NCBI GenBank assembly: GCA_016223005.1
Contig: JACRPW010000013.1
Span: 1,337-40,267 of the forward strand
Origin: Deltaproteobacteria bacterium
Lineage (GTDB): Bacteria > Desulfobacterota > GWC2-55-46 > UBA9637 > GWC2-42-11
Direction: 5' to 3'
Length of the DNA stretch: 38,931 bases
Below, in pieces: positions 1 through 38,931 of this stretch. The notes below the pieces were generated by a model. It was given only the letters and a program-made list of their open reading frames with translations, did no database searches and was not told the DNA's origin. Both the position numbers and the translations under genes were made by a program. Every line of letters begins with the position of its first letter. Position 1 is the first letter of the stretch.

Positions 1-374
1 TAGTCAAGAAAGGATATAATGTAATTCTGGATATAGATGTTCAGGGGGCAAAACAGGTAAAAGACAGAAGTCAGAAGAAAAGCCGGGTCTTTATATTCAT
101 ATTACCGCCTTCTATGCAGGTGTGCAAAGAGCGGTTAAAGAATAGGGGTAAGGATAACAAAGAAACCATTGAAAAACGGATTCAAAATGCAAAGACAGAA
201 ATAAAAGAATCTGTATGGTATGATTATACAATTATAAACGATGACATCATTACTGCCTTTGATATACTTAAATCTATTATTACTGCAGAAAAAAGCAAAC
301 ATGGGCATATGTTTGAACGGGTTAAAGAACTTTATCATTTCATTAAATCGGAGGTAATAAAATGGCAAGGGTAA
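1..374 (+). CDS. gmk: guanylate kinase, C-terminal part (5' end outside window)
   Basis: Guanylate kinase phosphorylates GMP to GDP with ATP in the cytoplasm. The reading frame is open from base 3 and begins inside the conserved segment [13 protein letters not shown], followed by the FILPPSMQ segment and the C-terminal lid and helix region typical of Gmk ([23 protein letters not shown]). Only about 123 C-terminal residues are present; the P-loop lies before the window. The stop overlaps the start of rpoZ by 13 bases, the usual gmk-rpoZ arrangement, which implies one transcript. A short stretch near 59-85 has a weak 7-nt period (AGACAGA AGTCAGA AGAAAAG). Confidence 0.95.
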
Positions 375-547
375 CTATTGAAGATTGTTTAAGCAAAGTA
401 GAGAATAGATTTGTCCTTGTCCTCATGTCTTCAAAGAGGGCAAAGCAGCTACACAAGGGGAATAAACCCTTAATTGATTCAAGGGATAATAAACTTGTTG
501 TAACAGCGCTGAGGGAAATTGCCTCTAAAAAGATAAAAATCAGGTAA
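362..547 (+). CDS. rpoZ: DNA-directed RNA polymerase omega subunit
   Basis: This 61-residue protein matches the RNA polymerase omega subunit, which binds the beta' C-terminus and assists assembly of core polymerase. It starts [17 protein letters not shown] and carries the conserved core RAKQLHKG and the [10 protein letters not shown] helix. The ATG at 362 sits 13 bases inside the end of gmk, and GGAGG upstream at about 349-353 is a good ribosome binding site. In many bacteria omega also mediates the ppGpp response, which fits the (p)ppGpp enzyme gene directly downstream. Confidence 0.95.
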
Positions 548-556
548 TATTTTTTT

Positions 557-574
557 GCAGGGCTAAAGCCCTGC
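557..574. repeat. perfect 8-bp hairpin in rpoZ-rel spacer
   Basis: GCAGGGCT and AGCCCTGC pair perfectly across a 2-nt loop in the 111-bp spacer after rpoZ. The T-run lies before the hairpin on the plus strand, so it is not a standard intrinsic terminator for rpoZ. It looks more like a small REP-type palindrome. Confidence 0.5.
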
Positions 575-658
575 CCTACAGCATTTTCATCATGCATTTT
601 CTGGGTTAAAAATCCACCCCCTGTTGCAAATTCCTTTCAATTGGGTTAGATTATAAGA

Positions 659-2815
659 ATGGAAAGAGCGGAAGATATCCTTGAAAGGATTGCATCTTAT
701 AATCCCTCTGCTGACCTTGAAATCGTAAAGAAGGCATATATATTTTCTGCAAAGGTACATCAGGGACAGGTTAGAATTTCTGGTGAGCCATATATGGATC
801 ACCCGATAGAGGTAGCCTCTGTCCTTACTCACCTCAAATTGGACCCTCTGGCTATTGCCACAGGTTTTCTCCATGACACTGTTGAAGATACCCATACAAC
901 CATTGAAAAGATAAAAGAGGTCTTTGGCGAAGAGGTTGCCGCACTTGTTGATGGTGTTACAAAAATAAGCAAGATTACATTTAACAGTAAAGAGGAAAAA
1001 CAGGCAGAAAATTTCAGAAAGATGATTATTGCCATGTCAAAGGATATAAGGATAATCCTTATAAAACTTGCTGACAGACTGCATAATATGCGCACACTGC
1101 ACGCATTACCTCCTGACAGGCAGATTAAAATAGCACAGGAAACCCTTGATATATACGCCCCTCTGGCAAATAGACTGGGAATAGGATGGATAAAAACTGA
1201 ACTGGAAGACCTTGCCCTTCGGCACATAAATACCGAAAAATATAAAGAGATTGAGGCAAAACTGGCAAAAGGGAAGATAGAGAGAGAACACTATATTAAA
1301 GAGGTAATAGATATACTTGAAAAGACCATTAAAGGGCATGGGCTGGAAGCAGATATAACAGGCAGACAAAAGCACACCTACAGCATCTTAAGAAAAATGG
1401 AAAATGATGGGGTGGATATTGAGCATATATTTGATATTATTGCGTTCAGGATTGTTGTTGGTTCAATAACTGAATGTTATCATGCCCTTGGGATAATCCA
1501 CAATTTATGGAAACCTGTCCCGGGAAGGATTAAGGATTTTATAGCAATCCCAAAACCCAATATGTACCAATCTCTTCATACAACTGTGGTAGGACCCCGC
1601 GGTGACAGGATAGAGATTCAGATACGCACCCATGAGATGCATAAGATAGCAGAATACGGTATAGCAGCCCACTGGAGATACAAAGAGGGGAGGTCTATCC
1701 CTGACAAGGATGATAAGAGGTTTGCATGGTTAAGACAGTTAATGGAATGGCAGAAGGAATTAAAAGACCCTGCAGAATTTATGGAAACAGTAAGGGTTGA
1801 TCTGTTTCAGGATGAGGTTTTTGTGTTCACGCCTAAGGGTGATGTTAAAGAATTCCCAAAAGACGCAACCCCTGTTGATTTTGCATACAGCGTCCACACT
1901 GACATCGGGCATAGGTGTAGTGCTGCAAAGGTAAACGGCAGACTTGTACCTCTTAAATCTACACTGAAAAATGGCGATGTGGTAGAGATTATTACATCTT
2001 CTAATCATAACCCAAGCAAAGACTGGCTAAAGTTTGTTGTAACATCAAAGGCAAAAACCAATATAAGACAGTGGATAAAGATAGAAGAAAGGGGAAAGAG
2101 TATTGCACTTGGGAAGGAGATGTGTGAAAAGGAATTTAAGAAATATGAACTGGACATTAACAGGATGCTGAAGGATGGAACACTGGAAGATACTGCAAAG
2201 ACTCACTTTAATATGAATGATGCAAATGGTCTCCTTGCAGGTATTGGTTATGGAAAGATTTCCGCAATCCAGATTCTTGGAAAGATACTGCCGTCCGAGA
2301 GATTGAAACCCGAAACTGAAAAAGGCATTTCAAAATTCAAAAAGGTTTTACAAAGAATCAGAAAACCTGCATCAGGAGATGGTATAATTATAAAGGGTAT
2401 AGATAATGTTATGATAAGATTTGCAAAGTGCTGCAATCCACTTCCGGGCGATAAGATTATTGGTTTTGTAAGCAGAGGCAGAGGTGTTACAATACATGCA
2501 CGGCTCTGTCCAAATGTCATGGATACAGACCCTGAACGACGGATTGAGGCAGATTGGGGAAAGGGTCCCAATGTATCCCGTCCTGCAAGGATAACCGTAG
2601 TGTGTCATGATACAAAAGGTGTGCTTGCTGATATGAGTGCTGTAATAGCAGAAAAAGAGGCAAATATATCTAGTGCAGATGTAAATACAACACCGGATAA
2701 AAAGGCAATTTGCACATTTGAGATTCAGGTAAATGACCTTGAACATCTCAATAATGTAATAAAGTCTTTACAGCAGATAAAAAAGGTTATAAAGGTTCAA
2801 AGGGTAATATCATAG
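659..2815 (+). CDS. rel: bifunctional (p)ppGpp synthetase/hydrolase (Rel/SpoT)
   Basis: This 718-residue protein makes and degrades the stringent-response alarmone (p)ppGpp. The N-terminal HD hydrolase domain keeps the catalytic HDTVEDT motif (about residues 72-78), so hydrolysis should be active. The synthetase domain has GRIKDFIA at about 289-296; the R-x-K-D form is the one found in bifunctional Rel/SpoT enzymes rather than the ExDD form of monofunctional RelA. A TGS domain begins near 384 (DEVFVFTPKGDV), and a C-terminal ACT domain runs from about 640 (ARITVVCHDTKGVLADMS). Length and domain order are normal. No strong ribosome binding site precedes the ATG, but the N-terminus MERAEDILERIASYNP aligns with the usual family start. 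It lies in the conserved order gmk-rpoZ-rel-ridA. Confidence 0.95.
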   Translation: MERAEDILERIASYNPSADLEIVKKAYIFSAKVHQGQVRISGEPYMDHPIEVASVLTHLKLDPLAIATGFLHDTVEDTHTTIEKIKEVFGEEVAALVDGVTKISKITFNSKEEKQAENFRKMIIAMSKDIRIILIKLADRLHNMRTLHALPPDRQIKIAQETLDIYAPLANRLGIGWIKTELEDLALRHINTEKYKEIEAKLAKGKIEREHYIKEVIDILEKTIKGHGLEADITGRQKHTYSILRKMENDGVDIEHIFDIIAFRIVVGSITECYHALGIIHNLWKPVPGRIKDFIAIPKPNMYQSLHTTVVGPRGDRIEIQIRTHEMHKIAEYGIAAHWRYKEGRSIPDKDDKRFAWLRQLMEWQKELKDPAEFMETVRVDLFQDEVFVFTPKGDVKEFPKDATPVDFAYSVHTDIGHRCSAAKVNGRLVPLKSTLKNGDVVEIITSSNHNPSKDWLKFVVTSKAKTNIRQWIKIEERGKSIALGKEMCEKEFKKYELDINRMLKDGTLEDTAKTHFNMNDANGLLAGIGYGKISAIQILGKILPSERLKPETEKGISKFKKVLQRIRKPASGDGIIIKGIDNVMIRFAKCCNPLPGDKIIGFVSRGRGVTIHARLCPNVMDTDPERRIEADWGKGPNVSRPARITVVCHDTKGVLADMSAVIAEKEANISSADVNTTPDKKAICTFEIQVNDLEHLNNVIKSLQQIKKVIKVQRVIS

Positions 2816-2885
2816 AGGCAGAGGGTCAAAGGGTCTATAAACAGCGCCCGTTATTATTCCCCTTTGTGAACCCATCAGAGATATT

Positions 2886-3272
2886 ATGAAGAAAATAATA
2901 AGGACAGACAATGCACCAGCGGCAATAGGACCATATTCTCAGGGAGTAATTGCCAATGGTTTCATATTTTTATCAGGACAGATCCCTATTGACCATGAAA
3001 GCGGAGAGGTTTTTAAGGGTACCATTGCTGAACAGACAAGGCTTGTATTAAGGAATATTGAGGCAATCCTGAACGCAGGCAATTCATCTCTGGGAGATGT
3101 TGTAAAGACAACAGTTTACATTACAGATATAAACAGATTTTCTGAGATGAATAGTGTATATGGGGAGTTTTTTAAAGAGCCTTATCCAGCAAGGGCAACT
3201 ATTGAGGTAAGTAAACTGCCAAAAGGGGTGGATGTAGAGATAGATGTGATAGCAGTAAACAGTGAGCAGTAA
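2886..3272 (+). CDS. ridA: RidA family reactive intermediate deaminase
   Basis: This 128-residue Rid/YjgF/UK114 protein hydrolyses reactive enamine/imine intermediates released by PLP enzymes. The family signature is clear: PYSQGV near the N-terminus, FLSGQIP, and the C-terminal block YPARATIEVSKLPKGVDVEI containing the conserved arginine. It follows rel by 70 bp. The last codons (VNSEQ-stop) are made of 7-nt repeat units (see the array at 3251-3322), so the C-terminus and stop codon are supplied by a repeat. Confidence 0.93.
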   Translation: MKKIIRTDNAPAAIGPYSQGVIANGFIFLSGQIPIDHESGEVFKGTIAEQTRLVLRNIEAILNAGNSSLGDVVKTTVYITDINRFSEMNSVYGEFFKEPYPARATIEVSKLPKGVDVEIDVIAVNSEQ

Positions 3273-3322
3273 GCAGTGAACTGTTTTAAACTGCTTACCG
3301 CTAACAGCTCACTGCTCACTGT
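3251..3322. repeat. heptamer array with inverted halves at the end of ridA
   Basis: From 3251 the sequence steps in 7-nt units (AGCAGTA AACAGTG AGCAGTA AGCAGTG). After a short A/T spacer it continues as degenerate reverse-complement units (CTGCTTA CCGCTAA CAGCTCA CTGCTCA) to about 3322. The halves can pair as a long imperfect hairpin between the convergent ridA and rpmB, so the array may also act as a bidirectional terminator-like structure. It contains the ridA stop codon at 3270-3272. Confidence 0.8.
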
Positions 3323-3326
3323 ATTT

Positions 3327-3518
3327 TCAGGCTGCCTTTTGGATATTACCAGACCTAACGCATCTGGTGCATACTCGCATCCTTTTACCCTTGCCATTAT
3401 GCAAAACCTTTATAGTTTGCAGGTTAGGGTTCCATCGCTTCCTTGTCTTATTGTTAGCGTGGCTTACATTATGTCCAAAGACAGGACCCTTGCCGCATAT
3501 CTCGCAGACCATTGCCAT
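3327..3518 (-). CDS. rpmB: 50S ribosomal protein L28, zinc-binding (C+) form
   Basis: This 63-residue protein is ribosomal protein bL28. It starts [27 protein letters not shown], with the conserved GN(N)VSHANN-type loop. It carries two CxxC pairs, CEIC near the N-terminus and CTRC near the C-terminus, that would bind zinc, i.e. the C+ form rather than the zinc-free form made in zinc limitation. GGAGGGAG eight bases upstream of the ATG is a strong ribosome binding site. It is convergent with ridA. Confidence 0.95.
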
Positions 3519-3565
3519 AGTTATACTCCCTCCTCTCTTAAAATGAGGGTTGATGCTAACAGCAA

Positions 3566-3594
3566 ATTATAAAATTTGCAAGGGAATTTTGACA
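3566..3594 (-). promoter_or_regulatory. possible sigma-70 promoter for rpmB
   Basis: On the minus strand a perfect -10 TATAAT (3566-3571) lies 17 bp downstream of TGTCAA (3589-3594), a weak -35. It sits about 50 bp upstream of the rpmB start. Confidence 0.35.
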
Positions 3595-3620
3595 CCCAAA
3601 AATAGACATTGATTTTTGGG
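3595..3620. repeat. AT-rich palindrome, copy 1 of a dispersed element
   Basis: CCCAAAAAT (3595-3603) and ATTTTTGGG (3612-3620) form a 9-bp stem around an 8-nt loop. An 18-nt stretch of this element recurs exactly at 6576-6593, and a 16-nt stretch recurs inverted at 7058-7073. All copies are intergenic. Confidence 0.6.
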
Positions 3621-3673
3621 GACAGGAACTTTTGACAAGGCAACGCAGCGCAGTATGTGAGGTATTACAGGAT

Positions 3674-5551
3674 ATGCTGATAAGGGATAAAGCAAAAGAC
3701 CTTCCTGTAAAATCAGGTGTCTACCTTATGAAGGATAAGGAAGGCAAGGTATTGTATATTGGCAAGGCAAAAAACATTAGGGCAAGGGTTGGTTCGTATT
3801 TTCGTGAGACATCTGACAATAGATATATTGTAAAATTCCTTATATCAAAGGCTGCAGATATTGAATATATTGTTACTGCAAATGAGAAAGAGGCTATAAT
3901 CCTTGAAGATAATCTTCTTAAAAAATATAAACCCCGCTATAATATAAGATTAAAAGATGACAAGACCTATGCCAGCATTAAGATTACTGTTCAGGATAAG
4001 TTCCCGAGGATTATTGTAACTCGGCAGATAAAAAAAGACAGCAGCCGTTCCCCGCTTAATGCCTGCGGGGACAAGTATTTTGGACCTTATACCTCTGCCA
4101 GCAAGGTTAGAGTTACCCTGCGGCTGTTAAGAAAAATCTTTCCAATCCGCACCTGTTCAGACGCTGTAATGTCTTCCAGAAAAAGACCATGCATAGATTA
4201 TCAGATTAAAAGATGTCTTGCCCCGTGTACAGGTATTGCAGCAGAAAAAGATTACAGAAACGCAGTCAATGGTATTGTCATGTTTTTGGAAGGCAGAAAC
4301 AAGGAACTCATAGAATCGCTGAGGCGGCAAATGAAAGAGGCATCTATTAGATGTGAATTTGAAAGGGCAGCGGTATTAAGGGACCAGATAATGGCTGTTC
4401 TGGCAACACTGGAGAAACAGAGGGCAGCCCTAAACAGACCAATTGACGCAGATACCTTTGGTGTTGCCAGAAAAGACAGGGATATACTCATAGGTGTCTT
4501 TAATGTAAGAGAAGGCAGGGTGTATAATAGTTCAGAATATATTTTCAAGGATACTGTCCTGCCTGTGGATGAAGTAGTTTCATCTTTTATTACACAATAT
4601 TACAGCATGGACAGGTATATACCTGATAGGATAATTTTATCTACTGCCCCGACCGAATCCCAATCAATCAGGGACTGGCTTGAAGACAAGAAGGGTAAAA
4701 AGATAAAGATTATTGTGCCTAAAAAGGGGGACAACCTTAATCTTCTAAAGATGGCAGAGACAAATGCCATTGAATCTCTGGATAAACGGCAAAGGGCAGA
4801 GGTAATTGCAGAGGAATCTGTGTTAAAAACCATTAAGGACAGGTTCAGATTAAAAAATATCCCTGAAAGGATTGAGGCGTTTGATATATCCAATTTAAGC
4901 GGTAAACTTGCAGTTGGTGCAATGGTATCATTCAAAAAAGGTAAGGCATGCAAAGAAGATTACAGGCTCTTCAGAATAAGGTGCATGGATGAGCCAAATG
5001 ACTATGCTATGATGGAAGAGGTATTATCCAGAAGATATAAAAAAGATGAAGTAAAACTCCCTCTCCCTAACCTTATAGTTATGGACGGCGGGAAGGGGCA
5101 ATTAAACATTTGTAAAAATGTCCTTGACAAACTTGGCTTAAAAGATATTGATTGCATTGCCCTTGCAAAGGATAGAGAAAAGACAGCAGCAGAGAAGGCA
5201 TATCTTCCAAATGCTAAAGACCCTGTAATCTTGAAGCAGGGCTCATCCACTACCCTGTTTTTAAGGATGATAAGGGATGAGGTTCACAGATTTGCAATAA
5301 AATATCACAAAAAACTGCGGAAAAAACAGATAGGTTCAATTCTGGAAACCATTAGAGGGATTGGTAAAAAAAAGGCGAAGGACCTGCTTCTATACTTTGG
5401 CAGTATTGACAGGATAAGAACTGCTGCCGTAGAAGAGATAATAAAGATAAATGGTATAACAGGGCAGTTGGCAGAAGAAATAAAAAAGAAATTGGCAGAG
5501 ACAGACCCGATTTGGTTTTCTAAATCGGGATTTGAGACAGATGAGAAATAG
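3674..5551 (+). CDS. uvrC: excinuclease ABC subunit C
   Basis: UvrC makes the dual incisions in nucleotide excision repair within the UvrABC system. The N-terminal GIY-YIG nuclease domain is evident (SGVYLMKD, VLYIGKAKN), followed by a UVR motif (about 200-235, FERAAVLRDQ) for UvrB contact. The C-terminal RNase H-like nuclease domain (ERIEAFDISN, LIVMDGGKGQL) and a helix-hairpin-helix pair (IRGIGKKKAKDLL, INGITGQLAEEI) complete the protein. I chose ATG 3674 because MLIRDKAKDLPVKSGVYLM matches the normal UvrC N-terminus. An upstream TTG at 3632 would add 14 atypical residues, and its TTGACA looks more like a -35 box (TATGTG 16 bp downstream). Length about 625 residues is normal. Confidence 0.93.
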   Translation: MLIRDKAKDLPVKSGVYLMKDKEGKVLYIGKAKNIRARVGSYFRETSDNRYIVKFLISKAADIEYIVTANEKEAIILEDNLLKKYKPRYNIRLKDDKTYASIKITVQDKFPRIIVTRQIKKDSSRSPLNACGDKYFGPYTSASKVRVTLRLLRKIFPIRTCSDAVMSSRKRPCIDYQIKRCLAPCTGIAAEKDYRNAVNGIVMFLEGRNKELIESLRRQMKEASIRCEFERAAVLRDQIMAVLATLEKQRAALNRPIDADTFGVARKDRDILIGVFNVREGRVYNSSEYIFKDTVLPVDEVVSSFITQYYSMDRYIPDRIILSTAPTESQSIRDWLEDKKGKKIKIIVPKKGDNLNLLKMAETNAIESLDKRQRAEVIAEESVLKTIKDRFRLKNIPERIEAFDISNLSGKLAVGAMVSFKKGKACKEDYRLFRIRCMDEPNDYAMMEEVLSRRYKKDEVKLPLPNLIVMDGGKGQLNICKNVLDKLGLKDIDCIALAKDREKTAAEKAYLPNAKDPVILKQGSSTTLFLRMIRDEVHRFAIKYHKKLRKKQIGSILETIRGIGKKKAKDLLLYFGSIDRIRTAAVEEIIKINGITGQLAEEIKKKLAETDPIWFSKSGFETDEK

Positions 5552-5555
5552 AGAA

Positions 5556-6455
5556 ATGGAAAGGTTTATTGTTTTTTTAAATAACTCTTTTGTCCCTGCC
5601 TCAAAGGCTAATGTGAGTATATTTGACAGGGGTATCCTTTATGGCGATGGTCTGTTTGAGACCATACGGGCATACAAAGGAAGGGTTTTTGCCCTTGAAC
5701 AGCACCTTAAAAGACTCTCTCTCGGGGCAAAGGTTTTGAGGATACCCTTAATACATGCCTCTATTCTAAAGACAAATGTTTGCCAGAATATAATACAGCA
5801 ACTCCTTGAATTAAATAATCTGCATGATGAGGACAGTTACATCAGGATAACACTAACCAGAGGTGTTGACTACGGCGGTTTAATGCCGAGAAATAACATC
5901 AAACCTACAATGATAATTGTTGCAAAACCTATTGCATCAAATATACAAAAAAAACAGAAGGCAGGTATAGGGGCAATAACAGTTGATTTTTCCAGGGCAT
6001 ATTCCAAAATATCTTTAGTTAAATCGTTAAACTTTTTGGATAATGTTATAGGCTCTATGAAGGCAATGGCTAATGGGGCAGATGAGGCAATATTCTTAAG
6101 TCCTGATAGAGAGGTTCTTGAGGGCACAACTTCAAATGTATTTATTGTTAAGGATGGTATAATAAAGACCCCTCCTATAAAATCTGGAATCCTGACAGGG
6201 ATAACAAGGGGATTTATAATAGATATATCTGAAAACATGGGTATACGGGTTAAAGAGACCACTATTAAGACATTGGATGTAATAAAATCTGATGAGGCAT
6301 TTATTACAAATTCAATCATTGAAGTAGTTCCTTTGATAAGGCTGAATAAAAAGAGCATAGGTAGGGAAAGACCGGGAAAAATAACAAGACTCCTGCAAAT
6401 GGAGTACAATAAACAGGTGAAACCCACACGAGCCTTGGCTCACAAAGGGGCATGA
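5556..6455 (+). CDS. class IV PLP aminotransferase (aminodeoxychorismate lyase / D-amino acid or branched-chain aminotransferase-like)
   Basis: This protein of about 299 residues belongs to fold-type IV PLP enzymes. Seen in the sequence: the N-terminal SIFDRGILYGDGLFETIR block, the catalytic lysine in VKSLNFLDNV, and the phosphate-binding EGTTSNVF loop. The last motif resembles aminodeoxychorismate lyase (PabC, folate synthesis) and D-amino acid transaminase more than classic IlvE, so PabC is my first guess, but substrate cannot be decided from motifs. ATG 5556 lies 4 bp after the uvrC stop; in-frame TTG 5532 and ATG 5541 are alternatives that would overlap uvrC. Translation is probably coupled to uvrC. 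Confidence 0.85.
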   Translation: MERFIVFLNNSFVPASKANVSIFDRGILYGDGLFETIRAYKGRVFALEQHLKRLSLGAKVLRIPLIHASILKTNVCQNIIQQLLELNNLHDEDSYIRITLTRGVDYGGLMPRNNIKPTMIIVAKPIASNIQKKQKAGIGAITVDFSRAYSKISLVKSLNFLDNVIGSMKAMANGADEAIFLSPDREVLEGTTSNVFIVKDGIIKTPPIKSGILTGITRGFIIDISENMGIRVKETTIKTLDVIKSDEAFITNSIIEVVPLIRLNKKSIGRERPGKITRLLQMEYNKQVKPTRALAHKGA

Positions 6456-6494
6456 AAATTTAACTATGACACAAAGAAAAGGAAGAGACATTTC

Positions 6495-6574
6495 AATAGA
6501 AATATCTAAATAGAAAATTTAAAATTAAAACGAAATAGTTTTACTTTTTCATTGCTTGTTTAGATATTTCTATT
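6495..6574. repeat. 16-bp perfect inverted repeat with 48-nt loop
   Basis: AATAGAAATATCTAAA (6495-6510) is the exact reverse complement of 6559-6574. The loop is AT-rich. The right arm runs directly into copy 2 of the dispersed AT-rich palindrome. The structure could end transcription from the aminotransferase gene or be a small MITE-like element. Within the 224-bp gap 6456-6679 I otherwise see only the promoter at 6598. Confidence 0.6.
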
Positions 6575-6575
6575 T

Positions 6576-6593
6576 AGACATTGATTTTTGGGG
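6576..6593. repeat. dispersed AT-rich palindrome, copy 2 (half)
   Basis: AGACATTGATTTTTGGGG is identical over 18 nt to 3604-3621. The left arm of the palindrome is missing here. Confidence 0.55.
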
Positions 6594-6597
6594 AAAC

Positions 6598-6626
6598 TTG
6601 CACAATAGTTGTGAATGTGGTAATAA
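6598..6626 (+). promoter_or_regulatory. probable sigma-70 promoter for the small lipoprotein
   Basis: TTGCAC (6598-6603) and TAATAA (6621-6626) are separated by 17 bp, about 50 bp upstream of the 6680 start. Confidence 0.5.
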
Positions 6627-6679
6627 TAAATTAGCTTTAAGGCAGTAATAATCTCTTTAACATAGGAGGGTTAATTAAA

Positions 6680-7033
6680 ATGAAAAAAAACTATGCAGTG
6701 CTCATTATCCTTTTCATCGCACTATCGGGTTGTGCAACAATTGAAAAAAGGACAGAAGGGACAAGGATAGACAAATATATGGTTGAGAGCATCAAACCGG
6801 GTGCGACAACCAGAAAGGCAATGCTAGAGATATTCGGCAGTCCTTCAATGGTAAATAAAAAGGATGACGGGAGTGAAGAGTTTATTTATAAATATGTAGA
6901 GAAAAAGGTTAAGGTCTATGTTCAGGGTTTTATAGTAGATGAAAAGAATGCGCCAACCACATATACAACTCTGGAGATAATAGTCAAGGACGATATTATA
7001 ACGGGCTACAGATTTGTAAAGTCATCGGAGTAA
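6680..7033 (+). CDS. small lipoprotein, SmpA/OmlA (BamE-like) fold candidate
   Basis: This 117-residue protein has a lipoprotein signal peptide: a KK start, a hydrophobic stretch and the lipobox LSGC with cysteine at about residue 18. The mature part contains IKPGATTRKAMLEIFGSPS, the helix-turn motif of SmpA/OmlA/BamE-type domains (two helices followed by a three-stranded sheet). Such proteins are periplasm-facing outer-membrane lipoproteins, BamE being part of the beta-barrel assembly machine, but this one need not be BamE itself. AGGAGGG 12 bp upstream of the ATG is a strong ribosome binding site. It appears monocistronic with its own promoter at 6598. Confidence 0.75.
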   Translation: MKKNYAVLIILFIALSGCATIEKRTEGTRIDKYMVESIKPGATTRKAMLEIFGSPSMVNKKDDGSEEFIYKYVEKKVKVYVQGFIVDEKNAPTTYTTLEIIVKDDIITGYRFVKSSE

Positions 7034-7057
7034 GTCTATAGCAAACCATTTCCGTAA

Positions 7058-7073
7058 AATGTCTATTTTTGGG
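7058..7073. repeat. dispersed AT-rich palindrome, copy 3 (inverted)
   Basis: AATGTCTATTTTTGGG is the exact reverse complement of 3595-3610. It lies between the convergent lipoprotein gene and the Trm112-like gene. Confidence 0.5.
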
Positions 7074-7159
7074 CATTTTTAAAATTGATTTTTCATACTT
7101 GTTTTTTTGAGCGCAGCAGTTGCAGCAACAACGCAGCAACTAAGTTTTTTACTAAGCCG

Positions 7160-7327
7160 TCATATCTTTACTGCCTCATCTATCAGCATCACCGGAATAT
7201 CATCCTTTATAGGATACATGAGTCTGCATGTGTCGCAGATAAGTCCGTCCCCTTTTTCTGTAAGTTTTATATCTCCCTTGCATTTCGGACATGCAAGTAT
7301 GTCCAGAAGTTCCTTATCAATTGCCAT
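7160..7327 (-). CDS. Trm112-like zinc-ribbon protein (YcaR/UPF0434 family)
   Basis: This 55-residue ORF begins MAIDKELLDILACPKCKGD and continues with CDTC, MYPIKDDIPVML and IDEA, the signature of the bacterial Trm112/YcaR (UPF0434) family. The CPKC and CDTC pairs would bind one zinc. Eukaryotic Trm112 activates methyltransferases; the bacterial role is unsettled, and YcaR is often encoded beside lipid A genes such as lpxK. Here it ends an LPS-type gene cluster, consistent with that association. GGAGG 5 bases before the ATG is a clear ribosome binding site. Confidence 0.88.
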   Translation of the reverse strand: MAIDKELLDILACPKCKGDIKLTEKGDGLICDTCRLMYPIKDDIPVMLIDEAVKI

Positions 7328-7347
7328 TGTACACCTCCAATAAATAT

Positions 7348-7382
7348 AGTCAAAAGTCTTCAGCCAGAAGTCATTTGACTGT
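7348..7382. repeat. heptamer array at the end of the flippase-like gene
   Basis: Degenerate 7-nt units AGTCAAA AGTCTTC AGCCAGA AGTCATT TGACTGT. The array contains the stop codon (7371-7373) and last codons of the 7371-8330 gene, then fills the spacer before the Trm112-like gene. Confidence 0.6.
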
Positions 7383-8330
7383 GTCTTTTACACTTCCATG
7401 CCTTATATATTCAATACCCCCTCCCAGACCAAGCAAGACCATTATTAAAAAAACAGCAAGTGAGACGCTTAATGCCTGCGCGTCTGTTGCCCCAACCTTT
7501 GTAAAGAGATAAACGAATGCCCCTTCCCTTAAACCAAGTCCTGACACTGAAATAGGGAGCATTGAAATAGTTACTGCAATGGGAACAAAAAGGTAAAAGT
7601 ATCCAAGAGACACACTCATACCAATACCTTTTGATATTAGAAAGGATATTGCAATACCTATCATCTGTATAATGAACGATATAGTAATTGCCCGCAGCAA
7701 AATCAGCGGTTCGTCCTTATAGACCATCACAGCCCGATAGATGGATTCAATCTTTTCATTTATAGCAAAGAGCCTTATCTTGCTTGTTATGGCAAGGGCA
7801 ATATTATGAATGTTTTTATTCCACAAAACAAGACATGACAGAAAAAACACTATTGCAAGGGTTATTATAAAAACAGGGGCATATGTGTCTTTAACATAAC
7901 TATACCCGAAGATAAGTGAAACAGAGGCAATAATCACAAGGGCGAAAAAACCAGTAAACCTGTCCAGAAATACAGATGCAAGGGAATTCCCTCCTCTGCC
8001 TGAAATCTTATAAAGATAGTATGTCTTTACAACATCCCCGCCTATTGCTGTTGGAAGGAATATATTGAAAAACATGCCTATATAATAAAGTGAAACCAGT
8101 TTTTGGAAAGGCATGTCAATCCCTGCCTTTGGTAGAAACAGGGACCAGCGGTATGCAGAGATAACCTGAATAAGCGCATACAAGATAATACTGAATGCAA
8201 ATATCATAAGGTTCATAGAGTACAAAACCGCCATTACACTATTTGCATCCGCCTTTCTGACCAAGAACATAATCAGCATGGCGCTAACTGATATCTTAAG
8301 TATCAGATATATATATTTTTTAATATCCAT
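7371..8330 (-). CDS. lysylphosphatidylglycerol synthase TM-like / YbhN (UPF0104) membrane protein
   Basis: This 319-residue integral membrane protein has about eight hydrophobic segments spread along its length. It has the typical motifs of the LPG_synthase_TM/UPF0104 (AglD/YbhN) family: FNIFLPTAIGGDVVKTYYL, SVFLDRFTG, and the C-terminal LPISVSGLGLREGAFV. Family members are proposed to move lipids or polyprenyl-linked sugars across the membrane. Directly upstream lie a polyprenyl-phosphate GT2 enzyme and an ArnT-like transferase, so a role in flipping the lipid-linked sugar donor is a reasonable inference. It starts 10 bp after the GT2 stop. The last residues come from the 7-nt array at 7348-7382. 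Confidence 0.88.
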   Translation of the reverse strand: MDIKKYIYLILKISVSAMLIMFLVRKADANSVMAVLYSMNLMIFAFSIILYALIQVISAYRWSLFLPKAGIDMPFQKLVSLYYIGMFFNIFLPTAIGGDVVKTYYLYKISGRGGNSLASVFLDRFTGFFALVIIASVSLIFGYSYVKDTYAPVFIITLAIVFFLSCLVLWNKNIHNIALAITSKIRLFAINEKIESIYRAVMVYKDEPLILLRAITISFIIQMIGIAISFLISKGIGMSVSLGYFYLFVPIAVTISMLPISVSGLGLREGAFVYLFTKVGATDAQALSVSLAVFLIMVLLGLGGGIEYIRHGSVKDTVK

Positions 8331-8340
8331 AATTTTGCTG

Positions 8341-9279
8341 CTATCTTATAACCCTTTTGACAACGTATATCGGCTTACTTTGTGATTCATGATATACCCT
8401 TGCCAGCATCTCACCAAGAAGCCCCATAATAATAAACTGCACACCTAAAATTATAAGTAATATCCCTAAAAGAAGCAGCGGTCTGCCACCAATATCATAA
8501 CCAAAAACAATCTTCTGGACTGCCAGATATAATGAAATCAAAAACCCTAAAACTCCAAATACAAGCCCTGCAGGACCGAATGCATGGATTGGGCGGGTTG
8601 AAAAACTCTGCAGAAACTTTACAGTCAGAAGGTCAAGAATCACCCGAATAGTCCTTGATATGCCGTATTTTGATTTTCCGAATCTCCTTGGATGGTGCTT
8701 TGTTTCTACCTCTTTTATCCTGACGCCAAACCAACTTGCAACAGCAGGTATAAACCTGTGCATATCTCCGTAGAGTTTTATGTTTTTAATAACCTCCTTC
8801 CTGTATGCCTTTAATGTGCAGCCGTAGTCATGCAGATAGACCCCTGTAACCCTTGATATAAGCCAATTTGCAAACATTGAAGGGAGTCTACGTGTAAGGA
8901 ATCTATCCTTTCTATTCTTCCGCCATCCGCTGACTATGTCTGCATCTTTGATTGCATCAATAAGTTTTGGAATATCTTCAGGGTCGTTCTGCATGTCCGC
9001 ATCCATTGTAATGATAATATCGCCTCCTGCATAATCAAAACCTGCCGCCATTGCTGCGGTCTGTCCGAAGTTTCTCCTGAAACTTATAACAACAACCCTC
9101 TCATCTCCCCTCTGCATATCTTCAAGGATAGAAAAACTGTTGTCTATTGAGCCGTCATCCACAAAGATAGTCTCATAATCCATCTTGAGAGAATCCATTA
9201 CCTTTTTAATGGATTGATAAAGAAGTGATATGTTTTCTTCTTCATTATAAACAGGGATTACTATAGAGACCTTATCCAA
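8341..9279 (-). CDS. GT2 glycosyltransferase, polyprenyl-phosphate sugar synthase type (ArnC/GtrB/DPM-like)
   Basis: This protein of about 312 residues has an N-terminal GT-A domain (VSIVIPVYNEEENI, FVDDGSIDNS, the DADMQNDP metal-binding DxD motif, and SGWRKNRKDR) followed by two C-terminal hydrophobic hairpins. That is the architecture of ArnC/GtrB/dolichyl-phosphate mannosyltransferase enzymes, which move a sugar from a nucleotide donor to undecaprenyl phosphate. I chose TTG 9279 because AAGGAGG lies 6 bases upstream; the GTG at 9297 would place that ribosome binding site inside the gene. The coding sequence starts just before the ArnT-like gene ends, and donor synthase, flippase and transferase are adjacent. 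Confidence 0.9.
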   Translation of the reverse strand: MDKVSIVIPVYNEEENISLLYQSIKKVMDSLKMDYETIFVDDGSIDNSFSILEDMQRGDERVVVISFRRNFGQTAAMAAGFDYAGGDIIITMDADMQNDPEDIPKLIDAIKDADIVSGWRKNRKDRFLTRRLPSMFANWLISRVTGVYLHDYGCTLKAYRKEVIKNIKLYGDMHRFIPAVASWFGVRIKEVETKHHPRRFGKSKYGISRTIRVILDLLTVKFLQSFSTRPIHAFGPAGLVFGVLGFLISLYLAVQKIVFGYDIGGRPLLLLGILLIILGVQFIIMGLLGEMLARVYHESQSKPIYVVKRVIR

Positions 9280-9290
9280 ACAAATCCTCC

Positions 9291-10829
9291 TTACCACTTG
9301 CCGCTTTCAGTATTCTTAATGCCATTAAATCCATAGCACTTGAATATACTGAACTCTCTTGCCTTACTACCTCTATAAATTCTAATCAGCGGTTCTTTTT
9401 CACAACTTAAAAAAACTGCAGAAATCCTTTGGTCAAGTCCTGCATCGCCATTTTTAACATATACCGCATTTTTACCTTTATTGGTATCAAAATCCTGCCA
9501 GATGTCATATTGGTTCATCCTTCTGCCGAGGTTCACATTGTAAGTGACAGGATTGCCATCCACATAAAATGCAAGTTCACTTGCAATCTGATAACTGTCG
9601 CTGAATATGAATACATCACCGTCTTTATGCATCTCATTATATACAACTCCAACCTTTCTACCAAGTTCCTCCCAACCAACCAGTCTGTTTGCAGGGTCAT
9701 TGTTTATATTTACTATATTAAGGACTCTGGTATCATGGGCAATAATTGTTATAATGCCTCCTGTTATCAGTGCAATGGCCAGGAAAATACGAAGCCAGAC
9801 TCTTGACTCTTGACTCTTGACTCTTGACTCTATAACACCGCCTGCAGCAATGAATGCTGTAAAATATGCAGGCGCTGCCCAGTTTGCCTGAACCTTTGCA
9901 TGAATACTCTTTGAAAGGAAAAAGAAAAGAATTGGTGCAGACATTAAAAAAAGGAGAAGGGCATCCCTATCACCATTTTTAAAACCCTTGCCCCCCATCT
10001 TCCAGATGCCATAACATAACCCGATAAATATAAAAGGGGTTATTACACCAAATTGCGAACCAACAAACCCTGCAAAATCCTTTAAAGAAATCTTCAAACC
10101 ATCTGATATGTGTGCCTGCCCTAAGGTATGCCTTACAGTAACCCAGTCATGCTGAATATTCCAGATAATAACAGGACTGAATACAACAATACTAAGGATA
10201 AGGGCAACATAAGGCTCTTTTCTTTTTAACCAGAATCTATCTGTCTTTGAAAGCAATAGAAACAAAAAGATACACGGATATATAAGTGCCATTGTATACT
10301 TTGTTAAAAGTCCAAGTCCAATGATAATGCCGAGAAGATACCAGTAAATGCCGTGATGCGTGATGCGTGATGCGTGATAAGAATTTTCTGACCGCTGTTC
10401 CATCACTCCCCTTCTAAACACATACACTGCCAGACCCCAGAAAAGTATAAACGGCGCATCTATTGTCATAAGAACTGCACCTGCTGAATAAAGCGGGGTT
10501 AATGCAGGCAGAATAGCAGCATAAAATCCTGCCCTCTCGCTTTTAAATATATCCCTTGTCAAAACAAACAAAAGGAGGCTTACAAATATAGAGATTAAGA
10601 CCGCTCCGAGCCTGACAGAAAACTCATTATTACCGCCAATTGCTGTAAAAAAGGCTATCAGGTAGGCAATCACAGGACCCTTGCTGTAGTAACTTAAATC
10701 AAGCCTTCTTGACCATTCCCAGTAGTGTGCCTCATCAGGCGAAAGGTCAAGGGGACCCAGCCATATATAGATAAGGCGAAAAATTGTGATAGAGGTTAAA
10801 TAGATTATGAAATATTTTCTGTATTGCAA
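9291..10829 (-). CDS. ArnT/PMT-family polyprenyl-phosphate-sugar glycosyltransferase
   Basis: This 512-residue multi-pass membrane enzyme belongs to the PMT/ArnT superfamily. It has the first-loop acidic motif DEAHYWEWS, then LSYYSKGPVIAYLIAF, typical of ArnT and related PMT_2 transferases, and many hydrophobic segments. It would transfer a sugar from a polyprenyl phosphate to an acceptor at the outer face of the inner membrane, plausibly lipid A or core given the neighbours. Two in-frame heptamer arrays interrupt the protein: residues about 151-160 (HASRITHH) and about 333-344 (ESRVKSQESRV). Both are hydrophilic, consistent with loops. The start overlaps the end of the PAP2 gene by 25 bases. 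Confidence 0.88.
   Translation of the reverse strand: MQYRKYFIIYLTSITIFRLIYIWLGPLDLSPDEAHYWEWSRRLDLSYYSKGPVIAYLIAFFTAIGGNNEFSVRLGAVLISIFVSLLLFVLTRDIFKSERAGFYAAILPALTPLYSAGAVLMTIDAPFILFWGLAVYVFRRGVMEQRSENSYHASRITHHGIYWYLLGIIIGLGLLTKYTMALIYPCIFLFLLLSKTDRFWLKRKEPYVALILSIVVFSPVIIWNIQHDWVTVRHTLGQAHISDGLKISLKDFAGFVGSQFGVITPFIFIGLCYGIWKMGGKGFKNGDRDALLLFLMSAPILFFFLSKSIHAKVQANWAAPAYFTAFIAAGGVIESRVKSQESRVWLRIFLAIALITGGIITIIAHDTRVLNIVNINNDPANRLVGWEELGRKVGVVYNEMHKDGDVFIFSDSYQIASELAFYVDGNPVTYNVNLGRRMNQYDIWQDFDTNKGKNAVYVKNGDAGLDQRISAVFLSCEKEPLIRIYRGSKAREFSIFKCYGFNGIKNTESGKW
9798..9832. repeat. heptamer array, 5 units, in frame in the ArnT-like gene
   Basis: Four exact units GACTCTT and a fifth GACTCTA on the plus strand. 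Three units (21 nt) equal seven codons, so the peptide repeats every seven residues. Total 35 nt. Confidence 0.92.
10352..10379. repeat. heptamer array, 4 units, in frame in the ArnT-like gene
   Basis: Three exact units CGTGATG and a fourth CGTGATA. The unit is related to the one in the intergenic array at 12449-12526. Confidence 0.9.
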
Positions 10830-11380
10830 CTGGTTTTATCCCTCCATCTCGCAATAATCCATCTCTCTGTAATTATTATGACACTACTTATTATCAATCC
10901 TAAAAAAATCCCGCCTAACACATCCATTGGATAATGCACACCAACATATATCCGTGAGTACGCAACAAGAAACGCAATAATTAAAAATATAGGAGATAAC
11001 CTGCGATAATGATATGAAAGGTATGTCATTACTGCAAAGATATTTGCTGCATGGTTTGACGGGAATGAATATGAAGCACCGCACCCAACAAGAAGCCTTA
11101 TATCAGTAAGGACAGTACATGGTCTTGGACGATGGAAAATATGTTTCATTAGTCCTGCTGTCTGGTCGCTTATCAGTATCACCAATAAAATTACAAGTGC
11201 AATCCTTTTGCCCTTACTCCCTGTCAGCATGAATATTGCAAACCAACTGATTATGATGAGCCATAAAAAATTTGTCTTATTAGTAATAAAAGGCATTACA
11301 GCATCAAGGAAGGGATTTATTAAAACCCCGTTCAGGAGATAAAATAATGCTGTGTCCCATTTCAGTATAGTGTCTAACAA
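10805..11380 (-). CDS. PAP2 family membrane phosphatase
   Basis: This 191-residue protein has about five hydrophobic segments and the three PAP2 phosphatase motifs: KHIFHRPRP, SFPSNHAAN (PSNH in place of the common PSGH), and SRIYVGVHYPMD with catalytic histidine. Substrates of such enzymes include undecaprenyl pyrophosphate, phosphatidylglycerol phosphate and lipid A phosphates. Its place between heptosyltransferase and ArnT-like genes suggests lipid A or polyprenyl pyrophosphate, but the sequence does not decide. It overlaps the preceding heptosyltransferase stop by 7 bases and the ArnT-like start by 25, which implies translational coupling. Confidence 0.9.
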   Translation of the reverse strand: MLDTILKWDTALFYLLNGVLINPFLDAVMPFITNKTNFLWLIIISWFAIFMLTGSKGKRIALVILLVILISDQTAGLMKHIFHRPRPCTVLTDIRLLVGCGASYSFPSNHAANIFAVMTYLSYHYRRLSPIFLIIAFLVAYSRIYVGVHYPMDVLGGIFLGLIISSVIIITERWIIARWRDKTSCNTENIS

Positions 11381-12432
11381 GTGATTTCCCTTTCGCTACC
11401 TGCCACTGCATTTAACTGCCTTTCCACTGCTGTCATCACATCCTCTACCTTAATCTCTTTCATGCATCTTACATCCCTGCACCTTCTTAAAAAACACGGA
11501 CTGCACGGAAGGTCTTTCCTGATAATTGTATGTCCGCTACCGTATGGTCCTGTCCTCCATGGCGCGGTAGGACCAAAGAGTGCTATAACAGGTTTGCCAA
11601 TGGCAGCAGCAATATGCATTGGGCCTGAATCAACTGTTATCATAAGTTTTGAATAATTTATTACTGCCATCAGTTCCTTCAAACCAGTTTTGCCGGTAAG
11701 ATTTATTGTCTTTCTATTTGTCATTGCAATAATCTTATCTATTTCGCTAACTATTAAGCCTGAACCTGTTAAGACCACCCTCATATCAAATTTATCTGTT
11801 ATCAGATTGCAGAGAGAGGCAAACCTTTCATTTCCCCATAGTTTGGTCTCCCATCTCGCTATCGGGTTTACCAGAATAAAGGGCTGTCCTTCCAATATCC
11901 CATTTTCCTTGATGATAGACAGGGCCTTTTGCTTTTCGTCCTGTTTTATGGACAATGGGAATTCAACAGGAAGAACATCTACTCCAATATGTTCTGCAAG
12001 TTGCAGATACCTGTCAACAGCGTGCAGGTCAGGGTTATAAGGCGGCAGCGCCTCATTTAAGAAAATACTGCTTAACTCTCTCCTCCGTCTGAACCCCATC
12101 CTCTTTTTACCTTTTGATAGTAATGCCCATATGCCGCTCTTTATCAGCCCCTGAAAATCTATTACAATATCGTAATTCGTATTCTTCAAGGTCTTTATAA
12201 CACGCGATATATCTCTCCATGTATCATTAGATAATGGTTTCTTAAGCCACTTTTTCCGTCTTACAACTATACAGTCGTTTAGCAGATTATGTCCTATGAT
12301 AATCCCTGCGGCATCTTCCTCAACAAGCCAGTCAATAACTGCGTCAGAATACATGCGTCTGATTGCACAAAGTGACGGGAGCGTATGAATAACATCACCG
12401 ATTGAGGAAAGTTTTATGATTAGTATTTTCAT
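11374..12432 (-). CDS. waaC: glycosyltransferase family 9, heptosyltransferase I-like (WaaC)
   Basis: This 352-residue GT9 enzyme would add heptose to the LPS inner core in the cytoplasm. Family features: N-terminal KLSSIGDVIHTLPSL (the conserved Asp of GT9), VIDFQGLIKSG, and the C-terminal donor-binding region TVDSGPMHIAAAIGKPVIALFGPTAPWRTGP. The C-terminal CSPC with a further C-R-C-containing segment is common in GT9 proteins. The SSIGDV and FQGL motifs favour WaaC over WaaF. The neighbouring fused WaaF-GmhB supplies the second transferase and a phosphatase for heptose synthesis. Confidence 0.87.
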   Translation of the reverse strand: MKILIIKLSSIGDVIHTLPSLCAIRRMYSDAVIDWLVEEDAAGIIIGHNLLNDCIVVRRKKWLKKPLSNDTWRDISRVIKTLKNTNYDIVIDFQGLIKSGIWALLSKGKKRMGFRRRRELSSIFLNEALPPYNPDLHAVDRYLQLAEHIGVDVLPVEFPLSIKQDEKQKALSIIKENGILEGQPFILVNPIARWETKLWGNERFASLCNLITDKFDMRVVLTGSGLIVSEIDKIIAMTNRKTINLTGKTGLKELMAVINYSKLMITVDSGPMHIAAAIGKPVIALFGPTAPWRTGPYGSGHTIIRKDLPCSPCFLRRCRDVRCMKEIKVEDVMTAVERQLNAVAGSEREITC

Positions 12433-12448
12433 AGTAAATACCGTTATT

Positions 12449-12526
12449 CGTGCGCGTTATACGTGATGCGGAAAGAAAGTCGTGATGCATGAAAATACGT
12501 ATAACGCATCACGCACACGCATCACG
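12449..12526. repeat. heptamer array with inverted arms between the two heptosyltransferase genes
   Basis: Units related to CGTGATG appear at 12461-12487, and the reverse orientation (CGCATCA CGCACACG CATCACG) runs to 12526. ACGTATAACGC near 12497-12507 pairs with GCGTTATACGT at 12454-12464, giving a hairpin interrupted by an extra heptamer. The last codons and TGA stop (12509-12511) of the WaaF-GmhB gene are inside the array. Confidence 0.75.
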
Positions 12527-14137
12527 GTCTTTTATTATCCACTCCACCGCATCCTTTAAATCATTTGCAATATAAGATGGTTTTGTTTTAATTATCTTTT
12601 TATGTTCTTTACCAAAGCCTGTTAGAACAAGCACACCTTTACAACCAGCATTTAGCGCCAGTTCAATATCAGAAACCTTATCACCCACAACATAGGATTT
12701 ACTAATATCTATACCCAATTCCTCTCCTGCTATTTCTAAAAGTCCTGTTCTTGGTTTTCTGCACTTACAGTTATCATCAGGATGATGGGGACAGTAATAT
12801 ATACCGTCAAGATGCACATCTTCCTGCTTGAGAGTATCCTCAAGTTTTTTATTTATAGAATCAGCAATTTCCTTTGAAAAATATCCCCTTCCAACACCTG
12901 ACTGGTTGCTGATTACAACAACCTTAAAACCCTCTGAATTTAGTTTCTTTATAGCAGATGGTGCGCCATCAATAATTACCAGCCTATCAGGCGAATCAAT
13001 ATAGCCTGAATCCTCGTTGATGGTACCGTCCCGGTCAAGGAAGACTGCAAAAGAGTTTAGAGTTAGGAGTTTAGAGTTAGGAGTTAAAAAACCTGCGGCA
13101 GCATCATAAACATCATCAACGGTAACATCCCCCATACACTTATAATGTCCGAACCTGCACTGCCTGTCAAAACACGGACTGCACTCAATATCCTCCTTAA
13201 GAACCAAAACCCTGTTGCCTATGGGTGCAGTAAGTTTAGGCTCAGTTGAACCAAATATTGCTGCTGTTGGAACACCAAGGCTCGCTGATATGTGCATTGG
13301 CCCGCTGTCATTTGTAATGAAAAGATCACACCTCTTAATAATTGATATGAACTGACGAAGACTTGTTTTTCCGCAGAGGTTTATCACATTAGTTTTGAGT
13401 TTTGAGTTTTGAGTTTTGAGTTTTTGAATAACCTCTTTGCAAATGTTTTCATCCCCTTTTGAACCGAATATAATAACCTGTGCATCACATTCTTTAATCA
13501 ATCTTTCCGCAATTTCTGCAAACCTTTCAGGAAACCATCTTTTCGCCTTCCCATAACTTGACCCGGGGTTTACACCAATAATCCTGTCAGAAACTATACC
13601 ATTTTCCTCTAAAAATGTCTTTGCCCACATTACATCTTCGTCTGAAAGATACAGTTTTGGCTTTAAATCTTTGTCAATATTTAAACCAATCTCTTCCAGC
13701 AGGTTCATATAATAAAAGACCTGATGACACTTTTTTATATCTCCCCTGACCTTTACAGATTTTGTAAGCAGAAATCCCCTTGCATCAGTTGAATATCCCC
13801 ATCTTTCAGGTATTCCAGCCGTAAATGTAATAAATGCAGCGTCAAAGGCATTCTGAAAGAGTATCGCAAGGTCATATCCCTCTTTTTTCAATCTTTTGAT
13901 TAGTTTAATTTTTCCTAAGAACCCTTTATGGGACCCATCGCAGTCATATTCCATACATCTGTCCACTGATGGATTATTGAAGAACAATGGTGCAACCCAT
14001 GGTCTCGCAAGGACTGTTATATCTGCATGGGGAAGGTTGTTTCTGACTACCTTAATAGACGGCTCACACAAAACTGCATCGCCAATCCAGTTTGGAACCC
14101 TTATAACTATTTTTTCTATCTTATTATTATACATCAT
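12509..14137 (-). CDS. fused heptosyltransferase II (WaaF-like) and heptose bisphosphate phosphatase (GmhB)
   Basis: This 542-residue protein joins two LPS heptose enzymes. Residues about 1-348 are a GT9 heptosyltransferase II-like domain (VRVPNWIGDAVLCEPS-type start, NPGSSYGKAKRWF, TNDSGPMHISASLGVP, FGSTEP). Residues about 363-542 are D-glycero-D-manno-heptose-1,7-bisphosphate 7-phosphatase: HAD motif FLDRDGTIN, SNQSGVGRGYF, the zinc-binding CPHHPDDNCKCRKP, and VGDKVSDIELA. The linker (about 351-362, TPNSKLLTLNS) is encoded by five tandem heptamers, and another array encodes residues about 238-249. The stop also lies in a heptamer array. Both enzymes act in the same pathway, so the fusion is functionally sensible. 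No frame break separates the halves. Confidence 0.9.
   Translation of the reverse strand: MMYNNKIEKIVIRVPNWIGDAVLCEPSIKVVRNNLPHADITVLARPWVAPLFFNNPSVDRCMEYDCDGSHKGFLGKIKLIKRLKKEGYDLAILFQNAFDAAFITFTAGIPERWGYSTDARGFLLTKSVKVRGDIKKCHQVFYYMNLLEEIGLNIDKDLKPKLYLSDEDVMWAKTFLEENGIVSDRIIGVNPGSSYGKAKRWFPERFAEIAERLIKECDAQVIIFGSKGDENICKEVIQKLKTQNSKLKTNVINLCGKTSLRQFISIIKRCDLFITNDSGPMHISASLGVPTAAIFGSTEPKLTAPIGNRVLVLKEDIECSPCFDRQCRFGHYKCMGDVTVDDVYDAAAGFLTPNSKLLTLNSFAVFLDRDGTINEDSGYIDSPDRLVIIDGAPSAIKKLNSEGFKVVVISNQSGVGRGYFSKEIADSINKKLEDTLKQEDVHLDGIYYCPHHPDDNCKCRKPRTGLLEIAGEELGIDISKSYVVGDKVSDIELALNAGCKGVLVLTGFGKEHKKIIKTKPSYIANDLKDAVEWIIKDRDACA
13053..13087. repeat. heptamer array encoding the WaaF-GmhB linker
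   Basis: Five units on the plus strand: GAGTTTA, GAGTTAG, GAGTTTA, GAGTTAG, GAGTTAA. They fall exactly between the GT9 domain and the HAD phosphatase domain. Confidence 0.92.
13391..13425. repeat. heptamer array inside the WaaF domain
   Basis: Four exact units AGTTTTG and one AGTTTTT. They encode LKTQNSKLKTN between the IQK helix and the NVINLCGKTS strand of the GT9 domain, a likely surface loop. Confidence 0.92.
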
Positions 14138-14149
14138 GCACTTAACATA

Positions 14150-14178
14150 TTGACAACATCCATAACATTATATATAGT
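14150..14178 (+). promoter_or_regulatory. sigma-70 promoter for the PpiD-like gene
   Basis: A perfect -35 TTGACA (14150-14155) and -10 TATAGT (14173-14178) with exact 17-bp spacing lie in the 76-bp divergent spacer. Transcription would start near 14185, about 29 bases before the ATG. Confidence 0.8.
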
Positions 14179-14213
14179 CTTAACAATGTGTCAATGAATA
14201 AGAGGAGGGACTA

Positions 14214-16094
14214 ATGCTCAAGTTTATGAGAAAGAAAAAAAGATCTATAGTGGTATGGATTATATTTTCAGCCATTATAGCGGTATTTATCTTCTGGGGC
14301 GTCGGAAATTTCAGGATAGACAAAAGCGGCGTAGTTGCAAGGGTAAACAGCAAGGTTATATCTGCACAGGAATTTACAAAGGCATACCAGAGACAGATTG
14401 ATTATTATAAAAAGAGCATACAGGGTGAAATATCTGACGAAATTCTTGAAAAACTCAATCTGAAACAGATGACCATTGAGGGGCTTATTAACAGGGCAAT
14501 TCTATTAGAAGAGGCACAGAAACAGAACATAAAGATAAAAAAAGAGGAACTGCAAAAGACAATTCAGACAATACCTGCGTTTCAGAAAAATGGCATATTT
14601 GATAAAGAGATTTATTTTAAGATACTGTCGGGTATGAGGATGCAGCCCGGCGAGTTTGAAAAGGCAATTGAAGAAGAGATGATGATAGAAAGAGTTCAGC
14701 AAAAGATTGTGGGCAGCATAGATATGAGCGACAGCGAACTAATGGCAGAATTCAAAAAGGAAAATAAAAGGATAAACCTTCAGTATGCAATCATAAACAG
14801 TTCGCCATTTGAAAAAGGGGCGGCCATTACAGATGATGAGATAAAGTCATACTTTGAAAAAAACAAGGATAATTTCAAGATGCCTGATAGGATTAAGATA
14901 GATTATATTGCCTCCTTCGTATCAGACATTAAGCCTAAAATAAAGGTTTCAGAAGATGATGTCCAGTCATATTATGAGAAGAACATAAAGGCATTTGAAA
15001 GGCACAAGGAAGTCAGGGCAAGGCATATCCTTTTTAGGCTGCAGGACGGAAAAGATGCTGCAAAAAAGAAGGCGGAAGATGTGCTTAGTCTTATTAAAAA
15101 AGGTGAAAACTTTGGAGAACTTGCCAAGAAATATTCCAATGACCCCGGTTCTGCAAAGAACGGCGGTGACTTGGGATATTTTAAGTCAGGCATGATGGTA
15201 AAATCCTTTGAGGACGCTGCATTTGCACTTAAAAAAGGTGAGGTGAGCGGTATAATAGAAACAGAATTCGGCTTCCATATAATCAAGGCAGAAGATATTC
15301 AAGAGGCAGGACTTAAGCCCTTTAATGAGGTGAGAAGAGAGGTAACCGAACTCCTCAAAACCAGTCATGCTATAGAAAAGGCAAAGGGGCTGGCAGAAGA
15401 TATTCGTAAAGATATTGACAGTGGAAAGGATTTAAAGGATGCATCTGCTTCAAAGGGGGTCAGGCTTAAACAAACAAACTACTTCTCCCCTGGTGACAGA
15501 GGTGAAGAGATTGCCATGAATGACTATATAAACAAGACTATCTTTTCTTTGAAAAAGGGTGAAACAAGCCATGTCCTTGATGGAAAGGATGGTTATTATA
15601 TAGTCAGGATTGTTGACAAACAGGAGAGCCGCTTCTTAACATTAGAAGAGGCATTGCCTGATATAAAGAATATCCTCATTAAACAAAAGGCAGTGGAAAA
15701 GGCAAAGACGAAGGCTCAAGAATTTCTAAGAGAGATTACTTTAGGCAAGGAAGACTTTGTAAAAAAGGCACAAAAAGATGGTTATAAAACTGACGAGACC
15801 GGCATGTTTGGTCTTGAAGACGGGATTATCCCTAAGATTATAGTAAATGCTGCACCTGATTTGTTTGAACTCACAAACAATGCCCCATATTATTCAAAAC
15901 CAGTTTCATCTCACGGCAATACTTATGTATTGAAATTAAAAGAAGTGGTTGAGGCAGATGCAAAAGGGTTTGAGGCAAAAAAGGAAGATATAAAAAACCG
16001 ACTTATAGGACGGAAAAAACAAGAGACATTTGGCAAATGGTTAACCGATACAAGAACAAAGGCAAAGATACAAATAAATAAGGACGCTATGTAA
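14214..16094 (+). CDS. ppiD: SurA/PpiD-type periplasmic peptidyl-prolyl isomerase chaperone
   Basis: This 626-residue protein has a short basic N-terminus and one membrane anchor (about residues 13-32), as PpiD does, and then a SurA_N-type chaperone region. A complete parvulin (PpiC) domain follows at about 265-360: VRARHILFRL, LAKKYSNDPGSAKNGGDLGYF and FGFHIIKAEDI. A second region around 450-480 resembles a degenerate parvulin repeat. The protein should be anchored in the inner membrane and help fold exported proteins in the periplasm. AGGAGGG at 14203-14209 is a strong ribosome binding site. The gene ends 4 bp before the convergent lipoprotein gene. Confidence 0.88.
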   Translation: MLKFMRKKKRSIVVWIIFSAIIAVFIFWGVGNFRIDKSGVVARVNSKVISAQEFTKAYQRQIDYYKKSIQGEISDEILEKLNLKQMTIEGLINRAILLEEAQKQNIKIKKEELQKTIQTIPAFQKNGIFDKEIYFKILSGMRMQPGEFEKAIEEEMMIERVQQKIVGSIDMSDSELMAEFKKENKRINLQYAIINSSPFEKGAAITDDEIKSYFEKNKDNFKMPDRIKIDYIASFVSDIKPKIKVSEDDVQSYYEKNIKAFERHKEVRARHILFRLQDGKDAAKKKAEDVLSLIKKGENFGELAKKYSNDPGSAKNGGDLGYFKSGMMVKSFEDAAFALKKGEVSGIIETEFGFHIIKAEDIQEAGLKPFNEVRREVTELLKTSHAIEKAKGLAEDIRKDIDSGKDLKDASASKGVRLKQTNYFSPGDRGEEIAMNDYINKTIFSLKKGETSHVLDGKDGYYIVRIVDKQESRFLTLEEALPDIKNILIKQKAVEKAKTKAQEFLREITLGKEDFVKKAQKDGYKTDETGMFGLEDGIIPKIIVNAAPDLFELTNNAPYYSKPVSSHGNTYVLKLKEVVEADAKGFEAKKEDIKNRLIGRKKQETFGKWLTDTRTKAKIQINKDAM

Positions 16095-16098
16095 GGCA

Positions 16099-16837
16099 TT
16101 ATTCCTGAATTTCGCTTAAAGAGAATAGTTCATCATCGACATTTCCATTAACTTCAACCTTTGTGTATCTGATATTCAGATGCATTCGGTCGGTTTTTAC
16201 ATCTACAAACATTGGAAATCTAGTGCCGTTAATTTCTATATAATCATCAAAAAAAATTGTAACAATACTGTTATTATCCCTGTTATAGACCTCTCTTCTG
16301 ATAATGGTATACTCTTTAGGATTAAACCACACCTTGTGGTATGCACCCTCATCATAATACAGGAGTCTTATGATAACAGCATCTAACTGACCAGCCAATG
16401 ATATAAAGGGGGATATACTTTAGGTCTTGCAATGGAAAGTAGCCTGGCAAGGCAGTGCCTTTATATATCTTCCCCGAATAATAAAATTGATACCCCTGAC
16501 CATTATTTACAATTACTGCTGATGGTTGATTTAAGGGATTTAAAAACTCTATCCTGAAGGAATGGGGGGATTTTGCAGCAATCACTACCCTGCTCGTGTG
16601 CAAAAGTCCGCCTGATATTATCTCCAGACTGCCAACCCCCTTAAATGTATTGATTGGTTTTAGTTCCCTGACACGGGAAAATATCTGAAGACTATCTAAC
16701 TGGGGATCTGAAGAGGAAACCTTTTGCTTTACAGCACAGCCTGTAAAAAACAGAATACAGAATACAGAATACAGCATACAGAATAAAACCCTCTCTCTCC
16801 TGACCCCTCTCTCCCGTCTCCCGCACCCCTGCTTCAT
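16099..16837 (-). pseudogene. outer-membrane-type lipoprotein (DUF4292/LolB-like), frameshifted
   Basis: Two overlapping reading frames (start 16837, and continuation ending 16099) together make one lipoprotein of about 245 residues. The first frame carries the signal peptide and lipobox FTGC, then TFKGVGSLEI and SFRIEFLNPLNQP, which resemble the DUF4292/LolB-like lipoprotein fold. It goes out of frame at the run of five G (C on the coding strand) at 16408-16412. One extra base there would restore PPFISLAGQLDAVIIR and join the second frame (FNPKEYTIIRREVY, GTRFPMFVDV). ATG 16837 overlaps the TPR gene stop as TAATG, so coupled translation is likely; ATG 16777 is an alternative. Most of the signal peptide is encoded by heptamers. 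Whether the break is real or a sequencing error cannot be told here. Confidence 0.75.
16750..16784. repeat. heptamer array encoding a lipoprotein signal peptide core
   Basis: Units ACAGAAT, ACAGAAT, ACAGAAT, ACAGCAT, ACAGAAT on the plus strand encode the hydrophobic part CMLYSVFCILF of the signal peptide. A degenerate C/T-rich 7-nt pattern continues to about 16832 and encodes the basic n-region. Confidence 0.9.
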
Positions 16838-18678
16838 TACTTAATCTTCAATTCCTTTTTTATGCCTTCTATCTTATCCTTTAGTTCTGTCTTTTGGGGG
16901 TCTGATTTAAACGCCTTTTCATAAGATTCCAGTGCCTTTTTCTTCACGCCTTTCTTAAGATATGCATCACCAAGGTGCTCTGCAACAACAGGGTCATTGG
17001 GCATAAGTTTCACAGCCTTTTCAAGTTCTGCTATTGCCCTGTCTATATCACCCTTTTTATAATACACCCATCCAAGACTATCTATTATGTGTCCGCTGTC
17101 AGGTTTTATTGCAAGTGCCTTTTTTATTAAATCAAGTGCCTCGTCAATGTTTATCCCTTTTTCTGCATAACTATAACCCAGATAATTAAGCGCCTCTGCA
17201 TGCTGCGGATTCAGTCTAATCACTGTCTTCATTTCTTCCACAACCTTATCACCCATCTTCATATCATCATATATCACACCCAGTATAAAATGGAGTTCAG
17301 CATTATTAGGCTCTATCTCTACTGCCTTTTGAATTGCAGAGACAGCCTCATGTAAACGGCCGGCACTTTTATAAACAGAGGCAAGGAGCCTGTACAGTTC
17401 AATATCAGCACTCTTTACCTTAATGACGTCCTTTAATGCACTTACTGCATCTTCAATCTTACCCTGCCTCTGATATATAAATGCAAGGTGAATCTTTGCC
17501 TCCATATATGTTTCGCCTTCAGAAGGTATCTTCTCAAATTCTTCCCGTGCCTTTTCAATCTCTCCCTTTTCCTCATAGGCAGTTGCCAGATAATACCTTA
17601 CCCGCGGCAGTTTGGGGTTTGAAGTCAAGATGAGGTTAAACTCAATGATGGCATTGTCATATTGTTTCTGCTCAAGATATATGAGCCCTATCTTTACCAT
17701 TGCATCAATCCTGTTTGAAGGAAACTTTTCCAGTTCCTTGTATTGAATTAGCGCCTCATCAAGTTTATTCTGCTGTATCAGAATCTGTGCCACCCTGCTT
17801 CTCAAAACAGCATTCTGCGGCTGCACTTCAAGCGCCTTTTGATACATCTGCACTGCCTTATCTATATTTTTTTGAAGTTCATAGACCATACCAAGTTCTA
17901 CTACAGCACCTTCAAAATCGGGGTTTATTTCAAGTGCCTTAAGATAGTTGTATTCAGCATCAGCATGTCTTGACCTTTCTGCTGCTATCCTCCCGAGATA
18001 ATAATATGCCATAAGGGATTCTGGATTAATCTTTAAAAGGTCGTTTAAAACAGATACTGCCTCATCATATTTTTTTAGATCTGCATATAAGGTGCCGAGA
18101 AATATATATGCCCTTTGATTGCTTGGGTCAAGACGAATAATAGCCTTATATGATGATATAGCCTTTTCATCTTCACGGGTAACACTATAAATGCTTCCAA
18201 GCAGGATGTGTGCAGACACATAGTCAGGGTCAAGTTTAACAGCCTTTTCCAGTTCAATTATTGCACTAATATGATTATTCTTTCTAAGATATAGTGCTGC
18301 CATGTCAGTATGTAAAATAGGTGAGTCAGGGTCAAGTTCTACTACCTTCTTGTACTGCTCTATTGCACCATCAATATCATTGCTATTTGCCATAAACTGG
18401 GCAGCTGCAAAATGATAATATGCCTCCTGTTCTACACTTGACCCCATCACATGGATAACATTATCATTTAACAATTCTAGTTGTGAGTGAGGCTGCTCAT
18501 TCTGAGATTTTGGATTAGACAAAGGTTCTGATGCAGATAATACCTCGGATTGAGAAATCGGAATGGTCTTATCACGAGAGGCAAGATTTGATATATCAGA
18601 TTTATTTTTTGCCAGCGGCTGGATGCAGGATGCGAGCAGTAGTAAAGCAGTTATAGGTATACATTTAATAATTGTCAT
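16837..18678 (-). CDS. TPR-repeat lipoprotein
   Basis: This 613-residue protein starts with a lipoprotein signal (ITALLLLASC, Cys about residue 18), a low-complexity Ser/Asn/Gln linker to about residue 75, and then nearly continuous tetratricopeptide repeats to the C-terminus, about fifteen 34-residue units (for example AIEQYKKVVELDPDSP, AISSYKAIIRLDPSNQ, AIAELEKAVKLMPNDP). TPR lipoproteins act as scaffolds at the envelope, often in cell-wall or outer-membrane assembly; no specific partner is visible. The stop overlaps the next lipoprotein start (TAATG), so the two are probably translated together and may form a complex at the outer membrane. Confidence 0.9.
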   Translation of the reverse strand: MTIIKCIPITALLLLASCIQPLAKNKSDISNLASRDKTIPISQSEVLSASEPLSNPKSQNEQPHSQLELLNDNVIHVMGSSVEQEAYYHFAAAQFMANSNDIDGAIEQYKKVVELDPDSPILHTDMAALYLRKNNHISAIIELEKAVKLDPDYVSAHILLGSIYSVTREDEKAISSYKAIIRLDPSNQRAYIFLGTLYADLKKYDEAVSVLNDLLKINPESLMAYYYLGRIAAERSRHADAEYNYLKALEINPDFEGAVVELGMVYELQKNIDKAVQMYQKALEVQPQNAVLRSRVAQILIQQNKLDEALIQYKELEKFPSNRIDAMVKIGLIYLEQKQYDNAIIEFNLILTSNPKLPRVRYYLATAYEEKGEIEKAREEFEKIPSEGETYMEAKIHLAFIYQRQGKIEDAVSALKDVIKVKSADIELYRLLASVYKSAGRLHEAVSAIQKAVEIEPNNAELHFILGVIYDDMKMGDKVVEEMKTVIRLNPQHAEALNYLGYSYAEKGINIDEALDLIKKALAIKPDSGHIIDSLGWVYYKKGDIDRAIAELEKAVKLMPNDPVVAEHLGDAYLKKGVKKKALESYEKAFKSDPQKTELKDKIEGIKKELKIK

Positions 18679-18714
18679 ATTCTTTATCCCTTCCTCATGG
18701 GCATACTAAAGTTT

Positions 18715-19461
18715 TTATCTAAAGGCAAGATTTTTCTTAAGATATATCCAGAATTCCCTGTTACCTTTTGCGCCTGATATTGGCGACTCACAAACACCTT
18801 TTACATCAAGACCAATGGATATTGCAAATGCCCTAATCCCATCTATTACAGTTTGATGCATTTTAATATCTCTGACAATACCGCCTTTGCCAACCATACC
18901 CTTCCCAACCTCAAACTGCGGCTTTATAAGAGCCAGAATACTGCCGCCCTCTTTTACAAAACCCATAACCTTTGGAATCACCTTTTGTAGAGATATAAAC
19001 GATACATCTATTACAGCCATGTCTAACAATATGCCAACATCGTCAAATTCAAGATACCTTATATTCCTGCCCTCTATAACCTTTACCCTTTTATCATTCC
19101 TTATTTTCCAGTCAATTAAACCCTTACCAACATCCACTGCAAATATATCTTTGGCACCCATCTTTAATAGACAATCAGTAAAGCCTCCTGTTGATGCCCC
19201 AACATCCATGACCTCCAGTCCATGAACATCTATATCAAACTGTTTTAATGCCCCCTCAAGTTTTATTCCACCCCTGCTGACATAAGGCAAATCCTCTTTA
19301 ATACTAACAACTGCATCCTCATCAACCTCTTTGCCCGGCTTGTCTATTCTGATTCCGTTTACAATGACACTGCCTGCCATTATTACTGCCTTTGCCCGCT
19401 CTCTACTCCCTGCAAAGCCCTTTTCAACAATGAGTATGTCTAACCGCTTCTTATGATTCAT
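18715..19461 (-). CDS. tlyA: TlyA family 16S/23S rRNA 2'-O-methyltransferase
   Basis: This protein of about 248 residues has an N-terminal S4 RNA-binding domain (RLDILIVEKGFAGSRERAKA, GSVIVNG) and an FtsJ-type Rossmann methyltransferase domain (VMDVGASTGGFTDCLLKMGA, DVGKGLIDWKI), the TlyA architecture. TlyA methylates ribosomal RNA cytidines at the 2'-O position. I chose ATG 19461, which overlaps the dxs stop as TGATG and gives [19 protein letters not shown] at 19470 would add three residues. The order ispA-dxs-tlyA is common in bacteria. Confidence 0.92.
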   Translation of the reverse strand: MNHKKRLDILIVEKGFAGSRERAKAVIMAGSVIVNGIRIDKPGKEVDEDAVVSIKEDLPYVSRGGIKLEGALKQFDIDVHGLEVMDVGASTGGFTDCLLKMGAKDIFAVDVGKGLIDWKIRNDKRVKVIEGRNIRYLEFDDVGILLDMAVIDVSFISLQKVIPKVMGFVKEGGSILALIKPQFEVGKGMVGKGGIVRDIKMHQTVIDGIRAFAISIGLDVKGVCESPISGAKGNREFWIYLKKNLAFR

Positions 19462-21338
19462 CAATTGCAAGCCATGAATTCCCTTATTGCCTTTTCTATG
19501 CCTTCACTGTCAATACCCAAAATCCTCCTCAGTTCCTCCTGCGAGCCGTGTTCTACAAACTCATCAGGTATCCCTATTTGCTTGATAAGGCAGTTAACAC
19601 CTTCTTTTGAAAGAAGTTCAATAACTGCACTGCCAAAACCACCCTGTATGGCATTTTCCTCTACAGTCAAAATCCTTCCTGTATTCTTTGCAATGGATAT
19701 TATAAGATTTTCATCAATAGGCTTGACAAACCTTGCATTAACAACAGTTGCCCTAATGCCATGCCCTCCTAACCTCTTTGCAGCATCAAGTGATGTATAG
19801 ACTGCTGTGCCTATTGCAATTATGGCAATGTCAGCACCTTGCATCAAAATTTCAGACTCACCAACATGGATAGGCATTGTATCCAATATAGTCCCTTTGC
19901 TATGCCCCTTACCTCTTGGATAACGTATTGCAGCAGGTCGTCTGCAATCAACTGCTGTTTTTAAGAGGGCTTTGAGTTCCAACTCATCCTTTGGCGCCAT
20001 CATTACAATATTTGGAATATGACGAAGATACGAAATATCAAATACCCCGTGATGTGTTGGTCCGTCAGCGCCAACAATACCTGCCCTGTCCAAAGCAAAT
20101 ACAACAGGAAGATTTTGGAGACAGACATCGTGAACAATCTGGTCGTAAGCCCTCTGCAAGAATGTTGAATAGACTGCCACAACTGGTATAAATCCAAGTT
20201 TTGCAAGCCCTGCTGCAAATGTCACTGCATGCTGCTCTGCAATGCCAACATCAAAAAACCTGTCAGGAAACTGTTTGGCAAATCTATCAAGCCCTGTCCC
20301 CTCAGGCATTGCTGCTGTGATTGCGATAATCTTTGGATTGTCTTCAGCCAGTTCTATAAGGGTCTCGGCAAACACCTCTGTATATGTGGGGACTGCATCT
20401 TTAGATTTTTTTAATTCACCTGTAGGTATGTCAAATGCACCCACACCATGGAATATTGACGGCTGCTTCTCTGCAGGCAGATAACCTTTGCCTTTTTTTG
20501 TCAGTACATGGATAAGTATAGGACCCTTTAAATCCCTTGCGTCATTTAATGTAGAAATAATCTGGCTGATGTCATGCCCGTCAATAGGACCTATGTAATG
20601 AAATCCCATTCCTTCAAAGAGCATACCGGGTGTTAAAAATGTAATCAAAGAATCCTCTGCCCTTTTTGCAAGATGCACCAAACCTTTGCCTATCTTCGGT
20701 ATATATTCAAAAAACGATTCCACCTCTTTCTTAAGTTTTGTTGCAAATCTCCCTGTAAGTTTTCTGCTCAAAAACGCTGAAAGTGCCCCCACATTTTCCG
20801 ATATAGAGAACTCATTATCATTTAAGATAACTATCATATCCTTTTTAAGATGACCTGCCTGATTCAATCCTTCAAATGCCATGCCTGCTGTCATTGAACC
20901 GTCGCCTATGACAGAAATGACCTTGTAAGTTTCGTTCTTTATATCCCTAGCGCATGCCATGCCAAGTCCGGCAGATATGGACGTGGATGAATGTCCTGCA
21001 ATAAATGTATCATATTCGCTTTCCGATGGTCTTGGAAAACCGCTTATACCACCAAACTGACGAAGTGTCTCAAAGGTATCCCGTCTCCCGGTCAGGATTT
21101 TATGGCTGTATGCCTGATGCCCTACATCCCACACAATCTTATCCTTAGGTGTATTAAAGACATAGTGGAGTGCTATTGTAAGTTCAACCGCACCAAGACT
21201 GGATGCAAGGTGCCCGCCTGTGAATGAAACAACACGGATTATCTCCTGCCTTAATTCATCAGCAAGGGCAGGCAGTTCTTCTGGCTGGAGTTTCTTCAGG
21301 TCATTTGGGCTGTTTATTTTGTTTAATAATTGATACAT
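19461..21338 (-). CDS. dxs: 1-deoxy-D-xylulose-5-phosphate synthase
   Basis: DXS condenses pyruvate and glyceraldehyde-3-phosphate, the first step of the MEP isoprenoid pathway, with thiamine pyrophosphate. The 625-residue length is normal. Visible motifs: GGHLASSLG (about 41-49), [10 protein letters not shown] (71-80), GHSSTSIS (114-121), the TPP-binding GDGSMTAG (145-152) ending in NDNEFSIS, and the transketolase central motif [15 protein letters not shown]. The next gene upstream encodes prenyl diphosphate synthase, which uses the pathway's products. The C-terminus overlaps the start of tlyA. Confidence 0.96.
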
Positions 21339-21360
21339 ATAAGATTTTAGATTTCCCTAA

Positions 21361-21388
21361 CACCTATTGCCTATAGCCTAGCGCCTGT
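21361..21388. repeat. degenerate heptamer array between ispA and dxs
   Basis: Units CACCTAT, TGCCTAT, AGCCTAG and CGCCTGT fill most of the 52-bp spacer between the ispA stop and the dxs start. Confidence 0.6.
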
Positions 21389-21390
21389 TT

Positions 21391-22272
21391 TTATCCTTTT
21401 CTTTCCACAACATATCCTGCAATCTTCCTGAGTGGTTCTGCCTTATCGTCAAAATCCTTTATTGAATCTAATGCTATATTAACAAGTTCCCTTACCCTTT
21501 CCTTTGACTCTTTAAGTCCTATAACCTTTGGATATGTAATCTTATCCTTTTTTATATCACTGCCAGTATTCTTTCCCATGGTTTCTTTAGAACCCTCAAT
21601 ATCAAGGATATCATCTGCAATCTGAAATGCTAGTCCGACTGCCTCACCATACCTTGCAAGTTGTTCAATCTGCCTGCTGGAGGCATCTGATAATATTGCA
21701 CCTGCCCTTATAGAGGCAAGTATAAGTGCCCCTGTCTTATGGGTATGGATATACTCAAGGATAGGAAACCCGCACTCCCTGCCTTCAGACTCCATATCAA
21801 CTACCTGTCCGCCGACCATGCCTGCTGCACCAGATGCCTTTGCTATCTCGTGGATAACTGTCAGCATCTTCCTTGAATCTTTACCTGTATATTGTGCAAG
21901 GACATCAAATGCAAGTGTTAAAAGTGCATCGCCTGCAAGGATTGCCATTGCCTCACCAAACACCTTATGATTGGCTGCCTTACCGCGCCTTAGATCATCG
22001 TTATCCATTGCAGGCAAGTCATCGTGTATCAGGGAGTATGTGTGTATCAACTCAATGGCACATGCAGCATTTATAACATCTTCTTGCCTGCCTCCGACAG
22101 ATTCTGCTGATGCAATCAAAAGCACAGGTCTTATGCGCTTGCCTCCTGCAAAGATACTGTAACGGATTGCCTTGTGCAGATTTTGGGGAAATGCATCCTC
22201 ATAGGGAATAATACCTGCCAGTGTTTTATCTACAAACTCTATCTTTTCTTTCAGATATTCACTGATATTCAT
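21391..22272 (-). CDS. ispA: polyprenyl diphosphate synthase (farnesyl/geranylgeranyl type)
   Basis: This 293-residue trans-isoprenyl diphosphate synthase elongates allylic diphosphates with IPP. Both aspartate-rich motifs are present: the first, DDLPAMD (about 84-90), followed by DDLRRGK, and the second, QIADDILD (about 216-222). GGKRIRP at 43-49 binds diphosphate. Product length (C15 or C20) cannot be fixed from sequence by eye. Placement between xseB and dxs matches the widespread xseA-xseB-ispA-dxs-tlyA cluster. Confidence 0.93.
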   Translation of the reverse strand: MNISEYLKEKIEFVDKTLAGIIPYEDAFPQNLHKAIRYSIFAGGKRIRPVLLIASAESVGGRQEDVINAACAIELIHTYSLIHDDLPAMDNDDLRRGKAANHKVFGEAMAILAGDALLTLAFDVLAQYTGKDSRKMLTVIHEIAKASGAAGMVGGQVVDMESEGRECGFPILEYIHTHKTGALILASIRAGAILSDASSRQIEQLARYGEAVGLAFQIADDILDIEGSKETMGKNTGSDIKKDKITYPKVIGLKESKERVRELVNIALDSIKDFDDKAEPLRKIAGYVVERKG

Positions 22273-22275
22273 ACT

Positions 22276-22485
22276 CTATTCAAATGGCTCGGTCTTTAAC
22301 CTTCCATCTTCATCCTTTGTCAAGACCTCAACCATCTTCTCTGCATCTTCAAGGATTTTTGTGCAAATGCGTGAGAGTTTAATCCCCTCCTCAAATAACT
22401 TTAACGCCTCTTCCAGAGGGATGTCTCCCCTTTCAAGTTTATTAACTATTGCCTCAAGTTTTTTTAAGGCATCTTCAAACTTCAT
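22276..22485 (-). CDS. xseB: exodeoxyribonuclease VII small subunit
   Basis: XseB is the small helical subunit of exonuclease VII, which degrades single-stranded DNA together with XseA. The 69-residue sequence MKFEDALKKLEAIVNKLERG, then LEEALKLFEEGIKL, is the classic XseB signature. I chose ATG 22485, giving the usual start and an 11-base overlap with xseA; ATG 22494 (MQKMKF) is an in-frame alternative. Ends 3 bp before ispA. Confidence 0.92.
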   Translation of the reverse strand: MKFEDALKKLEAIVNKLERGDIPLEEALKLFEEGIKLSRICTKILEDAEKMVEVLTKDEDGRLKTEPFE

Positions 22486-23668
22486 CTTTTGCATAAACCC
22501 TGCAGAACACCTCACCTTTTGAAAGGACTATACTTAATTCATCGCCTATACAGACATTTCTGGAATCACGCAGTATTGCAAGGGACGGCAATTTTCTTGT
22601 AATGCTATATCCCCTATCCAATACATTAAGCGGGGAAAGGGCATTTATACCAGATGCAAGCATCTGAATCTCCTTTTTCGCCAATGTAAATCTGTTTGAT
22701 ATTGCTAGTAGAAGCCTTTCTGCAAGGCTGTCAGTCCTTTGCATATAATCATGGAGCCTCTGTCTTGGATGAATAATTGCCTTTTCAACCCGGTGCAGCC
22801 CTGCCCTCTTTTCATTAAGCATCCCACTGATTGCAGATTTTAATATTGCAACTGCGCCTCCTATCTTTTCAATAAGTTCATTCTTTGATTTTACCACTAT
22901 TTCAGCAGCAGCAGATGGTGTTGGCGCACGGAGATCGCTGACCATATCAGCAATTGTCCAATCTATCTCATGTCCAACAGCAGAAACCACAGGCACCCTT
23001 GAATTATATATTGCCCTTGCAACAGACTCTTCATTAAATGCCTGCAAATCCTCTTGTGAGCCTCCGCCTCTGCCTATTATTATTACATCTATATCATCTA
23101 TCCTGTTCAGTTCCCAAATCCCGTTAGCAATCTCTCTTGCAGACTCAATGCCCTGCACCCTTACAGGGTAAATAAGAACACCTATATTGGCAAACCTTCT
23201 TTGAAACACCTTAAGTATATCCCTTATTGCAGCGCCTGTTGGAGATGTAACAATGCCGACCCTGTGCGGCAGCATCGGAATCTGCCTTTTTCTCTTTTCA
23301 TCAAATAGTCCTTCCTTTGACAGTCTTTCTTTTAATTGTTGTAAGGCAATCTGCTGCGCACCTATACCTTTTGGCTCCAAATAATCAACAATTATCTGAT
23401 ATTCACCCCTGTCAGGATATACACTAACCATACCTCTGCAGATTATATGCATACCGTCCATGGGTTTAAACTTTACTAATCTGGACTGCCCTTTAAAGAT
23501 AACACAGCGTAATTGTGAATAAGCATCTTTCAGCGTAAAATAGAGGTGACCCGAAACAGGGGAGCGCAGGTTTGATATCTCACCCTCAACCCAGACATAA
23601 TAGAGGTTATCTTCAAGCAGTCTTTTTATTTCAAAGGTGAGTTCTGATACAGAGAATATCTTTTGCAT
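22475..23668 (-). CDS. xseA: exodeoxyribonuclease VII large subunit
   Basis: XseA is the catalytic subunit of exonuclease VII. The N-terminal OB-fold (WVEGEISNLRSPVSGHLYFTLKD-type segment, residues about 24-46) binds single-stranded DNA. The central catalytic region has RVGIVTSPTGAAIRD, IIIGRGGGSQEDLQAF and VSAVGHEIDWTIAD, all diagnostic, followed by a coiled-coil region and a C-terminal strand domain (LDRGYSITR). The 397-residue length is normal. It is the first gene of the cluster and starts about 40 bp after the cspA terminator stem. Confidence 0.95.
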   Translation of the reverse strand: MQKIFSVSELTFEIKRLLEDNLYYVWVEGEISNLRSPVSGHLYFTLKDAYSQLRCVIFKGQSRLVKFKPMDGMHIICRGMVSVYPDRGEYQIIVDYLEPKGIGAQQIALQQLKERLSKEGLFDEKRKRQIPMLPHRVGIVTSPTGAAIRDILKVFQRRFANIGVLIYPVRVQGIESAREIANGIWELNRIDDIDVIIIGRGGGSQEDLQAFNEESVARAIYNSRVPVVSAVGHEIDWTIADMVSDLRAPTPSAAAEIVVKSKNELIEKIGGAVAILKSAISGMLNEKRAGLHRVEKAIIHPRQRLHDYMQRTDSLAERLLLAISNRFTLAKKEIQMLASGINALSPLNVLDRGYSITRKLPSLAILRDSRNVCIGDELSIVLSKGEVFCRVYAKDEV

Positions 23669-23706
23669 TATATGAAATATATCAGAAGATTTTCACAAAC
23701 ACAAAC

Positions 23707-23743
23707 AAAAAACCCCCTCCTGATACTGTTCAGGAGGGGGTTT
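23707..23743 (-). terminator. strong intrinsic terminator after cspA
   Basis: A perfect 14-bp stem (23710-23723 with 23730-23743) around a 6-nt loop is followed on the minus strand by TTTTTTG. It ends the cspA transcript before xseA. Confidence 0.95.
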
Positions 23744-23764
23744 GGGGATCAAAAGAAGATAAAA

Positions 23765-23965
23765 CTACGCTCTCCTTACTTTTGATGCCTGTGGACCCTT
23801 TGGTCCCTGAGTTATTTCAAACTCAACATCGTCGCCTTCTTTCAGGGATTTAAAACCTTCCCCTGTGATAGCAGAGTAGTGGACAAACACATCTTCGCCC
23901 TCATCCTGCTGGATAAAGCCAAAACCCTTTGTGTCATTAAACCACTTTACTTTTCCCTTGGCCAT
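23765..23965 (-). CDS. cspA: cold-shock protein, CspA family
   Basis: This 66-residue CSD protein has both RNA-binding motifs, RNP1 KGFGFI and RNP2 VFVHY, in the standard five-stranded barrel. It acts as an RNA chaperone. The ribosome binding site AAAGGAGGT lies just upstream and a strong terminator follows 22 bp after the stop. A second terminator upstream (24020-24065) isolates it as a single-gene transcript. The 5' leader is too short to show a long cold-shock UTR. Confidence 0.95.
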
Positions 23966-24019
23966 CTTTTGTTACCTCCTTTCTGAAACTTCATACCTGC
24001 TAGTGATATAAAGTATTCT

Positions 24020-24065
24020 AAAAAAAATGCCGTGAAAGGCCATTTCACAATGCCTCACACGGCAT
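24020..24065 (-). terminator. intrinsic terminator upstream of cspA (end of the heme-cluster transcript)
   Basis: On the minus strand ATGCCGTG (24058-24065) pairs with CACGGCAT (24027-24034), with a further inner hairpin (GTGAAA/TTTCAC), followed by a T-run of eight. It would stop transcription coming from the heme genes or the tRNA-like sequence. Confidence 0.75.
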
Positions 24066-24096
24066 AATTCTATTCCAAAATAATTCTATTCCAAAA
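24065..24096. repeat. tandem 16-bp direct repeat
   Basis: TAATTCTATTCCAAAA occurs twice head to tail (24065-24080, 24081-24096), beside the terminator. Apart from this and the tRNA-like sequence I see nothing else in the gap 23966-24359. Confidence 0.8.
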
Positions 24097-24232
24097 TAAA
24101 TAACCCAAATCTAATAGTCTCACAACAAAACATCCACATCTTTCTGGCGTATGCTACCAATATAATACCATGCTGTCAAGCACTTTATTTGGGGGTAATT
24201 TTGGACAGGCAATTTTGAAAACATTGTGGATC

Positions 24233-24301
24233 TGGCGATGGAATTAGAACCCGCAACCTGCTGATTACGAATCAGTTGCTCTACCCCTGAGCTACATCGG
24301 C
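24233..24301 (-). pseudogene. degenerate tRNA-Thr(CGT), probable tRNA pseudogene
   Basis: The minus strand begins GCCGATGTAGCTCAGGGG with an intact D-arm (GCTC/GAGC) and an anticodon arm with loop TTCGTAA, anticodon CGT (Thr). The T-arm is broken: GCGGG and TTCTAAT are followed by too few bases, so about three bases of the 3' T-stem are missing before the acceptor strand CATCGCC. That strand itself has one mismatch to GCCGATG. No CCA is encoded. Length is 69 nt against the expected 73. The 5' two-thirds look like a good tRNA and the 3' third is decayed. Confidence 0.65.
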
Positions 24302-24359
24302 AAAGGTCTCGGTGTGAGATAAACTAACGGCTCATGAGGGTGTGGATTGAAATAGCCTG

Positions 24360-24812
24360 TCAACTTCCCATATCAAAATCAACCCGTATCTTGAAAAATC
24401 TTACAGTGGGCAGGTTTCTGATGTTGGTTATGCCTGTTTTGGCTGATATTTCCTTTAAACTTTTTTCAATATCCTCCACTCCCTCTGCAATGAATGTAAA
24501 CCAGATGTTATATTGATGGTCTCTTTCATAATTATGTGTAATGCCCGGATAAGAATTCACTATCTTTACAAACTCCTTTATCTTTTCCTGAGGCACCTTT
24601 GCAGCGCAGAGCGAACTTGTAAAACCAAGTTTTCTTGGGTCAAATGTGGCGCCGATGCGGCGGATTATCCCTTCTTTTTTGAGATTGGCAATGCGGTCTA
24701 TGGTTTCTTTTTCCGATATGCCAACCTCATTTCCAATTACCGCGTAAGGCTTTTGCGTGATGGGAAATTTAGTCTGGATAATGTTTAGGATTTTCTTATC
24801 AACTGTATCCAT
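24360..24812 (-). CDS. siroheme decarboxylase subunit, AhbA/AhbB type (Lrp/AsnC-like)
   Basis: This protein of about 150 residues has an AsnC/Lrp-like winged helix (VDKKILNIIQTKFPITQKPY, SEKETIDRIANLKKEGIIRRIG) and the decarboxylase hallmark HNYERDHQYNIWFTFIAEG. These mark the AhbA/AhbB (NirDHLG) family. It removes the C12 and C18 acetate carboxyls of siroheme to give didecarboxysiroheme in the cytoplasm. The active enzyme is usually an AhbA-AhbB heterodimer; only one subunit gene is in this window. ATG 24812 gives the usual MDTVDKKIL start; ATG 24839 would add nine residues. It follows ahbD in the same direction. Confidence 0.85.
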   Translation of the reverse strand: MDTVDKKILNIIQTKFPITQKPYAVIGNEVGISEKETIDRIANLKKEGIIRRIGATFDPRKLGFTSSLCAAKVPQEKIKEFVKIVNSYPGITHNYERDHQYNIWFTFIAEGVEDIEKSLKEISAKTGITNIRNLPTVRFFKIRVDFDMGS

Positions 24813-24866
24813 AAAAATCAGATGATAGACCATATACAAAAGATTTAAAGGTTTATTTTTTGTATT

Positions 24867-24901
24867 TAGTCTTGAGTCTTGAGTCTAGTGTCTAGCCTTT
24901 G
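24867..24901. repeat. heptamer array at the end of ahbD
   Basis: Units TAGTCTT, GAGTCTT, GAGTCTA, GTGTCTA, GCCTTTG. The ahbD stop codon (24885-24887) and the codons before it lie in the array. Confidence 0.75.
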
Positions 24902-26030
24902 GCTGATATGTACAGAACGGTTCTTCATCAAGATAATTTCCTGTAAATGCGAATGCCCTTGCCCTGCACCCGCCGCAGACCTTTCTGAACTCGCAGTATC
25001 CGCACCTGCCGAGATAATCATCCCACGCCCGCATCTCCTGAAATACCTTTGATGTGTCCCAGATTTTGCTGAACGGCTCTTTTCTTATATCCCCACATTC
25101 AACATCCAGAAATCCGCAGATTTGAACCTTTCCTGTATGCGATACAAATGCAAATGTCTGTCCGCCCATGCAGCCCTTGCTCATTGCGTCAAGACCATGT
25201 GTTTCGGGCTTTACGGTTATACCCTTCTTTCTTTCATGCTGTCTGAATATCCTGTAATAATGTGGAGCGCATGTGGGCTTAAACTGCAAAGGCACCTTAT
25301 CCCTCATCTCATAAAACCATGTAAGTGTCTTTTCATAATCTTCTGGGGAAATCTCCTGGTCTTTTAATTCAGCGCCCCTGCCTGTCGGCACAAGGAGAAA
25401 CGGATGATGCGCCTTAGCGCCAAGGCTTATAACAAGTTCCAATATCTTTGGAAGTTCGTGAAGATTGTGTTTTGTGATTGTTGTATTAACCTGAAATTCA
25501 AGCCCGACCTTTTTTGAATTTTCTATCGCCTTCATAACGCTTTCAAATGCGCCCTGGACACGACGGAAGTTATCATGGCTTTCAGCGGTTGCGCCGTCTA
25601 TTGAATAACTCACCCTCTTTATGCCGACCTCTATCATCTTCTTTGCAGTCTCTTCTGTAACAAGAAAGCCGCAAGGCGCCATAACCATCCTTAACCCAAG
25701 TTTTGTGCCATGGCTGGCAATATCCCATATATCAGGTCTCATCATTGGTTCGCCGCCTGTAAGGATTATGATAAATGAAGGAAATGCCTTTGCCACATCA
25801 TCAAGAAATGTCATGCACTCTTCTGTTGAAAGTTCATTCGGATAAGGACCAAACCTTGCCGCAGCCCTGCAGTGAACGCAGTCAAGATTGCATGAGCGGG
25901 TAACCTCCCATGCAATGAGTTTTGGAAGCCACTTTTTTTCTTTTGTCTTTTCTTCCATCCCCTGCTTAAAACCCGCAGGGGCAGGCCCCGACACTTCATG
26001 GGGATGACCTTTTGGTATTGTAGTTTGCAT
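24885..26030 (-). CDS. ahbD: radical SAM/SPASM heme b synthase, AhbD type
   Basis: This 381-residue radical SAM protein has the cluster motif CNLDCVHC (C47, C51, C54), the GGEPMMRPD segment, and a C-terminal SPASM-like cysteine region (CGYCEFRKVCGGCRARAF) for auxiliary iron-sulfur clusters. WEVTRSCNLDCVHCRAAA and the surrounding heme genes favour AhbD, which converts the two propionates of Fe-coproporphyrin III to vinyls to give heme b. The first 41 bp of the gene region are duplicated at 26855-26895, on the other side of a toxin-antitoxin module. The last residues come from a heptamer array. Confidence 0.85.
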   Translation of the reverse strand: MQTTIPKGHPHEVSGPAPAGFKQGMEEKTKEKKWLPKLIAWEVTRSCNLDCVHCRAAARFGPYPNELSTEECMTFLDDVAKAFPSFIIILTGGEPMMRPDIWDIASHGTKLGLRMVMAPCGFLVTEETAKKMIEVGIKRVSYSIDGATAESHDNFRRVQGAFESVMKAIENSKKVGLEFQVNTTITKHNLHELPKILELVISLGAKAHHPFLLVPTGRGAELKDQEISPEDYEKTLTWFYEMRDKVPLQFKPTCAPHYYRIFRQHERKKGITVKPETHGLDAMSKGCMGGQTFAFVSHTGKVQICGFLDVECGDIRKEPFSKIWDTSKVFQEMRAWDDYLGRCGYCEFRKVCGGCRARAFAFTGNYLDEEPFCTYQPKARH

Positions 26031-26033
26031 AAT
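25993..26033. repeat. direct repeat, copy at the start of ahbD
   Basis: 41 bp covering the start codon and the first 12 codons of ahbD match 26855-26895 at 39 of 41 positions, same orientation. The 821 bp between the copies hold the PIN/antitoxin module. Confidence 0.85.
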
Positions 26034-26045
26034 TAACCGCTTCCC

Positions 26046-26468
26046 CTATTGTAGAAACAGGGCTTCAGCCAGAAAATCCTCTGGAGACAATATCTCAATT
26101 CCTTGAAAGGCTTTGAGATTAAGCAGATGTTTATCACCGGAGATAATAAAATCTACATTGGCAGATAGCGCACATTCAAGCACTCTATTATCCGGCGGGT
26201 CGTCAACGATAATATTCACAGATTCATTTATGCTGACTATAGATGATACACTGAATACCGTTTCTATGATCTCTGCCTGCAATGTCTCGGAAAAATTAAG
26301 TTTTGGATAGGCAACAACCTTGCGGAGTTCAGCCAGCATTTCAAGACTTATAAAGTTTTTGATTTTGCCAGTAGTTGCGAGTTTGATAATCTCTCCCGGT
26401 TTGCCATACCAACCGAATGCCGATATTATGACATTTGTATCTATGACTACTTTTGTTTTCTTGCCCAC
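26046..26468 (-). CDS. PIN-domain toxin (putative RNase, COG1569-like)
   Basis: This 140-residue PIN protein starts VVIDTNVIISAF with the first catalytic Asp (D10), has EMLAELRKV (E43/E47) as the second acidic site, and DDPPDNRVLECALSANVDFIISGDKHLL for the remaining acids. PIN toxins are metal-dependent RNases. The upstream 75-residue gene overlaps by 22 bases and is the likely antitoxin. The pair sits between hemB and ahbD of the heme cluster, with its own promoter. Confidence 0.88.
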   Translation of the reverse strand: MGKKTKVVIDTNVIISAFGWYGKPGEIIKLATTGKIKNFISLEMLAELRKVVAYPKLNFSETLQAEIIETVFSVSSIVSINESVNIIVDDPPDNRVLECALSANVDFIISGDKHLLNLKAFQGIEILSPEDFLAEALFLQ

Positions 26469-26674
26469 TCGACAGCTTCCTCAACAACATCGGGAGTCAA
26501 GCCCTCTTTCCTGATAACCCTTCTCGTCTTTGCAGCAACGTCTTCGAAATCGGGTTTCTTAAACAACCGCTTCAGAAAAAGGGTATCTATCAATCTCTTT
26601 AAATCGGTTGGCGGCAACTGTTCCAAGGCATTCAACAATTGATAACTTTCAACCTCTATGACTGCTTTCTTCAT
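26447..26674 (-). CDS. putative antitoxin of the PIN module
   Basis: This 75-residue protein starts MKKAVIEVESYQLLNALEQL, is charged and predicted mainly helical, with LTPDVVEEAVEWARKQK at the end. I do not recognise a named DNA-binding domain. Size, overlap with the PIN gene and order (antitoxin first) support the assignment. GTGAGG lies about 11 bases upstream of the ATG, and a good promoter is at 26712-26740. Confidence 0.75.
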   Translation of the reverse strand: MKKAVIEVESYQLLNALEQLPPTDLKRLIDTLFLKRLFKKPDFEDVAAKTRRVIRKEGLTPDVVEEAVEWARKQK

Positions 26675-26711
26675 AATTTAAAACCTCACCATGAATATAT
26701 TTGTTTGCACA

Positions 26712-26740
26712 ATTATAGCAAAACCTCTGAGATTTAACAA
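26712..26740 (-). promoter_or_regulatory. sigma-70 promoter of the PIN/antitoxin module
   Basis: On the minus strand a perfect -10 TATAAT (26712-26717) lies 17 bp from TTGTTA (26735-26740). Transcription would start about 30 bp before the antitoxin ATG. Confidence 0.7.
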
Positions 26741-26793
26741 ACTTTTCCCTCTTAATAAATATCACCTCATCATCCCGCAGACATATGTTTTTG

Positions 26794-26892
26794 TTATATT
26801 GATACCAGAGGTAGACGGTATCTACTCACTACTTCTTTATCCTCATCCATTGGAACTTCATGCGGATGACCTTTTGGTATTGCAGTTTGCAT
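26794..26892 (-). pseudogene. ahbD 5' remnant (32-codon ORF)
   Basis: This small ORF starts MQTAIPKGHPHEVP, almost the same as the first 13 residues of ahbD (MQTTIPKGHPHEVS), then diverges and stops after 32 codons. It looks like a leftover copy of the ahbD start on the upstream side of the inserted PIN module. Translation is possible but a function is unlikely. Apart from this ORF and the module's promoter I see nothing in 26675-26958. Confidence 0.7.
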
Positions 26893-26895
26893 AAT
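26855..26895. repeat. direct repeat, upstream copy of the ahbD 5' end
   Basis: Partner of 25993-26033, 39 of 41 bases identical, same orientation. The two mismatches are at a third codon position and in codon 4. Confidence 0.85.
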
Positions 26896-26958
26896 ACCTA
26901 TTCAAAATAAATGCCGATTTATTTGGCGCGTTTAAAAACACCTATGACACGAATTATC

Positions 26959-27525
26959 TTACTGTCCACTGCGCACAGGCCAGACATAGTGGCTGCCGGC
27001 CTCATAGTCTATGCTCATAACACCACCCCACATGCCAACGACCCACCCGCCTGCAGTGGCAGTATAGACGGCGCCGGCAGTAGATGACCAATAGCCGTAA
27101 GCCTGCACATTTTTAAAGCCTGTGCTGTTAAGCAGTTCATGAAATTTATTCTCAGCCCCTCTGTCTTTCGCATAACTCACAAGGGTTTTAAGTTCATCTT
27201 TCACGGGCAGTCTCCAATCGCTGTAGCCCCCATATTTTTCCATATTTAACTGTTCTACAAATTTAAAAGCCTCGCTCCGCGTCATGTCCTTGCCTGCTAT
27301 ATTGCCATCCCTTGTCCACATAAGTTTTGTCCGCTTATCCAGAATAGTTATATCAAATAATTCAATATTTTCTCCGCTATTTTGTTCCGCCTGCTTTCCG
27401 ATAATGCCGTTTTTCAAATTCGCTGTCTCTGCGCATGAAATAAGCAAGGATAAAACAAACGACAGAGCAGCCATACAAGATATATACTTTTTCATAAACA
27501 TTGCATTTATAAGAATTGACTTCAT
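26959..27525 (-). CDS. DUF1566 (Lcl C-terminal) domain lipoprotein
   Basis: This 188-residue protein has an N-terminal signal with lipobox-like LLISC (Cys about residue 31 from ATG 27525) and then a DUF1566/Lcl C-terminal domain: TKLMWTRDGN, GGYSDWRLPVKDELKTLV, GYWSSTA and a C-terminal VWPVRSGQ. This C-type-lectin-like fold is widespread in secreted and surface proteins of unknown function. ATG 27525 lies 3 bp after the hemB stop, so translation may be coupled; ATG 27495 (MKKYIS) would give a more typical signal peptide. It has no obvious link to heme synthesis. Confidence 0.82.
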   Translation of the reverse strand: MKSILINAMFMKKYISCMAALSFVLSLLISCAETANLKNGIIGKQAEQNSGENIELFDITILDKRTKLMWTRDGNIAGKDMTRSEAFKFVEQLNMEKYGGYSDWRLPVKDELKTLVSYAKDRGAENKFHELLNSTGFKNVQAYGYWSSTAGAVYTATAGGWVVGMWGGVMSIDYEAGSHYVWPVRSGQ

Positions 27526-27528
27526 CGT

Positions 27529-28503
27529 CTATCGCCCTAGTATCTTTGCCGCCTCTTTAGCAAAATATGTAAGGAGCAAATCAGCGCCCGCCCTTTTTAT
27601 AGAAATCAAACTCTCCATCATTGCCCTCTCCTCATCCATCCATCCGAGTTTGCCTGATGCCTTGAGCATTGCAAATTCGCCGCTTACATTATATGCGGCA
27701 ACAGGATAGTTAAACTCATCTTTGATTCTTCTGATTATATCCAGATAAGGAAGCGCAGGTTTAACCATAATAATATCAGCGCCTTCTTCAATATCAAGAG
27801 CCGCCTCACGCAATGCCTCATTGCTGTTTGCCGGGTCCATTTGATAACTTCTTCTGTCCCCGAACTGAGGCGTTGATTCCGCTGCCTCCCTGAAAGGCCC
27901 GTAAAATGCGCTGGCATACTTTGCAGCATAACTCATAATCGGGATATGGCTGAAATTATTATCATCCAAAACATTTCTTATTGCAGCAACCCTGCCGTCC
28001 ATCATGTCTGACGGCGCAACAATATCAGCACCTGCCTTTGCATGAGACAATGCCTCTTTTGCCAAGAGTTCAATGGTTGCGTCATTGTCAACATCATTAT
28101 TTTTAATTATGCCGCAGTGCCCATGTGAAGTATATTCACACATACAAACATCTGTAATCACAACCAATTCAGGGGTCTTGTCCTTAATTGCCTTGATTGC
28201 CTGCTGGATAATCCCTTTTGGATTATATGCCTCGCTGCCAACCTTGTCTTTATGTTCAGGGATGCCGAATAAAATCACAGCAGGTATGCCGAGTTCTTTT
28301 ACCTCTTTTACTTCTTTTGCAAGATTATCAATTGATATTTGATAATGCCCCGGCATGGACTTGATTGCAATCTTCTTGCCTTTGCCGAATGTAACAAATA
28401 GCGGAAGTATCAGGTCATTAACCGAGAGGGTCGTCTCCCTGACCATTCTCCGTATGGTTTCATTTCTTCTCAATCGTCTGGGACGGTATTTAGGAAAGTT
28501 CAT
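27529..28503 (-). CDS. hemB: porphobilinogen synthase (delta-aminolevulinate dehydratase)
   Basis: HemB joins two 5-aminolevulinate molecules to porphobilinogen, an early step of tetrapyrrole synthesis. The 324-residue protein carries the catalytic lysines in [10 protein letters not shown] (K195) and [10 protein letters not shown] (K248), and the zinc-type metal site [14 protein letters not shown] (C120, C122, C130), so the enzyme should be zinc-dependent. I chose ATG 28503 ([15 protein letters not shown]), preceded by GGAGTGGTG; a longer frame to 28539 would overlap the DUF486 gene. The ATG is one base after that gene's stop. Confidence 0.95.
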
Positions 28504-28504
28504 A

Positions 28505-28834
28505 TCACCACTCCTTGAATATGAAAAACACAGCGCCAATAATCATTGAGAACCCTACAAGATAATTCCACTTTAAGCCTTCTTTTAGGTAAATCACAGA
28601 GAATATACAAAATATGACTAGTGTAATAACCTCTTGAATTGTTTTTAGTTGCGCTGCAGAAAACTGATAATGTCCTATTCTGTTTGCAGGCACCTGAAAA
28701 CAATATTCAACGAATGCAATCCCCCAACTGATTAAAATCACATTCAATAATGGCGATTCCTTAAACTTCAGATGCCCATACCATGCGATTGTCATAAATA
28801 TGTTCGATATTGTCAGAAGTATTACCGTTTTCAT
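28505..28834 (-). CDS. DUF486 / DMT-like small membrane protein
   Basis: This 109-residue protein has four hydrophobic segments and matches the DUF486 family of small DMT-like membrane proteins ([46 protein letters not shown]). The function is not known. It lies tightly between ahbC and hemB (10 bp and 1 bp spacings), so it belongs to the heme transcript and could serve transport of a precursor, which is only a guess. Confidence 0.88.
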
Positions 28835-28844
28835 TTAACAATCT

Positions 28845-30090
28845 TTACTTTGTCCCCATAGCCATCTTTTCGCTAACTACTCCAATCTCTTCATCTGTCA
28901 AATAACATGCAGGATCATGCATCCACGGGTCGTTGTAAACACGCAAAGCCCTTACCCTGAAACTTCCGCCGCAGAGTTTGAGCCATTTGCAATTTGCGCA
29001 TCTTCCTTTTAAAATCGGAAGCCTGTTTTTAAGCCCTTTCATAATAGGGTCTTTTGTGTCCATCCAGATTTCACTGAAAGGCCTCTTTTTTATATTCCCG
29101 AATGTATAATCCTGCCAGAACTGGTCTGCATGGACATTGCCGAAGAAATCAATGTTGCCAATGCCAACGCCTGAAGAGTTTGCGCCGCCGCCGTTCCATT
29201 CCAAAAATTTATAAACATCTTCCGATTTTTCAGGACTCATCTCCTTTAATTTCATATAAAGATACGGTCCGTCAACATGGTTATCTACAGTGAGTATATC
29301 CTTTTTCAAACCCCTTTTATGAAAGTCCATTGTCCTCTCAAGGATTATATCAATGGCATGCCTGCTCTCCTCATGGGAAAGGTCGTCTTTTCTTATATCG
29401 CTACCTCTGCCTGCATAGACAAGATGATAAACATGCCCTCTGTATTCCTTCTTTTTCTATAAAGTCAAAGATATTGTGCAAGTCCTCATAATTTCTCCTT
29501 GTGAGCGTCAATCGTAGTCCAACCTTTTGGTCAACATCCATGCAGTTTCTGACGCCGCGAAGCGCTAGGTCAAATGCGCCTTCCATGCCTCTAAACTTGT
29601 CGTTCACCTCGCCAATGCCGTCAAATGATATGCCGACATAACTGAAGCCTGTATCCTTGATTCTCCTTGCAATCTTTGCGTCTATGAGCGTGCCGTTTGT
29701 TGAGAGTGTAAGCCGCAAGCCAAGACCCCTTGCATAATCTGCCAAATCAAATAAATCCTTTCTCATTATTGGTTCGCCGCCTGACAAGAGAAGCGCGGGT
29801 ATGCCGAAGTCTGCAAGGTCTTTAATCATTGTCCTTGCCTCTTGTGTTGTGAGTTCGCCCGGATAATCCTCATTATGAGAGTCTGTGTAGCAGTGAACGC
29901 AGTTTAAGTTGCATCTCCTTGAAACGCTCCACACAACAACAGGTCTTCTCTCGCTTGCTGATTTTGGAACCTCATGCTCAATCTTTTCTGTTGCATGCGG
30001 CGCGCCGTGTCCAGCGCCTTTTTTATGCCCGTATCGGAGTGGGTCGCCTGTTGTATCAGCGCCGCAAAAAAGTTTTGTTATGTCAATCAT
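28845..30090 (-). pseudogene. ahbC: radical SAM 12,18-didecarboxysiroheme deacetylase AhbC, frameshifted
   Basis: The gene lies in two frames: residues 1 to about 220 (MIDITKLFCGADTTGDPLRY, CNLNCVHC with C60/C64/C67, LLSGGEPIMRKD) and then, in another frame, YHLVYAGRGSDIRKD through the C-terminal cysteine region GRCANCKWLKLCGG to the end. The break is near TTT at 29429-29431; losing one base or gaining two there would give a continuous CYHLVYAGRG or CFYHLVYAGRG. AhbC removes two acetate side chains from didecarboxysiroheme to give Fe-coproporphyrin III. ATG 30090 overlaps the HepT stop as TAATG. If the shift is real, this copy is inactive unless frameshifting or another copy rescues it. Confidence 0.85.
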
Positions 30091-30527
30091 TATGCCTTCT
30101 CCTTATTTTGAAGATACTGTCCTATCTTCTTTAAAAATTCCTCTGTATCTGCCAAGTCCCTTTTAATAATCTCATAAACCCTTTTATTATCAACCTCCCA
30201 GTATATATGAACAAGGAGATTTCTAAACCTTGCCATTTTTACCAGCCGTTGACTTAAATTTTCATCTATAATACCTACCTCTTTTAATATTTTAAAACAA
30301 TCACCATAATCTTCCGGAGCCCGTGCGTACTCCTTTGCAACAATATGACTGCCAATATCTATGCAGCCCTGAATGGCGACTATCAGATTGTATTTGATGC
30401 TGCCAAGAACGGTCGGATTGTCAATAGTCTCTTTTTCTGAAAGAAGTGAGTAGCTTTCTAAATTTTTTAAAGCTGTCTTTATCTCCCCTGTGAGTGTTCC
30501 AATTTTATCAATATTGATTTTATACAC
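30090..30527 (-). CDS. hepT: HepT-like toxin (HEPN RNase / DUF86)
   Basis: This 145-residue helical HEPN-family protein has the RX4H catalytic motif RNLLVH (R102, H107) followed by YWEVD. HepT toxins are RNases or targets of AMPylation by the paired MntA nucleotidyltransferase. The MntA-like gene is just upstream and overlaps by 8 bases. Its own stop overlaps the ahbC start (TAATG), so ahbC translation follows directly from this toxin gene. Confidence 0.85.
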   Translation of the reverse strand: MYKINIDKIGTLTGEIKTALKNLESYSLLSEKETIDNPTVLGSIKYNLIVAIQGCIDIGSHIVAKEYARAPEDYGDCFKILKEVGIIDENLSQRLVKMARFRNLLVHIYWEVDNKRVYEIIKRDLADTEEFLKKIGQYLQNKEKA

Positions 30528-30888
30528 CCAACATCTCCATCACGGTCTGTCTTGATGTCGGCTTGAAATCCAGATAGAAAATCCTTATATCCGCAACCTT
30601 ATCAGCCATAAATTCTTCATCCCTGTATGTCAGAATCTTTCCAGCAGTCGCATGGTACTGAAACGCAAGCGGCGCATAGTTTATTACCTTGACATCAACA
30701 GGGCGTTTAACAATACTTTCCAATTTATAGGATAAATCAAATTCATAATCCATTGCCTTTTCTTTTGGAACCATGTTTTCATTAACATAAACGGCAATAT
30801 CTATGTCGTGAAACGCGCCTGCCTCCAAGAAACTCCCGTGTAAAAAAGAAAACATCAATTCAGTTTTTTTGATGAGGCTGTTTTTCAA
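30520..30888 (-). CDS. mntA: MntA-like minimal nucleotidyltransferase antitoxin, short N-terminus
   Basis: This 122-residue protein has the nucleotidyltransferase motif HGSFLEAGAFHDIDIAVYV (G18-S19, D28, D30) and pairs with HepT. MntA antitoxins neutralise HepT by AMPylation. The start is uncertain: the only reasonable in-frame start is TTG 30888, with no good ribosome binding site and an in-frame TAG shortly upstream. That leaves only 17 residues before the GS motif, less than usual (30 or more in the second copy at 37648), so the N-terminus may be truncated. Confidence 0.75.
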   Translation of the reverse strand: MKNSLIKKTELMFSFLHGSFLEAGAFHDIDIAVYVNENMVPKEKAMDYEFDLSYKLESIVKRPVDVKVINYAPLAFQYHATAGKILTYRDEEFMADKVADIRIFYLDFKPTSRQTVMEMLGV

Positions 30889-30972
30889 AATTGCAATTGT
30901 CTATTTTTTATCTATCGTTGTCATATTTACCCTTTTTTAAAATACCCCGCAATCGCCTCTGTCAACGTTGAT

Positions 30973-31455
30973 TTAGAAATTCTCCTGCTTTTTTCTTCTC
31001 TTGGATTTCTTAAACTGCAAAAGAACCTCAACATCAGCCTCATCCTTTTTCCGTCCGATAGATTGTTTGTTTTTCAGCAGATTTTTAAAGGAAATAAACC
31101 ATGCCTTTTCTCTGCCAAACCTCGCCGCTACTTTTGTGCCGTATGCCTTTGCAAACTCAACGTCGCTGATGGAAGAAAGTATATCAATTCTGTTGGGTTC
31201 ATAGCCAAGTTGCACTGTATGGTCAGGCTTAAGAAAATCATCTTCCGTGAGATTCAGACTTTCAAATCCAAAGTCTCTAAGAACTTCCACGAGCCTTTTT
31301 ACATTGCCCCTTTCCCTCTGGATAAAAAAATCTATATCGCCGGTATTTCTCGGCTGCGAATAAAATGTTACTGCATACGCACCCACGATAAGATACTTAA
31401 CCTTGCGTTTGTTTAACAATCTTATAAATTCTTCGAAGTCCTTTTCTACTCTCAC
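30973..31455 (-). CDS. nucleotidyltransferase of the DUF6036/AbiEii-like group
   Basis: This 160-residue protein starts (GTG 31455) VEKDFEEFIRLLNKRKVKYLIVGAYAVTF and has SQPRNTGDIDFFI with the two catalytic aspartates (DID), typical of DUF6036-type nucleotidyltransferases. LEVLRDFGFE-like and DEADVEVLLQF segments follow. Such proteins are often paired with a small upstream protein of about 70 residues. Here that partner is present, but as the C-terminal tail of the CobA/HemD frame, which it overlaps by 59 bases. Probably a toxin-antitoxin-like or defence-related module. Confidence 0.78.
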   Translation of the reverse strand: MRVEKDFEEFIRLLNKRKVKYLIVGAYAVTFYSQPRNTGDIDFFIQRERGNVKRLVEVLRDFGFESLNLTEDDFLKPDHTVQLGYEPNRIDILSSISDVEFAKAYGTKVAARFGREKAWFISFKNLLKNKQSIGRKKDEADVEVLLQFKKSKRRKKQENF

Positions 31456-31606
31456 AATATAATGAACCTTTGTTAAAAAAACGGATATACTGCTCTCTCA
31501 TAATCTGCAGTGCCGTCAGTTTTTCTTCAGGGGACTTTTTAGACCAAAACAAGACATCATTTTCTTCTACCTGCTGTTTCGTTATAATTCTGATAACATT
31601 TTTCAT
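31397..31606 (-). other. nucleotidyltransferase-partner segment fused to HemD
   Basis: From an internal ATG at 31606 the frame encodes about 69 residues (MKNVIRIITKQQVEENDVLF, SPEEKLTALQIMREQYI, KGLRRIYKIVKQ) unlike uroporphyrinogen-III synthase. The pattern of an acidic start, a W-x-K-x(S/T)PEE-x-L helix and a basic R-R-x-YKI tail is that of small proteins often encoded just upstream of this kind of nucleotidyltransferase. It may be translated on its own or only as the fused tail. Confidence 0.6.
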
Positions 31607-33160
31607 GGTGTGAACTCGCTTGCTTTTTAAATACTCCACAATTGCCTCTGCCAACGCAGGGATTGTGTATTTCTTCGGCATTATTGCCGTGTCTATTCCA
31701 TACTCTAAAGCAGTATCCCTTGTTATAGGACCAATGCTTGCAACCTTCACATTTTTCAAAAATTCCCTTGCCTCGCCCTTTTTAAACATATTCAAAAAGT
31801 TTGTTACAGTTGAAGAGGATGTGAATGTGACAAGGGCAATCTTGCCATCCTTGAACAACCCTTTTATTTCTTCTGTCTTCCCCTTTGGCTTCACTGTCCT
31901 GTAAGATGGGACAACATCAACCTTTGCGCCTCTTTTACTTAACTCCTCTGGCAGAATTTCCCTTGCAACCTCTGCCCTTGGGATAAGTATATTTTTGCCT
32001 TTTACCTTTCCAAGCCCTTTTATTATGCCCTCTGCCCTGTATTCCTTTGGCATAAAGTCAACCCTCAAACCAAACGCCTCAATCTCCTGTTTTGTCTTTG
32101 GCCCTATGGCGCAAATCTTTATGCCTTTTAATTCCCTTATGTCCTTGCCCAGTTTTTTTAGACGCTCTACAAAATATTTTACACCATTTACGCTTGTAAA
32201 TACAGCCCAATCATACTTTGACAGTTTCTTTATTGCCCTGTCAATTTGAGACCAATCTTTCGGCGGGACAATTTCTATAGTTGGAAACTCCAGGACATCT
32301 GCGCCATATTCTTTCAGCAAATCCGAGAAATCGCTTGCCTGCTCCCTTGCCCTTGTAACAACGATTTTTTTGCCGAATAAAGGCTTCTTATCAAACCATC
32401 TTAATTTATCCCTAAGTCCAACAACCCCGCCAACAACTGTGATTGCAGGCGCCTTGAGATTTGCCTGCCTTGCCTTTTCTGCAATATCTGCAATAGTGCC
32501 GATAAGGGTCTCCTGCTTTTCTGTTGTTCCCCATCTGATTAAGGCAGCGGGGGTATCAGGGCTTCTGCCGTTCTCCATAAGTTTTTTCATATTTGGCTCA
32601 AGATTTCCTATGCCCATATAAAAAACAAGGGTTCCGATGCCTGTTGAAATCTTGTCCCAATATATGCTTGACTCATCCCCCCGACAGAGACATTCGGGGG
32701 CATGCTTTGTCGGGTCTTCGTGGCCTGTTATAAATGCAACGGTTGTCGTAAAGTCCCTGTGCGTAAGAGGTATGCCTGCATATGCGGCAGCAGCGACGCC
32801 TGCAGTAACACCGGGGATAACCTCAAAGGGGATGCCTGCCTCAACAATCTCCTCTGCCTCTTCGCCGCCCCTGCCAAATATAAACGGGTCTCCGCCTTTA
32901 AGCCTTGCAATGCTTTTCCCTTTTTTTGCCTTCTCAATAATCAGTTTATTGATTTCTCCCTGCGGCAAAGTATGTTTGCCGCCCATCTTGCCGACATAGA
33001 TAATCTCTGCATTCTTTTTCGCATACTCAAGAAACCTTTTGTTTGCGAGATAATCATACACCACCACATCAGCGGTCTTTATAACTTCAACTGCCTTAAC
33101 CGTTATAAGTCCTTCATCACCTGGCCCTGCACCTATTAAATATACTTTGCCTTGTTTCAT
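31397..33160 (-). CDS. cobA-hemD: uroporphyrinogen-III C-methyltransferase / uroporphyrinogen-III synthase fusion with extra C-terminal tail
   Basis: This 587-residue protein has three parts. Residues 1 to about 245 are SUMT/CobA (KVYLIGAGPGDEGLITVKA, ARLKGGDPFIFGRGGEEAEE, IPGVTAGVAAAAYAGIPLTHR), which makes precorrin-2 on the way to siroheme. About 255-515 are HemD (IVVTRAREQASDFSDLL, YDWAVFTSVNGVKYF, ALVTFTSSSTVTNF), which closes hydroxymethylbilane to uroporphyrinogen III. CobA-HemD fusions are common in anaerobes with the Ahb pathway. Residues 519-587 are an unexpected tail resembling a nucleotidyltransferase partner protein (separate entry). The gene heads the heme cluster; hemA, hemL and hemC are not in the window. 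Confidence 0.93.
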   Translation of the reverse strand: MKQGKVYLIGAGPGDEGLITVKAVEVIKTADVVVYDYLANKRFLEYAKKNAEIIYVGKMGGKHTLPQGEINKLIIEKAKKGKSIARLKGGDPFIFGRGGEEAEEIVEAGIPFEVIPGVTAGVAAAAYAGIPLTHRDFTTTVAFITGHEDPTKHAPECLCRGDESSIYWDKISTGIGTLVFYMGIGNLEPNMKKLMENGRSPDTPAALIRWGTTEKQETLIGTIADIAEKARQANLKAPAITVVGGVVGLRDKLRWFDKKPLFGKKIVVTRAREQASDFSDLLKEYGADVLEFPTIEIVPPKDWSQIDRAIKKLSKYDWAVFTSVNGVKYFVERLKKLGKDIRELKGIKICAIGPKTKQEIEAFGLRVDFMPKEYRAEGIIKGLGKVKGKNILIPRAEVAREILPEELSKRGAKVDVVPSYRTVKPKGKTEEIKGLFKDGKIALVTFTSSSTVTNFLNMFKKGEAREFLKNVKVASIGPITRDTALEYGIDTAIMPKKYTIPALAEAIVEYLKSKRVHTMKNVIRIITKQQVEENDVLFWSKKSPEEKLTALQIMREQYIRFFNKGSLYCESRKGLRRIYKIVKQTQG

Positions 33161-33352
33161 TGCTTTTATTTTATCCTTTTCAGATTAAATTTACAATTTA
33201 TAAACAGTTAAATGTTTTTAATTTAATTTGCTTATCTATAACCTAAATCAGAGTTTGTTTGCAAGAAAAGTCTTTTTAAGGTTGGATATTGAAAATCTTT
33301 GGAGGGTTTTACGGCAATGGTAGGGATAGTTGACAACTCATTACTGAAATAT

Positions 33353-33522
33353 TATACAGAGCGTCATAACTTTGCATACCTGCGTTGCCTGCCTGTGCGT
33401 TGCACGCAGACAGGTCGTTGCGGCGTATGCTTAAAATACGCCTCACTCCTCGCTTTCGTCGCGTCTTGGTCTGCTTTGTCCTGACGCTTAAGTATGCGGA
33501 TTTATTTATGACGCTGTGTATA
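33353..33522. mobile_element. 170-bp element with 17-bp terminal inverted repeats (MITE-like or structured RNA)
   Basis: TATACAGAGCGTCATAA (33353-33369) pairs with 33506-33522 at 16 of 17 positions. Inside, GCATAC/GTATGC extends the stem, GGCGTAT/ATACGCC makes an internal hairpin (about 33420-33440), and CCTGCCTGTGCGT/ACGCAGACAGG makes another. The base composition is richer in G+C than the surroundings. It is the only notable structure in the 446-bp gap 33161-33606; the rest is AT-rich with no gene I can support. No transposase is encoded. Confidence 0.6.
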
Positions 33523-33606
33523 ACAAGGGAAAAATACTTTTTCTTGCTTCGGGATAGTTTTTTCTCTTGATGGGTGCATTTTAATGGGTGTCCCCTTTTC
33601 ATTTAC

Positions 33607-35490
33607 TCACTCTCTCTTCCTCAATATCCTGAAGTCCCATGTCCGCAGTGTAAACCTCTCCTTATCAAAATACTCCAAAATCTCTATTGCTATTTTTCTT
33701 CCGCAACCAAGTATATCGCGAAACTCTGCTGCCTTGATTTTATTATTTTTCTCAATAAATTTTATAAGTTTTTCTCTTGCCATATCAAGCGTATCCTTTG
33801 AAAGATACACATCCTGCGCAATCTTAACAATCATACCCTTTTTTACAAGAATATCAAAGGTCTTTTGAAAATCCCCTCCCTTGTATTTTTGCCTTAACTC
33901 ATCCATCTTTGGCGGATTAAATCCATTTGTTTTAAAAACATTCAATATGTCTTCTTCAAATGGATTTTTGCCTTGTTCAAACTTATGTTTATGCCCTTTC
34001 AAGAATATAAAACCTTTATCCCTTTCAATACTGCTGTCTAAAATCATTTCATCTAATATTTCTTTAAATATTGCTGGTAAAATCTTATAGCCTGACTCTC
34101 TTAAAAGGCTGGTCTCTTCAATGCTGATTTCATCCGGTTTTGTTTTATGGAATTCCCCAAGAAACTTGAGCAGTCTTTGTTTTAAATCTTTAACCCTGTC
34201 CGCAAGGACAAGATAATTACCAAACTGCCTTACCCCTGATTTGATAATAAGAGAGGACAAAGCCTCGTTAGTCAAATTTATCTGCATCCGCATAAAATGC
34301 CTGTCCATGCCAAAGTCTTTGCCATTCAAGAGCATGGTCATTATACCTGATAGATTATCGCCATTAAGAATCTCAAATGCTTTAGTATTTGCACTGAACG
34401 GCAGAAGCACCCTGCCGCCGCCTATTGTCTTGGGGACAGATTTCAAATCTGTCCCCAGTCTTCTTAAAATAAATCTATCGTTTCTCATCATAACCATCGG
34501 GGTTTTTAGTTTTATCTTTCCAAATATCTTATCTCCTGCTTGCCCTTCTCCTTTCGCCTCTCCTAATACCACCCTTGCCAGAGTTTCAGAGGTCAAGTGG
34601 TGCAGTTTTAAGACAGTATAATTTTTTACAGGCTTTTCCATTGAATTTAAAAACTCAAATTCCACATCTGCCTCTAATGTAGTTTTTGTCAAATCAGCGG
34701 ACACAAGAAAATCACCCCTTTTGATTTCATTATGTGAAATGCCTGAAAGGTTCACTGCTGCCCGCTGTCCTGCTGTTATCTCTTCAAGGTTCCGATTGTG
34801 ACTCTGCAAACCTCGTATTTTTACTTTTATTCCTTGGGGTAGCAGCAGGACTTCATCACCTTTTGTTATCCTGCCAGATGCGGCTGTGCCTGTAACAACA
34901 GCGCCAAAACCTTTAACTGCAAATGAGCGGTCTATCGGAAGCCTGAAAAAACCGCCCAAATGTCTGGGAACAATCTCCTTTGCAGTATTGTAAATCTCTT
35001 TTTTCACCTCGTCTAATCCCTCACCTGTAACAAAAGAAAATGGGATAATATGAAAATAATTAAATGAAGTTTTATTTACCAAAAATGTTAAATCTTCTTT
35101 AACTTTTTCAATCCTACTTTTATCAACCAAATCAACTTTTGTAATTACAAAGAGCCCCTTTTGAACCCGAAGCAAGCGCATGATTTCAAGATGCTCCTTT
35201 GTCTGCGGCATTATCCCATCATCAGCAGCAACAACGAACAGCACAAGGTCAAAACCGCCTGCGCCTGCAAGCATATTTTTTATAAATCTCTCATGCCCCG
35301 GCACATCAACAATCCCACACCTTCTGCCGTCAGGCAGGTCAAAATAAGCAAAGCCTAAATCAATGGAAATCCCCCGCTCCTTTTCCTCTTTAAGCCTGTC
35401 AGTGTCTATATCTGTGATCGCCTTTATGAGAGAGGTCTTGCCGTGGTCAATATGCCCTGCAGTACCGATAATGAAAGGTAGTTTAGTCAT
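33607..35490 (-). CDS. selB: selenocysteine-specific translation elongation factor SelB
   Basis: SelB is the EF-Tu-like GTPase that brings Sec-tRNA to UGA codons with a SECIS element. The 627-residue protein shows the G domain (GHIDHGKTS at 12-20, [32 protein letters not shown]), beta-barrel domains II/III, and the C-terminal winged-helix array (from about 440 to the end, with [19 protein letters not shown]) that binds the SECIS hairpin. An in-frame palindrome encodes TDLKSVP at about residues 345-354. Its presence means the organism should make selenoproteins; selA, selC and selD are not in the window. It lies 62 bp downstream of rnpB in the same orientation. Confidence 0.95.
34431..34457. 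repeat. perfect 27-bp palindrome inserted in frame in selB
   Basis: TGGGGACAGATTT, one central base, then AAATCTGTCCCCA: two 13-bp arms around a single base. In the selB frame it encodes GTDLKSVP, a peptide also produced by palindromic insertions in unrelated bacterial proteins. Confidence 0.9.
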
Positions 35491-35552
35491 AGTTAAATGT
35501 ATAAGTGATTACAGAAGGAAGGTAGTCAGATATGATAAAACAAATTTAAAAA

Positions 35553-36056
<504 letters not shown>

Positions 36057-36662
36057 AGCCGTTTAACTTTTTTTTATCAATTGCCTGATTTGCTAATTCG
36101 TCTGCCTCTTTGTTCTTCTCTCTTCTAATATGTATGATACCATATGATTTAAAACCTTTCAATATATCAACAGCCTTATGATACAGCGGCTTTAAACCTT
36201 CACTTTTTATCTTATATTCCCCTTTTATCTGTTTCACTAAAAGTTCTGAATCAGCATATACACTAACCTCTTCTGCCCCTAATTCTTTTGCCGTTTCTAT
36301 GGCAAGAATGAGCGACTGATATTCAGCAGAGTTGTTTGTTGCAATCCCTATAAATCTACTTATTTTTTTAATGATATTTCCACTGCCGTCTTTTATAACA
36401 GCGCCGATGCCGGATTCCCCTGGATTCCCTCTGGATGCACCGTCAATATTGATTGTCAAATGCAATGGATTATATGGCAATCTGGATTTATTTTTATCCT
36501 TACAGATAAAGTGTTCAGATGCCTCAATGAGTATATCTCTTATTGCACCTCTGGAAAGTTGGGGATTCTTTTTGATGGTTTCCGCAAAATCAAGTGTTTC
36601 GGAAAGGTCTTTTAATATTTTATACTTGAGGTTGTTGTCCATTCAAGCAGGGTTTGTAATTT

Positions 36663-37400
36663 TCAGACGGAATGCTTTTTTTCTTCTGTTTCAAAGTTTT
36701 CAAAATATAGGATGCGATGACAATGTGGACAGAATATCAATTCATTTGAACCTTTTCTGATCTGTATGTATAATTGCGGCGGAATGCTCATATAACAGCC
36801 ATGACATGTTCCGTGCTTTACCTTTACAACAGCCATACCATTTCGTTTTTCCCTGATTGAGTCGTATTTCCTGATAAGTGAGGATGGCAGTTGTTTTGCA
36901 ATAACATCTCTTTCTTCCTTCATCCTGATTAGTGCCTCATCCCATTTCTCTTCTTTCTCTAAAAATTCATTTTCCAACCCTTTAATACTGGCAAGACACT
37001 GCTCTATACCCTCCTCCTTTCCCGTCACTAAACCTCTTTTTTCATCCCGTTTTCCTCTTAATTTTATGATTTCATTTTCTTTATTTATCTTATCTCTTTT
37101 TGCTGCATTTATTTCTTTAGTTATTGCAGTAAGTTCCTTTTCGTTTTTTACTATATTCATCCTATTTTCATTCTTTTTTATCCTTTCAACTGATATGGTT
37201 ATTTCGTCCTCAATGGTTCGCATAGCGCTTTCCATGTCATTCAGTTCTGTCTGAAGCGCGTCCAATTCCTGCCTTTTAACACCTATTTCCTTCTCTATCT
37301 TTTCTATCTCAAGGGGGTAATATTGTTTTCCTTCCTCTGTAGAATCTATCTCAAGGTCTATCATTTGAATCTTTTCTAATAAGTCTATTTTCCCCTGCAA
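36663..37400 (-). CDS. coiled-coil protein with C4 zinc ribbon (COG1579-like)
   Basis: This 245-residue protein is a long antiparallel coiled coil (about residues 5-180, rich in E/K/I/L) ending in a C4 zinc ribbon: HGTCHGCYMSIPP and FCPHCHRILYF. This is the COG1579 family, linked in other bacteria to nucleic-acid or chaperone-like roles; the exact role is not established. It lies between tRNA(CAT) and the RNase HI gene, next to rnpB, a common neighbourhood for the family. Confidence 0.85.
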   Translation of the reverse strand: MQGKIDLLEKIQMIDLEIDSTEEGKQYYPLEIEKIEKEIGVKRQELDALQTELNDMESAMRTIEDEITISVERIKKNENRMNIVKNEKELTAITKEINAAKRDKINKENEIIKLRGKRDEKRGLVTGKEEGIEQCLASIKGLENEFLEKEEKWDEALIRMKEERDVIAKQLPSSLIRKYDSIREKRNGMAVVKVKHGTCHGCYMSIPPQLYIQIRKGSNELIFCPHCHRILYFENFETEEKKHSV

Positions 37401-37423
37401 ATTATCTCCTTCTACTTAATAGT

Positions 37424-37499
37424 TGGTGGGCCCACCTGGGCTCGAACCAGGGACCGACCGGTTATGAGCCGGTGGCTCTTCCAACTGAGCTATGGGCCC
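37424..37499 (-). tRNA. tRNA with CAT anticodon (Ile2 or elongator Met)
   Basis: A complete cloverleaf on the minus strand: acceptor GGGCCCA/TGGGCCC, D-arm GCTC/GAGC, anticodon stem ACCGG/CCGGT with loop CTCATAA, T-stem CCTGG/CCAGG with loop TTCGAGC, discriminator A, and encoded CCA (37424-37426). Anticodon CAT is read as Met, or as Ile if C34 is modified to lysidine. The loop and variable-region sequence resemble Bacillus tRNA-Ile2 more than its elongator Met, but this is not decisive. It is not an initiator, since position 1 pairs with 72. Confidence 0.95.
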
Positions 37500-37531
37500 T
37501 CTGACATCAAATCAATAACTCAGAGTTTGTT

Positions 37532-37561
37532 ACTATAAAAAATTTATTAGTATAATGTCAA
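37532..37561 (-). promoter_or_regulatory. sigma-70 promoter for tRNA(CAT)
   Basis: On the minus strand a perfect -35 TTGACA (37556-37561) and -10 TATAGT (37532-37537) are separated by 18 bp, about 33 bp upstream of the tRNA 5' end. Confidence 0.75.
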
Positions 37562-37591
37562 GTAAAACTCAAAAAAAGTGCAATATTCAAA

Positions 37592-37620
37592 TTGACTTTT
37601 ATATCTCCAGATGGTAATAA
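37592..37620 (+). promoter_or_regulatory. sigma-70 promoter for the second nucleotidyltransferase/HepT pair
   Basis: TTGACT (37592-37597) and TAATAA (37615-37620) with 17-bp spacing; transcription would start about 20 bases before the ATG at 37648. Confidence 0.65.
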
Positions 37621-37647
37621 AAAATCGTTCCATCTAATGAAGCGGTC

Positions 37648-38097
37648 ATGAATAGAAAACATGAAATAATATCAACCCTGAAATCTTACTTCCAGAATAA
37701 AGCAGATACCTATGACTTGGATATTGCATTTCTCTATGGCTCATGGGCAGTTGGGCACCCAAAAGAGGAATCAGATATTGATGTGGCGGTTTTGTTCAGT
37801 CATGAGATGAATGAGGACAAAATATTTAATGCACTCAACACCATATCTCTTGATTTGACCTTAATTCTAAAACATGAAACAAATGCGATTTATATTGACA
37901 GAGAGTTATCCAAGCCTATGCTTCATTACAATGCCGTTGTTCGCAGCACCCCTGTTTTTATAAAGGATTTTACGAGATATGTTGATATTAAACTAAAGGC
38001 GATTTCTCAGATGGAGGACTTCACCATTTTTGGATTAAAATGGCAAAGAGAGATTGTAAACAGGCGATTGGAGGCTCTTCATCATGCCGGAGTTTAG
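37648..38097 (+). CDS. mntA: MntA-like nucleotidyltransferase antitoxin (second copy)
   Basis: This 149-residue protein is a minimal nucleotidyltransferase with the motif YGSWAVGHPKEESDIDVAV (G31-S32, D43, D45), preceded by a full N-terminal helix. It pairs with the overlapping downstream HepT-like gene (14-base overlap). MntA enzymes AMPylate HepT to neutralise it. It differs clearly in sequence from the 30520 copy, so it was acquired or diverged separately. Confidence 0.85.
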   Translation: MNRKHEIISTLKSYFQNKADTYDLDIAFLYGSWAVGHPKEESDIDVAVLFSHEMNEDKIFNALNTISLDLTLILKHETNAIYIDRELSKPMLHYNAVVRSTPVFIKDFTRYVDIKLKAISQMEDFTIFGLKWQREIVNRRLEALHHAGV

Positions 38098-38521
38098 ATA
38101 CTCAAAAGGCAGGATATTAGAATCCCTTGCCTTTATTACAAAAGAGATGGGTGAGTTTGAGTCTGACTACGAACTCAAGACATGGCAGGAGTATTCAACA
38201 GACACAAAACTGCAGAAACTTATTGACAGAACCATAGAGAACATATTGACCGCTGTCGTAGAAGTCAGCGGGGTGATATTAACAGAGAAAGATATAGAGG
38301 CGGATAGTTATCCCGATGTTATGCGAAAGACAGGAGGCTGTTTTGGTTTTAATGAGGGAGAAAAAGAGATACTGGCAAAATTTGCTGTTCAGAGAAATAG
38401 ACTTGCACACAGATACCTTAATTTCAGATGGCAGGTTGTAAAGTTTTATGTGGAAAATAGAGATATTTTAAAAAGGTTGGCAGGTTCAATTTATAAATAT
38501 GAGAAGGATAAGGAGGGTTAA
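38084..38521 (+). CDS. hepT: HepT-like toxin (DUF86/HEPN), second copy
   Basis: This 145-residue helical protein has the HEPN RX4H motif RNRLAH (R104, H109) followed by RYLNFRW. It overlaps the nucleotidyltransferase gene by 14 bases. The AAGGAGGG near its end serves as the ribosome binding site of sucC, so sucC lies in the same transcript as the toxin. As in the heme cluster, a housekeeping gene is placed directly downstream of a MntA/HepT pair. Confidence 0.83.
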
Positions 38522-38523
38522 CC

Positions 38524-38931
38524 TTGAACATCCACGAATATCAGGCTAAAGAGATTCTTGCAAAATATGGTGTAGCAGTGCCAAAGGGCAGTGTTGCATG
38601 GACACCTGATGAGGCTGAGGAGGCTGCAAAGTGTATCTTAAAAAATAACAAGGTGTGCGTTGTTAAGGCGCAGATACATGCTGGGGGTCGGGGAAAGGCG
38701 GGTGGGGTAAAACTTGCAAAGAGCCATCAAGAGGCAAAACAATTTGCAGAGGCACTCCTAGGCAAAAAACTTGTAACGCACCAGACAGGGGCAGAAGGCA
38801 AAGAAATAAAAAAGGTTTTGATAGAGGAAGGCTGCCAGATAGCAAGGGAACTTTATCTTGGGATGGTTGTTGACAGGGCTAAACAAAGGGTTGTTGTAAT
38901 GGCATCTCAGGAGGGCGGTGTTGAGATAGAA
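38524..38931 (+). CDS. sucC: succinyl-CoA synthetase beta subunit (ADP-forming), 5' part
   Basis: The window ends in the first 136 codons of sucC. The start TTG 38524 gives the standard N-terminus [21 protein letters not shown], and the ATP-grasp segment [20 protein letters not shown] is intact. SucC with SucD interconverts succinyl-CoA and succinate with ADP/ATP in the TCA cycle. AAGGAGGG at 38510-38517, inside the end of the HepT gene, lies about 6 bases upstream and supports the TTG start. Confidence 0.95.

Follow-up and report, generated by a model that had tools for sequence, protein, structure and literature searches.

Short tandem repeats in bacteria are usually regarded as intergenic sequence or as phase switches. 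Among the closest described systems are the heptameric simple-sequence repeats of cyanobacteria and Xanthomonas and the TAACTGA repeats of Beggiatoaceae, which form dispersed arrays of a few heptamers (PMC4692102, PMC4679880), and MacGregor foresaw that repeats could be tolerated between the subunits of modular proteins (PMC4679880). A study of Geobacter metallireducens describes 49 elements of four heptamers (GGACCGG) that lie within and between genes (PMC2700814), and the Rickettsia palindromic elements (RPEs; Ogata 2000/2002), according to a review, insert in frame into unrelated metabolic genes (PMC10969869).

We analysed a window of 38,931 nucleotides from an uncultured Deltaproteobacteria bacterium (assembly GCA_016223005.1, contig JACRPW010000013.1; genome G000 below). 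Judged from the sequence, it probably encodes a single bifunctional LPS-heptose enzyme in which two operon neighbours, waaF and gmhB, have been fused, with a heptamer repeat of a genome-wide class as the joint (Table 1). Like the heptamers of cyanobacteria, Xanthomonas and Beggiatoaceae, the arrays in the order of this bacterium are dispersed, phylogenetically patchy and, against other periods and shuffles, numerous in each genome (PMC4692102, PMC4679880). The former, however, comprise one or a few unit types and are mostly intergenic, whereas in the order 92 distinct canonical units are found among 167 arrays, mostly in ORFs, and the fixed unit of STRR-like repeats is lacking. In a Beggiatoaceae genome, 25 ORFs contain or overlap arrays, mainly at protein ends; in the order, many arrays are found in signal peptides or at domain junctions in the protein interior. 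The Geobacter elements also place heptamers inside genes as well as between them, but they have a single fixed consensus and are read as regulatory RNA, and no link to fusions or signal peptides was found in the passages on them (PMC2700814). RPEs likewise are in frame and palindromic in structure; as the review describes them, they form families of about 150 bp with conserved sequence and peptide (PMC10969869), whereas the arrays here conserve the 7-base period and not the sequence, units and peptides both varying between arrays.

An earlier note on this DNA had placed two enzymes of LPS heptose metabolism in one frame, and this is borne out by an intact ORF of 542 aa. Its WaaF part matches TIGR02195 over the full length (E 1.4e-71; 241.4 bits, curated cut-off 134.6), and so does its GmhB part NF006506 (E 2.5e-59; 199.8 bits, curated cut-off 178). 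The WaaF domain aligned along its length to the WaaF structure PDB 1psw (9.3e-38) and the GmhB domain to the solved enzyme PDB 2gmw (6.1e-37); in the latter alignment the GmhB motifs DRDGT, NQSG, the CxH...CxC zinc ligands, RKP and GDxxSD are kept. No second GmhB match was found in the G000 genome, and the fusion is its sole one. Both activities in the fused chain are predictions from these conserved motifs and domains. An AlphaFold2 model of the fusion has a mean pLDDT of 94.5 with both domains confident; values below 50 occur only at residues 355-360, inside the heptamer linker, and the tether is therefore predicted to be flexible. From where WaaF ends to the catalytic motif of GmhB, inspection of the sequence found no in-frame ATG, GTG or TTG, the nearest in-frame start upstream of the motif being the ATG in KCMGDV, within the WaaF domain. 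The gmhB start and ribosome site of relatives (e.g. AAGGAATTTGCAAATG in G009) are gone from the G000 fusion. Because no GmhB start codon is left between the domains, GmhB is obtainable only as part of the fusion.

Table 1. Genes, domains and heptamer arrays at and around the waaF-gmhB locus (positions in the window)
Feature	Position	Strand	Basis
waaF-gmhB fusion gene, 542 aa	12509..14137	-	intact ORF without internal stop, NCBIfam/Pfam matches, AlphaFold2
WaaF (LPS heptosyltransferase II, GT9) domain, residues 9-349	13091..14113	-	TIGR02195, PDB 1psw
Five heptamers forming the interdomain linker, residues 351-362	13053..13087	-	sequence, TRF, AlphaFold2
GmhB (HAD-IIIA heptose bisphosphate phosphatase) domain, residues 364-537	12527..13048	-	NF006506, PDB 2gmw
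In-frame heptamer array (CAAAACT), loop of WaaF domain	13387..13427	-	TRF, alignment
Inverted heptamer repeat (CGTGATG/CGTATAA types), GmhB C-terminus and stop into gmhB-waaC gap	12433..12526	.	TRF, sequence
WaaC, heptosyltransferase I-like gene, downstream	11374..12432	-	TIGR02193 (3.2e-54, 184.3 bits, just under cut-off 185.3)
In-frame heptamer array, PMT_2 glycosyltransferase gene	9794..9835	-	array scan, Pfam
Second in-frame heptamer array, same PMT_2 glycosyltransferase gene	10349..10382	-	array scan
Heptamer array encoding hydrophobic core of predicted lipoprotein signal peptide (LFCMLYSVFCILFFTGC)	16744..16787	-	sequence

The linker had been described as exactly five tandem heptamers, and it is: the 35 bases GAGTTTA, GAGTTAG, GAGTTTA, GAGTTAG and GAGTTAA, all of the form GAGTTWR, encode LTPNSKLLTLNS and take up the space that separates the two domain matches. 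TRF reports a perfect 14-mer period (score 66); at period 7 the array is 75% matched (21/28), and for this reason a strict period-7 detector misses it, while detecting the corresponding array of G004 described below. Runs of five successive 7-mers sharing their first five bases begin at 5 positions in the window versus 0 in 20 shuffles, and the linker array is not due to chance. The G000 junction rests on one draft assembly of 102 contigs, with one genome per species.

For comparison there were 63 genomes from the class and a sample of 395 from the phylum; the junction DNA of about 39 was inspected. In nearly all relatives inspected, waaF and gmhB are adjacent but separate and have no array at the junction, and the same holds for seven of the nine other order members examined. 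In G001, G005, G008 and G009 the two genes overlap, the ATG of gmhB being 8 nt inside waaF; from the last conserved codons of waaF to the motif AVFLDRDG of gmhB it is 34 nt there, against 42 in G000 and 45 in G004. With gmhB in the +1 frame, the frames are joined only if this spacing changes by 2 mod 3, which is true of +8 (G000) and of +11 (G004). G004, from another family of the order, is fused via five heptamers of its own (ATCCCAC, ATCCAAC, ATCCCAT, ATCCCAT, ATCCTAA). G002, from the same family as G000, has separate genes with a heptamer-like inverted repeat between them and waaF ending inside the repeat; separate genes flanking such an array were what the earlier note had proposed to look for. 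In a tree of WaaF and GmhB, fused G004 is the sister of unfused G008 (98%) and fused G000 groups with unfused G001 and G002. Because the tree places each beside unfused relatives, the two fusions are independent; a shared ancestry of their linkers was considered and rejected on tree position and on the differing unit sequences. That the fusion is derived is supported by the separate genes of the seven order members. Across ten order genomes, fusion is found in two of three with a junction array versus none of seven without (p=0.067), an association that is suggestive only.

The earlier note had named, as an observation against its reading, the same fusion joined by an ordinary linker. Such fusions exist in the more distant genomes G045, G295 and G315, which share the domain order of G000 but have linkers without clear heptamer periodicity and are, by the tree, again of independent origin. 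They refute a need for heptamers, and their independent origins spare a heptamer-made fusion in G000: heptamers are one route to a WaaF-GmhB fusion, neither required nor the only one. The purine-rich linker of G045 might be taken for a heptamer array, but it matches period 7 (17/31) no better than period 5 (19/33) and was rejected as one. A plasmid search with the junction DNA gave no match, and a scan of genome contigs returned distant GmhB relatives only, which are uninformative on the junction.

To place the linker among the repeats of the order, sampled stretches of 18 genomes, ten of them order members, were surveyed, and the genome-wide counts are accordingly samples. The ten order genomes yielded the 167 period-7 arrays. 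G000 has 63 in 493 kb, against 0 in shuffles and 0-4 at other periods, and order samples of at least 20 kb contain about 6-24 per 100 kb. At any other period between 5 and 11 the ten members gave 0-5 arrays per genome; period 8 was the only other one with repeated matches, at 0-5 per genome sample in several order genomes. Outside the order, seven of eight samples contained no period-7 array, and G014, from the same class, has one in 7 kb. By position, 106 of the 167 arrays lie inside ORFs, 17 at ORF edges and 44 in intergenic DNA; since ORFs make up about 90% of the sequence, coding DNA is still, per base, the poorer in arrays. An inverted partner lies within 100 nt of 68 of the 167, versus 8 in the control. 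Because the period is 7, an array has the same seven codons in every frame, and a stop-free array is therefore open wherever it is placed. Selection of units for openness is unsupported, 32% being stop-free on both strands versus 37% of random heptamers.

Conserved enzymes with internal arrays include TsaD, SelA, QueC, PEP carboxylase, LpxB, CarA, CobQ, HisIE, ValS, Mfd and GlnE. In a comparison made without statistics, arrays lie at domain boundaries in HisI/HisE, CobQ, CarA, SelA, ValS and a GH57 enzyme. One site in the CobQ linker reads ERSQESGVRSQEK in G000, DRSQKSEVRSQK in G007, EQGQGSRVKGQGK in G009 and KISDFGFRISDLKSQ in G004, and KdtA, BioC and PMT likewise have arrays of different units at orthologous sites in relatives; in PMT, G001 has an array of the ACATCCC type at the site of the second G000 array. 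HisIE is fused in its orthologues and only some of these have linker arrays, so that arrays can invade existing linkers. Since arrays are commonly in frame at interdomain linkers, in loops and in signal peptides, a heptamer array that ends up as a linker is nothing out of the ordinary in the order. We tentatively suggest, at somewhat less than an even chance, that the arrays are a standing source of new coding sequence from which linkers and signal peptides are made, the waaF-gmhB fusion being one product; arrays would then remain at one site for long while the sequence of their units changes.

Signal peptides offer a further coding use. As a first estimate, with ORF starts taken mechanically, 25 of the arrays inside ORFs are no more than 105 nt from the ORF start, versus 10.7 expected (p=4e-5), and hydrophobic peptides are encoded by 8 of these 25 versus 5 of 81 internal arrays (p=0.002, from the same mechanically taken starts). 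In LptA of G004 (MRQCKRGKRQEARGKRQEASFFLASCFLLLVSTCFVFAED) an inverted pair of arrays encodes a basic and then a hydrophobic part, and the BamA N-termini of G004, G006, G003 and G009 are partly or largely 7-periodic with differing units. Such inverted pairs may be ready-made signal peptides, with the forward arm predicted to give the basic n-region and the reverse arm the hydrophobic core (BamA, LptA and a multicopper oxidase of G004). Pairs at gene starts that encode a basic and then a hydrophobic stretch, together an entire predicted signal peptide, were seen at L072:3929-4010, L075:3809-3942, L075:4381-4466, L141:9665-9751 and L082:17780-17883; the proteins concerned are LptA, the multicopper oxidase and BamA of G004, a Vgb-lyase-like protein (G001) and ORF L075:3648-4373. 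BamA signal peptides differ wholly between genera of the order, the remainder of the protein being 55-86% identical.

The window holds several other heptamer arrays. The one in the WaaF loop, absent from the earlier note, makes the gene about 7 codons (21 nt, three heptamers) longer than that of G002, by alignment. At about the same loop, in the middle of the gene, waaF of G007 (L113) carries a non-heptamer insertion with an inverted repeat in the DNA, and the loop may be a tolerated site for differing repeats. The GmhB stop codon (12509-12511) does lie in another array, as had been claimed: the degenerate array 12504-12526 found by TRF is one arm of the inverted repeat that fills the gap before waaC. 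Heptamer repeats, mostly inverted, occur in the gap after gmhB in all five genomes inspected (G000, G001, G002, G004 and G009), some units being common to G000 and G001 and others to G002 and G004; they are possibly a terminator or a spacer. The hydrophobic core of the predicted lipoprotein signal peptide is encoded by a unit that reads ATTCTGT on the coding strand, in an ORF (16352-16837, minus strand) for which no Pfam match was found. This gene may be broken or split, since ORF 16099-16398 (minus strand) comes next.

How might the junction have formed? In the ancestor, waaF and gmhB would have been adjacent or overlapping by a few bases, with gmhB in the +1 frame and both its ribosome site and its start codon within the last part of waaF, as in relatives. 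A heptamer array would then have taken hold between the two, either inserted or replacing sequence, by a molecular route that is conjectural although its outcome is visible; the stop of waaF and the start of gmhB would have been lost with it, and the frame would have moved by 2 mod 3 (net +8 nt). The product would be one chain with two folded enzymes and, in the AlphaFold2 prediction, a flexible tether of about 12 residues; the fusion was presumably tolerated, as a neutral change, rather than specially selected. The earlier note had pictured an intergenic array that became coding when the stop was lost, repeat growth creating the fusion. Much of this stands, namely a derived fusion joined by heptamers, with a second case in G004 and, in G002, separate genes with a repeat; less secure are the intergenic array and the repeat growth, the latter being indistinguishable from direct insertion or replacement. 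Because the presumed ancestral junction is an 8-nt overlap without intergenic room for an array, stop loss is neither the sole nor clearly the simplest history, and insertion or replacement accounts for the junction equally well. A stepwise course, in which an array between separate genes later became a linker through stop loss, seems on balance rather unlikely. It has in its favour that G002, of the same family, shows just such an unfused junction repeat, but G001, as near to G000 as G002 on the tree, has the overlap and no array, which would require a loss in G001 or two gains; moreover, the units differ, and the single-arm array of G000 is unlike the two-arm element of G002. Less probable again is a fusion made with an ordinary linker that an array invaded afterwards. 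HisIE, with heptamers in the linkers of only some fused orthologues, offers an apparent parallel, and ordinary-linker WaaF-GmhB fusions occur elsewhere, but no fused array-free relative was found among the members of the order examined, and two events would be needed where one is enough.

Two further explanations are phase variation and artefact. LPS genes are classic contingency loci, and gain or loss of one heptamer could toggle between the WaaF-GmhB fusion and WaaF alone, altering LPS heptose. Heptanucleotide contingency loci exist, at neuO (PMC13001214) and HMW (PMC8262952). Seven is not a multiple of 3, and by computed frame effect 355 codons stay open after a change of -1 or +1 unit and 362 after one of -2 or +2, reading stopping short of GmhB in either case; with -3 or +3 heptamers the fusion stays in frame. 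We nevertheless consider a phase switch improbable: the array has only five units, which alternate over 14 bases and are not identical, arrays at orthologous sites are kept in frame across genera, and similar arrays occur in housekeeping genes (TsaD, CarA, ValS, BamA), where switching off would be lethal or costly. Tandem repeats can be mis-assembled, and the genome is a draft; however, 35 bp is below ordinary read length, the frame is intact on both sides, and the independent genome G004 has the same architecture with other units, which makes an assembly or sequencing artefact extremely improbable.

Dispersed heptamers (PMC4692102, PMC4679880, PMC2700814) and the in-frame insertion of repeats in Rickettsia (PMC10969869) are already known. 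As far as the literature searched shows, the unit diversity, the majority inside ORFs and the persistence at orthologous sites are new, as are the recruitment into signal peptides and the joining of operon genes by arrays in two independent fusions. In that search, mainly of freely accessible papers, we found neither WaaF-GmhB fusions named as such nor work in which gene fusions are tied to tandem heptamers.

Operon neighbours are often fused, but one can rarely see in the sequence what joined them. In this order it can be seen in two independent cases, through the same class of repeat with different units. The order shows short repeats as long-lived, in-frame raw material for the linkers and signal peptides of conserved proteins, and repeat-driven protein evolution thereby becomes directly testable.
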